Made by a program: the position numbers and the translations under genes
Source of the DNA: Pareuzebyella sediminis
GTDB taxonomy: Bacteria; Bacteroidota; Bacteroidia; Flavobacteriales; Flavobacteriaceae
Direction: 5' to 3'
DNA: 64,000 bases
NCBI RefSeq assembly: GCF_008367235.1
Contig: NZ_VTZS01000001.1
Span: 1,364,001 to 1,428,000, forward strand
Notes under the pieces: model-generated
Told to the model about the DNA's origin: nothing
Databases searched by the model: none
Seen by the model: only the letters and a program-made list of their open reading frames with translations
In this document: positions 1 through 64,000 of the stretch, piece by piece
How the letters are laid out: the number at the start of each line of letters is the position of its first letter
Numbering within the stretch: the stretch's first letter is position 1

Positions 1-225
1 ATAAACGGATTTCACTTCAGGTTACAGGAACGTACACAACGCTGTATTTTTACAACCATAGACCCTGAAACGCAAAATCGAGACAGGGAACAAGAACCAT
101 TACGGACTATCGCGAAAATCCGAAGAGCTATTGGGCTACGTCCAACTTTCGGAGTTAATTTGGTGCCACTTACTGCAGGGTCAATTGGAATTGGGAGTAA
201 ATTGGAGGTAGTTAAAAAACAATAG
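1..225 (+). CDS. MOSC domain protein, 3' end only
   Basis: The frame is open from the first base to the TAG at 223-225, so only the last 74 residues are present. The stretch with TTIDPETQNRD, then PLRTIAKIRR, then FGVNLVPL and a final GSIGIGSKLEVV follows the C-terminal half of MOSC domains, the beta-strand domain of molybdenum-cofactor sulfurases and of the YcbX/mARC group. Those proteins carry sulfur or molybdenum cofactor, or reduce N-hydroxylated compounds. The catalytic cysteine region and any N-terminal MOSC_N barrel would lie outside the window, so the subfamily cannot be told. It ends 16 bp before the next gene on the same strand, which suggests co-transcription. Confidence 0.75.
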   Translation: MNGFHFRLQERTQRCIFTTIDPETQNRDREQEPLRTIAKIRRAIGLRPTFGVNLVPLTAGSIGIGSKLEVVKKQ

Positions 226-241
226 TATTAATAGATGCCCA

Positions 242-1981
242 ATGAGTAAAATTGAGAAAAATACATATACTGTGGCAATCATTGGTGCGGGACCAAGAGG
301 TCTTTCAGCTTTGGAAAGTTTGTATACCTTAGCTTTCCGATCAAATATTGAAAAAGAAATCAAAGTTATTCTCTTTGAGCAAACTGACCAAGTAGGTAAC
401 GGTCCCGTCTATCACAGGAACCAGCCTGATACAAATTGGTTGAATGTGTCGCAGAGAGGACTCACCATTCCCGAGAGAAAGGCCATTAAAAATTCAAATT
501 TTGCTATTCCGCACTTTCCCTCTTACCATGAATGGAGTGGTTTTGATGAGGAAACGGATACTGGAAGTAAACCAGACTATTTTACAAAGCGCTCCCAACT
601 CGGTGTCTATTTGAGTCAGCGATTCGACACGATCGCCAATAAGTTGAATGAAATCGGACTTTTGGAAATTCATCAGGAAAAAGTGGTAAATCTCGATTAT
701 AGTACTTCTCTATTTATAATAGAAACGACGGATAATAGGTTTGTTGCAGATGAAGTCGTATTAACTGTTGGGCATCAACCTACAGAATTAGATGAGCAGT
801 TAACAAAATGGAAGGCACTGGTTGAGGGAAACAGTCATGCTATACTAATTACATATCCTTATCCAGTTTCGAACATTGCAAAAAATGTTCAGGCCAATGA
901 TATCATTGCGCTCCGCGGGTTTGGTCTGGCAATGGTTGATGTCACCCGTGCGCTGACCTTGGGACTTGGTGGCTCCTTTGAAATTTTGGACTATGATACA
1001 TGTAAAATGTTATACACACCATCTGAGGGCATGCCTATTTACATAGTGCCATTCTCGCTCAATGGCCTGCCTATGACACCAAAACCGCTCAATCTTAATT
1101 TGGACACGCCCTTTATACCTTCCAAGGCAGAACTAATAGCTTTTAAAGAAAGACTCGAAGATGCAATAAGAGGAGAGAGAAAAAATGGTGATGGTAGATT
1201 TTTAATAGTAGCGATAACTCCATTGATAGTCAAAAAGTTTTTAGGGCTAGGTAATAAAGGCAAAAGGCACAATCTTTTGGTAGGTGAGGTTGAAAATGTG
1301 GTGCAAACCTGGTTAGAGGACGGTAGTTTCGAACACGAGTTAATTATCTCAAAAACCTTATCGGCCTACGAAAGTATGCAAGCATTTGTAAATATGGCCA
1401 CGGGCAACACCGTAATCAGTTTGGATTATTGTATTGGTCAAGTTTGGAGACATTGCCAGCCATCGATTTATAGGGCGCTTTCGTTCACGAGTCTGCCTGA
1501 TGAAATCATCACCGAAATCATTCAATTGGACGAGCGTTTAAAACGCTACTCGTATGGACCTCCAGTTGATAGCATGACCCAGATGATAGCATTAGTGGAT
1601 GCGGGTGTGATGACTTTTGATTTTATTGATGACCCAGACATCGAATTCAACGAGAAAGGTTGGAAGTTTTCCAAGAACGATAAGAATACAACCGCAAGAG
1701 TTATGGTAGATACGGTCTTGGATTCACCGAAACTTCTGAAAGTAAAATCTCCATTAGTTAAAAATCTCCTACGTGATTCTTTGATAGAACCGATCCATGG
1801 ACAATTAGGAATAAGTACAGAAGAAAGTGCCTTGGTAAAATTGAATGACAGGCACGAAATAATACCACTTGCTGTTCTAGGTAGACTTGCTAAAGGTACA
1901 ATAATAGGCGTCGATGCGCTTCTAGAGTGTTTTGGGGAAAGGTCTGAGAAGTGGGCCGAAGGTGTGCTGAGACGGATTTAA
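242..1981 (+). CDS. FAD/NAD(P)-binding protein (NAD_binding_9 type)
   Basis: A 579-residue protein that opens with a dinucleotide-binding Rossmann motif, AIIGAGPRGLSALE, at about residues 13-26. The glycine pattern GAGPRG and the overall length match the FAD-NAD(P)-binding family of Pfam NAD_binding_9, which includes HpyO-like oxidoreductases. A second nucleotide-binding turn is suggested by IALRGFGLAMVDVTRAL near residue 221. There is no signal peptide, so it is expected to be cytoplasmic. The substrate is unknown. It follows the MOSC gene by 16 bp on the same strand, and a shared redox role is possible but only inferred. About 1.3 kb of gene-poor sequence follows it. Confidence 0.85.
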   Translation: MSKIEKNTYTVAIIGAGPRGLSALESLYTLAFRSNIEKEIKVILFEQTDQVGNGPVYHRNQPDTNWLNVSQRGLTIPERKAIKNSNFAIPHFPSYHEWSGFDEETDTGSKPDYFTKRSQLGVYLSQRFDTIANKLNEIGLLEIHQEKVVNLDYSTSLFIIETTDNRFVADEVVLTVGHQPTELDEQLTKWKALVEGNSHAILITYPYPVSNIAKNVQANDIIALRGFGLAMVDVTRALTLGLGGSFEILDYDTCKMLYTPSEGMPIYIVPFSLNGLPMTPKPLNLNLDTPFIPSKAELIAFKERLEDAIRGERKNGDGRFLIVAITPLIVKKFLGLGNKGKRHNLLVGEVENVVQTWLEDGSFEHELIISKTLSAYESMQAFVNMATGNTVISLDYCIGQVWRHCQPSIYRALSFTSLPDEIITEIIQLDERLKRYSYGPPVDSMTQMIALVDAGVMTFDFIDDPDIEFNEKGWKFSKNDKNTTARVMVDTVLDSPKLLKVKSPLVKNLLRDSLIEPIHGQLGISTEESALVKLNDRHEIIPLAVLGRLAKGTIIGVDALLECFGERSEKWAEGVLRRI

Positions 1982-3323
1982 TAATTAAAAAGACATCCAC
2001 TCCTGTAAATTGAAACTCAAGAAGGTATTTCAATGTATAGTGAAAATGTTTTTCATAAAAAATTTGCCGTTTAAAAAAGGAATATTTTGTCAATTCGACC
2101 CAATTCACCAAATCTTGAACGTCTATGAAGTAGTTGAATTATTGTATAACTAATACCTGATATACTTCAAAGAGCACAAAAACGAAACTAACTTCTGTAA
2201 GATGTTAAGCTTTCCAGTATCCCTAAGCATTCAATCATGGCTGTACTGGAAGTACTATTTATTTATTCTCAAAAAAGCTGGCCGTTGAAACCATAATAAG
2301 CATTTAAGAACCTTTTCTAAAGCTATTCTAGTTTTGGCATTAATACTAAAGGAGTCATTATGATTCGTAATTAGTTTTTACTAAACTACCTGCCCATTTT
2401 TAAATTGACATATAATCTATACAGAGAGGCATGTAACTATTGTGTAAGTGAAAACCTTTTGAATTACATCAATTTGACGTGAAATCAACCTCAATTATCA
2501 AAAAGCCAAAATTGTAGAAAAGTGAATCTTAAACGTGAGTATCAGGCAAAGGAAACATTAAATCGAGGATTGGTTGCGCTGCCTATAAAGAAGGGAAAGA
2601 GCCTTCTTCCATTAACGCACAACAGAGATTATTTCGATTTCTTAAGTAGTAAGCGATTGGATTCGAGGTTAGTTAAAATCATTAGGATTACATGTTGCTA
2701 AAATTTTATAAATCCCCTTGTCGCCTCCGATACCTTACGAAATTGTCCGCCGTTTAATAAGAGCGTTGACACTTCTGGGGTGACTTTAACGGTACCTAGT
2801 CAATTCAGTGATTGTCCGCGTGCTGATGGCGGTAGGTATGGCTACATTTCGATATGAAGGGCCGCCTTATTGGTGGCTTCTTTATTTTCTAAAGGCCTGG
2901 ATTTAAATTTTAAGCTTTTCAAACAATCGGAATTAGTTCCTTATTTAGAATTAATTCCAATATTTAAAGGCAAGCCTATCGAGCTTGATAAAATAAATTG
3001 AAATCTTCATTAGGGATCCGACCATGAAGGCTTTTCCTAATACCAAGGTCGAAAACTACGCCGGAAGCTAAGAGCTGGTCGCAAAGGACATATATACATT
3101 TCAACAACACTGATATGAAGCGAAATGTACCAAAAAGTGAAAGGTGTTGCTCACCTTATTTGAAAAATTCATTTGGACTTACAAGAACTTCAAGTGTAGC
3201 CGACACTGCTATTATTTCGGCAAGGCGGTTGAAGGGTGTAAAGAATGAATACAGTCAAAAAATTAGGCCGATAAAACCCTATTAATTTTAGTACATCTCT
3301 AAATTGAACGAAATTTAAGGTGC
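1982..3323. other. Gene-poor, decayed stretch
   Basis: No open frame of gene length exists on either strand in about 1.3 kb. Short coding-like scraps with frequent stops and frame changes are visible, for example around 2520-2700, 2760-2860 and 3030-3110, which fits pseudogene decay rather than a regulatory region. I see no RNA gene, insertion-sequence end or long repeat in it. Confidence 0.6.
2522..2701 (+). pseudogene. Possible remnant of a polysaccharide lyase N terminus
   Basis: A short open frame of 59 codons with a GTG at its start contains YQAKETLNRGLVALP at about residues 7-21. That resembles the first conserved strand of family 11 rhamnogalacturonan lyases (the pattern YQmE-LdRGlVAv). 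After this the match is lost and the frame ends at the TAA at 2699-2701, while the intact enzymes are several hundred residues long. It is either a truncated remnant or a chance match, and the call is weak. Confidence 0.22.
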
Positions 3324-3716
3324 ATGGCAAACTACCAACTTCAAATTCGTGAAATGAACGAATATTTTAAGAGTACAGGTCATTTCACTATAGAGGCCGT
3401 CAGGGAGCGTCCCTTTAGAGAATTCCATGTGTACGAGCAAGACGGGTGCAACAGGAGAGCTTTCTACATCAAACATATTTTAGAAAATCTGGAGAAAAAC
3501 GCTAACCTAAAAGACGAATTACAAAAAACGCGCAAGGAGGTCATCAGAGAATACTTCTACCACCAGGCGTGGTTGGAGCTTCAGGTTCCGCCCACAGTGG
3601 GCGATTCCCACAAGAAATCTCCCTTAGAAGAAGCTCCAAAATGGTTGCTTGATAGCCTAATAATCTATTTCGAAATGGCGGAAAATGTTATTGAAATCTT
3701 TAATAAATACAGCTGA
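3324..3716 (+). CDS. Uncharacterised 130-aa protein, paralogue A
   Basis: I do not recognise the family. The protein is soluble, charged and apparently helical, with no signal peptide or membrane segment. It aligns by eye along most of its length with the 130-residue protein at 4296-4688. Shared blocks are YFKSTGHF versus YFDSTGYF, FYIKHILE versus IYIRQIFE, EVIREYFYHQAW versus EVIMEFFNLQAW, and a C-terminal YFEMAENVIEIF versus YMEMAKQVAAIF. Two copies of identical length and collinear motifs make it a real protein family rather than a chance frame. It lies in a decaying region with an interrupted gene directly downstream, so this may be the residue of an accessory element. No function can be assigned. 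Confidence 0.65.
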   Translation: MANYQLQIREMNEYFKSTGHFTIEAVRERPFREFHVYEQDGCNRRAFYIKHILENLEKNANLKDELQKTRKEVIREYFYHQAWLELQVPPTVGDSHKKSPLEEAPKWLLDSLIIYFEMAENVIEIFNKYS

Positions 3717-3748
3717 AATCATATTGTGGAACTCAAAAGCCATTATAG

Positions 3749-4186
3749 CGTGATTCGCTCCTTGGCGAAATTGTCGAGGACGAGAATCTGTTCTATTACA
3801 AAACACACGGTCACTGGTTTTACATGGAGGTTGAAATTGACGCTGTTTTTGTGCCCACTAGAGGGATGAACCCGGCTATGAACGGAAAAAGATTGGAGAA
3901 ATATACCGATCAGCTCGATGGAGATATATTGGAATAGAAGGATATTAAAAATCCCCAATTCAGGAAATTGAAGCTAATCAAGAATATTATCTTGGGCATG
4001 TGGGACGAGGATTATTTTCGGGATTACTTCCAGTACTACCGAAATAACATAGATTCCGAAATATCCATTAAGGAATATGCCAATATGGAGATGAAGACCT
4101 TACTGAGGGTCAAAGATCCGCATATTGACCTGAGACGCAATAGGAGGAAATATATGAAAATACCTACAAAGGTGGTAAGGTCCTGA
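3749..4186 (+). pseudogene. Interrupted gene of unknown function
   Basis: One reading frame runs from just after a TAG at 3746-3748 to the stop at 4184-4186 and is broken only by an in-frame TAG at 3935-3937. Before the break it reads like protein (GEIVEDENLFYYKTHGHWF, then FVPTRGMNPAMNGKRLEKY). After the break it continues in the same frame (NPQFRKLKLIKNIILGMW, then DYFQYYRNNIDSEISIKEY). No start codon lies at the head of the frame, so the 5' end is also damaged or frameshifted. I do not recognise the family. It sits between the two related 130-aa genes on the same strand, 32 bp after the first, so the three may once have formed an operon. The downstream half could still be made from a TTG at 3968. 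Confidence 0.5.
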
Positions 4187-4295
4187 AAACCAACTCATTC
4201 GTAAGCCTGTTTTTGATACATAAAAACTCAATTGTGTTAACATTTTCATAATTATTTCAAAACAAATTGTTAATTTTGGGCTGGTTCCCCCACTT

Positions 4296-4688
4296 ATGAA
4301 CAAAGTCCCCATTATATCGGCCCTCTCGGCCTATTTTGACAGCACAGGCTATTTCCGCCCAATTTCTTCCTTGAAGGGGATAACGAGTCTATTTAACCAC
4401 TTTAAATACGTGGGTTGGTTAGAAAGGGATATCTATATCAGGCAAATTTTCGAATGGGTCGAGATCAACAATGAACTGGCAGAGGAAGATCGTCAGACGA
4501 CCGAGGAGGTCATAATGGAGTTTTTCAATTTGCAGGCATGGACGGACCCGCATTTGCAATTGGACCGAAGCGGAAAATTGGACGAGATAAATCCAGACGG
4601 CCTTTCCGAATCAGATAGGAAAAAACTACAGGGTTACATGGAGATGGCCAAACAAGTGGCGGCCATTTTCAAGAATCATGGTTGGTAA
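4296..4688 (+). CDS. Uncharacterised 130-aa protein, paralogue B
   Basis: Same length and same motif order as the protein at 3324-3716, but clearly diverged. The core is TGYF near the N terminus, RDIYIRQIFEWVEI in the middle, EVIMEFFNLQAW, and a C-terminal helix ending IFKNHGW. It has no signal peptide, membrane segment or known catalytic motif. The start at 4296 is the only ATG near the head of the frame. The relation to paralogue A suggests a duplication spanning the interrupted gene between them. Function is unknown. Confidence 0.65.
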   Translation: MNKVPIISALSAYFDSTGYFRPISSLKGITSLFNHFKYVGWLERDIYIRQIFEWVEINNELAEEDRQTTEEVIMEFFNLQAWTDPHLQLDRSGKLDEINPDGLSESDRKKLQGYMEMAKQVAAIFKNHGW

Positions 4689-4781
4689 TGGCCCAGAATG
4701 ATATTATTAGGGAGGCCGCCAATAGAACCAGTACAATTAATAATAGCCTATTTATCTTCTTTTCGACCACCTCCCCAAGTT

Positions 4782-4952
4782 TTAATCAAAGGCAAATCCG
4801 GTTACTAGCCTGAATAGAAATGCGTAGAGGACAACCATGAACATGGCCAACGTAAACCATGTAAAGACTTTGAAGTATTTCTTGACCAAGAAATTACCGA
4901 TATTCCTGAATCCTTCCGCATAAATGTTCTTGATAAGTAGTAATGTTTTCAT
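4782..4952 (-). CDS. Small membrane protein, DUF6747-like (56 aa)
   Basis: A complete 56-codon frame on the minus strand begins with MKTLLLIKNIYAEGFRNIG and has one hydrophobic helix (about residues 30-50, FTWFTLAMFMVVLYAFLFRL) followed by a short tail ending TGFAFD. The basic, aromatic pre-helix part with KKYFKVF predicts an inside-facing N terminus. The pattern matches a small conserved flavobacterial family that I recall as DUF6747, whose role is unknown. It stands alone between decayed sequence, with no partner gene on its strand. Below about 60 residues it would be missed by many gene finders, but the membrane pattern and conserved-looking ends support a real gene. Confidence 0.6.
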   Translation of the reverse strand: MKTLLLIKNIYAEGFRNIGNFLVKKYFKVFTWFTLAMFMVVLYAFLFRLVTGFAFD

Positions 4953-5100
4953 AGAATCGGGTTTAAATTTGATACAAAGCTAAAGGGGAGTCGGGCTGCC
5001 CCAATTCAAATTCCATCCAAGTCTCATAAAATCGATGAACGGCATGGCGAATTCATTTCATCGGATAAATTGACCCAAGACCTGAGGTCAATAATGACAG

Positions 5101-5268
5101 ATGGTCGATATTAAAGGAAAAGACCATTATATAACCCATTACGGGCGAACAAGCTTTGATTGCGGTATTGACCAAATTGTTGAAACAGGCAATTCGCATT
5201 GCAAAAAACCGGAATACGCTAGGATTGAAGTATGTATCGAAATTGAATTAAAAAAAATTGTTTTTTAA
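5101..5268 (+). CDS. Possible small protein or gene remnant (55 aa)
   Basis: An ATG-initiated frame of 55 codons reads MVDIKGKDHYITHYGRTSF, then ETGNSHCKKPEYARIEV, and ends in a strand-like CIEIELKKIVF. Composition and codon use look protein-like. The alternating hydrophobic end suggests the C-terminal strand of a larger ancestral protein rather than a free-standing peptide. No family is recognised. It lies among decayed genes, so a remnant is as likely as a functional small gene. Confidence 0.3.
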   Translation: MVDIKGKDHYITHYGRTSFDCGIDQIVETGNSHCKKPEYARIEVCIEIELKKIVF

Positions 5269-5321
5269 CTCAAATCTTTGTTGTGCACTGATATTTTTCC
5301 TTAAAATTCACCCTATATTAT

Positions 5322-5598
5322 TTAATCTAATTCAAGATATTCTCTGTCTGGTCCTATTAGAAATATATGTTTCAATTCAAGCCCATGAGTTTGAACCAAT
5401 CGCATTGGATTAATTATTTCAGCACCTACATTTAGGGCTTTTTTCAGTGCTTTTATCGATATTTAAAACATCAATTCATATATGCTGGAATATAGCAGAA
5501 CGAGCTAGAATTTTAAATTGTTTAAATATTTTGATTAGTAGGGCCAAGTTTGGAATAGTAAAAACTTTATCATCAAAATCAGCAAGTGTATGAGGCAT
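5322..5598 (-). pseudogene. Broken VOC (glyoxalase-like) family gene
   Basis: The minus strand opens with ATG at 5598 (MPHTLADFDDKVFT), reaches a TGA after about 40 codons, and continues in another frame with KALKKALNVGAEIINP, then GLELKHIFLIGPDREYLEL before a TAA at 5322-5324. The last block is the typical C-terminal strand of vicinal-oxygen-chelate proteins, in which the glutamate of the final YLEL-type motif is a metal ligand. A frame change and a stop separate the two parts, and the total is shorter than a normal VOC domain of about 120 residues. It is a decayed gene. Confidence 0.5.
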
Positions 5599-5916
5599 TT
5601 AAAACGGCCGGTGTATAGAACAGCTCTTCAGAAGTGAAAGCTATTACTCTGGCAGTCCCATTTATGGTCTCTTTTAGCAGTTTCGTTAATTGAGCTTTTT
5701 TGGGACACCACAAATTAGTTCAACATGAACTTAGATTTCAGCGTCAAACATATCCCGATGTCCAAAAATGACTTTCAAGGTTGTCGTCCGAATTCCCCGA
5801 GAACTTGGAAGAAAAATTTCAATAAATACGGGGGTTGGGCAAACTAATGAGTAAAACAGGTAACCGATTAGGACTCGCTGAGAGTATATTTCGGTATGAT
5901 TTGAGTAATTTTTAAA

Positions 5917-5949
5917 AAATTAAAGCTCTGATAATCAGAGCTTTAATTT
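5917..5949 (-). terminator. Perfect hairpin next to a tRNA-end fragment
   Basis: Two 15-base arms (5917-5931 and 5935-5949) are perfectly complementary around a 3-base loop and rich in A/T at the base. The hairpin lies directly downstream (minus strand) of the tRNA-Pro 3'-end copy at 5956-5972, just as a different hairpin lies beside the intact tRNA-Pro at 24193-24226. It is best read as the terminator of a lost tRNA end or of minus-strand transcription. Confidence 0.55.
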
Positions 5950-5955
5950 CAATTC

Positions 5956-5972
5956 GTCGGGGTGGCAGGATT
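5956..5972 (-). repeat. 17-bp copy of the tRNA-Pro 3' end (att-like)
   Basis: GTCGGGGTGGCAGGATT at 5956-5972 is identical, and in the same orientation, to 24238-24254, which is the 3' end (acceptor and part of the T arm) of the intact tRNA-Pro plus two flanking bases. The match stops abruptly after 17 bases, at the point where the T loop would begin. An intact tRNA at one end and a same-orientation 3'-end fragment at the other is the usual footprint of integration into a tRNA gene. A decayed second tRNA is the alternative. Confidence 0.6.
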
Positions 5973-6281
5973 ACAACCTTACCCTATAATTATTTGTATA
6001 TCAATTAGTTGCAAATTCAAAAACTTAACTGTTGACCGATTTGTTGACGCAATTTTAAATGAACGTAAAGTAGGATGACTTACTTTCTGATAGTTTAAAG
6101 ATATAAAAAGAATCAGATGCTCAACTAAAAAGTATGCTAACTCAAAAATAGTTTAACAATGAGCAACCACGATTTAGATTAAAGAGACGACTACAATCAA
6201 CGTGCCGTTGGTAATAGGACTTGCCTAAGAGCGTCCGAATTTAAAATCAACCAATACATTTAATTTCACATAAAATGACTT

Positions 6282-6316
6282 CTTTAAACCAACTTTAGAT
6301 TTGACAATTATATTTA
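6282..6316 (+). promoter_or_regulatory. CTTTAGA-box promoter, site a
   Basis: Direct repeats CTTTAAA (6282-6288) and CTTTAGA (6293-6299) lie 11 bp apart, and a -7-like TATATTTA begins at 6309, 16 bp after the start of the second repeat. It is one of eight such sites in this region. It lies about 175 bp upstream of the next coding start and has its own downstream promoter neighbour (site b), so what it transcribes is unclear. Confidence 0.7.
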
Positions 6317-6358
6317 CCCTATTCTCAACTTTCAATTAAATATTTTTAGTCCTGCAAC

Positions 6359-6399
6359 GGGAAGTGAATGGCATAGCGCAGCAAGTCAACACACTTCCC
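6359..6399 (+). other. Hairpin between two regulated promoters
   Basis: GGGAAGTG (6359-6366) and CACTTCCC (6392-6399) form a perfect 8-bp stem with a 25-base loop. It lies about 45 bp downstream of the site a promoter and upstream of site b, in sequence with no open frame. It could be part of a small RNA or of a structured long leader of the efflux operon. No U-tract follows, so it is not a classical terminator. Confidence 0.4.
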
Positions 6400-6431
6400 T
6401 TGTCAGGCACAAATAACCTACCTAATCTTTT

Positions 6432-6466
6432 CTTTAGAACTTCTTTAGATTTCCCGACTACTTTCG
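6432..6466 (+). promoter_or_regulatory. CTTTAGA-box promoter of the efflux operon, site b
   Basis: Two identical CTTTAGA repeats (6432-6438 and 6443-6449) with 11-bp spacing are followed at 6459-6466 by the -7-like TACTTTCG, again 16 bp after the start of the second repeat. The expected transcription start falls about 20 bp before the ATG of the TolC-like gene at 6492. The repeats occupy the place of a -33 element, as expected for an activator that contacts RNA polymerase. Confidence 0.8.
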
Positions 6467-6491
6467 CTACGTAATAATCAAATTTTTACAA

Positions 6492-7769
6492 ATGAGGTAT
6501 TTGGCTTTTTGGCTACTGCTTTTTACAGTCACATTTTCTTTAAAAGCGCAAGAAGTCGAGTTGAAGTATTTCATCTCGCAGGCAAAAGAGAATCTTCCTG
6601 TTCTAAGAGAGAATTACAACCTACAGAGAATAGGCGAAATACAGAACGATATCATCATCGCTCAGAACAAGGCATTTCAGGTCAATGCAACCTCTGAAGT
6701 ACAGTTCGCTCCTTATTTCAATAACAATGGTAGGATTATCGATGTTACTACCACACCCTCTCCAAGGGCTTATGGTTACGATGTTGGTATTACGAACGGC
6801 GGACTCTATTCCGCACAATTGAACGTAACCAAAAACCTTTTCAACCAAAAGATGGTCGATAATCTACTGTTCCAAAACAAGGTGCAAAATAATACCCTTT
6901 CCCTTACGGCCGAGGAAATAGAACATAATTTGGTCAAGAATATTACCGATGCCTTTATCATTGCTTATCAGCTGCAATTACAGAAAGACTTTACGATTGA
7001 AATCTTAAAAGATCTTGAAAACCGATTGAAGGTCGTCGAACTTCTGGTAAAAAGGGCAGTCTTGATGGAAAGCGATTACCTATTATTACAACTGGACATT
7101 GATTCGAAAAGATTGGAGCTTCAACAAATCCGTAATAATCTTAAAACGGCTATTAATCAATTGTATAGTTTGAGCGGATTACCCTTGACCGAAACTGATA
7201 GCCTTTCACTTCCGGAATTGATGACTACAAATGCTCCAATAACCAATTTTTACCAACGAAGATTCGAAAATGACAGCTTACAGGTGGTGGCAGACCAAAA
7301 GGTTTTTGAGAACCAATACAAACCTCAGTTAAGCTTGTATGGGAATACAGGTCTAAATGCCGTGGAATTGAGCAATATAGACAAGAGGGTCGGGCTAAGT
7401 GCCGGATTGCGTTTGACCGTACCGATCTATAATGGGAAAAAGCGGAAGTACAATGCCGAGCAAAACGAAATCAAAAAAGAAAACCTTGAGTTTTACAAGG
7501 AGAATGCAGCGGTACAATTGGAAAATAATTTAAAGAGCATCGAAGCGCAACTGACCTCTTTGGAAGAAAATATGCAGGTAATCGAAAAACAACTACAAAA
7601 ACAGCAGAATGTACTGGAGATTTACAAAGGTAAATTGGTGCAAGGGCAGGTATCCATCGTCGATTACCTGAACGTCATCCAGAACTACAAATTAAATGTT
7701 CAGACGAAGTTGCAAATGCAGACCAATCATTGGCTATTGCAGAGCCAATATAACTTTATAAACTGGTAA
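6492..7769 (+). CDS. TolC-family outer-membrane efflux protein
   Basis: A 425-residue protein with a signal peptide (MRYLAFWLLLFTVTFSLKAQ, cleavage after KAQ) followed by two coiled-coil-rich repeats, as in the outer-membrane efflux family that forms the trimeric exit duct of tripartite pumps. The helical segments around residues 120-230 and 310-400 and the block GRLKLTVPIYNG-like LRLTVPIYNGKKRKYN are typical of the second repeat. It is the first gene of a tight operon with an adaptor (3 bp gap) and an RND pump, so it should serve that pump. Transcription most likely starts from the CTTTAGA-box promoter at 6432-6466. Confidence 0.93.
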   Translation: MRYLAFWLLLFTVTFSLKAQEVELKYFISQAKENLPVLRENYNLQRIGEIQNDIIIAQNKAFQVNATSEVQFAPYFNNNGRIIDVTTTPSPRAYGYDVGITNGGLYSAQLNVTKNLFNQKMVDNLLFQNKVQNNTLSLTAEEIEHNLVKNITDAFIIAYQLQLQKDFTIEILKDLENRLKVVELLVKRAVLMESDYLLLQLDIDSKRLELQQIRNNLKTAINQLYSLSGLPLTETDSLSLPELMTTNAPITNFYQRRFENDSLQVVADQKVFENQYKPQLSLYGNTGLNAVELSNIDKRVGLSAGLRLTVPIYNGKKRKYNAEQNEIKKENLEFYKENAAVQLENNLKSIEAQLTSLEENMQVIEKQLQKQQNVLEIYKGKLVQGQVSIVDYLNVIQNYKLNVQTKLQMQTNHWLLQSQYNFINW

Positions 7770-7772
7770 TAT

Positions 7773-8693
7773 ATGGAACACAGATACTTAATGAAACTCC
7801 CGATCTTCATGGTCTTCCTGATAACGTGGTCCTGTAAAAATAATGCGGACAACATTCCGGATAAAAAAGCGCCTATCAGCGTTCAGGTGGCCGAGGTACA
7901 GCAGCATGATATAAAGGAATATCTTACATTCAATGGGGTCACTCAATTCCAGAAAAAGGAAAACATCCGCTCCAATGTTACCGGTTATGTCTCTTGGATG
8001 AAATACAAAATTGGGGATGCCATCCGAACGGGACAGACTTTTGCTACCGTCCGTACCAAAGAACAGGACGCGTTGAAGGAGGCCGTAAAAATAGACAGTT
8101 CCCTATCCAGATTCGTAAAGCCCCAAAGTATTCAGAGCAATGCTACAGGAGTGATTACGGTTCTCAACGTGACCAAAAACGACTATTTGGCCGAAGGCGA
8201 TATTCTGGCCACAGTGGTACAACCGAAGTCATTGGTCATTCAAGTAAACGTACCTTATGAATATGAGGATTATGTTTCCGTCGGCTCCGAATGCGAAATC
8301 GTTTTACAGAATGAGAAATCTATTCCTGCAAAGATTACCGGTACGTTGCCAACAATAGATCCGGTGGCCCAATCGCAGAGTTTCTTGATTGCGCTTCCGA
8401 ACTTAGACCTGCCGGAAAACCTAAACGTTCAGGTACGCATGGTTTATCGTGAGGATCAAAAAGCGATGGCCGTTCCTAAAGCTGCAGTACAAACCAATGA
8501 ACTACTGACGGAATTCTGGGTCTTGAAGTTAACCCATGATTCGATTGCCATAAAACATCCCATAATCCCGATGCTGAAGAACGATTCACTGGTGCAGATT
8601 CATTCCGTCGGATTGCAATTAGGAGATAAGGTAGTTACCGAAGGTGGTTATCAAATGCAGGATTCGACCATCGTAAGCGTAAAAAAACCATGA
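7773..8693 (+). CDS. Periplasmic adaptor (HlyD/MFP family) of RND pump
   Basis: A 306-residue membrane-fusion protein. The barrel-sandwich halves are visible as ENIRSNVTGYVSWMKYKIGD (about residues 66-85) and SNATGVITVLNVTKNDYLAEGD (about 117-138), with an unusually short hairpin between them. A beta-barrel and a C-terminal domain ending GDKVVTEGGYQMQD follow. The N terminus is hydrophobic with a cysteine (FLITWSC), which may be a weakly conserved lipobox anchoring it to the inner membrane. The second ATG at 7791 gives a cleaner signal peptide than the ATG at 7773. It sits between the TolC-like gene and the pump, whose start overlaps its stop by 4 bp. Confidence 0.92.
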   Translation: MEHRYLMKLPIFMVFLITWSCKNNADNIPDKKAPISVQVAEVQQHDIKEYLTFNGVTQFQKKENIRSNVTGYVSWMKYKIGDAIRTGQTFATVRTKEQDALKEAVKIDSSLSRFVKPQSIQSNATGVITVLNVTKNDYLAEGDILATVVQPKSLVIQVNVPYEYEDYVSVGSECEIVLQNEKSIPAKITGTLPTIDPVAQSQSFLIALPNLDLPENLNVQVRMVYREDQKAMAVPKAAVQTNELLTEFWVLKLTHDSIAIKHPIIPMLKNDSLVQIHSVGLQLGDKVVTEGGYQMQDSTIVSVKKP

Positions 8694-11689
8694 ACAACAT
8701 TTACTCAAAATATAGGTTCCCGTTACTGGCCATTGGTATCTTGATTTTGATCGGGGGTATCTTTTCATATAAAAACCTCAAAACAGGTCTCTTCCCGGAT
8801 ATAACCTTTCCAAAAATCAAGGTCATCGCTGATGCCGGTCAACAACCGGTGGACAAGATGATGACTACGGTAACCATTCCGTTGGAAAACATCATCCGAC
8901 GTACCGAAGGCTTGCAATATATACGAAGTACCACTTCACGGGGAAGTTGTGAGATTTCCGTTTTTGTGGATTGGAGCACCGACATCAATACGGCAAAATC
9001 GCAGATCGAATCCTTTATCAACCAATCCCAGGGGAGTATTCTACCCAATACCGTCTTTTCGGTGGAAAAAATGAACCCATCCATACTTCCGGTTATGGGC
9101 TATTCCTTGGAAGGCGAAGGACTTTCTCAAGTGGACCTGAAAAAAATCGCCAAATATACGGTAAAGCCGTATCTAGCGGCAACGCCGGGTGTTTCAGACA
9201 TTGCGGTCATCGGCGGTAAAGACAAGGAATATCAGGTCGAGCTACGTCCCGATATCATCAAATCGTTGGGCATTTCGATTTCGGCCATTCAAAATGCCGT
9301 GGTCAATTCTAACTTATTGCAATCCAATGGGTACATTACCGATTACAACCGTATGTACCTTACGCTGACCGACAATGCGGTCGATGACCTGAACGATCTG
9401 CAGGAATTGGTCATCATCAATAGTCCCAATCGTCTGATTCGATTAAAGGATGTTGCCGATGTAAAGGTCAACGAGGTCAAGGAATACGTGAAGATTCTGG
9501 CAAACGGAAAGAACGTCCCGATAATCGCGGTCGTAAAACAGCCAAATGCCAACCTTATCGATGTCAACAATACCATCGAGCAAAAGGTGGCTGAACTGGC
9601 AAACATTTTACCGAAAGGGGTAAGCCTAAAACCGTATTATAAGCAGGCAGATTTTGTTACAACGAGCATTGCAAGCATAAAAGATGTACTGTGGATAGGA
9701 TTGGCCTTGGCTTTATTGGTCGTGATTTTCTTTTTGCGGTCCTTTTCAGCAAGTATGGTAGTACTGTTTACCATTCCCGTTTCACTGTCCCTTACATTGA
9801 TTGTGTTGGATGCCATTGGTTACACCTTCAATATTATGACTTTGGGGGCGGTAGCTGCGGCCATTGGTTTGATGATCGACGACGTCGTCATCATTATCGA
9901 ACAGATTCATAAAATTCGGGAAGAGAACGATGACAAGCCAATGAGCTGGGTTGCGGGAGAGGCAATAGGCCATTTGTTTCCCGCCATGATTGGATCATCT
10001 TTGAGTACGCTAGTCATATTCATCCCTTTTATTTTGATGACGGGCGTTGCCGGAGCCTATTTTCAAGTGATGGCCTTCAGTATGATTATTGGGTTAGCTG
10101 CCTCGTTTTTGGTTACATGGTTACTCGTTCCCGTATTGTCCATACTATTTACAAGGAAAAAAATCCTGAAACGAAAGCATGAACCAAAGACGAAATGGAT
10201 TCACAATGTTTTAGAGAGACCCATTATCGGCATTGTATTTATGGTGCTTTGTATTGCTATTATCGTAATCATTCCTTCAAAACTACCTTCAGGGTTTTTA
10301 CCCGAAATGGACGAAGGAAGCATAGTGTTGGATTACAACAGTCCTGCAGGCACAACGTTGGAAGAAACCGACCGCATGTTACAAATTGTTAACGGTATTT
10401 TGGATACCCAACCCGAAGTAGCGGCCTATTCCGCCAGGTTGGGTACACAAATGGGATTTTTTATTACCGAACCGAACCGAGGCGATTATTTGATAAAATT
10501 AAAGGATAAGCGAAGCAAGACTACTACGGAGGTTTCGGATGAAATACGTCTTCGAATAGAAGAGGTAGTTCCCCAACTGACCATTGACTTCGGTCAGGTC
10601 ATCGGAGATATGTTGGGCGACTTGATGTCTTCGGTACAACCCATAGAGGTCAAAGTGTTCGGAGATGATGTAAACCGACTGCAAATGTTATCCAAAGAAA
10701 TTGCCATGGAAATAGAAAAGGTCAACGGTACCGCCGATGTCAATGACGGCTTAATCGTTGCAGGGCCTACCCTTTCCCTGATTCCCAATGTTCCTGTTTT
10801 GGCTAAATTCGGTATGACCCCTGCCGATTTTCAGCTGCAGCTACAGACCCAGATAGAAGGAACGGTGGTCAGCAATATGATTGATAGGGAGCAAATTGTA
10901 GATATCCGCCTGATCTATCCGGATGCCTATAAGACTACTGTTTCCGATATTAAGAACACCTCGATTCTGCTCCCTACCGGGTTGAGCATACCTCTAAATA
11001 AAGTAGCTACCGTTGTAATGGGCAAGGGCGTAGCCGAAATCAACCGCGAAAACCAAAAATCGATGGGCGTGGTCACGGCGAGATTGAACAATCGGGATCT
11101 GGGTTCTACTTTGAAGGATATACAGGCCCAATTGACCAAAAACATCAGCCTTCCTTCCGGTTATAGTATTGAATATGGGGGAGATTACAAAGACCAGCAA
11201 AAAGCATTTAAAGAACTATTGATGATTTTGGTGTCCGCCATATTATTGGTGTTTATTGTCATTCTATTTCTATTCCGAAAAATAAAGATTGCGTTGGCCA
11301 TTATTGTAATCGCCATTTTAGGCGTGGCGGGCTCGCTTCTGAGCCTCTTCTTGACAGGAACACCACTAAATGTTGGTAGCTATACGGGAATTATTATGAT
11401 CGTGGGCATCATCGGTGAGAATTCCATTTTTACATATAGGCAGTATCAAGAAAGCAATAATTCATTGAGCCATGTGAAGAAAATCGAATATGCCATAGCT
11501 GCAAGGCTAAGACCCAAATTAATGACGGCATTTGCAGCTATAATGGCCCTGATCCCCTTAGCTTTGGGAATAGGTGCAGGTGCGCAGCTACATCAGCCTT
11601 TGGCCATTGCCGTAATAGGGGGTTTGGCCTTTGCCTTACCTTTATTGCTAATTGTACTACCAATAATTTTGAAACTGATAAAGGAATAA
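8690..11689 (+). CDS. RND-family efflux transporter, inner-membrane pump
   Basis: A 999-residue resistance-nodulation-division transporter with the family layout: TM1 near residue 10, a large periplasmic loop, six helices from about 330 to 510, a second loop, and five helices at the C terminus. The proton-relay acidic pair is present as GLMIDDVVIIIEQ in TM4 (about residue 395). In TM10 the lysine of AcrB-type pumps is replaced, with GIIGENSIF at that place, which is common in heavy-metal and divergent Bacteroidota RND proteins. It exports substrates from the periplasm or membrane with its adaptor and TolC partner. The substrate is not evident. Co-regulation with lipid enzymes suggests amphiphiles or lipids, by inference only. 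Confidence 0.93.
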   Translation: MNNIYSKYRFPLLAIGILILIGGIFSYKNLKTGLFPDITFPKIKVIADAGQQPVDKMMTTVTIPLENIIRRTEGLQYIRSTTSRGSCEISVFVDWSTDINTAKSQIESFINQSQGSILPNTVFSVEKMNPSILPVMGYSLEGEGLSQVDLKKIAKYTVKPYLAATPGVSDIAVIGGKDKEYQVELRPDIIKSLGISISAIQNAVVNSNLLQSNGYITDYNRMYLTLTDNAVDDLNDLQELVIINSPNRLIRLKDVADVKVNEVKEYVKILANGKNVPIIAVVKQPNANLIDVNNTIEQKVAELANILPKGVSLKPYYKQADFVTTSIASIKDVLWIGLALALLVVIFFLRSFSASMVVLFTIPVSLSLTLIVLDAIGYTFNIMTLGAVAAAIGLMIDDVVIIIEQIHKIREENDDKPMSWVAGEAIGHLFPAMIGSSLSTLVIFIPFILMTGVAGAYFQVMAFSMIIGLAASFLVTWLLVPVLSILFTRKKILKRKHEPKTKWIHNVLERPIIGIVFMVLCIAIIVIIPSKLPSGFLPEMDEGSIVLDYNSPAGTTLEETDRMLQIVNGILDTQPEVAAYSARLGTQMGFFITEPNRGDYLIKLKDKRSKTTTEVSDEIRLRIEEVVPQLTIDFGQVIGDMLGDLMSSVQPIEVKVFGDDVNRLQMLSKEIAMEIEKVNGTADVNDGLIVAGPTLSLIPNVPVLAKFGMTPADFQLQLQTQIEGTVVSNMIDREQIVDIRLIYPDAYKTTVSDIKNTSILLPTGLSIPLNKVATVVMGKGVAEINRENQKSMGVVTARLNNRDLGSTLKDIQAQLTKNISLPSGYSIEYGGDYKDQQKAFKELLMILVSAILLVFIVILFLFRKIKIALAIIVIAILGVAGSLLSLFLTGTPLNVGSYTGIIMIVGIIGENSIFTYRQYQESNNSLSHVKKIEYAIAARLRPKLMTAFAAIMALIPLALGIGAGAQLHQPLAIAVIGGLAFALPLLLIVLPIILKLIKE

Positions 11690-12451
11690 ATGAGTATAGG
11701 AATCGCTTTATCTGGAGGTGGTGCAAGAGGCGCAGCACATATCGGGGTACTCTATGCCCTGAACCAAAATGGTATTTATCCCGATCATATTTCCGGTTCA
11801 AGTGCGGGTAGTATTATAGCCGCCCTATATTGCTATGGATACTGTCCGAAGGAAATTTTGGAATTGTCACATGAAAAGTCATTTTTAAAGATTTTTAAAA
11901 TAGGCCTTCTCAACAAAGGACTGACAGAACTAACATACTTAAGGGATTTTTTAAAAAGCCATATCGATGCAAACGGTCATAGAGAACTATTAACCAAATT
12001 ACACGTTTGTGTTTCCAATATTAACTCGGGAAATTTTGAAATTATATCAAGCGGCGATTTTATAGAACCACTTTTGGCTTCCTGTGCACTTCCCCTTTTA
12101 TTCAAACCTGTAAAAATGAACGGTAATATTTATGTGGATGGCGGTCTGTTAAACAATCTTCCGGTTGAACCCTTGTTAAAGGTATGCGACAAGATTATTG
12201 GTTCTAGTGTCAGCCCCCATGAAGAACAAATGGAGCTAAAGGGAATGAGAAATATTGGGACGCGCTGCCTTCAACTTGCCATTTGGAATACTGTCCTGCC
12301 CCGACTTAAGCACTGCAATGTTGCTTTGGAAATCGAAAGGAGCTACTCTTATCGCCTGTTCGACCTTAAGAAGTCCGACGAACTATTTACCATTGGTTAC
12401 GAGACCACAATGGCCAGGATGCCCGAAATAAAGAGAAAATTAAGCGGTTGA
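11690..12451 (+). CDS. Patatin-like phospholipase
   Basis: A 253-residue patatin domain with all catalytic elements: the oxyanion motif GGGARG (residues 9-14), the nucleophile Ser38 in GSSAG, and the dyad aspartate Asp150 in VDGG. The family cleaves acyl chains from phospholipids or lysophospholipids. There is no signal peptide, so it acts on the cytoplasmic face of the inner membrane. It starts at the base after the stop of the RND gene, so it is translationally linked to the pump. That linkage ties membrane lipid turnover to the efflux system. A weak hairpin at 12476-12506 follows before the next promoter. Confidence 0.93.
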   Translation: MSIGIALSGGGARGAAHIGVLYALNQNGIYPDHISGSSAGSIIAALYCYGYCPKEILELSHEKSFLKIFKIGLLNKGLTELTYLRDFLKSHIDANGHRELLTKLHVCVSNINSGNFEIISSGDFIEPLLASCALPLLFKPVKMNGNIYVDGGLLNNLPVEPLLKVCDKIIGSSVSPHEEQMELKGMRNIGTRCLQLAIWNTVLPRLKHCNVALEIERSYSYRLFDLKKSDELFTIGYETTMARMPEIKRKLSG

Positions 12452-12475
12452 ACAAACAACGGAATACCAATCATT

Positions 12476-12506
12476 TTGAAGAAAGTTGTAAAAACATTTT
12501 CTTCAA
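12476..12506 (+). terminator. Hairpin at the end of the efflux operon
   Basis: TTGAAGAAA (12476-12484) and TTTCTTCAA (12498-12506) are complementary over 9 bases with a 13-base loop, in the gap after the patatin gene and before the next promoter. No clear U-tract follows, so termination may be partial and some readthrough into the two-component genes is possible. Confidence 0.35.
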
Positions 12507-12595
12507 CTCGATACTTCCCGGCACCCCAATTACTGGAAAGAGAATTTTTTACAGTTTAATGGTCAAATATGGTCTGGGTTATTTAAAGAATCATT

Positions 12596-12630
12596 CTTTA
12601 GATTTCCCTTAGAATCGAGCCGTATCTTTA
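12596..12630 (+). promoter_or_regulatory. CTTTAGA-box promoter of the two-component operon, site c
   Basis: CTTTAGA (12596-12602) and CCTTAGA (12607-12613), 11 bp apart, precede the -7-like TATCTTTA at 12623-12630, which starts 16 bp after the start of the second repeat. The site implies autoregulation by the response regulator it drives. Because the -7 element covers an upstream ATG at 12630, transcription should begin just after it and translation must start at the next ATG, 12648. Confidence 0.75.
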
Positions 12631-12647
12631 TGGTACAAAAAACACAA

Positions 12648-13322
12648 ATGAAAATTCTTATTGCAGAAGACGAGATTGATTTGCAACAATCCATAGCTAC
12701 CTATTTGGAACGGGACGGTAACGTATGCGAGGTTGCATCCGATTATAATGATGCTGCCTACAAAGTTGATCTTTATGAATACGATCTTATTTTATTGGAT
12801 GTCAATTTAGTGACTGGCAGTGGTCTAGATGTACTGAAAAAACTCAAAAAGGATAAAAGAGATGCTGGGGTTATCATCATTTCGGCCAATAGCTCGCTTG
12901 ATGACAAATTGGATGGACTGGACTTGGGCGCCGACGACTATATTACAAAACCCTTTCATTTGGCAGAACTTAATTCTCGGATCAAGGCGGTGCTAAGGCG
13001 GGGCAAATATGGTGGCGACGATACCATTACCTTCAACGAAATCATGGTCGATACCAAATCGCGAACAGCATATATCAATGGTAGGGCACTATCATTAACC
13101 CGAAAAGAATATGATCTTTTGGTCTTTTTTTTAACTAACCAAGGGAGGGTACTTTCCAAAGAAATTATCGCCGAACATTTGTGGGGTGACAACAGCGACC
13201 TTGCCGATAATTTTGACTTTATCTATGTACATATCAACAATTTGAGAAAAAAAATGACCGCGGAAGGCGCCAAATATATCAAAACGGCATACGGTAGCGG
13301 CTATAAATTTATAGCGGACTAA
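12648..13322 (+). CDS. OmpR/PhoB-type response regulator
   Basis: A 224-residue regulator. The receiver domain has acidic residues EDE at 7-9, phospho-acceptor Asp51 in LLDVNL, and the conserved lysine in DDYITKPF. It is joined to a winged-helix Trans_reg_C domain with SLTRKEYDLL and the end YIKTAYGSGYKF. The start at 12648 (MKILIAEDE) is chosen over the ATG six codons upstream because that ATG lies inside the -7 promoter element and because receivers of this family begin exactly here. The kinase gene follows almost immediately. OmpR-type proteins bind direct repeats of about 11-bp period, so this is the prime candidate to bind the eight CTTTAGA sites around it. Confidence 0.95.
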   Translation: MKILIAEDEIDLQQSIATYLERDGNVCEVASDYNDAAYKVDLYEYDLILLDVNLVTGSGLDVLKKLKKDKRDAGVIIISANSSLDDKLDGLDLGADDYITKPFHLAELNSRIKAVLRRGKYGGDDTITFNEIMVDTKSRTAYINGRALSLTRKEYDLLVFFLTNQGRVLSKEIIAEHLWGDNSDLADNFDFIYVHINNLRKKMTAEGAKYIKTAYGSGYKFIAD

Positions 13323-13333
13323 TATTGGGAAAA

Positions 13334-14581
13334 ATGATGAAAGAAGTACGATTGATAAGGAAGGCCTCACAAGGTTTTTTGTTAACGAGTGCTCTCTTGA
13401 TGTTACTCAGCACGGTTGCGCTTTATTTCTACGTGAAGCAATTGATGCAACAAGAGGTAGAGGAAGAACTTTTTTCCACACAGGCCAGGATAGAAAGTGC
13501 CTTACAATTGAGCAAACCTCCATTTTCACTGCCGCCAGTACTCGAAGTTGAACAAGTTCCCGAAATGGGTACCGAAAAAGTGAAGGATACTATCATTTAT
13601 GATCCCTCACAAAAAGAAATGGAAGAGTTTAGGGAATTGGTCTCATTTAAGAATATCAACGGTAAGAACTATAAGATAACGGTTCGGAACCTCATTGTGG
13701 AGTCGGAAGATATCCTTTTCGCCATTATTCTTTCCTATCTCCTTATTATCCTGTTAGTCATTTTGATACAATTCTACTTCAATAGGGAGAAAAACAAAAA
13801 ACTATGGGCCCCGTTTTTTAGAAACTTACAGGCGATGAAAACCTTTTCGCTTTCTTCCGACACTCCCATCCCCTTGGAAAAAAGTCGTATTCTCGAATTC
13901 AATGAGCTGAACAAAGAGGTCATGATGCTTACCAACAAAGTGAGAACTGACTATAAAAACCTCAAACAGTTTACAGAAGATGTTTCGCACGAATTGCAAA
14001 CCCCACTCGCCATTATCCAGGCCAAAATCGAAAATATTATCAATGGCGACCATCTGAATGACATGCAATTTGAGCATTTGACCTCCATACAAAAAGATAT
14101 TCAACGCCTAACGCAGATGAACAAGCGACTGACCCTATTGACAAAAATCGAGAATAAGCAGTTTGTAAACCTGGAACAAATTAATATTACGCAACTTATC
14201 GAGGAAACCGTTCAAAATTTTCATGAGATATCCAATGCGGAGATCGAATTTTCCGTTATGGACAAAATAGGGGTTAGAATGGACGTCCATTTGGCCGAAG
14301 TACTCTGTAACAATCTTATTTCAAATGCCATAAAATACAGCCCACAAGAAGGTAAAATCGAAGTATCCGCTAAGGAAAATTCCCTTACGATCTCGAACAA
14401 AGGCATACAGGCATTGGAACATCCAGAGATGTTGTATTCCCGGTTCTATAGGGAATCTGAAACCGTAAAATCCACAGGATTAGGTCTGGCCATTGTAAAA
14501 CGCATCTGTGAACTTTATGGATTCACAGTTGTTTATAGTTTCGAACAAAATAAGCATGTATTTTCCATTAAGTTCAAATGA
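13334..14581 (+). CDS. Sensor histidine kinase
   Basis: About 415 residues. TM1 is near residues 12-32, followed by an extracytoplasmic sensor region of about 95 residues with a proline-rich and acidic segment, TM2 near 127-150, and no obvious HAMP domain. The HisKA motif DVSHELQTPLAII holds the phosphorylated histidine (about His219 from this start). The ATPase domain shows an N-box NNLISNAIKYSP and a G2 box TGLGLAIVKR, while the G1 region is the ISNKG form seen in many Bacteroidota kinases. The listed ATG lies 11 bp after the regulator's stop, and a TTG three codons upstream or the next ATG are alternatives. It should phosphorylate the regulator in response to an envelope signal. Confidence 0.95.
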   Translation: MMKEVRLIRKASQGFLLTSALLMLLSTVALYFYVKQLMQQEVEEELFSTQARIESALQLSKPPFSLPPVLEVEQVPEMGTEKVKDTIIYDPSQKEMEEFRELVSFKNINGKNYKITVRNLIVESEDILFAIILSYLLIILLVILIQFYFNREKNKKLWAPFFRNLQAMKTFSLSSDTPIPLEKSRILEFNELNKEVMMLTNKVRTDYKNLKQFTEDVSHELQTPLAIIQAKIENIINGDHLNDMQFEHLTSIQKDIQRLTQMNKRLTLLTKIENKQFVNLEQINITQLIEETVQNFHEISNAEIEFSVMDKIGVRMDVHLAEVLCNNLISNAIKYSPQEGKIEVSAKENSLTISNKGIQALEHPEMLYSRFYRESETVKSTGLGLAIVKRICELYGFTVVYSFEQNKHVFSIKFK

Positions 14582-14624
14582 TAATTGGATGGCTATTTTG
14601 ATACTATCCACAGTGGCTTGGGAA

Positions 14625-14659
14625 CTTTAGATTCCCTTTAGTTTTCAACCGTATTTTTG
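14625..14659 (+). promoter_or_regulatory. CTTTAGA-box promoter of the outer-membrane receptor, site d
   Basis: CTTTAGA (14625-14631) and CTTTAGT (14636-14642) with 11-bp period are followed 16 bp after the start of the second by TATTTTTG (14652-14659), a good match to TAnnTTTG. The expected start of transcription leaves a short leader before the ATG at 14687. Confidence 0.8.
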
Positions 14660-14686
14660 GATTATTAATTGATAAAAAGTGCAAGA

Positions 14687-17104
14687 ATGCCGAGAATTTT
14701 ATGCTCATTTCTTTTCCTAAGTACATTTTCATTCCTTTTTGCACAAGAAACCATAACCGTCAGCGGCCAATTGTTCGATGGCGAAACGAAGGAAACCTTG
14801 CCCTTTGCCAATGTGGCCGTACATACTTTTGAGGACAATACTTTAATAACCGGTGCGATAACCGATGAGGAGGGTAGGTTCGAAATACAGGAACTGCCCG
14901 TTGGCAAATACGAAGTATACTTTTCATTTATCGGGTATACGGGTGCACAACAGACCTTGTTGGCCGGGGGCTTGAACACCATATTCGACTTGGGAAAAAT
15001 CGAACTGGCCCCATCTGCCGAAGCTTTGGAAGAAGTAGAAGTAGTCGGGAACGAAGCGGCCACGAATTCCGAGTTGAACAAGAAATCGTTTAATCTGGCT
15101 AATAATATTGCACAATCCGGTGGTTCCGTTTTGGATGCCATGAAGACCATGCCGGGAGTCGCCTTCGACCAAGAAGGTAAAGTGGTACTCCGCGGAAGCG
15201 ATAAAGTAGTAGTGCTGATTGATGGTAAGCAAAGTAGCCTTACCGGTTTTGGTAACCAAAAGGGGCTGGGCAATATTCCAGCATCCAACATCGAGAAAAT
15301 CGAAATCATCAATAATCCGTCCGCAAAGTATGATGCTAACGGCTTTGCGGGTATCATTAATATCGTTTACAAAAAAGAAAAGCAGACCGGCTTCAATGGC
15401 GATATCGGAATGTCTTTTGGCTTGGGCGCTTTGGGGAAACGAAAACCCGATACCAAGACGGATCTTGGTAGTTTTTCGGTCAACCCGAAACTGATTCCCA
15501 GCGTCAACCTAAACTATAAGAAGGACAAGATGAACTATTTTCTACAATCGGAATTTATTCTTCAGGAAGCGCTGCCCAATAACGAATTTACGACCCGTAA
15601 TTATGATGATGGTCGAAATATTATTTCTCAGGTCCCCGAAAACCGAAAACAGTTCCGTTCAATCATCAACGGTGGTATCGATTACGACCCCGATGATAAC
15701 AACAGTTTTACCTTTTCAGGCCTTTATGATCGGGAAAAACATATCGACACCGCCCAGGTCGCGTTTATAGATTTGAATGCCAATGCCCGAAACCGTTTCT
15801 ACAATTGGCAGGAGGAAGAAGTAACCCGTTATATCAATGCGGCAGTGAACTACCGACATAAATTTGAGCAAGCGGGACATACTCTGAGCGCCAACGCCCA
15901 ATATACGCAGGGCCTTGAAGACGAGACCTATTCCCTGAACGATAGTTCGGCGGTTCGTATCGGGCGGGACAAAACGAATATCCGGGCCATAGAGAATACG
16001 ACCAGTGTTTCCACCGATTATGTAAGGCCTCTAAAAAATGGGCGTATAGAACTAGGTGCCAAGCTCAGGATACGAAGATTGCCGGTCGACTATACCATTA
16101 CACCGGGCAACAATTCTATTATATATCCGGATTTGGGCTCTTTTTCTGATTGGGGCGAGAACCTCTACGCAGGCTATGTTAATTATCTTTTGGAAAAGGA
16201 AAAATACGATGTGGAAGCGGGACTACGTGCCGAGCAGACTGATGTGTTCTACAATTTAGACCCTGTGAACGTATACTATCCCAACAATGACAAATACGAC
16301 TATTTCAAACTCTTTCCTAGTATTCGGTTTACGTATAAGCTGAACGACAACAACAAAATTTCCGCGTTCTATAATAGACGAATCGACCGACCGGGGGAAC
16401 CCGAACTGCGCATATTTCCAAAATATGATGATCCCGAACTTTTGAAAGTGGGCAATCCGTATCTGCGTCCCCAGTTTACCGATGCTTTTGAATTGGCGCA
16501 TAAATATTCATGGGGTACCGGCTCTCTTTTTTCGGCACTTTATCATAGAATTATCAAGGACCAGTATATGCGCATTTTCGCTATCGATAATTCCAATCCG
16601 GATTACGATATCGTAAACCGTATCTATCAGAACACAGGCAGTGCGACTAATACAGGCATAGAGTTTTTGTTAAGTCAAGATATTTCCAATTCCTTTAAAA
16701 TTTCGGCCACGGCAAACTATTATATGAATGCCATCGATGCATATCAGGGTTCGTTGCTCTTTCCTTTTGAACGACCCTTCTCGATCGAGGAATCCTCGGA
16801 AGGGGCTTGGGATGCGAAGCTGACCAGCGAATTCAAATTACCTTGGGAAATTTCTGCACAGCTGACGGGGGTATACTATTCCAACAGAAATATCCCACAG
16901 GGCGAACAACTAAGCCGTTCTTCAATCGATTTTGGACTTAAAAAGAACATTTGGGAGAACAAGGGCGAACTCACGCTTGCCGCCACCGATATCTTCAACA
17001 CGTTCGGTATTCGACAAGAAGTGTATGGAGCGGGTTTTACCGCTCTTTACGAGAATTACTACGAGACCCAAATCATCCGGGCAGGCCTAAAATATAAGTT
17101 CTAG
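14687..17104 (+). CDS. Outer-membrane beta-barrel receptor with CarboxypepD_reg-like domain
   Basis: About 805 residues from the ATG at 14687, chosen because it gives a clear signal peptide (MPRILCSFLFLSTFSFLFAQ). A TTG at 14669 is less likely. An immunoglobulin-like CarboxypepD_reg domain follows (about residues 22-110, with LPFANVAV and GRFEIQELPVG), then a TonB-plug-like region (GVAFDQEGKVVLRGSDKV, about 160-250) and a long barrel of the OMP_b-brl_3 type ending in an aromatic YKF. This layout is that of Bacteroidota TonB-dependent-like barrels outside the SusC group. No SusD partner is present, so polysaccharide import is not indicated. Its promoter belongs to the same CTTTAGA set, so it probably serves the envelope response. 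Confidence 0.9.
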   Translation: MPRILCSFLFLSTFSFLFAQETITVSGQLFDGETKETLPFANVAVHTFEDNTLITGAITDEEGRFEIQELPVGKYEVYFSFIGYTGAQQTLLAGGLNTIFDLGKIELAPSAEALEEVEVVGNEAATNSELNKKSFNLANNIAQSGGSVLDAMKTMPGVAFDQEGKVVLRGSDKVVVLIDGKQSSLTGFGNQKGLGNIPASNIEKIEIINNPSAKYDANGFAGIINIVYKKEKQTGFNGDIGMSFGLGALGKRKPDTKTDLGSFSVNPKLIPSVNLNYKKDKMNYFLQSEFILQEALPNNEFTTRNYDDGRNIISQVPENRKQFRSIINGGIDYDPDDNNSFTFSGLYDREKHIDTAQVAFIDLNANARNRFYNWQEEEVTRYINAAVNYRHKFEQAGHTLSANAQYTQGLEDETYSLNDSSAVRIGRDKTNIRAIENTTSVSTDYVRPLKNGRIELGAKLRIRRLPVDYTITPGNNSIIYPDLGSFSDWGENLYAGYVNYLLEKEKYDVEAGLRAEQTDVFYNLDPVNVYYPNNDKYDYFKLFPSIRFTYKLNDNNKISAFYNRRIDRPGEPELRIFPKYDDPELLKVGNPYLRPQFTDAFELAHKYSWGTGSLFSALYHRIIKDQYMRIFAIDNSNPDYDIVNRIYQNTGSATNTGIEFLLSQDISNSFKISATANYYMNAIDAYQGSLLFPFERPFSIEESSEGAWDAKLTSEFKLPWEISAQLTGVYYSNRNIPQGEQLSRSSIDFGLKKNIWENKGELTLAATDIFNTFGIRQEVYGAGFTALYENYYETQIIRAGLKYKF

Positions 17105-17129
17105 CCAAAGTTTTGTTAATTGAAATTCC

Positions 17130-17175
17130 CTTTAGAATTGCTTTAACCCATCTTTAGATTTCGCCACTACATTTA
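17130..17175 (+). promoter_or_regulatory. CTTTAGA-box promoter with three repeats, site e
   Basis: Three repeats at exact 11-bp steps, CTTTAGA (17130), CTTTAAC (17141) and CTTTAGA (17152), are followed 16 bp after the start of the last by TACATTTA (17168-17175). Transcription would begin about 40 bp before the PepSY-like gene at 17219. Confidence 0.8.
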
Positions 17176-17218
17176 CCCTGTAATTTAAGCACAATTAATA
17201 ATAATTAAAATACTAGAA

Positions 17219-17695
17219 ATGATGAAAAAAATAAAAATTTTAGGAGCGGTACTCTTTGCCGCTACAATTGGATCAAGTATTTACGCTTTCGGTACAAGCG
17301 AAGATGCTCCACAAAAAGTTAAAGATTCTTTCGCCCAAAAATTTCCATCAGTAAAAAAAGTCAAGTGGGACAAAGAAAATGAAACCGAGTGGGAGGCTGA
17401 ATTCAAAATGAAAGGTACTGAATATTCTGCCAATTTTTTAGAGGATGGCACTTGGCAAGAAACTGAGCATGAGATAAAAAAGAATGCAATTCCAGCGAAG
17501 GTCAAAACGACCTTGGACACCGAATTTACCGGATACAAAATCGAGGAAGCCGAATTATCAGAGACGGTAAAAGGTTCTGTTTACGAATTCGAGTTGGAAA
17601 AAGGTAAAGAAAAAATTGAAGTGAACATGGATTCCAATGGTAAGGTAGTCGATAATAAAATGTCCAAAGACGTGTACAAAGATGATAAGGATTAG
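17219..17695 (+). CDS. Periplasmic PepSY-like protein
   Basis: A 158-residue protein with a signal peptide (about residues 1-23) and two PepSY-like units of the DUF2874/BLIP-like fold. The first has KVKDSFAQKFPSVKKVKWDK and YSANFLEDGTWQETEHEI. The second has KVKTTLDTEFTGYKIEEAEL and IEVNMDSNGKVVD. These small periplasmic proteins often accompany two-component systems in Bacteroidota and may report on or modulate the sensor, but their biochemistry is not settled. It is expressed alone, bounded by the site e promoter and by a strong terminator at 17732-17762. An ATG at 17222 is an equally possible start. Confidence 0.9.
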   Translation: MMKKIKILGAVLFAATIGSSIYAFGTSEDAPQKVKDSFAQKFPSVKKVKWDKENETEWEAEFKMKGTEYSANFLEDGTWQETEHEIKKNAIPAKVKTTLDTEFTGYKIEEAELSETVKGSVYEFELEKGKEKIEVNMDSNGKVVDNKMSKDVYKDDKD

Positions 17696-17731
17696 GTGTT
17701 TTTCATAGTTTGAGTTTTGATTGGTTAGTTG

Positions 17732-17762
17732 AAAATGGTCGGATGTAAATTCCGACCATTTT
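17732..17762 (+). terminator. Rho-independent terminator
   Basis: A perfect 12-bp stem (17732-17743 with 17751-17762, core ATGGTCGGA/TCCGACCAT) with a 7-base loop leads into a T-rich run, 37 bp after the stop of the PepSY-like gene. Confidence 0.85.
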
Positions 17763-17871
17763 TATAAGATCTTTATGCCGATTCCTACAATACCAGCTTC
17801 TAGTTGAATCGAAATGGGAATAATTTAATGTCATAGTGATTCTTTATACCTCTCCATTAACAAGAGAATTG

Positions 17872-17928
17872 CTTTAGATTTCCTTCAGGTCAGCTTTAGG
17901 ATCATCTTCTAAATTTCCCCTACACTAT
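17872..17928 (+). promoter_or_regulatory. CTTTAGA-box array with up to four repeats, site f
   Basis: CTTTAGA (17872), CTTCAGG (17883) and CTTTAGG (17894) are in exact 11-bp phase, and a weaker CTTCTAA follows at 17906, one base out of phase. The -7 region (TACACTAT from 17921) is a poor match to TAnnTTTG. It precedes the interrupted PepSY-like gene, so site and gene may be decaying together. Confidence 0.55.
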
Positions 17929-17947
17929 TGAAACATATCACAAGAAT

Positions 17948-18454
17948 ATGACAAATAAGGCAGCATTGGCTAGTTATCACAAAATATGCCCTAAAAAGGC
18001 ACTGCTACTCTATTTGTCCCTATTTCTGGTGCTGGCATGCGCACAATCGGTTCCCAAAAAAGCAAACGATAATTTCTTGAAAAAGTTTAAAGGCGCAAAG
18101 GATATCGAATGGAAAAGAGGGCCTAAAAGTGGTTGGGTGGTTTCCTTTTAAATGGAGAAGTTTTATTATATGACTGCGCACTATACTTCATCTGGTAATT
18201 TTGAGAACTTTGAGATTGCTTTACACGGCAAAGATGTTCCCCAAAATTTGGTTCAAAGGGTTCAAAATTCATATCCGAATGCTACTATAAGCGATGTGTA
18301 CGAAATAAATGGGGAGCGTACTTTTGGGTATATTTTTGAGGTAATCGATAACGGATGGCTTTTTGGATTACGGTTCTCCTTGAATGGAAGTATGAAAATT
18401 ATTCCCTATGACGACTTTAGGTTCCGGTCTCGAATTAAAATTGAGAACGATTAA
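17948..18454 (+). pseudogene. PepSY-like gene split by an in-frame stop codon
   Basis: The frame from ATG 17948 encodes a hydrophobic leader with a cysteine (VLACAQS, possible lipoprotein site), then KFKGAKDIEWKRGPKSG and WVVSF, and meets TAA at 18149-18151. The same frame continues at once with MEKFYYMTAHYTSSGNFENF and runs to 18454. Joined, the two halves make one normal PepSY-like domain of about 168 residues, in which the stop takes the place of one codon inside a beta hairpin. It is therefore a nonsense-disrupted paralogue of the gene at 17219, or a sequencing error. Reinitiation at the ATG directly after the stop could give a leaderless 100-aa product. Confidence 0.75.
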
Positions 18455-18745
18455 CATTATTTCAATTTGAGTGTATGGGCAAAAAAGAAATGCCTAGCGC
18501 CACACCTATAAAAAGTATTCAATCCTAATTAGAATATCCCCGCTTTCCCATTCATCAAGCAACGACAATGTATTTTTAGAAAGGGGATTAAAAATATTGC
18601 CATAGCATGAACAATATTATTCGGCAACCCTGAGGTAATTCGCAAGACGGTAACAACTAACTCCATTCATAAATAAACTGTAACTGAAACCTAGTAATTT
18701 ACATGAATAAAACTAGTATTATGTAAGAAATCAGACCTCATTTAA

Positions 18746-18780
18746 CTTTAACTTTCCTTTAGATTTCAAACCTACTTTTG
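18746..18780 (+). promoter_or_regulatory. CTTTAGA-box promoter of the lipid transferase operon, site g
   Basis: CTTTAAC (18746-18752) and CTTTAGA (18757-18763), 11 bp apart, precede TACTTTTG (18773-18780), a full match to TAnnTTTG that starts 16 bp after the start of the second repeat. The -7 element overlaps the TTG at 18778, so the downstream ATG at 18799 must be the true start. Confidence 0.8.
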
Positions 18781-18798
18781 ACCGCAAATTCATGTAGA

Positions 18799-20784
18799 AT
18801 GTGGTCTAGATTGTTCCCTAACCGTTTCGCCTTGCTGAAGGCATTCGTGGTTCTTTTTATATCAGTTTCCCTTTTGGTCAGGCTCAGTTTTCTGATTTGG
18901 GATTTTGACGAGGTTGATAGCAATATTTTCAGTCTTTTACGGACGATAGTCACTGGATTTCTTTTTGACATTGGCACAGTTTCCATCTTTACCATTCCGT
19001 ATTTGATTTATCTAATATTTTTTCCAGTCCGATGGTACGGGTCTTTGGCGGACAAGATCATTTCTGTTTTTGGATTTTTCTTGGGGGTACTCATCATTTA
19101 CTTTTCGTTTTTCGGCGAGTTTACCTTTTGGGACGAATTCCAGCGACGGTACAATTTTATTGCCGTAGATTATTTGATCTATACGTATGAAGTCGTCAAG
19201 AATATCAACGAGTCATATCCATTGCCTATTTTGCTAGGATCCTTATTGACATTAGTCGCTTTGACCCTTTTCTTGACTTCTAAATTCGGGTATTTCCGAA
19301 GAACATATAAAAATGAAACAAATTTCAAGGTGAAATTTGTGGCTGCATTACCTTGGTTTGCGATTGCCCTGCTTTACGGTCTATTCGTTTCTAACGATCA
19401 GGCTGAATGGTCAGAGAACCGCTATAACAATGAACTTTCCAAAGCAGGCATCTATTCTTTTTTTGCCGCCTTTCGTAATAATGAATTGGCCTATACGGAA
19501 TTCTACAGAACCATTCCGGAAGACCAGGCATTTAGCAAGATAAAACGAACCTATGTGGCAGAAGGCGATGTGTTTGTACATGCCGATAAAAAGGAGATTC
19601 TACGGGAAATCCGTAGTTCTGACAGCATTCAAAAGAATCAAAGACCCAACGTGATTTTTATCTGCATCGAAAGCTTGAGTGGAAAATACCTGAATGCGTT
19701 GGGCGGGAATTTTAACATCACACCCACTCTGGATTCTTTAGCCAACGAAAGTATATTTTTTACCAATCTCTTCGCAACGGGTACGAGAACTGTAAGAGGC
19801 ATGGAGGCCATTACCCTTTCTATTCCTCCCACACCCGGACGCAGTATCGTGAAACGCAAGAACAACATAGGCATTTTTACCATCGGGGAAGTGTTCAGGA
19901 GTAAAGGCTACGAACGAAATTTCTTTTATGGCGGCGATGGCTATTTCGATAATATGAACACCTATTTTGGAGGAAACGGTTTCAATATCATAGATCGAGG
20001 GAGGGGGTTTTTATTGGATAAAAGTATTACTACCACTCGAACCAATATCGGGGACGATGAAGTAACTTTTGAGAACGCTTGGGGCGTTTGTGACGAAGAT
20101 ATCTATAATAAGGTCATTGAGGAGGCCGATAAGGCACATGAGACGGACAAACCCTTTTTCGATTTTGTGATGACGACCTCCAACCATAAACCTTATACCT
20201 ATCCTGAAGGAAAAATTGATATTCCTTCCGGAACTGGTAGGAACGGGGCCATCAAATACACCGATTACGCAATCGGAGAATTTCTAAAAGCCGCACGGAC
20301 CAAACCTTGGTTCAAGAATACCGTTTTCGTCATCATGAGCGATCATTGCGCTAGCAGCGCCGGTCGTTGGGAACTCGATGTACAGAACTATCATATTCCC
20401 GCCCTGATTTACAACTTGCCGAATTCGAAATCACGGAAAATAGACAAATTAAGTTCGCAGATTGATATGTTCCCGACTCTTTTTGCTATGCTTGGATGGG
20501 ACTACGAAACGAACTTGTTCGGCAAAAATATCCTCGATATGAAACCTGAAGACGAACGTGCCTTTATAGCCAATTACCGAAAGTTGGGCTTTTTGAAAGA
20601 CAATAAGGTAGTGGTATTAGGAGACGGTAAAACGGCCAACTTTTATCAGTGCAACCCTTCGGACAATAGCTTGAACCCACTACCTATGGACAAAGGCTTT
20701 TTGGAAACGGCAATTGCAAACTATCAAGTGGCCGACTATCTCTATAGTAACGGAGGGTTGCGGCTGAATTCCCATAAAAAATGA
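18799..20784 (+). CDS. LtaS-like membrane sulfatase-fold transferase
   Basis: About 661 residues from the ATG at 18799, since an upstream TTG lies inside the promoter. Five N-terminal membrane helices (to about residue 195) are followed by a periplasmic alkaline-phosphatase-fold domain. That domain has VIFICIESLSGKYLNAL (metal-binding Glu), a candidate threonine nucleophile in TGTRTVRGMEA, and the metal site VIMSDHCAS. The family moves phosphoglycerol or phosphoethanolamine from a lipid to a glycan or lipid A. Flavobacteria make no teichoic acid, so decoration of an envelope glycan or lipid is more likely (inference). The next gene, a lipid kinase overlapping by 4 bp, could recycle the diacylglycerol that such a transfer releases. 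Confidence 0.88.
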   Translation: MWSRLFPNRFALLKAFVVLFISVSLLVRLSFLIWDFDEVDSNIFSLLRTIVTGFLFDIGTVSIFTIPYLIYLIFFPVRWYGSLADKIISVFGFFLGVLIIYFSFFGEFTFWDEFQRRYNFIAVDYLIYTYEVVKNINESYPLPILLGSLLTLVALTLFLTSKFGYFRRTYKNETNFKVKFVAALPWFAIALLYGLFVSNDQAEWSENRYNNELSKAGIYSFFAAFRNNELAYTEFYRTIPEDQAFSKIKRTYVAEGDVFVHADKKEILREIRSSDSIQKNQRPNVIFICIESLSGKYLNALGGNFNITPTLDSLANESIFFTNLFATGTRTVRGMEAITLSIPPTPGRSIVKRKNNIGIFTIGEVFRSKGYERNFFYGGDGYFDNMNTYFGGNGFNIIDRGRGFLLDKSITTTRTNIGDDEVTFENAWGVCDEDIYNKVIEEADKAHETDKPFFDFVMTTSNHKPYTYPEGKIDIPSGTGRNGAIKYTDYAIGEFLKAARTKPWFKNTVFVIMSDHCASSAGRWELDVQNYHIPALIYNLPNSKSRKIDKLSSQIDMFPTLFAMLGWDYETNLFGKNILDMKPEDERAFIANYRKLGFLKDNKVVVLGDGKTANFYQCNPSDNSLNPLPMDKGFLETAIANYQVADYLYSNGGLRLNSHKK

Positions 20785-21668
20785 TTAACATCCATTTTAT
20801 TGTAAACCCCATTGCTGGAAGAGGTAAGCCAGATTTTGTCCAAACATTTATCGAATCATTTTTTATCGGAAGTCTTCATAGATTGACTATAAAATATTCG
20901 GAGTATAAAAAACATGCCATCATCCTAACGATGGAATCAATAGCCGAAAAGGCGGATATCATAGTTGCTTGTGGCGGCGATGGCACCATTAACGAAGTAG
21001 CATCTTGTCTGGTAGACACTTCCATATCATTGGGAATTCTTCCTATGGGTTCGGGCAACGGTTTGGCCTCGAACTTGAAAATTCCCAAGAACCTTCGAAA
21101 AGCATTGGCCATTATAAAAAATCAGCACACTATAAATATAGATGTGGGTAAAATCAATGAACGCTACTTTTTTAGCAATATGGGTATCGGATTTGATGCC
21201 AGTGTTATCAAACATTACGAATCTTCTCAGAAAAGAACGCTGTATGGCTATGTTAACGCCTGCCTCACATCCTTTCGGGATATTAGAAAAAATAAGGATC
21301 TGTCCGTGAGCATTAATGACATGAACAGTTTGGTAAATCCCTTCATCATCTTGATTTCAAATTCCAATGAAATGGGATATAATCTCAGTCTTACACCCAA
21401 AGCATCGCTACAAGATGGCCTTCTGGACATACTTATAATTACCAAGATCGGTAGGCTAAAAATGTTTTGGTTGGGGTTTTTGATACTGTTCAGAAGGGTG
21501 TATTGGTTAAAGGAGGCCAAGAGCTTTCAAACCAAGGAACTTCAATTGTCCAGGAACAACGCTACACATTTCGAATCACAGATCGACGGGGAACCTCATA
21601 AAATCGAAAGCGGGATGTTGCAAATTTCCATCAAGGAAAAATCGTTGCGCGTACTGGTCGCCCGATAG
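20781..21668 (+). CDS. Diacylglycerol/lipid kinase (YegS/DgkB-like)
   Basis: A 295-residue lipid kinase of the DAGK catalytic family. The nucleotide-binding motif VACGGDGTINEVA (about residues 60-72) and the following GILPMGSGNGLASNL are intact, and the N-terminal FIVNPIAGRGK is typical. It would phosphorylate diacylglycerol or a related lipid at the inner leaflet. Its ATG overlaps the stop of the LtaS-like gene (ATGA), so the two are translationally coupled. This mirrors Gram-positive systems in which the diacylglycerol left by LtaS is rescued by a DgkB kinase. The pairing supports a lipid donor for the transferase. Confidence 0.93.
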   Translation: MINIHFIVNPIAGRGKPDFVQTFIESFFIGSLHRLTIKYSEYKKHAIILTMESIAEKADIIVACGGDGTINEVASCLVDTSISLGILPMGSGNGLASNLKIPKNLRKALAIIKNQHTINIDVGKINERYFFSNMGIGFDASVIKHYESSQKRTLYGYVNACLTSFRDIRKNKDLSVSINDMNSLVNPFIILISNSNEMGYNLSLTPKASLQDGLLDILIITKIGRLKMFWLGFLILFRRVYWLKEAKSFQTKELQLSRNNATHFESQIDGEPHKIESGMLQISIKEKSLRVLVAR

Positions 21669-21701
21669 TCCTTCCCACTTAAATTTTCAGGAAAAGGAAC
21701 A

Positions 21702-21736
21702 CTTTAAATTGTCTTAAGAATTGAATACTACTTTGG
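21702..21736 (+). promoter_or_regulatory. CTTTAGA-box promoter of the PAP2 operon, site h
   Basis: CTTTAAA (21702-21708) and CTTAAGA (21713-21719), 11 bp apart, precede TACTTTGG at 21729, 16 bp after the start of the second repeat. It is a slightly weaker member of the set, lying 60 bp upstream of the first PAP2 gene. Confidence 0.6.
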
Positions 21737-21796
21737 TATTGAATTTCTTGGGAAAATCAGTTTAACGAAGACTCTCAAGATTTAAAAAACAGGTAG

Positions 21797-22378
21797 ATGT
21801 CAGGATATTATTTCGATTTTAAAGCAAAAAACGTTTTCAAAATAAGACCGTACGTTATTGTACTTGTATTTCTGCTTTTTGTTACGGGCAAATCGCTCGC
21901 ACAGAGCAAGGCAATAGAAACCGCCGGAGACGTACTCCTTTTTACATTGCCCACGACGGCCCTGACCGGCTCTTTGATAGCCAAGGATTACAGGGGCACA
22001 TGGCAATTTACCAAAGGCGCCTTGCTCAATCAGGCCGTGACCATTGGTCTAAAATATTCACTAAACAAAAATCGTCCATATGGTAATGGGGACAGGGCCT
22101 TTCCCTCTGGACATACATCGACCACTTTTCAAAGTGCAGCTTTTATCCAAAGGAGGTATGGTTGGAAATTTGGGGTTCCTGCCTACGTATTGGCAAGCTT
22201 TACTGGCTATAGCCGTCTCAACGCCCAAAAACATGACGGTTGGGATGTGCTGGCTGGGGCAGTAATAGGTATCGGTAGTGCGTATCTGTTTACTACTGCC
22301 TATCAAAAAGAACATATGGAACTCTCTTTTGCAAGCGATTCCGACAGTTTTGCCTTAGGCTTTATCTATAAATTCTAA
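21797..22378 (+). CDS. PAP2-family lipid phosphatase 1
   Basis: A 193-residue acid-phosphatase-fold (PAP2) protein with a hydrophobic, signal-like N terminus ending near LAQ (residues 34-36). The three catalytic motifs are complete: Lys86-x6-Arg93-Pro94, Pro103-Ser-Gly-His106, and Ser139-Arg140-x5-His146-x3-Asp150. PAP2 enzymes remove phosphate from phosphatidic acid, phosphatidylglycerol phosphate, undecaprenyl diphosphate or lipid A. The substrate cannot be told here. It is close in sequence to the second PAP2 protein at 23005, including the shared RRYGWKFGVPAY block, so they arose by duplication. It overlaps the next gene by 1 bp. Confidence 0.93.
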   Translation: MSGYYFDFKAKNVFKIRPYVIVLVFLLFVTGKSLAQSKAIETAGDVLLFTLPTTALTGSLIAKDYRGTWQFTKGALLNQAVTIGLKYSLNKNRPYGNGDRAFPSGHTSTTFQSAAFIQRRYGWKFGVPAYVLASFTGYSRLNAQKHDGWDVLAGAVIGIGSAYLFTTAYQKEHMELSFASDSDSFALGFIYKF

Positions 22379-22974
22379 TGATGAAAAAATCAATTACAGA
22401 GGCAGTCAAACATTGTAAATGTATTATTGAAAACAGCCGTTGTAATGAGTTGCCATTCCACAACTTGCAACATACGATGGAAGTCTTTAATAATGTCAAT
22501 AAAATAGCGGAATATGTTAAGGTCTCCCACAATGAACTTCGACCAATACTTCTGGCTGCATTGTTTCATGACACTGGCAATGCAATAAGGTTTCAGGGAC
22601 ACGAGGAGGTAAGTGCCGCATATTCCAAACTATATATGGAAAAGAATGGATATGATGAAAATATCATCAATGAGGTCCATGATTGTATAAAAGCAACTAA
22701 GTTACCTCAAATTCCCATTAATATTGGCGAAAAAATCATTTGCGACGCTGACTTATTTCATCTAGGTACAAAATCATACATATCAAAGAACGAACTACTG
22801 CGTGCAGAATGGGAAAAATATCGGAAAATCAAATATTCTGATAAGGAATGGGACGCTCTTAATATCAACTTCTTGGAGCAGCACCAATACTTTGCCAATT
22901 ATGGAATGGAAATACTTGAACCCGTAAAACAGGAAAATATTAATAAGCTTAAGCGACATCTTTTTAAAGCTTAG
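22378..22974 (+). CDS. HD-domain phosphohydrolase
   Basis: A 198-residue HD-superfamily protein. Metal ligands are visible in the N-terminal NLQHTMEV (His), in LFHDTGN (the HD pair, about residues 63-64) and in ICDADLFHLG (Asp). It is short and single-domain, without membrane segments, so it is probably a soluble metal-dependent phosphohydrolase. The substrate may be a nucleotide or a small phosphoester. It is inserted between two PAP2 phosphatases and begins on the last base of the first one's stop, so it belongs to that operon. A functional link to lipid phosphate chemistry is plausible but only inferred from position. Confidence 0.85.
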   Translation: MMKKSITEAVKHCKCIIENSRCNELPFHNLQHTMEVFNNVNKIAEYVKVSHNELRPILLAALFHDTGNAIRFQGHEEVSAAYSKLYMEKNGYDENIINEVHDCIKATKLPQIPINIGEKIICDADLFHLGTKSYISKNELLRAEWEKYRKIKYSDKEWDALNINFLEQHQYFANYGMEILEPVKQENINKLKRHLFKA

Positions 22975-23004
22975 TTTGAATGTAGTAATCAATTATTGAA
23001 TTTT

Positions 23005-23574
23005 ATGAAACCCATAATTTTATCCCTCTTTTTACTAGCCCTTAATAGCGTCAATTCTCAAACTATTGAATCGCCTAAAGAAATTGCCCTGGAGACCAAC
23101 ATTGAAAAAATTGGTGATTATGCACAATTTGCGCCCACGGCTCTTTCCTTAATAACTGTTCTGGCAAAAAAAGATAATAAAGGCTTTTGGCAATTGACAA
23201 AATCGGCAGGTGCTAATCTAACTGCAACTTGGATTTTGAAGTATGCCATCAATAAACCACGTCCAGAAGGTAGACTGGATGGCCATGCGTTTCCCTCAGG
23301 GCACACCTCTTTCGCTTTTGAAGGGGCATCATTTGTACAAAAACGCTACGGCTGGAAATATGGTGTTCCTGCTTACTTAGTAGCGGGTTTTGTAGGATAT
23401 AGTAGACTTGAAGGTATAAATGACCGTCATGACGGTTGGGATATACTCTCTGGAGCTTTGGTAGGAATTGGAAGTACTTATTTGTTTACAACACCCTATG
23501 CTAGAGATCATTTTGAACTGTCTTTTAAGAGCGGAGGTGGTGATTATTTGGTTGGTCTAAATTATAAATTTTAA
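23005..23574 (+). CDS. PAP2-family lipid phosphatase 2
   Basis: A 189-residue PAP2 protein. The ATG at 23005 is chosen over a TTG three codons upstream because it gives a clean signal peptide (MKPIILSLFLLALNSVNS). Motifs are Lys-x6-Arg-Pro in KYAINKPRP, PSGH, and SR...H...D, in which seven rather than five residues separate the arginine and histidine (SRLEGINDRHDGWD). The two-residue insertion distinguishes it from its paralogue at 21797 and could affect substrate choice. It is the last gene of the operon and of the envelope module. About 660 bp with little coding content follow before tRNA-Pro. Confidence 0.92.
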   Translation: MKPIILSLFLLALNSVNSQTIESPKEIALETNIEKIGDYAQFAPTALSLITVLAKKDNKGFWQLTKSAGANLTATWILKYAINKPRPEGRLDGHAFPSGHTSFAFEGASFVQKRYGWKYGVPAYLVAGFVGYSRLEGINDRHDGWDILSGALVGIGSTYLFTTPYARDHFELSFKSGGGDYLVGLNYKF

Positions 23575-23644
23575 AAAGTTAGAATACCACGCTTAAATAG
23601 TGTACTTACCTTATATTAAAATCACAAATTTCTAAGGTCAATAG

Positions 23645-23890
23645 TTATCCAATCGGTTGTTTAAATTTAAATTTTTCATTACCCTCAGCCCATTCCCACA
23701 CCATTCCTATACTCTCCATTACGGGTATTAAGCTTCGTTCACAATTGTCTTGGACACAATCCTCGCTTTTCACTTTCCATTCCGTTAACCCTTCCCGATG
23801 CTCTTGAAAGGAACACTTCATTGCAAACCAAAACCATGAATTTAGTCCGCATGAACTGAAATTGATATGTGGTGTTTTGTTCCGCTTCAA
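23645..23890 (-). CDS. Doubtful 81-aa frame
   Basis: A TTG-initiated frame with cysteine-rich, protein-like stretches (KCSFQEHREGLTEWKVKSED, then SIGMVWEWAEGNEKFKF). No ATG, family, signal peptide or neighbour supports it. It may be a fragment of a lost gene. Confidence 0.25.
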   Translation of the reverse strand: MKRNKTPHINFSSCGLNSWFWFAMKCSFQEHREGLTEWKVKSEDCVQDNCERSLIPVMESIGMVWEWAEGNEKFKFKQPIG

Positions 23891-24192
23891 GAGGTTTTAA
23901 ATTTCACTGCCTCAAAGTGTTTAATCTACGACCCGAACTGCCACCATATCCTTTTTTTTGGCAAGTTGACAACTATGGAGTATTAATCACCCTTGAAATA
24001 AACTCACTCAGTAAAATAATAATTAACAAAAAATATAATAGTTCAAATCCATGTTCCCCGACGACTCAAACGTTAAAGGCCTTTGTTTAAACCGCTTTTA
24101 AAAGGTAAGATTAAAATAGTACACGTAATAGGACACGTTCGTTATGAAATTTGTACTGATTTGCGGCGTTTTCAAGGTGTTTCAGAAAATAG

Positions 24193-24226
24193 AAAACCCT
24201 GATAATCAATTGATTATCAAGGTTTT
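24193..24226 (-). terminator. Terminator of the tRNA operon
   Basis: A long interrupted palindrome (AAAACC...TGATAATCA/TGATTATCA...GGTTTT) lies 14 bp downstream (minus strand) of tRNA-Pro. It is well placed to end the tRNA-Ser/tRNA-Pro transcript. Confidence 0.7.
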
Positions 24227-24239
24227 AAATAGTCTTTGT

Positions 24240-24313
24240 CGGGGTGGCAGGATTCGAACCTGCGGCCTCCTGCTCCCAAAGCAGGCGCGATAACCGGGCT
24301 ACGCTACACCCCG
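24240..24313 (-). tRNA. tRNA-Pro(TGG)
   Basis: The minus strand folds into a standard 74-nt tRNA beginning CGGGGTGTAGC, with anticodon TGG in CTTTGGGA, T arm GGTTCGAATCC and a 3' end pairing CACCCCG. No CCA is encoded. It lies 38 bp downstream of tRNA-Ser in one transcript. Its 3' end is the half duplicated at 5956-5972. Confidence 0.95.
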
Positions 24314-24351
24314 AAATAGCCTAACGGCTATAACATTTCAAAGGAAAAAAG

Positions 24352-24435
24352 CGGAGAGACTGGGACTCGAACCCAGGCGACACTTACGCGTCGACAGATT
24401 AGCAATCTGCTCCGTTACCACTCCGGCACCTCTCC
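24352..24435 (-). tRNA. tRNA-Ser(GCT)
   Basis: The minus strand encodes a class II tRNA: acceptor GGAGAGG, anticodon GCT in the loop TTGCTAA, a long variable arm (GTCGACGCGTAAGTGTCGCC) and T arm GGGTTCGAGTCCC. Its length and variable arm fit serine. No CCA is encoded. Confidence 0.95.
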
Positions 24436-24924
24436 TATAATTTCTTAAGAACATCGCTTAGATCGCTCTATGGCAAAATGCGGATGCAAATGTACTTTTT
24501 ACAATTCGAGATCGCAACATTTTATTCTCTTTTTTTGCCCCTATTTTTAATCTTCCTTTTTTTGAAGAAAAATTCAGGCATACTTCAAAAATATTAAGAA
24601 ATGTTTTTCAAAAAATAGTTAAAGCTACCTATCTTGACAATACGATTTGAGAGTTTATCACTTTGATTGATTTCATTTGATCATTTTTCAACCTAAGAAA
24701 ACATGAATTCTATTCTATGGAAGACCATACGAAAGCAAACACCCCGATTTACGATAAATTGCAGCGTGCCACTCTTTACTCGTTTTCTTTGACATTGTAA
24801 AAACTCGAAAGAAGAGTTCGATTTTGAAAAACACATCTGATGCGTATTAATTTCCTCTGAATGATAAATTGGAAAGACTCGGGCAAGAAATAGCTTCAGA
24901 ATAGAATGGGTCAACACTTAAGTC
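24436..24924. other. Upstream region of the tRNA operon
   Basis: About 490 bp of AT-rich sequence without convincing genes. It holds the tRNA promoter listed separately and the 3' flank of the PgpH-like gene. Confidence 0.5.
24487..24517 (-). promoter_or_regulatory. Promoter of the tRNA-Ser/tRNA-Pro operon
   Basis: On the minus strand TACATTTG (24494-24487) matches the Bacteroidota -7 element TAnnTTTG, with a TTG (24517-24515) 20 bp upstream as the -33 element. Transcription would start roughly 40 bp before tRNA-Ser. Confidence 0.65.
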
Positions 24925-26973
24925 CTATTCGGGATATTCGACCCTAAGATGGTAGATGTTGGTCAATTTTTGCTTGAATACCTTTTTGATGATTTCAATC
25001 TCCTTGAAGGTAATATTGGCATTTAGAAATTGATTGCCTTGCATTTGACCTGAAATAATTTTATCAACGAATTCATCTATCATACTAAAAGTAGGATTCT
25101 TGAGGCTCTTTGAAGCTGCCTCGACAGAATCTGCCATCATGAGAATAGCGGTTTCTTTTGAAAATGGAATGGGCCCAGGGTATCTGAAATCAGATTCATC
25201 GACTTCTTCATTCAGTTCTTGTTGTTTTTTGAAAAAATAGTACACAAAGGTGGTACCGTGATGTGAACGAATAAAATCAATCACCCTATCGGGTAGATTG
25301 TTCTTTCTTGCTAATTCAACGCCCTCGATGACATGATTAATAATGATCTTTGCACTATCCCTTGGCGACAACTCGTCATGTGGGTTTACATTGGTAATTT
25401 GATTTTCGGTAAAATAGGTCGGATTCAACATCTTTCCGATATCGTGGTACAGTGCTCCTACCCTTACCAGCATCGCATTTGCCCTAATCTCGTTGGCCGC
25501 CGCTTCTGCGAGATTCGCTACCTGCAACGAGTGGTGAAACGTACCAGGTGCCTTATTGGAGAGTTCCTTTAAAAGCTTGGAATTCGTATCGGATAGTTCG
25601 AGCAAAGACACATCCGAAACTAGACCAAAGACCTTCTCATATACATAGATCAAAGGTTGAACAAATAGGGTAATCATTCCGTTCAAGAAAAAAAGACCCA
25701 AGGTAAACCACTCGATATTGTTAAGGTCGCCTTCATGTATTGTGTGAAAAGCCAGATAGCCCACCACATAAATCAGGGTAATCTGTCCTACTGAAATAAA
25801 CAAGTTGGCTCTTTTGTACAATTCAGATACGGTTAATATGGTCACAATACCCGCAACAATTTGCAAGAAAATATATTCGAAGCTATTGGGAACGACAAAC
25901 CCCAAAATAAGAACGGTCAAAACATGCACGAAAAGCCCCAACCTTGCATCAAAAAATGTCTTAAGAATTAGAGGGAGAATACATAGGGGTATGACAAAAA
26001 CATAAGATTCATCATATTTGACCATCATAGTGGTCACGAATACCATTAACAATATGTTGAAAAAAATGAAGGTGACCTTCGTATCATTTTCAAAAATTTC
26101 GGTACGATATCTTTTGAGAAAAAGAAAAAGCATTATCAAAACCAGGGCTACAAGAACCGTATATCCAAAAAGGATAAAATAGTAATTATTGACCGTCCAA
26201 AGCTCTGATTCATATTCCTCCTTAAGGGAATTCAAAATATTAAGGTTCTCGCCTTCCACTACTTCTCCCTTGGCTATGATAAGTTTTCCTTCATCAATAG
26301 TACCACGGGTATATGAAATCTTTGCATATTCGTCTTCCAAAGCTTGTGCGGTTAGGCTCTCATCAAGAAAAATATTGGGACGAACCAGTTCGAAAAACAA
26401 TTTCTGTAAGCTACTGGAATACGTACTCAATTTATTGGCCCGTAGCATTCCTTCTATAATATTGTCTACGCTCTGTAATCGTATTAATTGATTTACAGGA
26501 AACCGCTGAGCTTCGTTATTGTGGATGAGATAAACCTCTTTTCCCACAAACTTTGGAGATGATTTTTTTAGGATTCCAACTTTATAGAGACTATCTAAAA
26601 TATCCGTACCAACGGACTTGAGTTGAGCCATTTCCCCGGGCGAAGACATAACATCTGAATATACCTCTGGAAATTTCTTCTCAAAATCACTATATACTTG
26701 GCTTTTTATCGAATCGTTATATCTATAGTAGCTGGCGAGGTTTTTACGAGCTTCTTCCTGCTCACTCGAAATTTCAGCCTCACTTTTTTTGATGGAAAAA
26801 TCAAATGGAGCATATAAATTATCGTATTGCCAGGGCTTGCCCTTACGAAATTCATATTTGAATTTACCACCCCTTGGAAAGAAGAAAACGATACAGGCCA
26901 CTGAGACCACATATAAGAAATACTTGTAGATCAGGGATTGATTTCTAAAAAGACTATCCAAGAATTTTCGCAT
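24925..26973 (-). CDS. pgpH: 7TM-HD family c-di-AMP phosphodiesterase (PgpH-like)
   Basis: About 682 residues from the ATG at 26973. A longer frame adds 16 residues that break the usual N terminus. The layout is one N-terminal helix, a large extracytoplasmic region (about residues 40-280), seven membrane helices (about 285-460) and a cytoplasmic HD domain. Metal ligands are seen in GTFHHSLQVANLAEAA and in ALYHDIGKMLNP (HD-GK). Members studied in Firmicutes hydrolyse cyclic di-AMP to pApA. Whether this organism makes c-di-AMP cannot be judged from the window. It stands alone, divergent from the thiolase gene. Confidence 0.9.
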   Translation of the reverse strand: MRKFLDSLFRNQSLIYKYFLYVVSVACIVFFFPRGGKFKYEFRKGKPWQYDNLYAPFDFSIKKSEAEISSEQEEARKNLASYYRYNDSIKSQVYSDFEKKFPEVYSDVMSSPGEMAQLKSVGTDILDSLYKVGILKKSSPKFVGKEVYLIHNNEAQRFPVNQLIRLQSVDNIIEGMLRANKLSTYSSSLQKLFFELVRPNIFLDESLTAQALEDEYAKISYTRGTIDEGKLIIAKGEVVEGENLNILNSLKEEYESELWTVNNYYFILFGYTVLVALVLIMLFLFLKRYRTEIFENDTKVTFIFFNILLMVFVTTMMVKYDESYVFVIPLCILPLILKTFFDARLGLFVHVLTVLILGFVVPNSFEYIFLQIVAGIVTILTVSELYKRANLFISVGQITLIYVVGYLAFHTIHEGDLNNIEWFTLGLFFLNGMITLFVQPLIYVYEKVFGLVSDVSLLELSDTNSKLLKELSNKAPGTFHHSLQVANLAEAAANEIRANAMLVRVGALYHDIGKMLNPTYFTENQITNVNPHDELSPRDSAKIIINHVIEGVELARKNNLPDRVIDFIRSHHGTTFVYYFFKKQQELNEEVDESDFRYPGPIPFSKETAILMMADSVEAASKSLKNPTFSMIDEFVDKIISGQMQGNQFLNANITFKEIEIIKKVFKQKLTNIYHLRVEYPE

Positions 26974-27094
26974 AGGGCAAGTATCTCTGCTCCAAAAATA
27001 GAAAAATATATACTTATCCAAGGCTTTTGATTACTATATGAAAAGGCATTGCACATTAATTTCTTAATTTCGTGATATAAATTCCACTGAAATA

Positions 27095-28267
27095 ATGAAT
27101 GATGTTGTCATTGTGTCGGCAGTTCGTACGCCCATCGGTAGTTTCATGGGTGCACTGTCTACAGTACCTGCACCGAAATTGGGTGCCTCAGCCATCCAAG
27201 GGGCGCTAAAAAAAATAGACCTCGCCCCTAGCCTCATAGAAGAGGTCATAATGGGCAACGTTGTACAAGCTGGAAATGGGCAGGCGCCAGCGCGACAGGC
27301 AGCTATTTTTGCTGGCATTCCAGATTCCGTGCCCTGCACCACCGTAAATAAAGTGTGTGCATCCGGAATGAAAGCCGTAATGCAAGCAGCACAGGCTATA
27401 GCACTCGGCGACATTTCTATTGCGGTTGCCGGAGGTATGGAAAACATGAGCTTGATACCGCACTACGTCCATATGAGGCAAGGTCATAAATTTGGACCGG
27501 CCACGTTGATCGACGGAATGCAAAAAGATGGTCTTGTTGACGCTTATGATCAGAATGCCATGGGAGTCTGCGCTGATGCCTGTGCGTTGAAGTATGATTT
27601 TAGCCGTGAAGCACAAGACAACTATGCCATTCAATCCTACCAAAGATCGGCCCAAGCCTGGGAGACAGGAAAGTTCAAAAACGAGGTTATATCCGTCGAA
27701 GTGCCACAACGTAGAGGGGAACCCTTGGTAGTCTCGGAAGATGAAGAGTTCAAAAATGTGAAAATTGATAAGATTCCCACGCTGCGCCCTGCCTTTTCAA
27801 AAGAAGGTACCGTGACGGCGGCTAATGCATCTACCATAAATGATGGTGCTGCCGCCTTAGTGCTGATGAGCGCATCGAAAGCCAAGGAACTACAGCTCAA
27901 ACCTTTAGCGACCATAAAAAGTTATGCAGACGCGGCACAGGAACCTAAGTGGTTTACTACCGCTCCTGCTAAAGCGTTGCCTTTGGCGTTAAACAAGGCG
28001 GGGTTGACGCTCAATGAGGTGGACTATTTCGAATTTAACGAAGCTTTCTCCGTAGTCGGCTTGGCTAACATGAAGCTTTTGGGGCTTTCAGACAACAAGG
28101 TGAACGTCAACGGGGGTGCCGTGTCGCTAGGGCATCCTTTAGGCTGTTCAGGTGCCCGAATTCTAGTTACGCTTCTCAATGTACTGCAACAAAATAATGG
28201 AAAAATTGGTGCGGCGGCAATTTGTAATGGAGGTGGGGGAGCCTCGGCCATCATAGTCGAACGATAA
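27095..28267 (+). CDS. Acetyl-CoA C-acetyltransferase (thiolase)
   Basis: A 390-residue biosynthetic-type thiolase that condenses two acetyl-CoA to acetoacetyl-CoA or does the reverse. The acyl-accepting cysteine is in NKVCASGMKAV (about residue 88), and the C-terminal active-site blocks are NEAFSVV, GHPLGCSGARI and CNGGGGAS. It is full length for the family and has no signal peptide. It begins about 120 bp from the divergent PgpH-like gene and is followed by a NlpC/P60 gene after 25 bp, probably in the same transcript. Confidence 0.95.
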   Translation: MNDVVIVSAVRTPIGSFMGALSTVPAPKLGASAIQGALKKIDLAPSLIEEVIMGNVVQAGNGQAPARQAAIFAGIPDSVPCTTVNKVCASGMKAVMQAAQAIALGDISIAVAGGMENMSLIPHYVHMRQGHKFGPATLIDGMQKDGLVDAYDQNAMGVCADACALKYDFSREAQDNYAIQSYQRSAQAWETGKFKNEVISVEVPQRRGEPLVVSEDEEFKNVKIDKIPTLRPAFSKEGTVTAANASTINDGAAALVLMSASKAKELQLKPLATIKSYADAAQEPKWFTTAPAKALPLALNKAGLTLNEVDYFEFNEAFSVVGLANMKLLGLSDNKVNVNGGAVSLGHPLGCSGARILVTLLNVLQQNNGKIGAAAICNGGGGASAIIVER

Positions 28268-28292
28268 TTTATTTACGCCTTCAGCCCTGCCT

Positions 28293-29045
28293 ATGCAATA
28301 CGGTATTTGCCATCTCAGTTTAGTTCCCGTTCGAATATATGCGGAAGATACTTCCGAAATGATTTCCCAGCTGTTATACGGTGAACATTTTAAGATCTTG
28401 GAACGCCGTAAGCTATGGAGCCGGATTCGTGCCGCCTTCGATGCTACAGAAGGGTGGGTAAGCAATTTGCAAATTACTGAAATCGAGGAAGACTCGTATC
28501 ACCTCATCGAAACTATCGAGCACCAAACATACACCGCTGACCTGGTATCTTTTGTGGAAACCGAAAAAGCAGTACTTCTTCCCGTTTTGATGGGATCTCA
28601 TGTCGTATCGATCAATGAACTGAAGGGCACACATGAGGGTACCTTTACGAACGAAAAAAAAGAAAAAACACATCTGGTCGAAACCGCATTGCTCTATTTG
28701 AACACCCCCTACCTTTGGGGAGGAAAAACCCCTTTTGGGATAGATGCCTCCGGTTTTGCCCAAATGGTATACAAAATTAATGGCTACAAATTGGCACGTT
28801 CGGCATCAGGGCAATCCATGCAAGGGGTTTCGTTGAGCTTTATAGAGGAAAGCGAGGCTGGAGACCTCGCATTTTTTGACAATTCGGACGGTGAAATATA
28901 TCATGTAGGCATTCTCATGGAAAATAACTACATCATCCATGTAGATGGAATTGTTCGAATAGATCGTATCGACCATACTGGAATCTTCAATACCGAACTA
29001 GGGAGGTACACTTTTCAACTCAGGGTGATCAAACAGATTGTGTAA
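28293..29045 (+). CDS. NlpC/P60 family protein lacking the catalytic cysteine
   Basis: A 250-residue protein with an SH3-like N-terminal part (about residues 8-60, with EGWVSNLQI) and a C-terminal NlpC/P60 domain (about 125-250). These enzymes cleave gamma-D-glutamyl-diaminopimelate bonds in cell-wall peptides with a Cys-His-polar triad, where the cysteine lies in the motif DCSGF. Here it reads GIDASGFAQ, so position 152 is alanine (codon GCC at 28746-28748). The histidines His204 (IYHVGI) and His216 (IIHVDG) remain. Hydrolase activity is therefore not expected, and a binding or regulatory role is more likely. No signal peptide is present. A bidirectional terminator follows. Confidence 0.88.
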   Translation: MQYGICHLSLVPVRIYAEDTSEMISQLLYGEHFKILERRKLWSRIRAAFDATEGWVSNLQITEIEEDSYHLIETIEHQTYTADLVSFVETEKAVLLPVLMGSHVVSINELKGTHEGTFTNEKKEKTHLVETALLYLNTPYLWGGKTPFGIDASGFAQMVYKINGYKLARSASGQSMQGVSLSFIEESEAGDLAFFDNSDGEIYHVGILMENNYIIHVDGIVRIDRIDHTGIFNTELGRYTFQLRVIKQIV

Positions 29046-29077
29046 CGGCTTTGTACTAAAACAAAACCATTGGAAAC

Positions 29078-29109
29078 AAAAAACCTCCTTAAAAATAAGG
29101 AGGTTTTTT
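29078..29109. terminator. Bidirectional terminator
   Basis: AAAAAACCTCCTTA and its complement TAAGGAGGTTTTTT form a 14-bp stem with a 4-base loop, with A and T runs on the two sides. It lies between the convergent NlpC/P60 and TPR genes and can serve both. Confidence 0.85.
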
Positions 29110-29127
29110 CTATGGGGTAAGTAAAAC

Positions 29128-30390
29128 TTACTCTCCCAATAATTTTTTGACGCGCATGAAATTCTCATTATCACCCATGGCACCGTAGATATTCTTCAAT
29201 TGGGTCAGAATACCTTGGTTATCGGGATTGGTCTTCAGCGCATCCTCCAGAACTTTGGCCCCTTCCATGAAGAGGTCATCCTTCTTTTGTTTGAGCTCAT
29301 CATATCTAGCTATATCGGCCTTCGAATTCCCCAAGCTGTTCATCTCGTCGATAAGCGAGTTGCCTTCATTAACATAAGTCGTAGAAAGGTTCAACTGAGC
29401 GTTCGTGTACCCAGGGTTAATCGCCAACGCCTTTTTATAAGATTCCCTAGCTTCTTCCAAGTTACCCTGTTCCATATTAATCACACCAATATTATAATGT
29501 AAATCAGGATTGTCGGGGGCGACTGATGCAGCTTCGGCCATTAACTCTTTGAATTTTTCTTTGTCCCCTAATTTATAGTGGAGATTGGCTTCGTTCAATA
29601 TAAGGTTTACATCGCCAGGATTATTTTCACGAGCGACTTTATAGGCTTCCAGTGCCTTGTCATCTTGGCCTAACTGAGTATAGATAAGTGCCGTATTTTT
29701 GACAATCTCGGCTTTCTTTGAAGGAGTAGCCTCATCGACAGGGTCTTTATAGGTGCCGGACTTTACCATAAGGTCTCTTTGTGTTTTGTCCATTTCCTCA
29801 ACCTCACCGGTATCTACATTAGTGGCCTTGTAGACCATGTCGCTACCGTCATAACCAATATCCTGAAGCTCTTCATAATATTTTAGAGCTTGTTCATAAT
29901 GACCGCCGTTGACCGCACTACTAGCGGCATAGTACAGGTAAGTCGTATCTTTTGGACTCAACTTGTAGCTCAGGTATAACTTCTCCGCAGCTTTCCCAAA
30001 CTCCTTATTGCCATTATCCTCGACCGCGGAATTTACAAGATCGGCACTCATCGAACTCATGTTCTGCCGGGCCTCGGCCGAGTATTTGTTCTTGCCGCTT
30101 TTTTCCTCGACCTCAATGACCTTTGTAAAGGAAGAAGCTGCCTTTTCAAATGCACTTGCATCTCCTTTTTTTGCCAAATCCGCGTAAGTTTTACCCAGAA
30201 CCAAATAATATTGGGCCTGTAATTTCTCGTCCTCGCCCGCAATGGCACCGGAAACTGACTCAAGAGCTGTTTTTGCCGCTGCCGAATTTCCATCTTTCAA
30301 TGCCTTTTCAGCATCTTTTATTTCACTCTTTTGCGAAAATCCTGTTATAGAGAAACAGAGCGTCGCAAATAATATAAACTTAGTTTTCAT
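29128..30390 (-). CDS. Secreted TPR-repeat protein
   Basis: About 420 residues from the ATG at 30390. Upstream in-frame codons overlap gyrA and spoil the signal peptide, which here is MKTKFILFATLCFSITGFSQ. The mature part is a string of tetratricopeptide repeats. Repeats near the C terminus are clear, with ALIYTQLGQDDKALEAYKVA, PDLHYNIGVINMEQGNLEEA and ALAINPGYTNAQLNL. Such proteins form superhelical binding surfaces in the periplasm. It starts 35 bp after gyrA on the same strand, and this gyrA-TPR pairing is frequent in flavobacteria. Its partner is unknown. Confidence 0.9.
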   Translation of the reverse strand: MKTKFILFATLCFSITGFSQKSEIKDAEKALKDGNSAAAKTALESVSGAIAGEDEKLQAQYYLVLGKTYADLAKKGDASAFEKAASSFTKVIEVEEKSGKNKYSAEARQNMSSMSADLVNSAVEDNGNKEFGKAAEKLYLSYKLSPKDTTYLYYAASSAVNGGHYEQALKYYEELQDIGYDGSDMVYKATNVDTGEVEEMDKTQRDLMVKSGTYKDPVDEATPSKKAEIVKNTALIYTQLGQDDKALEAYKVARENNPGDVNLILNEANLHYKLGDKEKFKELMAEAASVAPDNPDLHYNIGVINMEQGNLEEARESYKKALAINPGYTNAQLNLSTTYVNEGNSLIDEMNSLGNSKADIARYDELKQKKDDLFMEGAKVLEDALKTNPDNQGILTQLKNIYGAMGDNENFMRVKKLLGE

Positions 30391-30424
30391 TTTCAATCGA
30401 TTAAAATTAGTTTTCAAATATAAA

Positions 30425-32962
30425 TTATTCTTTTGATTCATCCGAACCATCATTATCAAGAGCCGTGCCATCTTCATCTGTATCTACGTCAATATCCATT
30501 ACATCGGTTTCCGAAAGGTCGTCCTCGTCTTTCATAACCTTGGCCACAGCGGCGATAGAATCATTTTCCCTCAGGTTGATCAACTTGACACCTTGAGTAG
30601 CCCGGCCCATGACCCTCAAATCTTCCACACTCATTCTAATGGCGATACCGGATTTATTTATTATCATTAGGTCATCCGAGTCGGAAACGTTCTTGATGGC
30701 CACCAAACCTCCGGTTTTCGATGTGATAGAAATGGTCTTAACACCTTTCCCTCCGCGATTCGTAATACGATAATCGTCGATGCTTGAACGCTTACCGTAA
30801 CCATTCTCGGATACTACAAGAATATCGTCCTCAAAATCATGGACGGATACCATCCCGATTACTTCATCTTGATCGTCTGCCAATGTAATGCCGCGAACAC
30901 CAGATGCATTCCGGCCCATAGGTCTAGTCTTACTTTCTTCAAAACGTATCGCTTTGCCCGATTTAAGCCCCAGGAATATTTCACTGGTACCAGTGGTCAG
31001 CTTGGCTTCTAATAGCTCGTCTCCTTCCCGGATACCTATAGCGTTGATACCATTTTGTCTCGGTCTGGAGTATTGCTCCAAAGAGGTCTTCTTGACCGTA
31101 CCCTTTTTGGTTGCCATTATGACATAATGACTGTTGACGTATTCCTCGTCCTTTAAATCTTGGGTACAAATAAACGCTTTGACGTTATCATCTTGCTCTA
31201 TATTAATAAGGTTTTGAATGGCACGCCCTTTAGAAGTTCGGCTTCCTTCCGGAATTTCAAAGACCCGCATCCAGAAACATTTTCCTTTTTGAGTAAAGAA
31301 CAACATATATTGGTGGTTGGTACCTACAAAGAGGTATTCCAAGAAGTCTTCATTTCGTGTTGATGATGCCTTCTGGCCTACTCCCCCCCTATTCTGTGTC
31401 TTATATTCAGAAAGCGGTGTTCTTTTGATATAACCTGCATGGGAAATCGTAATTACCACCTGCTCATCGGGAATCATATCTTCAATACTAAGGTCTCCAC
31501 CTGCCAGATTGATTTCGGACCTTCGCTCATCGCCATATTTTTCCTTGATCTCAAGAAGCTCGTTCTTGATGATTTCCATACGACGCTCTTTCTTGTCTAA
31601 AATATCCTTCAAATCGGCGATGGTCTTGATCAGTTCATCGTATTCCGATCGAAGTTTGTCCTGTTCCAGCCCGGTCAACTGCCTTAAGCGCATTTCTACG
31701 ATGGCCTTTGCTTGTAGCTCGGTCAATTTGAAACGTTCTATCAATCGCTCCCTTGCCTCATCTGCATTGGAAGAAGCCCTAATTATGGCAATAACCTCAT
31801 CGATATTGTCAGAAGCTATGATGAGCCCTTCGAGGATATGGGCCCGCTCTTCCGCTTTTTTAAGCTCAAATTTCGTACGCCGTACGACCACCTCGTGACG
31901 ATGTTCCACAAAATGGTGGATCATGTCTTTTATATTTAACAGCTCCGGGCGACCCTTGACCAAGGCTATATTGTTCACACTGAACGAAGATTGAAGCGCC
32001 GTATATTTATAAAGCGTGTTCAATACAATATTAGGTATGGCGTCACGCTTCAAAATATATACGATGCGCATGCCTTTTCTATCGGACTCGTCGCGAATTG
32101 TTGAAATGCCTTCGATTTTCTTATCGTTAATAAGATCAGCCGTTTTCTTGATCATATCGGCCTTATTGACCTGATAAGGAATCTCCGTAACCACAATCGA
32201 CTCACGGCCCTGTACTTCCTCAACGACCGCTTTAGCCCTAATTTTTACGCGACCCCTTCCAGTATGGAAGGCTTCTTTAACCCCGTCATAGCCATAAATG
32301 ATGCCCCCGGTAGGAAAATCAGGTGCTTTGATATGCTTAATAATCTCATCAATTTCGATGTCTGGGTTGTCGATGTAGGCCACGGTTCCATCGACCACTT
32401 CGGAAAGGTTATGTGGGGGCATATTGGTAGCCATACCTACGGCAATACCCGAGGCCCCGTTAACCAATAAGTTAGGAACACGTGTGGGAAGCACCGTAGG
32501 CTCTTGCAATGAATCGTCAAAATTGAGCTGGTGATTGACGGTATCCTTATCGATATCCGCCAACATATCGTCGGCAATCTTTCGCATTCTTGCCTCGGTA
32601 TATCGCATAGCTGCAGGACTATCCCCATCTACGGAACCGAAATTTCCTTGACCATCTACCAACATGTAGCGTAGGCTCCATTCCTGGGCCATACGTACCA
32701 TTGAATCGTAGACCGAAGTGTCACCATGAGGGTGGTACTTACCCAAAACCTCACCTACGATACGGGCCGATTTCTTGTGGGCACTGGTCGAACGAACACC
32801 CAATTCGTACATTCCGTAAAGTACTCTTCGATGTACCGGTTTAAGACCGTCCCTGACATCGGGTAGAGCACGTGACACAATGACCGACATCGAGTAATCG
32901 ATGTAGGCCGATTTCATTTCTTCTTCGATATTAATCGGAATCAATTTTTCACCTTCCGCCAT
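30425..32962 (-). CDS. gyrA: DNA gyrase subunit A
   Basis: An 845-residue type IIA topoisomerase subunit that cuts and rejoins DNA while GyrB supplies ATP-driven supercoiling. The N-terminal winged-helix/tower part holds catalytic Tyr121 in AAMRYTEAR and the quinolone-determining stretch [10 protein letters not shown] (Thr82 and Asp86, the wild-type residues I know from Flavobacterium psychrophilum). The C-terminal beta-pinwheel has repeated RGG turns, with a gyrase-box-like QNRGGVGQK, and ends in an acidic tail typical of the group. Full length and no anomaly seen. Confidence 0.98.
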
Positions 32963-33221
32963 CTGAAAATTTAGGTTTAAATTTTAATTAAAAAAACATG
33001 CCAATATACGTAAAATCATAGCTTCCAAACCAATTACAGATTACTTTATTGAACAATTTATCAACACCGTCACCCCCCCATTGCGTTAATAATTACTTCG
33101 TTAAATTTTTTGTGAATCATTTCTTTTTTCGTCATTTCACATTAGTTTATCGAATAATAGGTATGCTATTTGCGTTAGATTAGTATAGTTTTACTAATTT
33201 TATAGATGAAAGGATAATTTT

Positions 33222-35771
33222 ATGGATGATAATTTTTCACCTAGAGTAAAGGATGTTATTGCATATAGTAAGGAGGAAGCGTTGCGCCTAGGTCACGATT
33301 TTATTGGAACAGAGCATCTTATGTTGGGCCTTTTAAGAGATGGAAATGGTAAGGCAATCAGTATTCTAGATGCCTTGGAGGTGGATCTTGATCATTTACG
33401 ACGAAAAGTAGAGATTTTAAGCCCTTCCAATCCGAATCCTACTACTGCTCAAAAAGATAAAAAGAACTTACACTTGACACGTCAAGCCGAAAGGGCCTTG
33501 AAAACCACTTTTTTAGAGGCTAAATTATTTCAAAGTTCTTCTATCAATACGGCACATTTGTTATTGTGCATTTTAAGAAACGAAAACGACCCTACGACTA
33601 AGCTACTTCACAAATTGAAGGTAGACTACGATGGGGTCAAAGAACAGTTCAAGTTCATGATAACGAGCGATGACGATATTGTCGATGCCCCCACTTCGGA
33701 ATCTTTCCCTAGCGATAATGATGAAGGTGGTGATGGTAAGGAATCGAGTTTTGGTGCGACTACGGGCCAAAAAGGAAACAAAAAATCGAAAACACCGGTG
33801 CTCGACAACTTCGGGCGCGATTTGACGCGACTCGCAGAAGAAAACAGGCTCGACCCAGTAGTCGGAAGAGAAAAGGAAATAGAACGTGTTTCCCAGATTT
33901 TAAGTCGCCGAAAAAAGAACAACCCTCTTCTCATTGGAGAGCCCGGAGTCGGCAAAAGTGCCATAGCCGAAGGTTTGGCCCTTCGTATTATCAATAAAAA
34001 GGTCTCTCGTATTCTTTACAATAAAAGGGTAGTCACCCTAGATCTTGCGTCATTGGTAGCCGGAACAAAATATCGGGGCCAATTCGAAGAGCGTATGAAG
34101 GCCGTAATGAACGAGCTAGAAAAGAACGACGATGTCATTCTTTTTATTGATGAAATCCATACTATTGTAGGAGCTGGAGGGGCTACAGGTAGCCTTGATG
34201 CCTCGAATATGTTCAAACCGGCTCTAGCTCGTGGAGAAATACAATGTATCGGAGCCACTACCCTCGATGAATATCGCCAGTATATTGAAAAAGATGGAGC
34301 CCTTGAACGCCGTTTCCAAAAAGTAATCGTCGAGCCCACTTCAGTAGAAGAGACCATTGAAATTTTAAAAAATATAAAAGGGAAATACGAGGACCATCAT
34401 AATGTACTTTATACCGAAGAAGCTATATTGGCCTGTGTTAAGTTAACGAACCGATACATGACGGATCGATACCTCCCAGACAAGGCCATTGATGCGCTTG
34501 ACGAAGCCGGATCACGCGTACACATTGTCAATATGGACGTGCCCAAGCAAATTTTAGAACTTGAAAAGCAGCTTGAAGATGTGCGGGAACTAAAGAATAC
34601 CGTGGTAAAAAAACAGAAATATGAGGAGGCCGCGAAACTTCGCGATGATGAGAAGCGATTGGAAAAAGATTTAGCAACTGCCCAAGAAAAATGGGAAGAA
34701 GACAGCAAACAGCATAAAGAAACAGTCACCGAAGATAATGTGGCCGATGTCGTTTCCATGATGAGCGGTATTCCCGTAAACAGGATTGCGCAGACCGAAA
34801 GCAATAAACTCGCAGAACTTCCACATTTAATCAAATCGAATGTTATCGGCCAAGACGAGGCGGTCGCCAAAGTGGCAAAAGCCATTCAGCGAAATAGAGC
34901 TGGGCTCAAAGACCCTAACAAACCGATCGGCTCATTTATATTCTTAGGGCAGACCGGTGTCGGAAAAACACAGCTGGCCAAAGTTCTTGCCAAGGAACTA
35001 TTTGACTCTGAAGATGCCCTGATACGCATCGATATGAGTGAATACATGGAGAAATTCGCTATTTCAAGGTTGGTAGGAGCACCTCCTGGATATGTAGGTT
35101 ATGAAGAGGGAGGTCAACTTACGGAAAAAGTAAGACGTAAACCTTACTCCGTAATCTTATTGGATGAAGTTGAAAAAGCACATCCTGATGTATTCAATAT
35201 GTTGTTACAGGTTCTAGACGATGGATATTTAACCGATAGTTTGGGACGAAAGATTGATTTCCGAAATTCGATCATTATCATGACATCCAATATCGGGGCA
35301 AGAAAACTGAAAGATTTTGGTCAAGGTATAGGTTTCGGTACATCGGCAATGAAATCGCAGGAAGATAGCCATCAAAAAAGTGTAATCGAAGGTGCGCTTA
35401 AAAAAGCGTTCGCTCCTGAGTTTTTGAACAGAATCGATGACGTTGTGGTATTTAATTCACTGGAACGTGAAGACATTCACAAGATTATCGATATCGAACT
35501 AGAAAAGCTTTACGCTCGAATTATGGATATAGGTTATCATTTAAGCCTATCCGACAAGGCGAAAGACTACATCGCAGAGAAAGGTTTTGACAAACAATAC
35601 GGAGCTAGACCGCTGAAAAGGGCCATACAGAAATATATTGAAGATACCCTGGCCGAAGAAATCGTAAATTCAAAACTTGAAGAAGGCGATAGTATCTATA
35701 TGGACCTAGATGAGAAAAAAGAAGAGCTTACCATAGAAATTAAAAAAGCAGAAAAATCTTCAAAAACCTGA
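33222..35771 (+). CDS. clpC: ATP-dependent unfoldase ClpC
   Basis: An 849-residue Hsp100 protein that unfolds substrates for the ClpP protease. Two N-terminal Clp repeats (about residues 1-140) precede AAA module 1 with Walker [14 protein letters not shown] and Walker [12 protein letters not shown] middle UVR-type coiled coil follows ([20 protein letters not shown]), then AAA module 2 with [12 protein letters not shown] and a C-terminal D2-small domain. Domain order and length are those of ClpC rather than ClpB or ClpA. It is divergent from gyrA across about 260 bp and followed by a hairpin terminator. Confidence 0.96.
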
Positions 35772-35792
35772 TGGTCGGTAAGAAATTTACCT

Positions 35793-35822
35793 TAAGGGAG
35801 TCATTAATTTGAGCTCCCTTTT
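35793..35822 (+). terminator. Terminator after clpC
   Basis: AAGGGAG and CTCCCTT pair around a loop of about 13 bases and run into seven T residues, 20 bp after the clpC stop. Confidence 0.75.
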
Positions 35823-35970
35823 TTTGTGTAAAAAAATAAAATCGTAAGAAAAAAGAACGTCAAAATTCTACCAAAAGCCGTATAAACGATATTTCCGCTT
35901 TTAATCTATTTTTTTTTTCAATACCTGACCAGACATCTACATTCGTTGCAGACACTATAATCTATATAAA

Positions 35971-36375
35971 ATGAATGTGAGGCAACACAAAAAGACCGTT
36001 ATTGTTCGGGAATATCAGTTGGATGTTGGAAAAATACAGGTTTTTGAAAATTACATGGTTTCGACCTTTGATGAAGGTGCGACCCTTACCCTTGAAAGGG
36101 CCTATCAAATAATTGGCATTTCTGAAATCCATTTCCGAAATAAGAATTTCGGCTTAATTAGCCTTCGTAAAAATGCCTTTGCCGTCGACCCAACTATTTA
36201 CACATATCTTCGTCAATTGGACAACCTAAAAGCCTTTGCTGTGGTATCGGTCAAAGAAATCGACATGCATAATTTCAAGATCGAGAAAATGTTCTATAAG
36301 AAATCGATGAAATTCTTCATAGAATATAATAATGCATTGGCCTGGGTAAAACGAAGAATACGATCTAAGACATAA
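35971..36375 (+). CDS. Conserved-looking 134-aa protein, possible STAS/SpoIIAA-like fold
   Basis: A small soluble protein with no signal peptide or membrane segment. The alternation of strands and helices, the block AFAVVSVKEIDMHNFKIEKM and the C-terminal EYNNALAWVKRRIR (a common ending in SpoIIAA-like proteins, with an aromatic residue after an Ala-Leu pair) suggest a STAS-type fold. That is only a pattern impression. It has its own short upstream region and a shared terminator at its 3' end. No partner gene is evident. Function is unknown. Confidence 0.75.
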   Translation: MNVRQHKKTVIVREYQLDVGKIQVFENYMVSTFDEGATLTLERAYQIIGISEIHFRNKNFGLISLRKNAFAVDPTIYTYLRQLDNLKAFAVVSVKEIDMHNFKIEKMFYKKSMKFFIEYNNALAWVKRRIRSKT

Positions 36376-36402
36376 TTGGTTCCTAAAAAACATGATTCAT
36401 TC

Positions 36403-36427
36403 AAATAGCCCGCTTTTTGGGCTATTT
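36403..36427. terminator. Bidirectional terminator
   Basis: AAATAGCCC and GGGCTATTT form a 9-bp stem with a 7-base loop and T residues after it. It separates two convergent genes and may serve both. Confidence 0.8.
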
Positions 36428-37975
36428 TTATTTCTGACCGTGCTCTTCCGTATCCTGGTCTTTGTTCTCCATGACAAAAAGATCCAGAAAAGCTTCACCT
36501 AACCCTTCAATTACATTAGAAGCAGTGAGCGATTGGTACCCTGTCTTTTCTACTTTGATATCGGCCGATCTACCATGTAGATAAACTCCGAAAACCGTTG
36601 CTTCAAGTGGTTCGTAACCTTGAGCGATCAAGCCGGTTATAATCCCCGTTAAGACATCACCGGTACCTCCAGAACCCATTCCTGGATTTCCCGTGGTGTT
36701 GATATAGCCCTTATCATTATAAAGAGTAATGGTGTGCGCCCCTTTTATCAGTAGAATACAATCGTATTCTTTCGCGAATTGCTTTGCCTTATCGACCTTT
36801 TGAAAATCATCTTTCCAACCTCCGATAAGCCTTTCTAGTTCCTTAGGGTGAGGGGTCAAAACTGTTTTAGCAGGAAGCTCCTTTAAGAGTTCCTCGTTTT
36901 CGGAAAGTAAGTTCAAACCATCTGCGTCAATCACCAAAGGCAGGGTGTTTTTTTTCAAGAATTCGGAGAAAGCCTTACCCGTTTTCTTATCCTTTCCTAT
37001 ACCCACCCCAATGCCGACCACCGAAGGTCGTATATCAAATTGTATATCTGATATATACCTTTCACCGGCATCTGTCAAAACCATCGCTTCCGGTAAATTG
37101 GTCTGAAGGGGAAGATAGCCACATCGGGGAACGTATGCCGTAACCAAGCCACTGCCTGCCAAAAGACAAGCCTTTGAAGCTAAATGTACAGCCCCGATCT
37201 TACCGTAACTTCCACCCACGATCAAACTATGGCCAAATGTACCCTTATGTGAAAACTTTTTCCTTGGGATATACATGCCCAGCACCTCGCTTTTTCCAAT
37301 TAATTCGAAATTTGTCTGGGTTTTTGAAAGGAAGTCTTGGTCAAGACCAATATCCAATAATTCCCATTGATCCGTAAATATTGCGGTCTGAGGCAAGAAA
37401 AATACCAACTTAGGTACCTGAAAACTCAAGGTATAATTCGCTTTCAGTACCGCTTCTTCGGAATCGGGCACCTTGTCGGTAAACAATCCGGAGGGCATAT
37501 CGACAGCGAGTATAAAGGCATCTGAAGCTTCTATATGAGAGAACAATTTGGCTACCCAATCATCCGGTGCACGGTTAAGTCCGATACCGAAGATCGCATC
37601 AACAATAATATCATCCTTTCCTAGCACCGGGAATTTACTACCCTCCTCTAAAAATTCTGGCCAGACCTTTCTTTCCTTTAGACGCTCTAAGTTGGTTAGA
37701 AAATCTTCAGAGCGATTTTTACTATAGTTAACGACATAGACCATTATATTATAACCATGTTCTTTAAGAAGCCTAGCCAATGCCAATCCGTCACCCCCGT
37801 TATTACCGATCCCACAAAACAAATTTATCTTTACCTGTGCACCCTGTAGGCGCGCGTGCATCCAACTGAAGAGTTGTTCGGCGGCCCTTTCCATAAGTTC
37901 ATCACTCGTTAGTCCTTGACTTTTCATCGTATTTTTGTCGGCTGCATAAATCTGTTCTGCGGTGTATATCTTCAT
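36428..37975 (-). CDS. nnr: Bifunctional NAD(P)H-hydrate epimerase/dehydratase
   Basis: A 515-residue fusion that repairs hydrated NAD(P)H. The N-terminal epimerase half (YjeF_N, about residues 1-215) has FCGIGNNGGDGLALAR and VDAIFGIGLNR. The C-terminal ADP-dependent dehydratase half (carbohydrate-kinase fold, about 225-500) has SHKGTFGHSLIVGGS, LTPHPKELERLIG and the nucleotide loop TGNPGMGSGGTGDVLTG with the catalytic aspartate. Both activities look complete. It lies alone and divergent from the thr operon. Confidence 0.95.
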   Translation of the reverse strand: MKIYTAEQIYAADKNTMKSQGLTSDELMERAAEQLFSWMHARLQGAQVKINLFCGIGNNGGDGLALARLLKEHGYNIMVYVVNYSKNRSEDFLTNLERLKERKVWPEFLEEGSKFPVLGKDDIIVDAIFGIGLNRAPDDWVAKLFSHIEASDAFILAVDMPSGLFTDKVPDSEEAVLKANYTLSFQVPKLVFFLPQTAIFTDQWELLDIGLDQDFLSKTQTNFELIGKSEVLGMYIPRKKFSHKGTFGHSLIVGGSYGKIGAVHLASKACLLAGSGLVTAYVPRCGYLPLQTNLPEAMVLTDAGERYISDIQFDIRPSVVGIGVGIGKDKKTGKAFSEFLKKNTLPLVIDADGLNLLSENEELLKELPAKTVLTPHPKELERLIGGWKDDFQKVDKAKQFAKEYDCILLIKGAHTITLYNDKGYINTTGNPGMGSGGTGDVLTGIITGLIAQGYEPLEATVFGVYLHGRSADIKVEKTGYQSLTASNVIEGLGEAFLDLFVMENKDQDTEEHGQK

Positions 37976-38065
37976 TTTAGCGTGTTTCTATTGATTTTAA
38001 ATCCAACGTATCTTAAGGATTTAGATGGTGGAGAATGTATTCCACGAATTACTAACAATAAAAAA

Positions 38066-38096
38066 TTTGATTAAGAATGCAAAAGTACTACATTTG
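38066..38096 (+). promoter_or_regulatory. Promoter of the thr operon
   Basis: TTTG (38066-38069), a 19-bp spacer and TACATTTG (38089-38096) match the Bacteroidota vegetative consensus TTTG-N19-TAnnTTTG exactly. The start of transcription should fall near 38103, about 10 bp before the leader peptide ATG and some 170 bp before thrA. Confidence 0.8.
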
Positions 38097-38112
38097 GTGC
38101 TTTCAAATTTCA

Positions 38113-38205
38113 ATGTACCACTATACCGCGAACATATCCACTGAATTTTTCTTCACGACCAATGGTTCCATCACCACATTTGGCACAACAACCCCTTTGG
38201 GGTAA
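38113..38205 (+). CDS. Threonine-rich leader peptide (thrL-like)
   Basis: An ATG-initiated frame of 30 codons starts MYHYTANIST and ends SITTFGTTTPLG, with nine threonine codons, seven of them in the last sixteen residues, and two isoleucines. It lies about 10 bp after a consensus promoter and 69 bp before thrA. Threonine enrichment directly upstream of the threonine pathway is the signature of ribosome-mediated attenuation as in the E. coli thr leader. A short hairpin CCCC-TTT-GGGG covers the last codons. No classical terminator with a U-tract is visible between leader and thrA, so the mechanism may differ, for example by Rho or by translational coupling. Confidence 0.7.
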   Translation: MYHYTANISTEFFFTTNGSITTFGTTTPLG

Positions 38206-38274
38206 GCAATTCAATAATCGTTCGTTATCGCGTTTTATCGCTTCTAGGAATTCCACAAGTTTCAATAAAAAGTT

Positions 38275-40719
38275 ATGAAAGTTCTAAAATTCGGGGGCAC
38301 CTCGGTTGCCAACGCCAACACTATTTTTTCGGTCAAAGATATCGTAGCCCAAACGGCTGCCGATAAAATAATCGTAGTGGTATCGGCTTTTGGCGGTATT
38401 ACAGATCTCTTACTCCAAGGGGCACGTCAAGCGGCACAGCAGGATGAGACCTATAAATCCGTATTACAAGAAATTGAAGACAGACACTTGTCAACGGCTA
38501 AGGAACTAATTGCCATTAACGCCCAAAGCAAGGTGCTGAGCAAGGTTAAAAGTGAGCTAAACACCTTAGAGACACTGCTTGACGGAGCTTATCTAATTGG
38601 AGAGATTACCCCTAAACTTTCCGATAAAATCGTGAGCTACGGAGAACTTTTATCGTCTTATATTATCAGCGAATACCTCATTCAAGAAAATCTCGATGCC
38701 CGCCAAGTAGATAGTAGAACAATCATTAAAACGGACGATATAAATGGACGTGCAACGGTCGATTTTAAGTTGACGAATGATAATTGTGTTCACTTTTTTT
38801 CAGAAGTTCCCCAAAGCATTGTAGTGATGCCCGGTTTTATCGCCTCTTCGAAAAACGGAAATTCGACTACGCTAGGCCGTGGAGGTTCAGATTATACGGC
38901 CGCCATTATTGCTGCGGCCTTAGATGCAGAAGTTTTGGAGATTTGGACCGATGTGAGTGGCATGTATACTGCAAATCCGAAGCTTGTAAAACAGGCGAAG
39001 GCCATTCCGCATATCTCCTTTGAAGAAGCTATGGAGCTGTCTCATTTCGGGGCAAAAGTTCTTTACCCGCCAACGATACAACCTGTATTGGCCAAAGGCA
39101 TCTCTATCCATATTAAAAACACCTTTCAAGCCGAGGATGCCGGAACACTTATTACGAAAAGTAAAAATGAAAAAGGGAAGACCGTTCGGGGAATTACACA
39201 CGTAGGCGATATGGCACTACTCTCTTTAGAAGGACCTGGAATGGTCGGTATACCAGGTATTTCAAAGCGGTTTTTTGAAGTATTGTCACAAGCAGGTATT
39301 AGTGTGGTCTTTATAACACAAGCCTCTTCCGAACATTCTATTTGTGTAGGTATTTCAGCCAGCGATATCGAATATGCGGTAAAAACGGTCAACTCAGCCT
39401 TTGAATATGAAATTGAACGAGGACGTATAAAGCCTGTAATCGCCGAAAAAGAATTAGCCATTATCGCTTTGGTCGGTGACAACATGAAGCACCACCAAGG
39501 TCTCAGCGGGAAAATGTTCAGTACCCTTGGCCGAAACAATGTAAACATCCGTGCTATTGCCCAAGGAGCTTCAGAGCGCAATATTTCGGCAGTAATTGAC
39601 CAAAACGATGTCAAAAAAGCATTGAATTCCCTGCATGAAGAATTTTTTGAGGAAAATGTCAAACAGTTGAACCTATTTGTCATGGGAGTCGGCAATGTGG
39701 GTTCAAAATTCTTAGCGCAACTACAGCAACAGCGCTCCTTTTTAAAAGAGAACCTGAAGTTGAACCTCCGTGTCATCGGTATCTCGAATTCAAGAACCAT
39801 GGTTTTTGATGAAGGTGGTATTTCCTTAAAAAACTGGGAAGAACTTCTGAGCGAGGGACAAAAAGCGGACAAAGCCGAATTTTTTGAGATCGTAAAGCGC
39901 CTAAATTATCGTAATTCCATTTTCGTCGACAACACTGCCAGTGCAGAAGTAGCGTCTACCTATGACCGATATTTAGGCCATAGTATCTCTGTAGTCACAT
40001 GTAATAAGATTGCATGCTCGGCAGATTATGACAACTATCGCAAGCTCAAAGCCCTGGCACGGGAGTTCAATGCCCCTTTTCTCTTTGAGACCAATGTGGG
40101 TGCAGGCTTACCGATTATAGACACTTTGAAGCACCTAATAGCCTCTGGGGATAAGGTGCTTAAAATACAAGCAGTTCTATCAGGTAGCCTTAATTTTGTT
40201 TTCAACAATTTTAATGATAGCACCACCTTTTACGAAGTTGTAAGACGGGCGCAAGAAGAAGGCTATACCGAGCCTGATCCAAAAATAGACCTGAGCGGTA
40301 TTGATGTCATGCGTAAAATTCTCATCTTGGCACGTGAAAGTGGAAACCAACTGGAAATTGAAGATATTGAGAATCAAGCTTTTCTTCCTGAAGAAAGCTT
40401 GGCTACTGAAACCAATGATGAGTTTTTCATCTCCCTAAAAAAGTATGAAAATGATTTTCAACAAGTATATAGCGAAGCCGTTGAGGCCGATAGCAAATTA
40501 AAGTATGTGGCTCAATACGAAAACGGAAAAGCGAGTGTTGGACTGCAAAAGATACCTCGGGGCCATGATTTTTATAACTTGGAAGGAAGCGATAATATCG
40601 TGTTGTTCTATACGGAAAGATACCCCGACCAACCCATGATCATAAAAGGTGCCGGTGCGGGTGCAGAGGTTACGGCTTCAGGAATTTTCGCGGACATTAT
40701 TCGAATCGGCAACTTTTAG
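38275..40719 (+). CDS. thrA: Bifunctional aspartokinase/homoserine dehydrogenase
   Basis: An 814-residue fusion catalysing the first and third steps of the threonine/methionine branch. The aspartokinase part starts KFGGTSVANA and carries TLGRGGSDYTA. A central regulatory pair of ACT domains (about residues 310-465) includes GMVGIPGISKRFF and NVNIRAIAQGASERNIS. The homoserine dehydrogenase part starts with the NAD(P) loop FVMGVGNVGSKFL and holds TNVGAGLPII. It opens the thrABC operon behind the threonine-rich leader. Feedback inhibition by threonine through the ACT pair is expected from the family. Confidence 0.97.
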   Translation: MKVLKFGGTSVANANTIFSVKDIVAQTAADKIIVVVSAFGGITDLLLQGARQAAQQDETYKSVLQEIEDRHLSTAKELIAINAQSKVLSKVKSELNTLETLLDGAYLIGEITPKLSDKIVSYGELLSSYIISEYLIQENLDARQVDSRTIIKTDDINGRATVDFKLTNDNCVHFFSEVPQSIVVMPGFIASSKNGNSTTLGRGGSDYTAAIIAAALDAEVLEIWTDVSGMYTANPKLVKQAKAIPHISFEEAMELSHFGAKVLYPPTIQPVLAKGISIHIKNTFQAEDAGTLITKSKNEKGKTVRGITHVGDMALLSLEGPGMVGIPGISKRFFEVLSQAGISVVFITQASSEHSICVGISASDIEYAVKTVNSAFEYEIERGRIKPVIAEKELAIIALVGDNMKHHQGLSGKMFSTLGRNNVNIRAIAQGASERNISAVIDQNDVKKALNSLHEEFFEENVKQLNLFVMGVGNVGSKFLAQLQQQRSFLKENLKLNLRVIGISNSRTMVFDEGGISLKNWEELLSEGQKADKAEFFEIVKRLNYRNSIFVDNTASAEVASTYDRYLGHSISVVTCNKIACSADYDNYRKLKALAREFNAPFLFETNVGAGLPIIDTLKHLIASGDKVLKIQAVLSGSLNFVFNNFNDSTTFYEVVRRAQEEGYTEPDPKIDLSGIDVMRKILILARESGNQLEIEDIENQAFLPEESLATETNDEFFISLKKYENDFQQVYSEAVEADSKLKYVAQYENGKASVGLQKIPRGHDFYNLEGSDNIVLFYTERYPDQPMIIKGAGAGAEVTASGIFADIIRIGNF

Positions 40720-40772
40720 AATTCCATCTATTTTTAGGTGCTGATCAAAATTAATCGTAAACCTATCTTGTA

Positions 40773-41699
40773 ATGATGAAAGAAGAAATCAAAGTGTTCT
40801 GCCCGGCCACCATCGCCAACATCTCTTGTGGGTTTGACGTCTTGGGCGTTGCCTTGGATTCGGTCGGAGACGAAATGGTTGTTCGAAAGGTTCCTAGCAA
40901 AGGAGTTCACATCACAAAATTGACTGGACAGGATCTTCCAACTGAAACGCATCTGAACGTAGCGGGAGTGGCCGCCCTATCGCTATTGGCAGAGTGCGAC
41001 TATGACGGTGGATTTGAAATTGAGATCTTCAAAAAAATAAAAGCCGGTAGTGGAATTGGCAGCAGTGCCGCCAGTTCTACGGGTGCCGTCTGGGGCATGA
41101 ACGCCTTAATGGGAAACCCTTTTTCAAAGCTGGAACTTGTAAAGTTTGCGATGGAAGGCGAACGTTTGGCCAGTGGTGTGGCCCATGCCGACAACGTAGC
41201 TCCTGCCCTATTTGGTGGTTTTACGCTGGTACGGAGCTACGATCCTTTGGATATTGTTCCCATAAATAGTCCTCCCGAGCTATTTGCCACTGTAATCCAC
41301 CCCCAAATCGAAGTGAAAACTTCAGATTCAAGAAAAATATTGAAAACTACACTTTCCTTGGCCGATGGCATAAAGCAATGGGGCAACGTGGGCGGTCTGA
41401 TCGCGGGGCTATATACGGAAGATTATGCGCTTATCGGTCGCTCTTTGGTTGATCATATTGTTGAGCCTATACGTTCGATCTTAATTCCTGGGTTCGACAA
41501 AGTAAAATCAAGCGCACTGGAAGCCGGTGCTTTGGGCTGCGGGATTTCCGGTTCCGGTCCCTCAATCTTTTCTTTTAGCAGGGGATCGGAAACTGCCAGA
41601 AAGGTAGCCGATGCTATGAAGGACGTGTATCAAAAAATTGGAATTGACTATGATGTTCATGTATCTAAAATCAATACGCTGGGCATTAGAGAGATTTAA
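40773..41699 (+). CDS. thrB: Homoserine kinase
   Basis: A 308-residue GHMP kinase that makes O-phosphohomoserine from homoserine. The ATP-binding glycine/serine motif KAGSGIGSSAASSTGAV (about residues 90-106) and the C-terminal GCGISGSGPSIF are intact. It lies 53 bp after thrA on the same strand and before thrC, so the operon order is the classical thrABC. An ATG one codon downstream is an alternative start. Confidence 0.97.
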   Translation: MMKEEIKVFCPATIANISCGFDVLGVALDSVGDEMVVRKVPSKGVHITKLTGQDLPTETHLNVAGVAALSLLAECDYDGGFEIEIFKKIKAGSGIGSSAASSTGAVWGMNALMGNPFSKLELVKFAMEGERLASGVAHADNVAPALFGGFTLVRSYDPLDIVPINSPPELFATVIHPQIEVKTSDSRKILKTTLSLADGIKQWGNVGGLIAGLYTEDYALIGRSLVDHIVEPIRSILIPGFDKVKSSALEAGALGCGISGSGPSIFSFSRGSETARKVADAMKDVYQKIGIDYDVHVSKINTLGIREI

Positions 41700-41795
41700 C
41701 GATAATGCGAAGGACCTGTACTGGACGGGCAACGGAACTAGTATGATCCATCACCCCTCATCAACTACTCAATAAAATCGAAACATCACGCATTC

Positions 41796-43091
41796 ATGAA
41801 ATTTTATAGCCTCAATCAACAAGCTCCAAAGGTCTCCTTTAAAGATGCAGTAATCAAAGGCATCGCACCCGACCGTGGCCTCTATTTCCCAGAGCGCATT
41901 ACACCGTTACCCAATTCTTTTTTTGAGCATATAGAAAAACTCTCTAACGAAGAAATAGCATTTCAGGCCATACATGATTTTGTTTCAGAAGATATTCCAG
42001 ACCCTACCTTAAGGAACATTTTACAAGAAGTGCTGGACTTTGATTTTCCCGTGAAGGAGATTGAAGAAAACACTGGGGTCTTAGAACTTTTTCATGGCCC
42101 GACCATGGCCTTTAAAGATGTAGGTGCCCGTTTTATGGCCAGATGTCTAGGCTATTTTTCCCGTGGTGAAGATTCCGAGGTAACCGTGTTGGTTGCCACT
42201 TCAGGAGATACCGGAGGAGCGGTTGCCAATGGTTTTTTAGGCGTAAAGGGGGTGAATGTAGTCATATTGTACCCCAAAGGAAAGGTTAGCGAAATTCAGG
42301 AAAGACAATTAACCACTTTGGGCCAAAACATTACCGCACTCGAAGTGGAAGGCACTTTTGACGACTGCCAGAAAATGGTGAAAACAGCTTTTTTGGATGA
42401 GGAGATTTTGAACGAGATGCAGCTAACCTCGGCAAATTCGATCAATGTGGCGCGTTGGCTGCCGCAATTATTCTATTTTCTGTTCGCCTACAAACAGACC
42501 AAAGCCAAAACTAGGAAAATAGTCTTTTCAATTCCCTCGGGCAATTTCGGAAACATCTGTGCAGGAATGGTCGCACAAAGTCTGGGAATGCCTTGTGACC
42601 ATTTCATAGCCGCCACCAACGTCAATGACACCGTACCCGAATTTATGAAGACCCAGGCCTATCGGCCCAAACCATCAACCGCAACCATTTCAAATGCTAT
42701 GGATGTAGGCGACCCCAGTAATTTTATTCGTATTCGGCATCTTTACCGGGACAATTTCGAGGAGCTTTCAAAAAACCTGTCGTCCTATTCATTTACAGAT
42801 GTGGAAACTAAGAAAGCTATGCTTGAAATATTCAAACAAACCCATTATGTCACCGACCCACACGGGGCGGTGGGGTATCTAGGTTTAAAAAAGTACCAAG
42901 AGAAACATTCAGATGCCTACGGTATTTTTCTGGAGACGGCACATCCCGTAAAATTTCTTCCTGTCGTTGAGGAAACCCTCGGATTAACTCCCGAAATACC
43001 TCCTCAGATAGAAAGGGTGATGCATCGAAAAAAAGTCTCCATCCCCATCAGGGACTACCAAGGTTTAAAAGTCTATTTGTTAAAGCGATAA
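41796..43091 (+). CDS. thrC: Threonine synthase
   Basis: A 431-residue PLP enzyme that converts O-phosphohomoserine to threonine. The PLP lysine lies in GPTMAFKDVGARF (about residue 108), with the phosphate-binding SGDTGGAVA and the later FSIPSGNFGNICAG typical of the long (class I) threonine synthases. It is the last gene of the operon, 96 bp after thrB. It is convergent with the aminopeptidase gene, whose stop is 25 bp away. Confidence 0.97.
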   Translation: MKFYSLNQQAPKVSFKDAVIKGIAPDRGLYFPERITPLPNSFFEHIEKLSNEEIAFQAIHDFVSEDIPDPTLRNILQEVLDFDFPVKEIEENTGVLELFHGPTMAFKDVGARFMARCLGYFSRGEDSEVTVLVATSGDTGGAVANGFLGVKGVNVVILYPKGKVSEIQERQLTTLGQNITALEVEGTFDDCQKMVKTAFLDEEILNEMQLTSANSINVARWLPQLFYFLFAYKQTKAKTRKIVFSIPSGNFGNICAGMVAQSLGMPCDHFIAATNVNDTVPEFMKTQAYRPKPSTATISNAMDVGDPSNFIRIRHLYRDNFEELSKNLSSYSFTDVETKKAMLEIFKQTHYVTDPHGAVGYLGLKKYQEKHSDAYGIFLETAHPVKFLPVVEETLGLTPEIPPQIERVMHRKKVSIPIRDYQGLKVYLLKR

Positions 43092-43116
43092 GTTAGTACG
43101 TTCTATCCAATAGGAA

Positions 43117-44739
43117 TCAATCCAGTTGAGGAAGCTTAAACTCATCTAGTGGACTTGCTTTTGCCATGGTTGCTTCTATAGCTTCAGTGGTTCTTGGTGC
43201 CAAAGCCGATAAGTTTACCGGTCCGTCTTTTGTAATCAGAATATCATCTTCGATACGGACAGCTATGCCCCACCATTTTTCATCACAATCGCTACCTTCA
43301 GGAATATAGATACCGGGTTCTACAGTGATTACCGTATTTTCTTGAAAAGGCTTGTACGTACCGCGATCGTGTACATCGAGGCCTAAATAGTGTGATGTAC
43401 CATGAGGAAAGTATATTTTAGCATCCTCCTCTTTTTCAATAATACCTAACTTCATCAATCCCTCCGTTACGACTTTGCTTGCCGCTTGCCCTGGAGCTTG
43501 GAAAGGAGCCCCGACCACACTGGCCTTTATACCCGCTTCTTGGGCGTTATAAACAATATCATATATCTGTTTCTGTTCGGCCGTAAACTTACCACTGGCG
43601 GGAATCGTACGTGTTACATCCGCAGTATATCCATGATATTCGGCACCTAAGTCCATTAATACCAGATCATCATTACCAACCTCTGGCTTATTATTTTCAA
43701 TATAGTGAAGTATACATCCATTATTGCCCCCTCCAACGATAGACGGATACCCTTCATATTCGGCCCCATATTTCTTGTATACGAATTCGTGAACCCCTTG
43801 TATCTCGGTTTCCGACATATGCGGGTGCATGGCTTTCATAACCTCTATTTGGCCAACCGAGGAGATTTCTATGGCTTTTTTCAACAAGACCATTTCTTCT
43901 TGGGTCTTGGTTTCACGCAGGGTGTTCATAATTTCGCTTAGCGCAGCCGAATTTAAATTGTTCCCTTGTAACTCCATCGTTACTTTTTGCTTGATTTCGT
44001 CTCGAACTTTATCATCGTCTGCATTTACAAAACCGGTCAATAACGCATCTTCCTTCAAATCTTCATAATAATTCAAATAACGTCCCAGGGTTTGGGCCAC
44101 ATTCGCACTATTTTGAATATCGGTAGATTTTACCATGGAATACAAACGCTGCTTGGTAGCATCATAGTTTGAAGGGTAATTCGCTTTTTCCTTGAAAGTT
44201 TTGATCAGATCGAACAGATCGGCTTTACCCTGTGCATCGCGATAATCATTTTTAAAATCGAAAAAAAGTACGGTATCAAAAGACGAATAGTCTATAGGGG
44301 CGTCTTGAAACTCCTTACCGTTGAGGGCCATTTCAAAACCCAATTTGTTCTTGGCTCCTTCTACACCGAGGCGTTTCCCATTCCATTGCTCGGCTTTTGG
44401 ATCACGTTCCTGTACATATAAAATTTCGTTGTAAGTATTCCCTTTCGAACCCTTTTGATTCTCTGAAAAAATAACTAGAACGGCATTCGGTTCTTTATAC
44501 CCTGTCAAATAATAAAAATCAGGATCTTGGTGATATATATAATCAACATCATTGGCTCGGTTTCGTTGTGCATTGGCAAAAAATACCGCGACACTGTTCG
44601 CTGGCATCATATCACGTACAGCGTCCCTTCTTTCTTTATGAAAATCGGCAGGTAAGAAATCGGTTGGCTCTTCTTGACCGAATAATGCTATATTGAACAA
44701 TCCCAAAATATTAATAAGTAAAAAAATTATCTTCTTCAT
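43117..44739 (-). CDS. Secreted Xaa-Pro aminopeptidase (M24B)
   Basis: A 540-residue metallopeptidase that removes N-terminal residues preceding proline. A signal peptide (MKKIIFLLINILGLFNIALF, then GQE) sends it to the periplasm or outside. The creatinase-like N domain (about residues 30-260) is followed by the pita-bread catalytic domain. Its metal ligands are seen in LVLMDLGAEYHGYTADVTRT (two Asp), FPHGTSHYLGLDVHD (His), TVEPGIYIP (Glu) and VRIEDDILIT (Glu). Length and motifs are complete. The upstream region contains a short perfect inverted repeat facing gcvT. Confidence 0.94.
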   Translation of the reverse strand: MKKIIFLLINILGLFNIALFGQEEPTDFLPADFHKERRDAVRDMMPANSVAVFFANAQRNRANDVDYIYHQDPDFYYLTGYKEPNAVLVIFSENQKGSKGNTYNEILYVQERDPKAEQWNGKRLGVEGAKNKLGFEMALNGKEFQDAPIDYSSFDTVLFFDFKNDYRDAQGKADLFDLIKTFKEKANYPSNYDATKQRLYSMVKSTDIQNSANVAQTLGRYLNYYEDLKEDALLTGFVNADDDKVRDEIKQKVTMELQGNNLNSAALSEIMNTLRETKTQEEMVLLKKAIEISSVGQIEVMKAMHPHMSETEIQGVHEFVYKKYGAEYEGYPSIVGGGNNGCILHYIENNKPEVGNDDLVLMDLGAEYHGYTADVTRTIPASGKFTAEQKQIYDIVYNAQEAGIKASVVGAPFQAPGQAASKVVTEGLMKLGIIEKEEDAKIYFPHGTSHYLGLDVHDRGTYKPFQENTVITVEPGIYIPEGSDCDEKWWGIAVRIEDDILITKDGPVNLSALAPRTTEAIEATMAKASPLDEFKLPQLD

Positions 44740-44783
44740 ATTTAAGTCTCAAGATTTTACTGCTTCAAAAAGAAACAAAAAAG

Positions 44784-44802
44784 ATGTGCCCTAATGGCAC
44801 AT
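44784..44802. repeat. Short inverted repeat between divergent genes
   Basis: ATGTGCC-CTAAT-GGCACAT is a perfect 7-bp inverted repeat with a 5-base centre, in the 155-bp space between the aminopeptidase and gcvT starts. It could be an operator or a small hairpin. Confidence 0.35.
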
Positions 44803-44863
44803 GAAACACAAAGATTATACAAAACATAACAATTGGCAATTATTCTATACCTAAATAATTCAA

Positions 44864-44871
44864 TAGCTTTG
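44864..44871 (+). promoter_or_regulatory. -7 element upstream of gcvT
   Basis: TAGCTTTG matches TAnnTTTG and lies 24 bp before the gcvT ATG. A good -33 TTG at the right distance is not evident. Confidence 0.45.
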
Positions 44872-44894
44872 CACAATCAAAAGTCAAAAGTACA

Positions 44895-45983
44895 ATGAAA
44901 AATACAGCTTTAAGCCAAACCCACGAAAGTCTAGGTGCAAAAATGGTGTCTTTTGCCGGTTTTAATATGCCCGTTTCTTACGAAGGAGTAAATATTGAAC
45001 ATGATACCGTGCGCAAAGGGGTGGGTGTTTTCGACGTATCCCACATGGGTGAATTTTTGATTGAAGGTCCACATGCCTTGGCTTTGATTCAAAAGGTAAC
45101 CTCTAACGACGCTTCGGTCTTGAGTGTCGGAAGGGCCCAGTACAGTTGCCTTCCAAACGAAACCGGTGGAATTGTTGATGACCTGATCGTGTACCGGATC
45201 AAAGATGAAACCTATCTTCTGGTGGTCAACGCCTCCAATATTGATAAAGACTGGAACCATATAGCCAAATACAATGAAAAAATAGGGGCAGTGATGCGTA
45301 ATTTGTCGGATGACTATTCATTACTGGCTATTCAAGGCCCGAAAGCTATCGAAGCGATGCAGCCCTTGACTTCGGTCGACTTAACTGGAATCAAATTCTA
45401 TAATTTTGTCGTCGCGGATTTTGCCGGAATTGATTACGTGATCATTTCAGCAACGGGGTATACCGGTTCTGGAGGCTTCGAGATTTACTGTAAAAACAGT
45501 GAGGTACAACAGGTATGGGATCGGGTTTTTGAAGCAGGAAAAGCTTTTGACATCAAACCCATTGGTCTTGCCGCAAGGGATACGCTTCGCCTCGAAATGG
45601 GCTATTGTCTCTACGGAAACGACATTGACGATAGCACCTCACCTTTAGAGGCAGGCCTGGGGTGGATTACGAAATTCTCAAAAGACTTCGTAAACAGCGA
45701 GGCGCTTGCCCGTGAAAAAGAAAAAGGCGTATCGCGCAAACTCATCGCTTTTGAATTGAACGAAAGAGGTATCCCACGAAAGGGGTACGATATCGTAGAC
45801 GATCAAGGAAACGAAATCGGGAAGGTGACTTCGGGCACTATGTCACCCTCGTTAGGTACGGGAATCGGCCTTGGTTATGTACCGACCGAGTTTTCTAATA
45901 TAGAAACAGTCATTCATGTACGGATCCGTAAAAACTTGATTCCCGCGACCGTAGTAAAACTCCCGTTCTACAAAGGCCTATGA
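44895..45983 (+). CDS. gcvT: Glycine cleavage system T protein (aminomethyltransferase)
   Basis: A 362-residue folate-binding enzyme that takes the aminomethyl group from lipoyl-H protein and makes methylene-tetrahydrofolate and ammonia. Typical blocks are [14 protein letters not shown] at the N terminus, [11 protein letters not shown] with the catalytic aspartate region, [14 protein letters not shown], and [20 protein letters not shown]. It is full length for the family. It overlaps the glutaminase gene by 4 bp, so the two are translationally coupled, an arrangement without obvious metabolic logic apart from ammonia and nitrogen handling. Confidence 0.97.
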
Positions 45984-46894
45984 TCGCATACCAAACTATC
46001 CTAAATGATATTTTTTCTGATATCAAAAACACCGAAGACCGAGGCAAAGTAGCTTCTTATATTCCCGAGCTTGGAAAAATCGACAAGGACAAGTTTGGAA
46101 TGCATCTTATCGATACCAACGGAAGGGGCTATTTCAAGGGAGATTCGGAAGAACTGTTTTCAATTCAAAGTATTTCGAAAGTGCTTTCGCTAGCCATGGC
46201 CCTAGGTCTTGTAGGTGAGAATCTATGGCAGAGGGTCGATGTGGAACCCTCAGGAGATCCTTTTAACCACCTATCTTTATTAGAGCAGGAAAATGGAATA
46301 CCAAGAAACCCTTTGATCAATGCGGGAGCCATCGTAGTTGCCGACATTTTGGTAACCCACCTGAAGAATCCGAAAGAAGATTTCAAAAAGTTCATATGCA
46401 AAGTCGCTGGCGACCCTCATATCGACTTCGACCCAAAAGTAGCGAAATCTGAGAAGGAAACTGGCTTTAAAAACTTTGCCGCAGCAAATTTGCTTAAATC
46501 CTATGGCAATCTAAAAAATGACGTATCGGAAGTTCTAGACTTTTATTTTCATCAGTGTGCTATAGCCATGAGCTGTACGCAATTGGCAAAAACTTTTTTC
46601 CTGTTTAGTAATAGAGGCCAATGCATGCAAGGCCAAACGTATCTGAATATCAACCAAGTAAAACGGATTAACGCGATCATGCTTACCTGTGGCTTTTATG
46701 ATGAAGCAGGTGAATTTGCCTTTAGGGTAGGCCTTCCTGGAAAAAGTGGGGTCGGTGGTGGAATTGTTGCCCTACTGCCCGACCAATTTTGTGTAGCAAC
46801 TTGGTCACCAGGCCTAAACATGAAGGGAAATTCAAAACTCGGGATGCGAGCACTTGAGAAATTGACCTCAGATTCAGGTCTATCAATATTCTGA
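45980..46894 (+). CDS. glsA: Glutaminase
   Basis: A 304-residue serine-dependent beta-lactamase-fold glutaminase that converts glutamine to glutamate and ammonia. The catalytic serine lies in [16 protein letters not shown] (about residue 63, SxxK motif), with later [20 protein letters not shown] and the [14 protein letters not shown] loop, all typical of GlsA/YbaS. The ATG overlaps the gcvT stop. The next gene begins 1 bp after its stop. Confidence 0.96.
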
Positions 46895-46895
46895 T

Positions 46896-47714
46896 TTGGA
46901 ACAAAAGAAAATTTTAATTCTAGGGGCGAGTGGTTTTTTGGGCAATGCGATTTACAAAGAGCTATGCAACTACTATGATACCTATGGCACCTATTTTTCC
47001 GCAAGACGATCTTTTGAAGCCAATCAACAGTTTTTATCGTACAATATAGAAGAAGACGATGTGTTTGAAATCTTGGAGAAAGTTCGGCCCCAAATCATAG
47101 TGTCTGCATTGCGTGGTAATTTCGCAGCCCAGATTCAAGCACATCAGCACATTACCGAATATCTTCAAAGAAATGAGTGCACCCTTTATTTTCTTTCTTC
47201 GGCTAACGTATTTGACGCCTACACGAAGTACCCCTCCTATGAATATGATAAAACCCTTTCAGAAAGTGTCTACGGCCGATTGAAAATTAAAATAGAAAAT
47301 ATGCTCCTCCGATTACCTGTGGAAAAAATGGGAATTTTACGTCTTCCTATGGTTTTTGGCAATAGTTCACCACGAATAAAAGAGATTAAAAGATGTATAT
47401 GGGACAACGAACCCGTGGAAGTTTTCCCCAACCTGATTCTGAACGTCACGCATGATGATAAATTGACACAGCAGATCCATTATCTTATAAACCGTAACAA
47501 AAAGGGTATTTACCATTTAGGAAGTTATGACCTTGTGCATCACGAAGACTTCATCAAAGAAGTGGTCAATCGTATCGGAAATTTCAATCCGATATATAAA
47601 CGCGTCTTTACCACCAATGAAGAGCGCTATCTAGCCGTGCTTCCGAAAGACAATAAACTACCGAAAAATTTACAGGTGGCCTATCAAGAAATAGTCGACC
47701 ATCACATAAGATAG
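46896..47714 (+). CDS. NAD-dependent epimerase / dTDP-4-dehydrorhamnose reductase-like protein
   Basis: A 272-residue extended short-chain dehydrogenase with the N-terminal NAD loop ILILGASGFLGNAIY and a middle part FFLSSANVF-like (LYFLSSANVFDAYTKYP). The catalytic tyrosine lies in ESVYGRLKIKIENML (YxxxK). It is most like RmlD-type reductases or sugar-nucleotide epimerases, but no sugar genes are adjacent. The start is TTG at 46896, directly after the glutaminase stop, since no ATG precedes the Rossmann loop. Confidence 0.85.
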   Translation: MEQKKILILGASGFLGNAIYKELCNYYDTYGTYFSARRSFEANQQFLSYNIEEDDVFEILEKVRPQIIVSALRGNFAAQIQAHQHITEYLQRNECTLYFLSSANVFDAYTKYPSYEYDKTLSESVYGRLKIKIENMLLRLPVEKMGILRLPMVFGNSSPRIKEIKRCIWDNEPVEVFPNLILNVTHDDKLTQQIHYLINRNKKGIYHLGSYDLVHHEDFIKEVVNRIGNFNPIYKRVFTTNEERYLAVLPKDNKLPKNLQVAYQEIVDHHIR

Positions 47715-47855
47715 TTATATAATTAAAATTAAACGGCTTACCATTCATAAAAAAAATTAAATCGGCTATCTTATGGTAATAGAATTCAAGGTCAATTGCT
47801 AAGGTTTTGGCCGTAACTTTTTCGAACTAATGATTCGAACCTAAATAGATATATC

Positions 47856-48143
47856 ATGGAAAAAATGACTGAAAAAGAAATTGAAAAAAAACTCAACGAA
47901 CTTGATGGATGGGACTATGTAAATGGAGCCATCGAAACTTCATTCGAATTCAAAAATTTCAAGGAAGCATTCTCTGTAATGACGCGTATCGCCTTTGAAT
48001 GTGAGGCACAGGGGCACCACCCTGATTGGAACAATGTATACAATACATTACATATTAGACTAAATACCCACGATGCTGATGGAGTGACAGAGAAAGATTT
48101 TAAACTGGCCGAAAGCATCGAAGATATCATCGAAAGTGCATAA
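47856..48143 (+). CDS. phhB: Pterin-4a-carbinolamine dehydratase
   Basis: A 95-residue single-domain enzyme that dehydrates 4a-hydroxytetrahydrobiopterin, also called DCoH. The family signature is complete: AFECEAQGHHPDWNNVYNTL with the two active-site histidines, and the preceding FKNFKEAFSVMTRIA helix. It may recycle the pterin cofactor of an aromatic amino-acid hydroxylase located elsewhere, or act in molybdopterin-related metabolism. An ATG three codons downstream is an alternative start. Confidence 0.95.
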   Translation: MEKMTEKEIEKKLNELDGWDYVNGAIETSFEFKNFKEAFSVMTRIAFECEAQGHHPDWNNVYNTLHIRLNTHDADGVTEKDFKLAESIEDIIESA

Positions 48144-48222
48144 ACGGAAAATGGATCAATTGAGAGGCTATTTTCTTTTGCCCCACTTCTATTTCAATAC
48201 TTTTATCATCTACAAAATTTGC

Positions 48223-48230
48223 TAAATTTG
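48223..48230 (+). promoter_or_regulatory. -7 element upstream of yebC
   Basis: TAAATTTG is a perfect TAnnTTTG, 30 bp before the yebC ATG. The -33 region is T-rich without a clear TTG. Confidence 0.45.
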
Positions 48231-48259
48231 CGTAGAGTCCAATTAATTTTAGCTTAATT

Positions 48260-48970
48260 ATGGGAAGAGCTTTTGAGTTTAGAAAAGCACGTAAATTGAA
48301 ACGGTGGTCGGCCATGTCTAAGGCATTTACCCGCATTGGTAAAGACATTGTCATGGCGGTGAAGGAAGGGGGGCCAGATCCTGATTCGAATTCCAAGCTC
48401 AGGGCGGTCATTCAAAACGCAAAGGCCGTCAACATGCCTAAAGATAATATTGAGAGAGCCATCAAAAGGGCTTCCGATAAGAGTTTGGGCGATTACAAAG
48501 AGGTACTTTTCGAAGGGTATGCGCCCCACGGCATTGCTGTACTTATTGAGACCGCCACGGATAATAACACGCGCACGGTAGCCAACGTACGAAGTTATTT
48601 TAACAAATGTGACGGTAGCCTTGGTACTTCAGGGTCGGTTGAATTCATGTTCGATCATACCTGCAATTTTAGAATTCCGACCGAGGGAATCGACCCTGAG
48701 GAATTAGAACTCGAAATGATCGATTACGGAGCGGAAGAAGTATTTGTCGATGATGACGGTATACTTATATATGCACCCTTCGAATCTTTCGGAGCCATTC
48801 AAAAAGAACTTGAAAATAGGGAAATCGAAATATTATCTTCTGGCTTTGAACGTATACCCCAGGTAACAAAAAAACTTTCGGAAGAAGAGGCCGCGGAAGT
48901 CGAGAAACTACTGGAAAAACTTGAAGAGGATGATGACGTTCAAAACGTCTATCACACCATGGAAGAATAG
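48260..48970 (+). CDS. yebC: YebC/PmpR-family protein
   Basis: A 236-residue member of the TACO1/YebC family. The N terminus MGRAFEFRKARKLKRWSAMS differs slightly from the usual GHSKW form, as in other Bacteroidota members. Later blocks are NMPKDNIERAIKRA, VLIETATDNNTRTVANVR and GSLGTSGSVEFMF. The family was described as transcription regulators and more recently as a factor that helps ribosomes through proline stretches. The C-terminal acidic tail is normal. Confidence 0.95.
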   Translation: MGRAFEFRKARKLKRWSAMSKAFTRIGKDIVMAVKEGGPDPDSNSKLRAVIQNAKAVNMPKDNIERAIKRASDKSLGDYKEVLFEGYAPHGIAVLIETATDNNTRTVANVRSYFNKCDGSLGTSGSVEFMFDHTCNFRIPTEGIDPEELELEMIDYGAEEVFVDDDGILIYAPFESFGAIQKELENREIEILSSGFERIPQVTKKLSEEEAAEVEKLLEKLEEDDDVQNVYHTMEE

Positions 48971-49013
48971 TGGAAAAAAGAGAGTGGCATATGAGTTTAC
49001 CCTAATATTTCAC

Positions 49014-50105
49014 TTACTTATCGGTATCACTAACAGAACGGAAGTACCGCCGAGTTTCGAGCTCAGGTCTTTCTTCTTTGTAAACTAATGTAGGTTTTTT
49101 CATCCTGAGTATTCTATCACATTTGCTAGATGTAACGTCGGGTCTGTAGTTATTGTACTTAGAAAGATCATCATCACCGTTAAACCAAGCCAAATAGATA
49201 GCCGGTAAGTTTAATCCTGCTTCATGGGTAAAGGGGTACCCACCACCGAATCTTGGATTCATCTCTAACACATATATTTTTTCTCCCATTATGAAATAGT
49301 CACAGTCCATGATTCCTACATGGCCCATTGCCTTAGATACCCGTTGAGATACCTTATCTATTCTCTCATCGATAACGGATATCGCTTTTTCCGTTTCTCC
49401 CGAACGCATGGCTATTTTTTTTCTGGCGAAAGCCCCAAAGTAATTGCCCTCAAAATCATTAATGACATCAACACCATATTCTTCACCCGAAATTTTCTCC
49501 TGTAAAATAATAAATTCCTCGTTCGGTGTATGGGCCAAGTCCTTTAAAATACTTTTATTGATTTTCAGTTTTAACAATTCATACAACAAATAGAGCTCTT
49601 TTTCATTAGTGGCTTCTTCTATACCTATAGAGCCACTACCCCATCTAGGTTTCAAAATAATCGGATAGGCCACCTCATTTGCGGCTAAGGCCTTCAATAA
49701 GGCATCAAGCTTTAAATACGTCTTGGGTGTCGAAATACCCTGGGAACTCAAAAATTTATAGGTCAACCATTTATCACCACATCTGTCAACGACTTCCGCA
49801 TTTGATATGATAACCCTTGCTCCTAGAGCGTTTAACTCCTCTCGGTGTTTCGATATGATATATAACTCGAGATCATTCAAGGGAATCACAAGATCTACCT
49901 TATGTTGTTCGATAATTTTTTTAACTACACTAATATAGCCCTCAGCTCTTAATGGAGGCACCTGAATGGCAATATCGGCATCGGCAAAAGTGGATGCCGC
50001 ATAATGGCTGTCAATCGCTATCACTTTGCCGGAATGTCCGATTACCTCCTTAAAATAATTTATGAGGTAATTTCTTCGACCGGCACAAGTAAATAAAACC
50101 GTCAT
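49014..50105 (-). CDS. ATP-grasp ligase of the exopolysaccharide locus
   Basis: A 363-residue protein. The N-terminal Rossmann-like part starts VLFTCAGRRNYLINYF and resembles the pre-ATP-grasp domain of carbamoyl-phosphate-synthase-like proteins. The ATP-grasp domain follows (about residues 110-310) with YPIILKPRWGSGSIGIEEA, EYGVDVINDFEGN and the Mg-binding YVLEMNPRFGGGYPF. Such enzymes join a carboxylate to an amine, thiol or hydroxyl. It follows the sugar transferase on the same strand after 166 bp, so it may add an amino acid or similar group to a glycan precursor (inference). Confidence 0.88.
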   Translation of the reverse strand: MTVLFTCAGRRNYLINYFKEVIGHSGKVIAIDSHYAASTFADADIAIQVPPLRAEGYISVVKKIIEQHKVDLVIPLNDLELYIISKHREELNALGARVIISNAEVVDRCGDKWLTYKFLSSQGISTPKTYLKLDALLKALAANEVAYPIILKPRWGSGSIGIEEATNEKELYLLYELLKLKINKSILKDLAHTPNEEFIILQEKISGEEYGVDVINDFEGNYFGAFARKKIAMRSGETEKAISVIDERIDKVSQRVSKAMGHVGIMDCDYFIMGEKIYVLEMNPRFGGGYPFTHEAGLNLPAIYLAWFNGDDDLSKYNNYRPDVTSSKCDRILRMKKPTLVYKEERPELETRRYFRSVSDTDK

Positions 50106-50271
50106 TTTTATTATTTTAGTGGTTGGTGTTTCAAAAAAAGTCCGGCTGAACTAACAACCATGATAGTGCATTTTTATTCTTTTCATCGGCCGACACGATA
50201 AAAAAAGGTACGGCCTACAATACCCAAAATACATATTTTGAACAAATTAGGGGGCATTCCTAGATAATGGG

Positions 50272-50898
50272 TCAATTTTTTCCGCTGAATTCTACAAATC
50301 CTCGATGTTCATCCAAACTATCGGGACCCTCCGAAAACTCTGTTGACTTTGTATCGAAAACTTTTAACATTGTCGACAGTAAAATTTTACAATCCTCTAA
50401 AAAGCTTATATTCTCAACATATACTATGTCTAACTCCAACCTTTTGTCCCAATCGATACCATTTCTTCCTGAAATTTGCGCCAAACCTGTAATACCAGGT
50501 CTGACACTGTGTCGTTTTCTTTCATTGGTCGTATAGTAAGGCAAATACCTTACTCGTAAAGGTCTGGGGCCAACAAAACTCATATCTCCCTTAAGTACAT
50601 TGAATAACTGGGGCAGTTCATCTAAAGATGTCTTCCTCAAAAAACGTCCAATACTGGTCATTCTATCATCATCAGGAAGCAAATGCCCCTGAGCATCGGT
50701 CTCATCGGTCATGGTTTTGAATTTCACAATCTTAAATATTTGCTCGTTCTTACCTGGTCGTTCTTGGAAGAACAATGGGTTACTTGCATTACCAAACCTT
50801 AAAAATAAATAGATAATGATGAAAATTGGTAGGGTTATCAAACTAATCAACAAGGCTATCAAAAAATCAAAAAATGGTTTTATAAAATTCTGATACAT
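50272..50898 (-). CDS. Initiating sugar-phosphate transferase (PglC/WcaJ core type)
   Basis: A 208-residue monotopic phosphoglycosyl transferase, which moves a sugar phosphate from a nucleotide sugar to undecaprenyl phosphate and so starts a repeat unit. One N-terminal membrane helix (about residues 10-33) is followed by the core blocks FFQERPGKNEQIF (with a Glu, Arg and Pro as usual), KFKTM, GRFLRKTSLDELPQLFNVLK with the catalytic Asp-Glu dyad, and MSFVGPRPLR. It is the short single-domain form as in PglC. Genes upstream on the same strand supply a CapK-like ligase and an ATP-grasp protein. Confidence 0.94.
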   Translation of the reverse strand: MYQNFIKPFFDFLIALLISLITLPIFIIIYLFLRFGNASNPLFFQERPGKNEQIFKIVKFKTMTDETDAQGHLLPDDDRMTSIGRFLRKTSLDELPQLFNVLKGDMSFVGPRPLRVRYLPYYTTNERKRHSVRPGITGLAQISGRNGIDWDKRLELDIVYVENISFLEDCKILLSTMLKVFDTKSTEFSEGPDSLDEHRGFVEFSGKN

Positions 50899-50923
50899 AG
50901 GCTTTTTCTTTTAGTACTTTAAA

Positions 50924-52261
50924 TCAAACCAAATCGGGTTTGTTTTTATTGTTTAGGTGCTTATTGATAATCAACCTTCGTTTTCCTGAACTCAACTTTG
51001 GAATTGTTTCGACATATTTTATGTTTATTTCTGCATCTTCTCCTAAGAACAATTTGAAACGGTCAATAATCTCTCCTTCATTATCGAGGTGTTTTGTTAC
51101 TGCCAAATTAATAGTATAAATCGCCCTATCAACTTGAACCACTTGAAACTGCTCTATCTCAGCATATGATTCCAAAATATGAATGTTATACCCAGAGGTT
51201 ACCTTGCCTTTTGTATCTCGTAAAATATCCATTTTTCGGCCCTCAACTTTTGAAAAAACTTTTGTACCCTTAAAATAGGCTCCCTCGCGAGTTGCAATGC
51301 CGAAATCACCCGTGTCGTATCGTATCATGGGTACGTGATAATTGTGTAGGTCCGTAACGACAATCCTTCCTAATTCTCCATCGGCCACTGGTACATCTTT
51401 TTCAGGATGTAATATCTCAATAAAATAACTGGCCCAATTGATCTGAAGGTTCGGGTTTTCAGGGGAAAGCTGAAGCGACAAAATACCGTTTTCTTGGTTT
51501 GAATATCGTAAGTGAACCGGGGCTTTGAAATAATAAACAAGTTTTGCCCTCGTTTCCTCCGTAAGACCCTCTGCCATAGCAATAATCGAAGAAATATTCG
51601 TTTCAATCGGTTTTGAATCTATTTTGTCAAGATACCGACAGATATCCCTAAGGGCTGAGGAATAGGCCAAAATCACCTTCGTCGAAGTATCTTTTTTCAA
51701 GGTAGTAATAAAGGTATCAAGGTATGCGTCGGAAAAATCGGCCACATTCACCATTTTAATATTTCGCAACCAACTTTTTATTCTTCCCCTTTTGTATTTC
51801 GGCAACCATTTTCTAACATAATACAGTCGATATCCAATTTTATAGCCTGCCCTTTCTTGAAAGAAAATGGTATCTGCCCGATTTCTCAATACTTTACCTT
51901 TATTCTGAAAACTGATAAAAGGGGTGCCGGAAGAACCACTGGTCGAAACGGTGAACTTCGAACTGTTTTTATAGGCCATGGATTGAAAGTCGTTGAAATT
52001 TCCCCTTATTTTGACCTTATCGATTACAGGAAAATCCATGAGCGACGTTGCGCCGCTATAGTCGGCATAAAATGCCGTGGTTTCAGTCGCATGTGCCATA
52101 ATTTTCATTAGTAAGTCTTTTCTTCTTTCAATGGATCGGGACGTTTCGTACTGCTGCAAAATGAAGCCGATATCTTCATATTCCCTCCGGAGTTTTCCGC
52201 CTTTGATCGTATCGACTATCCAGAACACCTTATTCCGTAACTCTTCCAGTACCTTTTTCAT
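50924..52261 (-). CDS. CapK/PaaK-like adenylate-forming protein
   Basis: A 445-residue member of the phenylacetate-CoA-ligase-like family, of the capsule-associated CapK branch. The P-loop-like FTVSTSGSSGTPFISFQNK (about residues 102-120), the adenylation motif MIRYDTGDFGIATREG and a C-terminal domain ending KLSSGKRRLIINKH are visible. The lysine in SSGKRR fits the catalytic lysine of the mobile C domain. The substrate is unknown. Within polysaccharide loci these proteins may activate an acid for glycan acylation. It lies 25 bp upstream of the sugar transferase, clearly in the same operon. Confidence 0.9.
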   Translation of the reverse strand: MKKVLEELRNKVFWIVDTIKGGKLRREYEDIGFILQQYETSRSIERRKDLLMKIMAHATETTAFYADYSGATSLMDFPVIDKVKIRGNFNDFQSMAYKNSSKFTVSTSGSSGTPFISFQNKGKVLRNRADTIFFQERAGYKIGYRLYYVRKWLPKYKRGRIKSWLRNIKMVNVADFSDAYLDTFITTLKKDTSTKVILAYSSALRDICRYLDKIDSKPIETNISSIIAMAEGLTEETRAKLVYYFKAPVHLRYSNQENGILSLQLSPENPNLQINWASYFIEILHPEKDVPVADGELGRIVVTDLHNYHVPMIRYDTGDFGIATREGAYFKGTKVFSKVEGRKMDILRDTKGKVTSGYNIHILESYAEIEQFQVVQVDRAIYTINLAVTKHLDNEGEIIDRFKLFLGEDAEINIKYVETIPKLSSGKRRLIINKHLNNKNKPDLV

Positions 52262-52438
52262 AATTCACGTATTTATAGCGAAACTACTATGGTGTTTAGG
52301 ATTACTTTACAAACTCGTTTTCTTTCCATTCAAAATCTATTTGGCTCATAATCGATATGAAATATATCAGGAAAATATGTTCCTACTTTTGGTGGGATAT
52401 TCAAGACCACTCTTTTACTAGGTTTACATTAATTTTCT

Positions 52439-53506
52439 TTAGTTTTTCATTGAAGTTCCTTCAGAATCACCTTCGAGCATTTGTTTAAATAACGGATGTT
52501 TGACATAGCCACCATAACCTACCTCACCAATGAATATACCTGGTGTTTGGTTACCTTCCAGAACAACGGGTCCTTCGGACTGAATGGCTACATCCCAGCC
52601 TGCCAATCGATTCGGTATATAATTGGCAAATTTTAAGCAAAGTTTAAGGGCTTCTTCAAAATAAGGAACCTTTATACCTTTGAAACTAACCCCCGTGTCG
52701 GGATGCATAAAGAACTCATCACCTCCAAAAATCATCGCTCGAATACCCTTGGCGCCGATCACTCCCGTCGCGGAATCAATAGGAACATAAAAACCTCCTG
52801 AACTTACATTGTCAATTACGTTTCCTCCGGTACCAAATCTTATCCCGCAGCCCAGAACATGAGCTTCGCCAGTAGAATCAATAAATGTCCCGACTCTTAT
52901 GGTATTTATACTCGAGGAATAAACCTTTGCAATTTCAGGATGCTGTGTTACCCCTACCTGAAATATGAAAGCTCCCCGAAGTAAATCGTCAATCATACCC
53001 TCAATTTTTTCTCCCAGATGTGTAGCATCAATCAAAAAAACCTCTTTTCCCCCGGAACCGCAAAAGGATTTAATAAAAATACGATCGACACCCGACCTTT
53101 TAAATATGGTCTCAAAGTACTCGATAATCTCTTGCGGAAATCTAAAAATTCGATGCTTGCCTTCATAAAAAAATCTATCGCCCATATTATATCCCAAGAG
53201 TTTTGGCGTTGACAAGCCGTGCTGTTCGCAGAACATTGAAAACAACAACTTATTATCCAGTAGATGAACATAGTGATCTTGATTGTTCTTTTTTGAAAAA
53301 ACGATTTGCCTATATTGTTTCATATCTATGATACTGTAGATATCCTTATGGTCTTTTCGATAAAAAAACCTCCCAAAATAATGAATTGGAAAGCTTTTTT
53401 TATGCATCCAAAGAGCGAAAAACTCACGAATTATTAAAGGGATAGGCTTTTTATTCTTGTCCTTTAAGAAAACCTTTATTCTAAACCATGTCTTTTTATA
53501 ACTCAT
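52439..53506 (-). CDS. Sugar-transfer-associated ATP-grasp protein
   Basis: About 355 residues from the ATG at 53506. A TTG 14 codons upstream is less likely. The protein matches the ATP-grasp group found in polysaccharide loci (Pfam ATPgrasp_ST): LLDNKLLFSMFCEQHGL, RIFIKSFCGSGGKEVF, the STNTIRV-like SSINTIRVGTF, then GWDVAIQSEGPVVLEGN with the metal-binding glutamate and asparagine. The reaction is not known; ligation of an amino acid or peptide to a sugar is a guess from the fold. It is the 5'-most gene visible of the exopolysaccharide group, with debris upstream. Confidence 0.85.
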   Translation of the reverse strand: MSYKKTWFRIKVFLKDKNKKPIPLIIREFFALWMHKKSFPIHYFGRFFYRKDHKDIYSIIDMKQYRQIVFSKKNNQDHYVHLLDNKLLFSMFCEQHGLSTPKLLGYNMGDRFFYEGKHRIFRFPQEIIEYFETIFKRSGVDRIFIKSFCGSGGKEVFLIDATHLGEKIEGMIDDLLRGAFIFQVGVTQHPEIAKVYSSSINTIRVGTFIDSTGEAHVLGCGIRFGTGGNVIDNVSSGGFYVPIDSATGVIGAKGIRAMIFGGDEFFMHPDTGVSFKGIKVPYFEEALKLCLKFANYIPNRLAGWDVAIQSEGPVVLEGNQTPGIFIGEVGYGGYVKHPLFKQMLEGDSEGTSMKN

Positions 53507-53548
53507 TGTTTCTTTAAAAATGTGCACTACTGAAAATCCTTCTATCAA

Positions 53549-53937
53549 CCAGGTGGCGGGCTTCTCTTTAACACCTATTGAAATTTAAAAATGTACATTA
53601 TTGCCGGCATCTTCTTTCTCAAAAGATAAATGTGAAACTACGGTCAGAAATCTTTAGCTGAAATGGCTTCTCTTTATCGGTGAAATTGGTTCGCAGTATT
53701 AAGAATATATCCCTAAACGTAGGTAAAATATCAAGAAATAATTAAAGATTCCGATGAGTTTGACATATAAGTCGAACATTGGTCTATTCATTGCTTTTTT
53801 TTACCAACAGTCTAGTTTTCAATGCGAACCAGAAACCTGTTTGACCAACAAAAGGACTATTGCGAAATGACCCCGCTATTTTTAAAGAGGAGGGGCATAA
53901 TTTTGATTGGCCCCTCCCCTCATAGTAATAGAATGAT
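53549..53937. other. Intergenic stretch with one strong hairpin
   Basis: No gene is visible in about 390 bp. A GC-rich hairpin, GGAGGGGC (53889-53896) pairing with GCCCCTCC further on, stands just before the end of the broken gene that follows and could be its terminator, although no U-tract is present. Confidence 0.45.
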
Positions 53938-54690
53938 CTAATTGTCGTATAAATAAATTGAAGATGTGGCCGTCAAATTATTTTCAATTGACGGGGCAAC
54001 ATCACCACTTTGGTCCGAAACATCAGAATAGCCCAGAATCTTTCCGTTACCTACTTCGGCTATTAAAATCATTTTGGTTTTATGATCATAGGACACATCA
54101 ATAAGGTTGCCCATCATCGTCGAAGGACCCGCAATCCTTATTTGATCTGTAAGGTCAATGGTTCCTCCGTTTTCAGTAGAACTCCATATAGAACGGAAGT
54201 CTTGGATAACCTGAAAACCTCATCAGTATTTGCATCTGCGGCATCACCAATGTCGGTCATCATCAAAATATCGTCGGCTTCACTATAATCGATGCCATGG
54301 GTTCTTACAATACCTTGAATTGTAATTTGTTCGTCCGTAGCAATCGTACCGTCCGTCTTAGTATTCGTTAAAAAATCTTCGGAAATTGCTAAATCACTCG
54401 TATTGTCGACAACAGCCACATGACGGTCTCCCATGAAAGTAATACCCAAAAGGTTACAATTGATGTCAAAGGTGTTTACCAGTTTAAAGGAAGATCCGTC
54501 ATAACAGTATACATAGAACTTCTTTTTCCCGTTATCCGAGACGACCACACGGTCTCCTAAAACGGTTATCTCCCTCGGACTCATTCAAATCCGCGCTACT
54601 AGGAAAATCAGCATTGACAGCACCTCCACACGTCAGGCCCGAGAAATTTGCATAGTTCTCGAGGCTGAGATTCGATCTTGAGGCTTGGAC
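53938..54690 (-). pseudogene. Frameshifted beta-propeller-like secreted protein, 3' part
   Basis: Three pieces in different minus-strand frames read as one protein. The first is about 54690-54585 with SLENYANFSGLTCGGAVNAD. The second is 54584-54190 with VVVSDNGKKKFYVYCYDGSS and ILMMTDIGDAADANTDEVFR. The third is about 54185-53938 with MGNLIDVSYDHKTKMILIAE, GNGKILGYSDVSDQSGDV and the end SSIYLYDN. The repeated strand pattern (VAVVDN, ILMMTD, MILIAE) is that of propeller blades. Frame breaks lie near 54585 and 54188, and the N terminus is missing. It is a truncated and frameshifted pseudogene beside the polysaccharide operon. Confidence 0.6.
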
Positions 54691-54766
54691 CAAGGACAGG
54701 ATCTATCAAACCACAGTGGATTATTTTGACCATTACCGGACCTTAGCGCTTAAAATAAATAGGTGA
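54662..54766 (+). pseudogene. Orphan C-terminal fragment on the opposite strand
   Basis: A start-less frame of 34 codons reads LRFDLEAWTKDRIYQTTVDY and ends FDHYRTLALKINR before TGA. It looks like the last helices of a larger enzyme that I cannot name. It overlaps the head of the minus-strand pseudogene, so the two fragments meet near 54660-54690, as expected at an old recombination or deletion joint. Confidence 0.35.
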
Positions 54767-54781
54767 GGTTTTAAAAGTGGG

Positions 54782-55909
54782 TTAAATCTTTCGGTAAAGG
54801 GCTTCCAGTTTATCAGAAGATATTTTTTTTCGCCATTGCTGGCCAAGGGCATTCTCCCACAAGGGTTCCATGGCCAGGGATACTGAAATCATAGTATCGA
54901 AATCACTATCGGTCAAAGATTCACAGATTCCCGTAGGAAGTGTTATACCATGTTTTTCCCTCATTTTGTTGAAAAGGGAAACTCCTTGGGGATAATACTC
55001 TTCGAGATGTTGAAAAACAAGGCAATTACCAATGCCATGTCGTATACCTAACAGGTACGAAAGTCCATAGCTCATGGCATGTGCCACTCCTACTTGCGAA
55101 TAGGCAATGCTCATGCCCCCATGCCAAGAGGCCATCATCAGTTTGTCGCGCGATTCAGCCGCATCAAGGTTTCCTAGGTATACTTCCTTACAAAGCTCGA
55201 GGGCCTTTTCCCCGTAACTTTGACTAAAGGCATTAAGATAGGTACCATTCAGTGATTCAATACAATGTATATAGCAATCCATTCCTGTATAAAACCATTG
55301 TTCTTTAGGGACACCTTTGGTAAGATCGGGGTCTAAGACGACTTGATCGAAGGTCGTAAAATCGGAGTTGATGCCCAATTTTCTTTGGGGACCTGAAAGC
55401 ACGGTAGTTCGCGATACCTCGGCACCGGTACCGCTGAGGGTCGGGATACCTACATGGTAAATGGCCGGTTTTTGAACTAAGTCCCAACCTTGATAGGTTG
55501 AGGCACTCCCTTTATTGGTGAGCATTAATGACACGGCCTTTGCCATATCAAGCAACGTACCTCCGCCAATACCCACTATGCCCGAAGGCATTTCGGCGAA
55601 ATCATGCACTATTTTTTGTACTAAGATATCTACTTGGGATGTTTTAGGTTCCTCGTCGGCCGGGACAAAAATAATTTGGTCTATGAATAACAATGGGATT
55701 CTGTCAATCAATGAACTACCTTCAAAAACAGCATCGACCAAAAAAATAAAAGGGGCGTCGGCATGCCGTCTCTTAGACATCAATATATCTCCCAATTGGT
55801 CGAAACAACCCCTTCCAAAAATAACCCTTGGTACCATCGGGAAATTTCTGTAGTCCGTTTTATCCTGAAGCGCCACTTGTTGAGCCTCGATATCTTTTCT
55901 AATCTCCAT
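54782..55909 (-). CDS. kdnB: KdnB-like 3-deoxy-octulosonate 8-oxidase
   Basis: A 375-residue iron-containing alcohol dehydrogenase. NAD-binding glycines lie in GIVGIGGGTLLDMAKAV, and metal ligands in VAHAMSYGLSY and GIRHGIGNCLVF (His residues) with an upstream aspartate. The N-terminal FPMVPRVIFGRGCFDQLGDI and DEPKTS blocks resemble KdnB of Shewanella, which oxidises C8 of Kdo before transamination by KdnA to give 8-amino-Kdo. The neighbours, a HAD phosphatase and KdsB, support a Kdo role. The KdnA transaminase is not in this window. A general alcohol dehydrogenase is the alternative. Confidence 0.82.
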   Translation of the reverse strand: MEIRKDIEAQQVALQDKTDYRNFPMVPRVIFGRGCFDQLGDILMSKRRHADAPFIFLVDAVFEGSSLIDRIPLLFIDQIIFVPADEEPKTSQVDILVQKIVHDFAEMPSGIVGIGGGTLLDMAKAVSLMLTNKGSASTYQGWDLVQKPAIYHVGIPTLSGTGAEVSRTTVLSGPQRKLGINSDFTTFDQVVLDPDLTKGVPKEQWFYTGMDCYIHCIESLNGTYLNAFSQSYGEKALELCKEVYLGNLDAAESRDKLMMASWHGGMSIAYSQVGVAHAMSYGLSYLLGIRHGIGNCLVFQHLEEYYPQGVSLFNKMREKHGITLPTGICESLTDSDFDTMISVSLAMEPLWENALGQQWRKKISSDKLEALYRKI

Positions 55910-55913
55910 AGTT

Positions 55914-56615
55914 TTATTTCAAGTACTTCAAAATATCTGACAGTTTGTTAATTTTCAGATATTCGTATTCATTTTGTCGAATTGACACTTCTTCATGTTG
56001 CCAAGTGGTATGAAAAGGCACATGCACAGCCTGGGCCCCAATATTTATCAAGGGTAGCACATCGGACTTTAACGAGTTTCCGATCATTAGGAATTCCCGT
56101 ACATCGATTTGCAAATGACTTAGCAAATGTTGATAGTTTTCTTCCTTCTTATCGCTCAACACTTCTACATGATGAAAATACGTGGACAATCCTGACTTTT
56201 CCAATTTACGCTCTTGATCAAGAAGATCACCCTTGGTCAGAACGATCAAGCGATAGTTTTGACTCAACGTATTCAAAACCTCACGAACTCCTTCCAATAA
56301 TTCTACAGGATGTTCCAACATGGCTTTACCAAGATTCAAAATCTTGGTAATCGTTGCTTGCGAAACCTTATTATTTGAGATGTCAAGGGCAGATTCTATC
56401 ATGGAGAGCATGAACCCCTTTATACCATAGCCATATAATGACAGGTTTTTGATTTCCATTTTAAAAAGCTCCTGATCAATTTTATTCTTGGTCTCAAACC
56501 CTTCCAATAAATTGGCAAATTGCTCTTCCGTATCGCGAAAATAAGTTTCGTTGACCCATAATGTATCATCTGCATCAAATCCTATCACTGTAATATCGCT
56601 GTAATTTATTTCCAT
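55914..56615 (-). CDS. HAD-superfamily phosphatase
   Basis: A 233-residue haloacid-dehalogenase-fold hydrolase. Motif I is [10 protein letters not shown] (nucleophile and acid aspartates at about residues 14 and 16), motif II is LIVLTKGD, motif III includes the lysine in [10 protein letters not shown], and motif IV is [13 protein letters not shown] helical cap between motifs I and II makes it YjjG-like rather than the capless KdsC type. It overlaps kdsB by 10 bp and is followed by the KdnB-like gene after 4 bp, so it may dephosphorylate a Kdo intermediate. That role is inferred from position only. Confidence 0.88.
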
Positions 56616-57334
56616 GCTTGCTGAGCTCGTTTGAGATCGTCAGGTGTATCTATTTCGATACCTGAAACTTTCGTTTCGACCATTTTAATCTTTTTACCAT
56701 ACTCCAAATACCGGATAGCCTCAATTTTTTCTATAGATTCCAGAGAGAGCATCGGCAGCCTTTGAAAATCCATCAAGGCGCTTTTACGAAAGGCATATAT
56801 ACCCTTGTGTTTATAATAGATACTTTCAACCTCCTTATTTCGGGGATATGGTATAGGCGAACGGGAAAAATACAATGCAAAATTGCGGTTATCGACAATC
56901 ACCTTTACTGTATTTGGGTCATTTATCTCATCCTTGTCTTCGATACGCACCATCAAGGAAGCCAAATCTATTTCTTGCTCGGTATCATCTCCAAACACTT
57001 TTAATACGGCCATCAAGCTCTCTCGGTCGGTAAAAGGTTCATCGCCCTGCACGTTCACAATAATATCTACATCCATATCGGTTACGGCTTCCGCAATTCT
57101 ATCGCTACCGCAATCATGTTCTTTTTTGCTCATTAAGGCTTGGCCGCCTGCCTTGGTAATGGTATCGAAAATAACGGGGCTATCGGTAACCACATAAACA
57201 TTTTCGAACAAGTTCGTGTTTACTGCGGCTTCGTACGTTCTTACGATGACAGGTTTCCCGGAAAGATCCTGCATTAACTTAGCCGGAAATCGCGATGCGG
57301 CATATCTGGCGGGAATCATGGCTATAATTTTCAC
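56606..57334 (-). CDS. kdsB: CMP-Kdo synthetase
   Basis: A 242-residue cytidylyltransferase that activates Kdo (or 8-amino-Kdo) with CTP for lipopolysaccharide core synthesis. The nucleotide motif is [15 protein letters not shown] at the N terminus, followed by [21 protein letters not shown] and the C-terminal [13 protein letters not shown]. The GTG at 57334 is the start, since the protein begins [10 protein letters not shown] as in the family. With the KdnB-like enzyme next to it, the natural substrate could be 8-amino-Kdo. Confidence 0.95.
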
Positions 57335-57441
57335 AATGCTTTTTTCTGATTAATTTTATAGTTACCTCAATCCACCGACATCAAAAACTTTTGGATTTTT
57401 GATTGTGCAGGTCTTCTTTTTTGAGGTCGTCAAAACTTATA

Positions 57442-58011
57442 TTACCTATTTATACGTGGCCTTAGTTTTCGATAAATTCTAAAGATTATGAACAATATTA
57501 TAATGACCAATATCGCAGCTACTATAGGAGCGAAAATCGACGCAGTGGTTACCAAGAGTGCCGTACCAGTCTCCACAGTTGAGACTACAGGATTCGCGAG
57601 GCCTCCCGTAGCTGCAGTGGAAGCCAATCTACTTGTCGCCCCAGCCCCTTTTATGGCAGAAGCGGTACCTCCGCCGGCAATGATCGCCAAAGACCAAGTC
57701 ACTACTGGGTCTAAATCTGCCACGGTCGACACCATAACCGCCGTACCTGCTATGCCGGCTAAAGGAACGGCAAAACTATCTAAGAGATTATCTACCCAAG
57801 GTATGAAATAGGCAAAAATTTCGACGACCGTAGCAACACCTAAAACAATGACCGCAGTTAAACTGCCGATCCATTGCCAATCTTCATTTAACTGCCAAAC
57901 CTCGAAGTAAGCGGCTAGACTAAGAGCAAAAAGCGGAAGAAACACCCTGAAACCCACGGAAGCGGCTAAGCCTACGCCTAAAAAAATACTAATAATGGTA
58001 TCAGAAGTCAT
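57442..58011 (-). CDS. DUF4126 membrane protein
   Basis: A 189-residue integral membrane protein with about five hydrophobic segments and many glycines and alanines (GVGLAASVGFRVFLPLF, AIIAGGGTASAIKGAGATSR, IVAAILVIIILFIIF). The motif GAGATSRLASTAATGGLANP in the loop is the family hallmark. Function is unknown. It is monocistronic, between kdsB and the helicase gene on the same strand. Confidence 0.9.
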   Translation of the reverse strand: MTSDTIISIFLGVGLAASVGFRVFLPLFALSLAAYFEVWQLNEDWQWIGSLTAVIVLGVATVVEIFAYFIPWVDNLLDSFAVPLAGIAGTAVMVSTVADLDPVVTWSLAIIAGGGTASAIKGAGATSRLASTAATGGLANPVVSTVETGTALLVTTASIFAPIVAAILVIIILFIIFRIYRKLRPRINR

Positions 58012-58090
58012 CTATTTCCTATTGAAGACCGGCCAAAAAAATTACAAATTTTCTGGATTGTCCGCGAACTTTATACGCCGCGAATTTAGC

Positions 58091-59530
58091 CTAATCCAAA
58101 TCAACAAAAAAATCGTCTTTAAACCCAATGAGATACAATTTTTTCTTGGCGCGGGTGATCGCCGTATACAACCAGCGTAGATATTCTTTATCTATGCCAT
58201 TAGGCATATAAGGCTGTTCCACAAAAACAGTATTCCATTGCCCCCCTTGGGATTTATGGCAGGTTATCGCATAGGAAAACTTAACCTGTAAGGCGTTGAA
58301 GTATTTATTATTTTTAACCGATAAAAATTTCTTGTATTTTGATTTTTCCTCGGCATAATCTTTCATCACCTCTTGATATAACCTATTACCATCTTCGTAG
58401 GACAAAGATGGGGTAACCGCTTGGATAGTATCTAATAATAGTACCGTTTCGAAGGCCTTCTGGTTCGGGTAATCGACCATCTGCACCCTGACCTCGGCAA
58501 ATTTAAAGCCATACAGCTCTTTAATGGCAAATAGCTCTAAAATCTCGATGATGTCGCCATTGGCAATAAAGCCAGCTTCAGAATTAGGTTGGAGCCAAAA
58601 ATAATTGTTTTTTACGACCATCATATAATCTCCAACGGCAACCTCATTTTCGAGGTAGAGAATACGGCCGCGTATGTTCTCGTTATACAGATTGGCCCTT
58701 TTATTCGATCGCACAATAAACGCAGTTTCTTCTTTACCATTTTCAGCGTAGGAATCTTCGATGGTTCCCTGTATTTCATGCCCATCAACCAGTCTTACAA
58801 TATCTTTATATGGGTTCAACAAAAACTGAAAATTCTCATAGAAATCTCGCTGCAATTGCTCCCTAAGTAGTGTCGCATTGGCCAAGATTCCCGAGTCTTC
58901 AGCCTGTCGAACAACCTCATCGAGCTCCAGCTTTATCACCTCCTTATTATAATTCAAGGCCAACTTGTCATCATCTAAAGCCGGACTCAGTTCTAAATGC
59001 ACGGGCGGCAATTGGGCGGTGTCACCAATAAGTATCATTTTACAATTATGACCTGAATACACATACATGAGAAGATCATCCAATAACGAACCATTTTCAA
59101 AAAGCTTAGAGTCGGCCGTGTTATCAGATATCATGGAGGCCTCGTCAACTATAAATATGGTATTTCGATGCTTATTCGGTGCTAGTACGAACTGTATTCC
59201 GCCCCCCCTTTGCTTTTTTGGAAAGTATATTTTTCTATGGATGGTAAAAGCCTGGGTAGTCGCATAGTTCGACATTACCTTTGCAGCCCTGCCCGTTGGG
59301 GCCATGAGCACCGCCTTTTGGGTCGTTTTCCATAAACTGTTGACCACGGTACCCACAATAGTGGTCTTACCGGTACCTGCAAAACCTTTAAGAAGAAAAA
59401 TGACATCCTTATCCTTGGAAAGGATAAAATGTGCCAATTTCTGAAGGGCTATTGATTGCTTGAGGGTCGGTTCATGTGGAAATTTTTCTTTTAAAATATT
59501 ATAAAAAGAAGCTTCATTGATGATGGTCAT
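58091..59530 (-). CDS. RecD-like superfamily 1 DNA helicase
   Basis: About 479 residues from the ATG at 59530; an ATG three codons upstream is possible. Helicase motif I is LLKGFAGTGKTTIVGT, motif II is IFIVDEASMI, motif III includes MILIGDTAQLPPV, and the C-terminal motif VI block is YSYAITCHKSQGGQW with LYTAITRAKKKLYLIG. This is the stand-alone RecD/Pif1-like group that works outside RecBCD, probably in replication or repair. There is no RecB or RecC nearby. Confidence 0.93.
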   Translation of the reverse strand: MTIINEASFYNILKEKFPHEPTLKQSIALQKLAHFILSKDKDVIFLLKGFAGTGKTTIVGTVVNSLWKTTQKAVLMAPTGRAAKVMSNYATTQAFTIHRKIYFPKKQRGGGIQFVLAPNKHRNTIFIVDEASMISDNTADSKLFENGSLLDDLLMYVYSGHNCKMILIGDTAQLPPVHLELSPALDDDKLALNYNKEVIKLELDEVVRQAEDSGILANATLLREQLQRDFYENFQFLLNPYKDIVRLVDGHEIQGTIEDSYAENGKEETAFIVRSNKRANLYNENIRGRILYLENEVAVGDYMMVVKNNYFWLQPNSEAGFIANGDIIEILELFAIKELYGFKFAEVRVQMVDYPNQKAFETVLLLDTIQAVTPSLSYEDGNRLYQEVMKDYAEEKSKYKKFLSVKNNKYFNALQVKFSYAITCHKSQGGQWNTVFVEQPYMPNGIDKEYLRWLYTAITRAKKKLYLIGFKDDFFVDLD

Positions 59531-59589
59531 AGACCTCAAAGATAAACATGATTTTTAGGGTAAATACTTTTACCATTGAAAAAAAATTG

Positions 59590-59597
59590 TAGATTTG
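59590..59597 (+). promoter_or_regulatory. -7 element upstream of the 59.6-kb operon
   Basis: TAGATTTG matches TAnnTTTG and lies 34 bp before the ATG at 59632. A -33 TTG at standard distance is not seen. Confidence 0.4.
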
Positions 59598-59631
59598 TGT
59601 TAACCACTAAATTTAAATAACTCTGTAAAAA

Positions 59632-60282
59632 ATGAAGACCGTAATTCAGATCGTACTTTGGTTAGTTTGTATAGGACTGGGATATCTTATCTATCAGTCC
59701 GTGACAGGCCCTATCGAGTTTAACCGAGTCAAACAGGAGCGATATGCGCAGGTAATTTCTAAACTTAAAGATATTAGAGACGCCCAAGAAGCCTATAAAA
59801 CAGTAACCAAAAAGTACGCTAAGGATTTTAATAGTCTCATTAAATTTATCGACACGGCCCATTATACCATAACCCAGCAGCGTGATTCATCTTACATGGA
59901 ATATGATGAAACCTACAGAATCGACATGCTTAAAGAGGTCAAGATTATCGATACTTTGGGAATAGTTTCGGTTAAAGATTCGCTTTTCAAAAATGATACC
60001 CGCTACAAGAACCTCATGGATGTTCCAACAGCGGCCAATGGTGAAAAATTCGAGATGAAATCAGATATTATTCAAAAGGGCAGCTACAGGGCACCTGTAT
60101 ATGAGGTAAAGGTAGATAAGGCTGTGGTTCTCTATGATCAGCCAAAGACCCTATTGGACAAAGAGAAAGCTGAAATCGGAGTTGAAGAAGTTAATGGCCC
60201 AGCCATAAAGGTTGGTTCGCTTACGGAAGTGAGCACTGGTGGAAACTGGCCCCCCATTTATGACAAAAAAGGAGATCAATAG
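59632..60282 (+). CDS. Conserved-looking membrane-anchored protein of unknown function
   Basis: A 216-residue protein with one N-terminal membrane helix (about residues 4-24, IQIVLWLVCIGLGYLIYQSV) and a soluble, probably periplasmic remainder. A helix with RYAQVISKLKDIRDAQEAYK resembles the pseudopilin-like start of some Bacteroidota proteins, but no fold can be named. It overlaps the DUF3822 gene by 23 bp, so it belongs to an operon with DUF3822 and rsmD. Function is unknown. Confidence 0.85.
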   Translation: MKTVIQIVLWLVCIGLGYLIYQSVTGPIEFNRVKQERYAQVISKLKDIRDAQEAYKTVTKKYAKDFNSLIKFIDTAHYTITQQRDSSYMEYDETYRIDMLKEVKIIDTLGIVSVKDSLFKNDTRYKNLMDVPTAANGEKFEMKSDIIQKGSYRAPVYEVKVDKAVVLYDQPKTLLDKEKAEIGVEEVNGPAIKVGSLTEVSTGGNWPPIYDKKGDQ

Positions 60283-61093
60283 AAGTATTGGGAAACCTAA
60301 CGGAGATTTTAATAAATTGTCCATTCAGGTTAGCTTGAATGGACTTTATTTTTGTGTCCTCGACACGCTATCTAGTAAGATAGTACGCTCTGAACATACG
60401 AAGTTTCCGAGAGAGCTTACTCCCTACGAAGCCTTACGTCGCTTAAAGGATACAATAGTTGCCCAAAATATCGATCAAGCCCATTACAGTGAAGTAGTAG
60501 TAGTTCATAGCAACGGTCTCTTCGGATTTGTTCCTAAGTCGCTTTTCGATCCTAAAGAGCTTGCCAATTATCTTAAACTCAACACCAAAATATTGGCGAA
60601 CGACTTTCTTGCCTACGATGAGCTTGAAAATTATGACATGGTCAATGTATACGTACCTTTCGTCAATATCAATAATTATATTTACGACCTATTCGGAGAA
60701 TTCACCTTCAAACATAGCGGTACGGTAATGGTAGAATCTTTACTTAAGGGCCATAAAAGCGGAAAAGAAACTGTTTGCTACGCTTATGTTTCTGAAAAGA
60801 AGGTAGATATAACCATTATTTCACAAAAAAAACTTTTGCTTTTTAATAGCTATACCTATGCAAGCAAAGAAGATTTTCTGTACTATCTCCTGTTCACCTT
60901 GGAGCAGCTGGGCCTTGATACGGAATCAATAAGTCTAAAACTTTTTGGCGATATTGAAGAAGATGACCATCGGTATGAACTTTGTTATAGGTATATAAAA
61001 AATATTTCTATTTTTATTCCCGACCTTTCCCACTATCCGCTAGCCAATACTTCAAAAGAAGCAATTGATTTTACCGTTATAAACGCTATCTGA
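60260..61093 (+). CDS. DUF3822 protein
   Basis: About 277 residues from the ATG at 60260 (MTKKEINRSI); a start seven codons upstream is possible. The beginning NKLSIQVSLNGLYFCVLD and the middle NDFLAYDELENYDMVNVYVP fit the DUF3822 family, which has an actin/ASKHA-like look in Bacteroidota. There is no signal peptide. It overlaps the upstream gene by 23 bp and shares one base with the rsmD start, so the three form one transcript. The family is regularly found next to rsmD. Its function is unknown. Confidence 0.88.
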   Translation: MTKKEINRSIGKPNGDFNKLSIQVSLNGLYFCVLDTLSSKIVRSEHTKFPRELTPYEALRRLKDTIVAQNIDQAHYSEVVVVHSNGLFGFVPKSLFDPKELANYLKLNTKILANDFLAYDELENYDMVNVYVPFVNINNYIYDLFGEFTFKHSGTVMVESLLKGHKSGKETVCYAYVSEKKVDITIISQKKLLLFNSYTYASKEDFLYYLLFTLEQLGLDTESISLKLFGDIEEDDHRYELCYRYIKNISIFIPDLSHYPLANTSKEAIDFTVINAI

Positions 61094-61632
61094 TGCGAAT
61101 TATATCTGGAAGCCATAAAGGGAGACGTATTAATGCTCCCCAAAAACTACCTGTACGCCCCACCACGGACATGGCCAAAGAAGCACTCTTCAATATTCTT
61201 AATAATCGGTATTATTTTGAAGATATATCGGTACTTGACCTTTATAGTGGTACCGGAAACATCAGTTATGAATTTGCCTCGCGCGGGACCCAACATATTA
61301 CAGCGGTAGATAGCAATCTTGACTGTCTCCGTTTTATAGACAGTACCTCTGAGGCTTTGGGTTTTACTATCGAAACCGTTAAGAATGATGTGATTACCTA
61401 TTTAGAAAAATATAAAACCAAGGCAGACGTAATATTTGCAGATCCGCCTTACGATATGCCCCTTGGAGATTTCGAAAAAATATCAGAGTTAACATTTAAA
61501 AATGAGCTACTACTCGAAAACGGTGTACTTGTCATAGAGCATTCCAGTCAAATGGATCTATCGCATCAAACTAATTTTACCGAGAAACGCAAATATGGGG
61601 GAAGCTCTTTTAGCTTTTTTTATAATCAATAA
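61093..61632 (+). CDS. rsmD: 16S rRNA (guanine966-N2)-methyltransferase
   Basis: A 179-residue class I SAM-dependent methyltransferase. The N-terminal RIISGSHKGRRI and PTTDMAKEALFNIL, the SAM loop VLDLYSGTGNISYE and the catalytic FADPPYDMPL (DPPY motif) are all present, so it should methylate N2 of G966 in 16S rRNA. The ATG shares its A with the stop of the DUF3822 gene. It ends about 110 bp before the rnpB 3' end. Confidence 0.96.
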   Translation: MRIISGSHKGRRINAPQKLPVRPTTDMAKEALFNILNNRYYFEDISVLDLYSGTGNISYEFASRGTQHITAVDSNLDCLRFIDSTSEALGFTIETVKNDVITYLEKYKTKADVIFADPPYDMPLGDFEKISELTFKNELLLENGVLVIEHSSQMDLSHQTNFTEKRKYGGSSFSFFYNQ

Positions 61633-61743
61633 GACCCATATTCACCCTAGAAACTTTGACCTCTATTTTCTCCTATCTTCTGGTCATACAAGAAAGTTAG
61701 AAGTACTATATCAATACAGAGTAACCTCAAAAAATACTAAAAA

Positions 61744-62090
61744 AAGCAGGCCATAAGCCGGATTCTGTTTCCCTTGTAACTGTTCAGGTTATCCTAAAAG
61801 TCACAAGATACCCTATCATTTATCTAGTCGTAACATTACTATTACGCTCTAACCGCCTACCCTTCGGCTCGGACGTGCAACCCTCAAACACCGATTTACA
61901 TGGCGTTTCACCGCATAGAGTTTACCTGATTTCACTACAGCCTTACCTGTACATACTTTCTGCTGCACTGGTCCTGTTACGCTAATATTAGCGAACGACG
62001 GGCGTTACCCGCTATGCCGCACTATGGTGTCCGGACTTTCCTCTTTGAACCGATTAAGATTCGGAACAAAGCGATAGGGAGACCTGCTAA
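61744..62090 (-). ncRNA. rnpB: RNase P RNA (class A)
   Basis: The minus strand carries the conserved core: GAGGAAAGTCCGGACACCAT near its 5' half, AGCGGGTAACGCCCGTCG, and ACAGAATCCGGCTTATGGCC at its 3' end. The 5' GCAGGTC and 3' GGCCTGC form the closing P1 helix, and an A/T-rich run follows. It is the catalytic RNA that matures tRNA 5' ends. The ends are set from P1 and may be off by a few bases. Confidence 0.93.
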
Positions 62091-62209
62091 CCTACAAAAC
62101 TAGTACAATTGTTGATAAATAAAGACTTTATCCTTTTAAAATAAAAGGCTTCTCGCTAAGCTATTTTTATATTTGTAGAAACAGGTAAGTACCTTTCAAA
62201 GTAGAATTT

Positions 62210-64000
62210 TTGGAACCTTTTATTGTATCGGCTCGAAAATACAGACCCCAAACGTTTAAGGATGTTGTGGGGCAAGAGGCGATAACCAATACGCTCACCA
62301 ATGCCATTGAGAACAACCATCTCGCCCAGGCACTTTTATTTTGTGGGCCAAGGGGTGTCGGCAAAACTACTTGTGCCAGAATTTTAGCAAAAAAAATCAA
62401 CCAAGATGGTACTGAAAGAAAAGATGAAGATTTTGCCTTCAATATCTTCGAACTCGATGCCGCTTCTAACAATTCCGTTGATGATATTAGAAATCTCATC
62501 GATCAAGTACGTATTCCACCACAAGTGGGAAAGTATAAAGTATACATTATCGACGAGGTACATATGCTTTCCCAATCGGCCTTCAATGCCTTTTTGAAAA
62601 CGCTGGAAGAGCCTCCAAAACATGCCATTTTTATTCTGGCTACCACCGAAAAACACAAAATTATTCCCACCATATTATCACGGTGCCAGATTTTTGATTT
62701 TAAACGGATATCGGTAAAGGATGCTGCTGCCTACCTGAAATACATTGCGGATAACCAAGGTGTAGAAGCCGAAGACGATGCGTTGCACATCATTGCCCAA
62801 AAAGCCGATGGTGCCATGCGCGACGCCCTTTCGATTTTTGACAGGGTCGTCAGTTTTTCCGGGAAACAGCTAACCAGAAAAGCGGTTACCGAAAACTTGA
62901 ATGTGCTCGATTATGACACTTATTTTGCGGCTACCGATTTAATATTGAAACATAGTATACCCGAATTACTTTTACTCTTCAATAAAACTTTATCGTACGG
63001 CTTTGATGGTCACCATTTCATCAACGGTTTGGCCTCTCATTTCCGAGATTTGATGGTATGCCAACACCAAGATACCATCGATTTGCTGGAGGTGGGCGAA
63101 AATGCCAAAAAGCTGTATTTAGAACAATCGAAAAAAACTTCGAACAGTTTTCTCATTAAGGCTTTAGATTTAGCCAATAATTGCGACCTCAACTATAAGA
63201 CCAGTAAAAATCAACGACTGTTGGTCGAGCTTACCCTTATGAAATTGGCCTCCATAGATTTTGGAGAAAAAAAAAATTCTGAATCCAGTGCCCTAAGCGG
63301 ACCGACGGCTGATTATATTGCCCCTGCATCTTTTTATCATCAAAACTTTGTTGCTTATGAAGTTCCGGAAAAACCAGTGCCGACAACCGTTGAAAGTCAG
63401 TCTGTGGAAAAGGAGAAGGAGCCTTCACCCAGCCCTACAAGAAAACAACGAATAGAAGAAGAGCCCCTCGCTAATCATTCGGATTCATTTTCAGACCATT
63501 CAGGTTCGATCGTAACAGAAAGACCCAAAACCGAAACTTCTAAGGTATCCAAGCCCGAAATTAAAGTGACCAAGCGTGTATCAGGGTTATCCATTTCGAG
63601 TTTGAAAGCCAAAAAAACGCATGAACTCAATAAAAAAAACGATGTTCCAGACGAAACCGAACTGCCTCGAACACCGATTGTTGAAGAAGACCTACAGCAG
63701 CATTGGAGTAATTTTGTTGACGAAATCGATTCAAGAGGTCAAAAGATATTGGCATCCAATCTCAATGCGGATGTTCCAAAATTATTGAAGGATACTACAA
63801 TTTGGATAGAACTTCCCAACAGTACCATGAAAAAGGAAGTCGAAAGGGAGCAATACGATCTGATGGAATATTTGAAGTCGAAATTGAACAACTACTTTAT
63901 CGACTTGAAGATTACGGTAAATGAGGAAACTGCCAAAAAGTTTGCCTTTACCCCTGCCGAGAAATATGAAAAATTACGTGAAAAGAATCCAACTATCGAT
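62210..64000 (+). CDS. dnaX: DNA polymerase III subunit gamma/tau, truncated by window end
   Basis: The frame stays open from the TTG at 62210 to the end of the window (597 codons), so the 3' end is missing. TTG is chosen because the protein then begins EPFIVSARKYRPQTFKDVVG as in flavobacterial DnaX, and a stop lies just upstream. The clamp-loader ATPase has Walker A CGPRGVGKTTCAR, DEVHMLSQSAFNAFLKTLEE and the sensor region ILSRCQIFDF. The four-cysteine zinc module of E. coli DnaX is absent, as is usual in this group. A low-complexity Ser/Glu/Lys linker (about residues 355-480) leads to the tau-type C-terminal part. Confidence 0.95.
   Translation, partial: MEPFIVSARKYRPQTFKDVVGQEAITNTLTNAIENNHLAQALLFCGPRGVGKTTCARILAKKINQDGTERKDEDFAFNIFELDAASNNSVDDIRNLIDQVRIPPQVGKYKVYIIDEVHMLSQSAFNAFLKTLEEPPKHAIFILATTEKHKIIPTILSRCQIFDFKRISVKDAAAYLKYIADNQGVEAEDDALHIIAQKADGAMRDALSIFDRVVSFSGKQLTRKAVTENLNVLDYDTYFAATDLILKHSIPELLLLFNKTLSYGFDGHHFINGLASHFRDLMVCQHQDTIDLLEVGENAKKLYLEQSKKTSNSFLIKALDLANNCDLNYKTSKNQRLLVELTLMKLASIDFGEKKNSESSALSGPTADYIAPASFYHQNFVAYEVPEKPVPTTVESQSVEKEKEPSPSPTRKQRIEEEPLANHSDSFSDHSGSIVTERPKTETSKVSKPEIKVTKRVSGLSISSLKAKKTHELNKKNDVPDETELPRTPIVEEDLQQHWSNFVDEIDSRGQKILASNLNADVPKLLKDTTIWIELPNSTMKKEVEREQYDLMEYLKSKLNNYFIDLKITVNEETAKKFAFTPAEKYEKLREKNPTID

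Follow-up and report, generated by a model that had tools for sequence, protein, structure and literature searches.

A threonine- and isoleucine-rich leader with a hairpin at its stop codon upstream of thrA in Flavobacteriaceae and related families, a putative variant of leader-peptide attenuation

What does a threonine-rich leader frame upstream of thrA do in a flavobacterium when no U-rich terminator follows it? We addressed this question for the thr locus of Pareuzebyella sediminis, contained in a window of 64,000 nucleotides (the whole stretch of DNA analysed, to which all positions refer unless stated otherwise). An earlier note on this window had described a consensus promoter, a 30-codon frame with nine threonines and two isoleucines, and a gap of 69 bp to thrA, all of which can be read directly in the DNA as claimed (Table 1); it had overlooked the hairpin at the leader stop codon, the conserved linker that follows, and a second hairpin.

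Table 1. Features of the P. sediminis thr leader and operon, with positions in the window
Feature	Position	Strand	Basis
Sigma-A type promoter of Bacteroidota: TTTG (38066-38069), N19, TACATTTG (38089-38096)	38066-38096	+	Direct reading; conservation in relatives
Leader ORF MYHYTANISTEFFFTTNGSITTFGTTTPLG, 30 codons, 9 Thr and 2 Ile, stop TAA at 38203-38205	38113-38205	+	Direct reading; codon-position bias
Possible long-range helix P1, 5' arm GCGAAC	38128-38133	+	Minimum free energy pairing with 38220-38225; weak statistics
Control codons ITTFGTTT; the final one, Thr codon ACC (38191-38193), forms the 5' base of P3	38170-38193	+	In-frame ACC in 83 of 83 leaders
P3 hairpin ACCCC-UUU-GGGGU, overlapping the leader stop codon	38191-38203	+	Fold across relatives; compensatory outer pairs
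Linker P3-P4, motif degenerate here (CAATAATCGTTCG); contains the P1 3' arm (38220-38225)	38206-38229	+	Motif counts in relatives
P4 hairpin GCG-UUUUAU-CGC, weak, without U-tract	38230-38241	+	Shuffle z; compensatory changes in relatives
thrA, fused aspartate kinase-homoserine dehydrogenase, 814 aa	38275-40719	+	Function from sequence and family knowledge
thrB, homoserine kinase-like	40773-41699	+	Named from sequence
thrC, threonine synthase-like	41796-43091	+	Named from sequence

The thr locus and its leader frame

The genes follow in the order thrA-thrB-thrC, with 69 nt between the leader stop and the thrA ATG (38275) and 16 nt between TACATTTG and the leader ATG (38113). Because TAnnTTTG, the primary-sigma consensus of Flavobacterium psychrophilum, sits at −12 to −5 in that species (PMC9723704), transcription is predicted to start near 38101. 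The full consensus TTTG-N18-20-TAnnTTTG occurs just twice within the 64-kb window, the second time at 62391 on the minus strand, where it precedes the RNase P RNA (minus strand, 61739-62090) by about 300 bases. The divergent neighbour of thrA (36428-37975, minus strand) resembles an NAD(P)H-hydrate repair enzyme by sequence, and similar frames seemingly adjoin thrA, in parts, in several relatives. Elsewhere in the same genome (G000:C16:114094-116496) lies a second fusion resembling aspartate kinase-homoserine dehydrogenase, 36% identical to ThrA.

A search with the ThrA N-terminus gave matches in 195 of 199 genomes, one genome per Flavobacteriaceae genus, and reading the upstream regions under a strict rule revealed the same anatomy with a Thr/Ile-rich leader in 73 of 90 Flavobacteriaceae genera. 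Another eight leaders belong to different families within the order or class, and the leader is also found outside the class, in family f84 (L227, L228). The set examined in detail comprises 83 leaders, 75 of Flavobacteriaceae and 8 of other families. In the nine codons before the hairpin, Thr makes up 36% and Ile 22% in the leader frame, compared with 1.5% and 0.4% Thr in the other two frames of the same stretch, and Thr or Ile stands at codon −1 before the hairpin in 88% of the leaders and at codon −2 in 80%, all Thr/Ile percentages being somewhat inflated because the score by which leaders were chosen rewards these two residues. This score took in neither the downstream motif nor the promoter box, and in 73 of the 83 a TAnnTTTG box precedes the leader ATG, in most cases by 16-20 nt.

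Between the window and five Zobellia genomes, leader differences at codon positions 1, 2 and 3 number 15, 10 and 58, respectively. Thr and Ile are kept as amino acids while their codons change, and they cluster next to the stop; the length, the N-terminus and the last residues of the leader vary freely across genera, and its position is always just upstream of thrA. The occurrence of a Thr/Ile leader at this site is not due to chance, and the conservation of the threonine codons in relatives, on which the earlier note had made its reading depend, was looked for and found.

A hairpin at the stop codon, a linker and a second hairpin

The P3 hairpin has the general form ACCC(C)-loop-(G)GGGT, with a loop of 3-4 nt, rarely longer, and a stem of 5-6 bp, and is formed in all 83 leaders. 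Its first three bases are the in-frame ACC of the last Thr codon, again in 83 of 83, and the leader stop codon lies within P3 or just past it. The outer pairs show compensatory changes; the inner CCC:GGG pairs show no covariation, which is therefore silent on them. In two genera of family f25 outside this set (L168, L170), the arms are reversed (ACGGG-GTAA/GTGA-CCCGT, with a GNRA-type loop), and the last Thr codon is ACG, replacing ACC. Among near relatives (named here are Zobellia, Pseudozobellia, Euzebyella, Maribacter and Arenibacter), the strict hairpin pattern is present at 69 of 80 loci, and a shorter hairpin can be discerned by eye in 8 of the remaining 11. Three near relatives, L250, L254 and L259 (Pricia), have possible leader traces and no recognisable P3; these are apparent recent losses of the element.

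In the linker, the motif [CU]AUAU (UAUAU or CAUAU) occurs in 68 of the 83 leaders, against 19.3 in shuffles, and ends 14.2 ± 1.7 nt past P3; relatives often carry YCCG (TCCG) or CGUCC here as well. The AU-rich P4 region folds more stably than its dinucleotide shuffles (mean z −1.4, p 2e-11, 83 genomes), and 5 of 8 P4 pairs have changes on both sides in Flavobacterium-like genera. The joint covariation score of P3 and P4 was reached by none of 500 shuffles. P4 is absent in some genomes. While the spacing of the block to the leader is kept, the distance to thrA floats (94 ± 35 nt, range 53-258), with 170 nt from the leader stop to thrA in Cerina litoralis (L322). In this locus and in L077, some 90-100 extra bases lie between the leader block and thrA, and the block is intact.

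We also considered P1, formed by CGGACATA in the leader and CGUCCG in the linker, as a general helix and rejected it, as the pairing holds mainly in the Maribacter/Arenibacter/Zobellia clade; matched versus mismatched duplexes gave a z of about −2.3 and a p of about 0.012, by statistics that ignore relatedness. Single-sequence folding of the window's leader was uninformative (z −0.4).

For a covariance model built on P3 and the linker, the thrA leader was the best-scoring site both in the window's genome and in the two nearest relatives searched (E 7e-4 to 3e-7). Matches elsewhere were weak and, where inspected, had no Thr/Ile leader, except one at thrA; absence in other genomes means little, because the model finds the shorter-stemmed form unreliably. 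The idea that the same element serves other operons was dropped, pattern-search matches there being no more numerous than in the control, and no such element was found in the upstream regions of ilvD. As far as these searches reach, the element does not serve amino-acid operons here in general. No covariance match at the thr leader element was returned by Rfam 15, including RF00506 (Thr_leader), at eight loci and E values up to 5.

How the leader may act

The earlier note had likened the locus to the E. coli thr attenuator, remarked that no U-rich terminator was evident, and suggested a possibly new sensing output. In a terminator scan, the 83 thr leaders have a median of −1.0 kcal/mol, compared with −17.6 kcal/mol for hisG leaders, of which 18 of 18, including that of the window's own genome, have a strong U-tract terminator. 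A U-tract terminator is not conserved among the 83, and a value of −6 or lower is not reached by the window's leader. Nor did the search for an antiterminator yield a conserved structure: pairings of the Thr region with downstream sequence and of the leader with P4 were not convincingly above shuffled or mismatched controls, the weak leader-linker signal of P1 being the only one. One candidate, the pairing of the Ile-Thr-Thr codons (ATTACAA) with the 5' arm of P4, was rejected because the shuffles did equally well in Flavobacterium-like genera, where 85% of cells pair; over all clades it is unsupported. The P1 3' arm with UUUUU was ruled out as a terminator, its stem being too short and its loop about 90 nt. 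The scan thus bears out the lack of a U-rich terminator, and the output does differ from that of the E. coli attenuator in having no intrinsic terminator. From the proposed E. coli logic, the Thr (and Ile) leader upstream of thrA stands and the antiterminator falls; as P3, the linker motif and P4 are conserved while no antiterminator is, the locus is not simply the E. coli arrangement minus its terminator.

Thr/Ile leaders with a classic U-tract terminator do occur upstream of thrA (L088, L172, L174 and, by eye, L082). A further locus, L173, resembles these by eye, yet failed the terminator scan. Since both leader types occur at the same gene, they are taken to do the same job and, by analogy, the hairpin type would control thrA by Thr/Ile supply as the terminator type does. 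Because the usual terminator signal is lacking, the leader probably senses threonine and isoleucine supply by an output that has not yet been described.

Judging from the sequence comparisons, we tentatively favour, with a little less than even confidence, a cis-acting leader that would set thrABC expression through ribosome translation of its terminal Thr/Ile codons, a starved ribosome blocking premature and probably Rho-dependent termination. With ample Thr-tRNA and Ile-tRNA, the ribosome would reach the stop codon at P3 and leave, whereupon the G-poor linker and interval would lie bare and transcription would end before thrA or early in it, Rho being the most likely agent. If either tRNA runs short, the ribosome would park on the last Thr/Ile codons. 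As these lie immediately at the stop, the parked ribosome would sit over P3 and up against the linker, blocking the termination factor and letting RNA polymerase proceed into thrA. A further role of P3 may be to make RNA polymerase pause about 11-14 nt downstream, keeping ribosome and polymerase in step. The model resembles tnaC, where a ribosome that has stalled at the ORF's end protects neighbouring RNA from Rho.

The output step of this model is one that we infer. Since the block lies at a steady distance from the leader while thrA floats, an output at the level of the transcript is favoured, and the genome has a rho gene. The interval from the leader stop to thrA contains 8.8% G, compared with 16.9% in 137 other 5' regions (p 2e-21). 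C is not enriched in the interval, P4 is structured, and YC dinucleotides, considered as a mark of Rho, show nothing beyond composition, so the case for Rho rests on the low G content and on other signals being lacking. The favoured model also assigns no function to P4, although this helix is real, and the linker would be exposed if a starved ribosome parked at a more upstream position.

Alternatively, an unmelted P3 could cause RNA polymerase to pause or be released at UAUAU/CAUAU, about 11-14 nt further downstream and without a U-tract, unless prevented by a ribosome on the terminal Thr/Ile codons. The near-fixed spacing between hairpin and motif is compatible with hairpin-dependent pausing, the sequence past the hairpin is AU-rich, and P3 is universal among the 83 leaders. 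However, the stem has just 5-6 bp and nearly all leaders lack a U-tract, the hisG leaders of related genomes use normal terminators, and pausing alone leaves the sign of the response unexplained, which makes this explanation rather unlikely.

A further possibility, which we consider doubtful, is translational control, in which translation of the leader would reshape the RNA and thereby open or close the thrA start. The E. coli upstream ORF toiL acts in this way on topAI (PMC12121999), and P4 and perhaps P1 would provide structure. However, the predicted openness of the thrA start is 0.53, compared with 0.50 in controls, and the distance from P3 to thrA varies widely, so masking of the start is disfavoured; an unsystematic look at pairing to the thrA start noticed none.

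It is improbable that the locus is a classic attenuator of the E. coli type whose terminator and antiterminator have diverged and been overlooked. The gene and the control amino acids are the same, classic forms exist at thrA in other lineages, and P4 resembles the 3:4 hairpin in position, but the scan medians, the unconserved U-tract, leader-P4 pairing no better than shuffled, and the lack of an Rfam match all argue against it. That the frame is a constitutive small ORF or encodes a small protein with no regulatory role is very improbable: its amino-acid constraint would fit, but what is kept across genera is the terminal Thr/Ile codons and an RNA hairpin, with length, N-terminus and last residues free, always directly upstream of thrA.

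Novelty and comparison with known systems

We regard the thr leader as a real, widely conserved and apparently undescribed variant of the leader-peptide attenuator. We see evenly balanced chances that it represents a separate, Bacteroidota-wide class of ribosome-gated leaders, in which the stop-codon hairpin at the last control codon, the UAUAU/YCCG linker and the second, AU-rich hairpin would stand in for terminator and antiterminator, and the output, be it Rho, pausing or another factor, would be undescribed for amino-acid attenuators. If so, it would be a main control of threonine across much of a large phylum, and related lineages would possess the attenuator of one gene either with a terminator or without one. 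It would also offer a compact case of amino-acid sensing that lends itself to direct testing, and a comparison set in bacteria whose promoters and translation starts are unusual.

A description of the element was not found in the open-access literature. A comparative attenuator study of 2004 reportedly mentioned candidates in Bacteroidetes/Chlorobi. The earlier note's view that such control is little described in Bacteroidota thus holds for this specific element and not for attenuation itself, which had been inferred before upstream of amino-acid operons in F. psychrophilum (PMC9723704); the main text of that paper does not mention thrA and describes none of P3, the linker and P4.

The E. coli thr attenuator likewise has, ahead of thrA, a leader peptide with many Thr codons, whose translation senses supply (PMC4132733; thrL, Rfam RF00506 Thr_leader). 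In contrast to thrL, the leader described here has no 3:4 terminator with a U-tract and no conserved antiterminator, a hairpin beginning with the last Thr codon overlaps its stop codon, and it has no match in Rfam.

In tnaC and toiL-topAI, as proposed here, no intrinsic terminator is involved, and whether transcription terminates prematurely would depend on where a ribosome stands at the end of a short ORF. However, tnaC stalls the ribosome through the nascent peptide with excess Trp, whereas stalling on the thr leader would need uncharged Thr or Ile tRNA. At toiL-topAI, translational repression leads secondarily to Rho termination (PMC12121999); toiL works through the topAI ribosome-binding site, whereas a role of Rho at the thr leader is our proposal.

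The hisG leader of the window's own genome (L113) and those of related genomes (L112-L129) are classic his attenuators with His-rich leaders such as MSEMKNENTHHHFYSCSQAR. They often contain a complementary CTCAAGCGAG-like stretch and, as judged by eye, in most of them a stretch near the leader end is complementary to the 5' arm of the terminator. The two kinds of leader share the same kind of genomes and a run of control codons; the his leaders have a U-tract terminator (18 of 18) and, in most, the complementary stretch, whereas the thr leader has neither. Because the his leaders of its relatives use textbook terminators, the thr leader provides a natural comparison for how ribosome stalling is converted into control.
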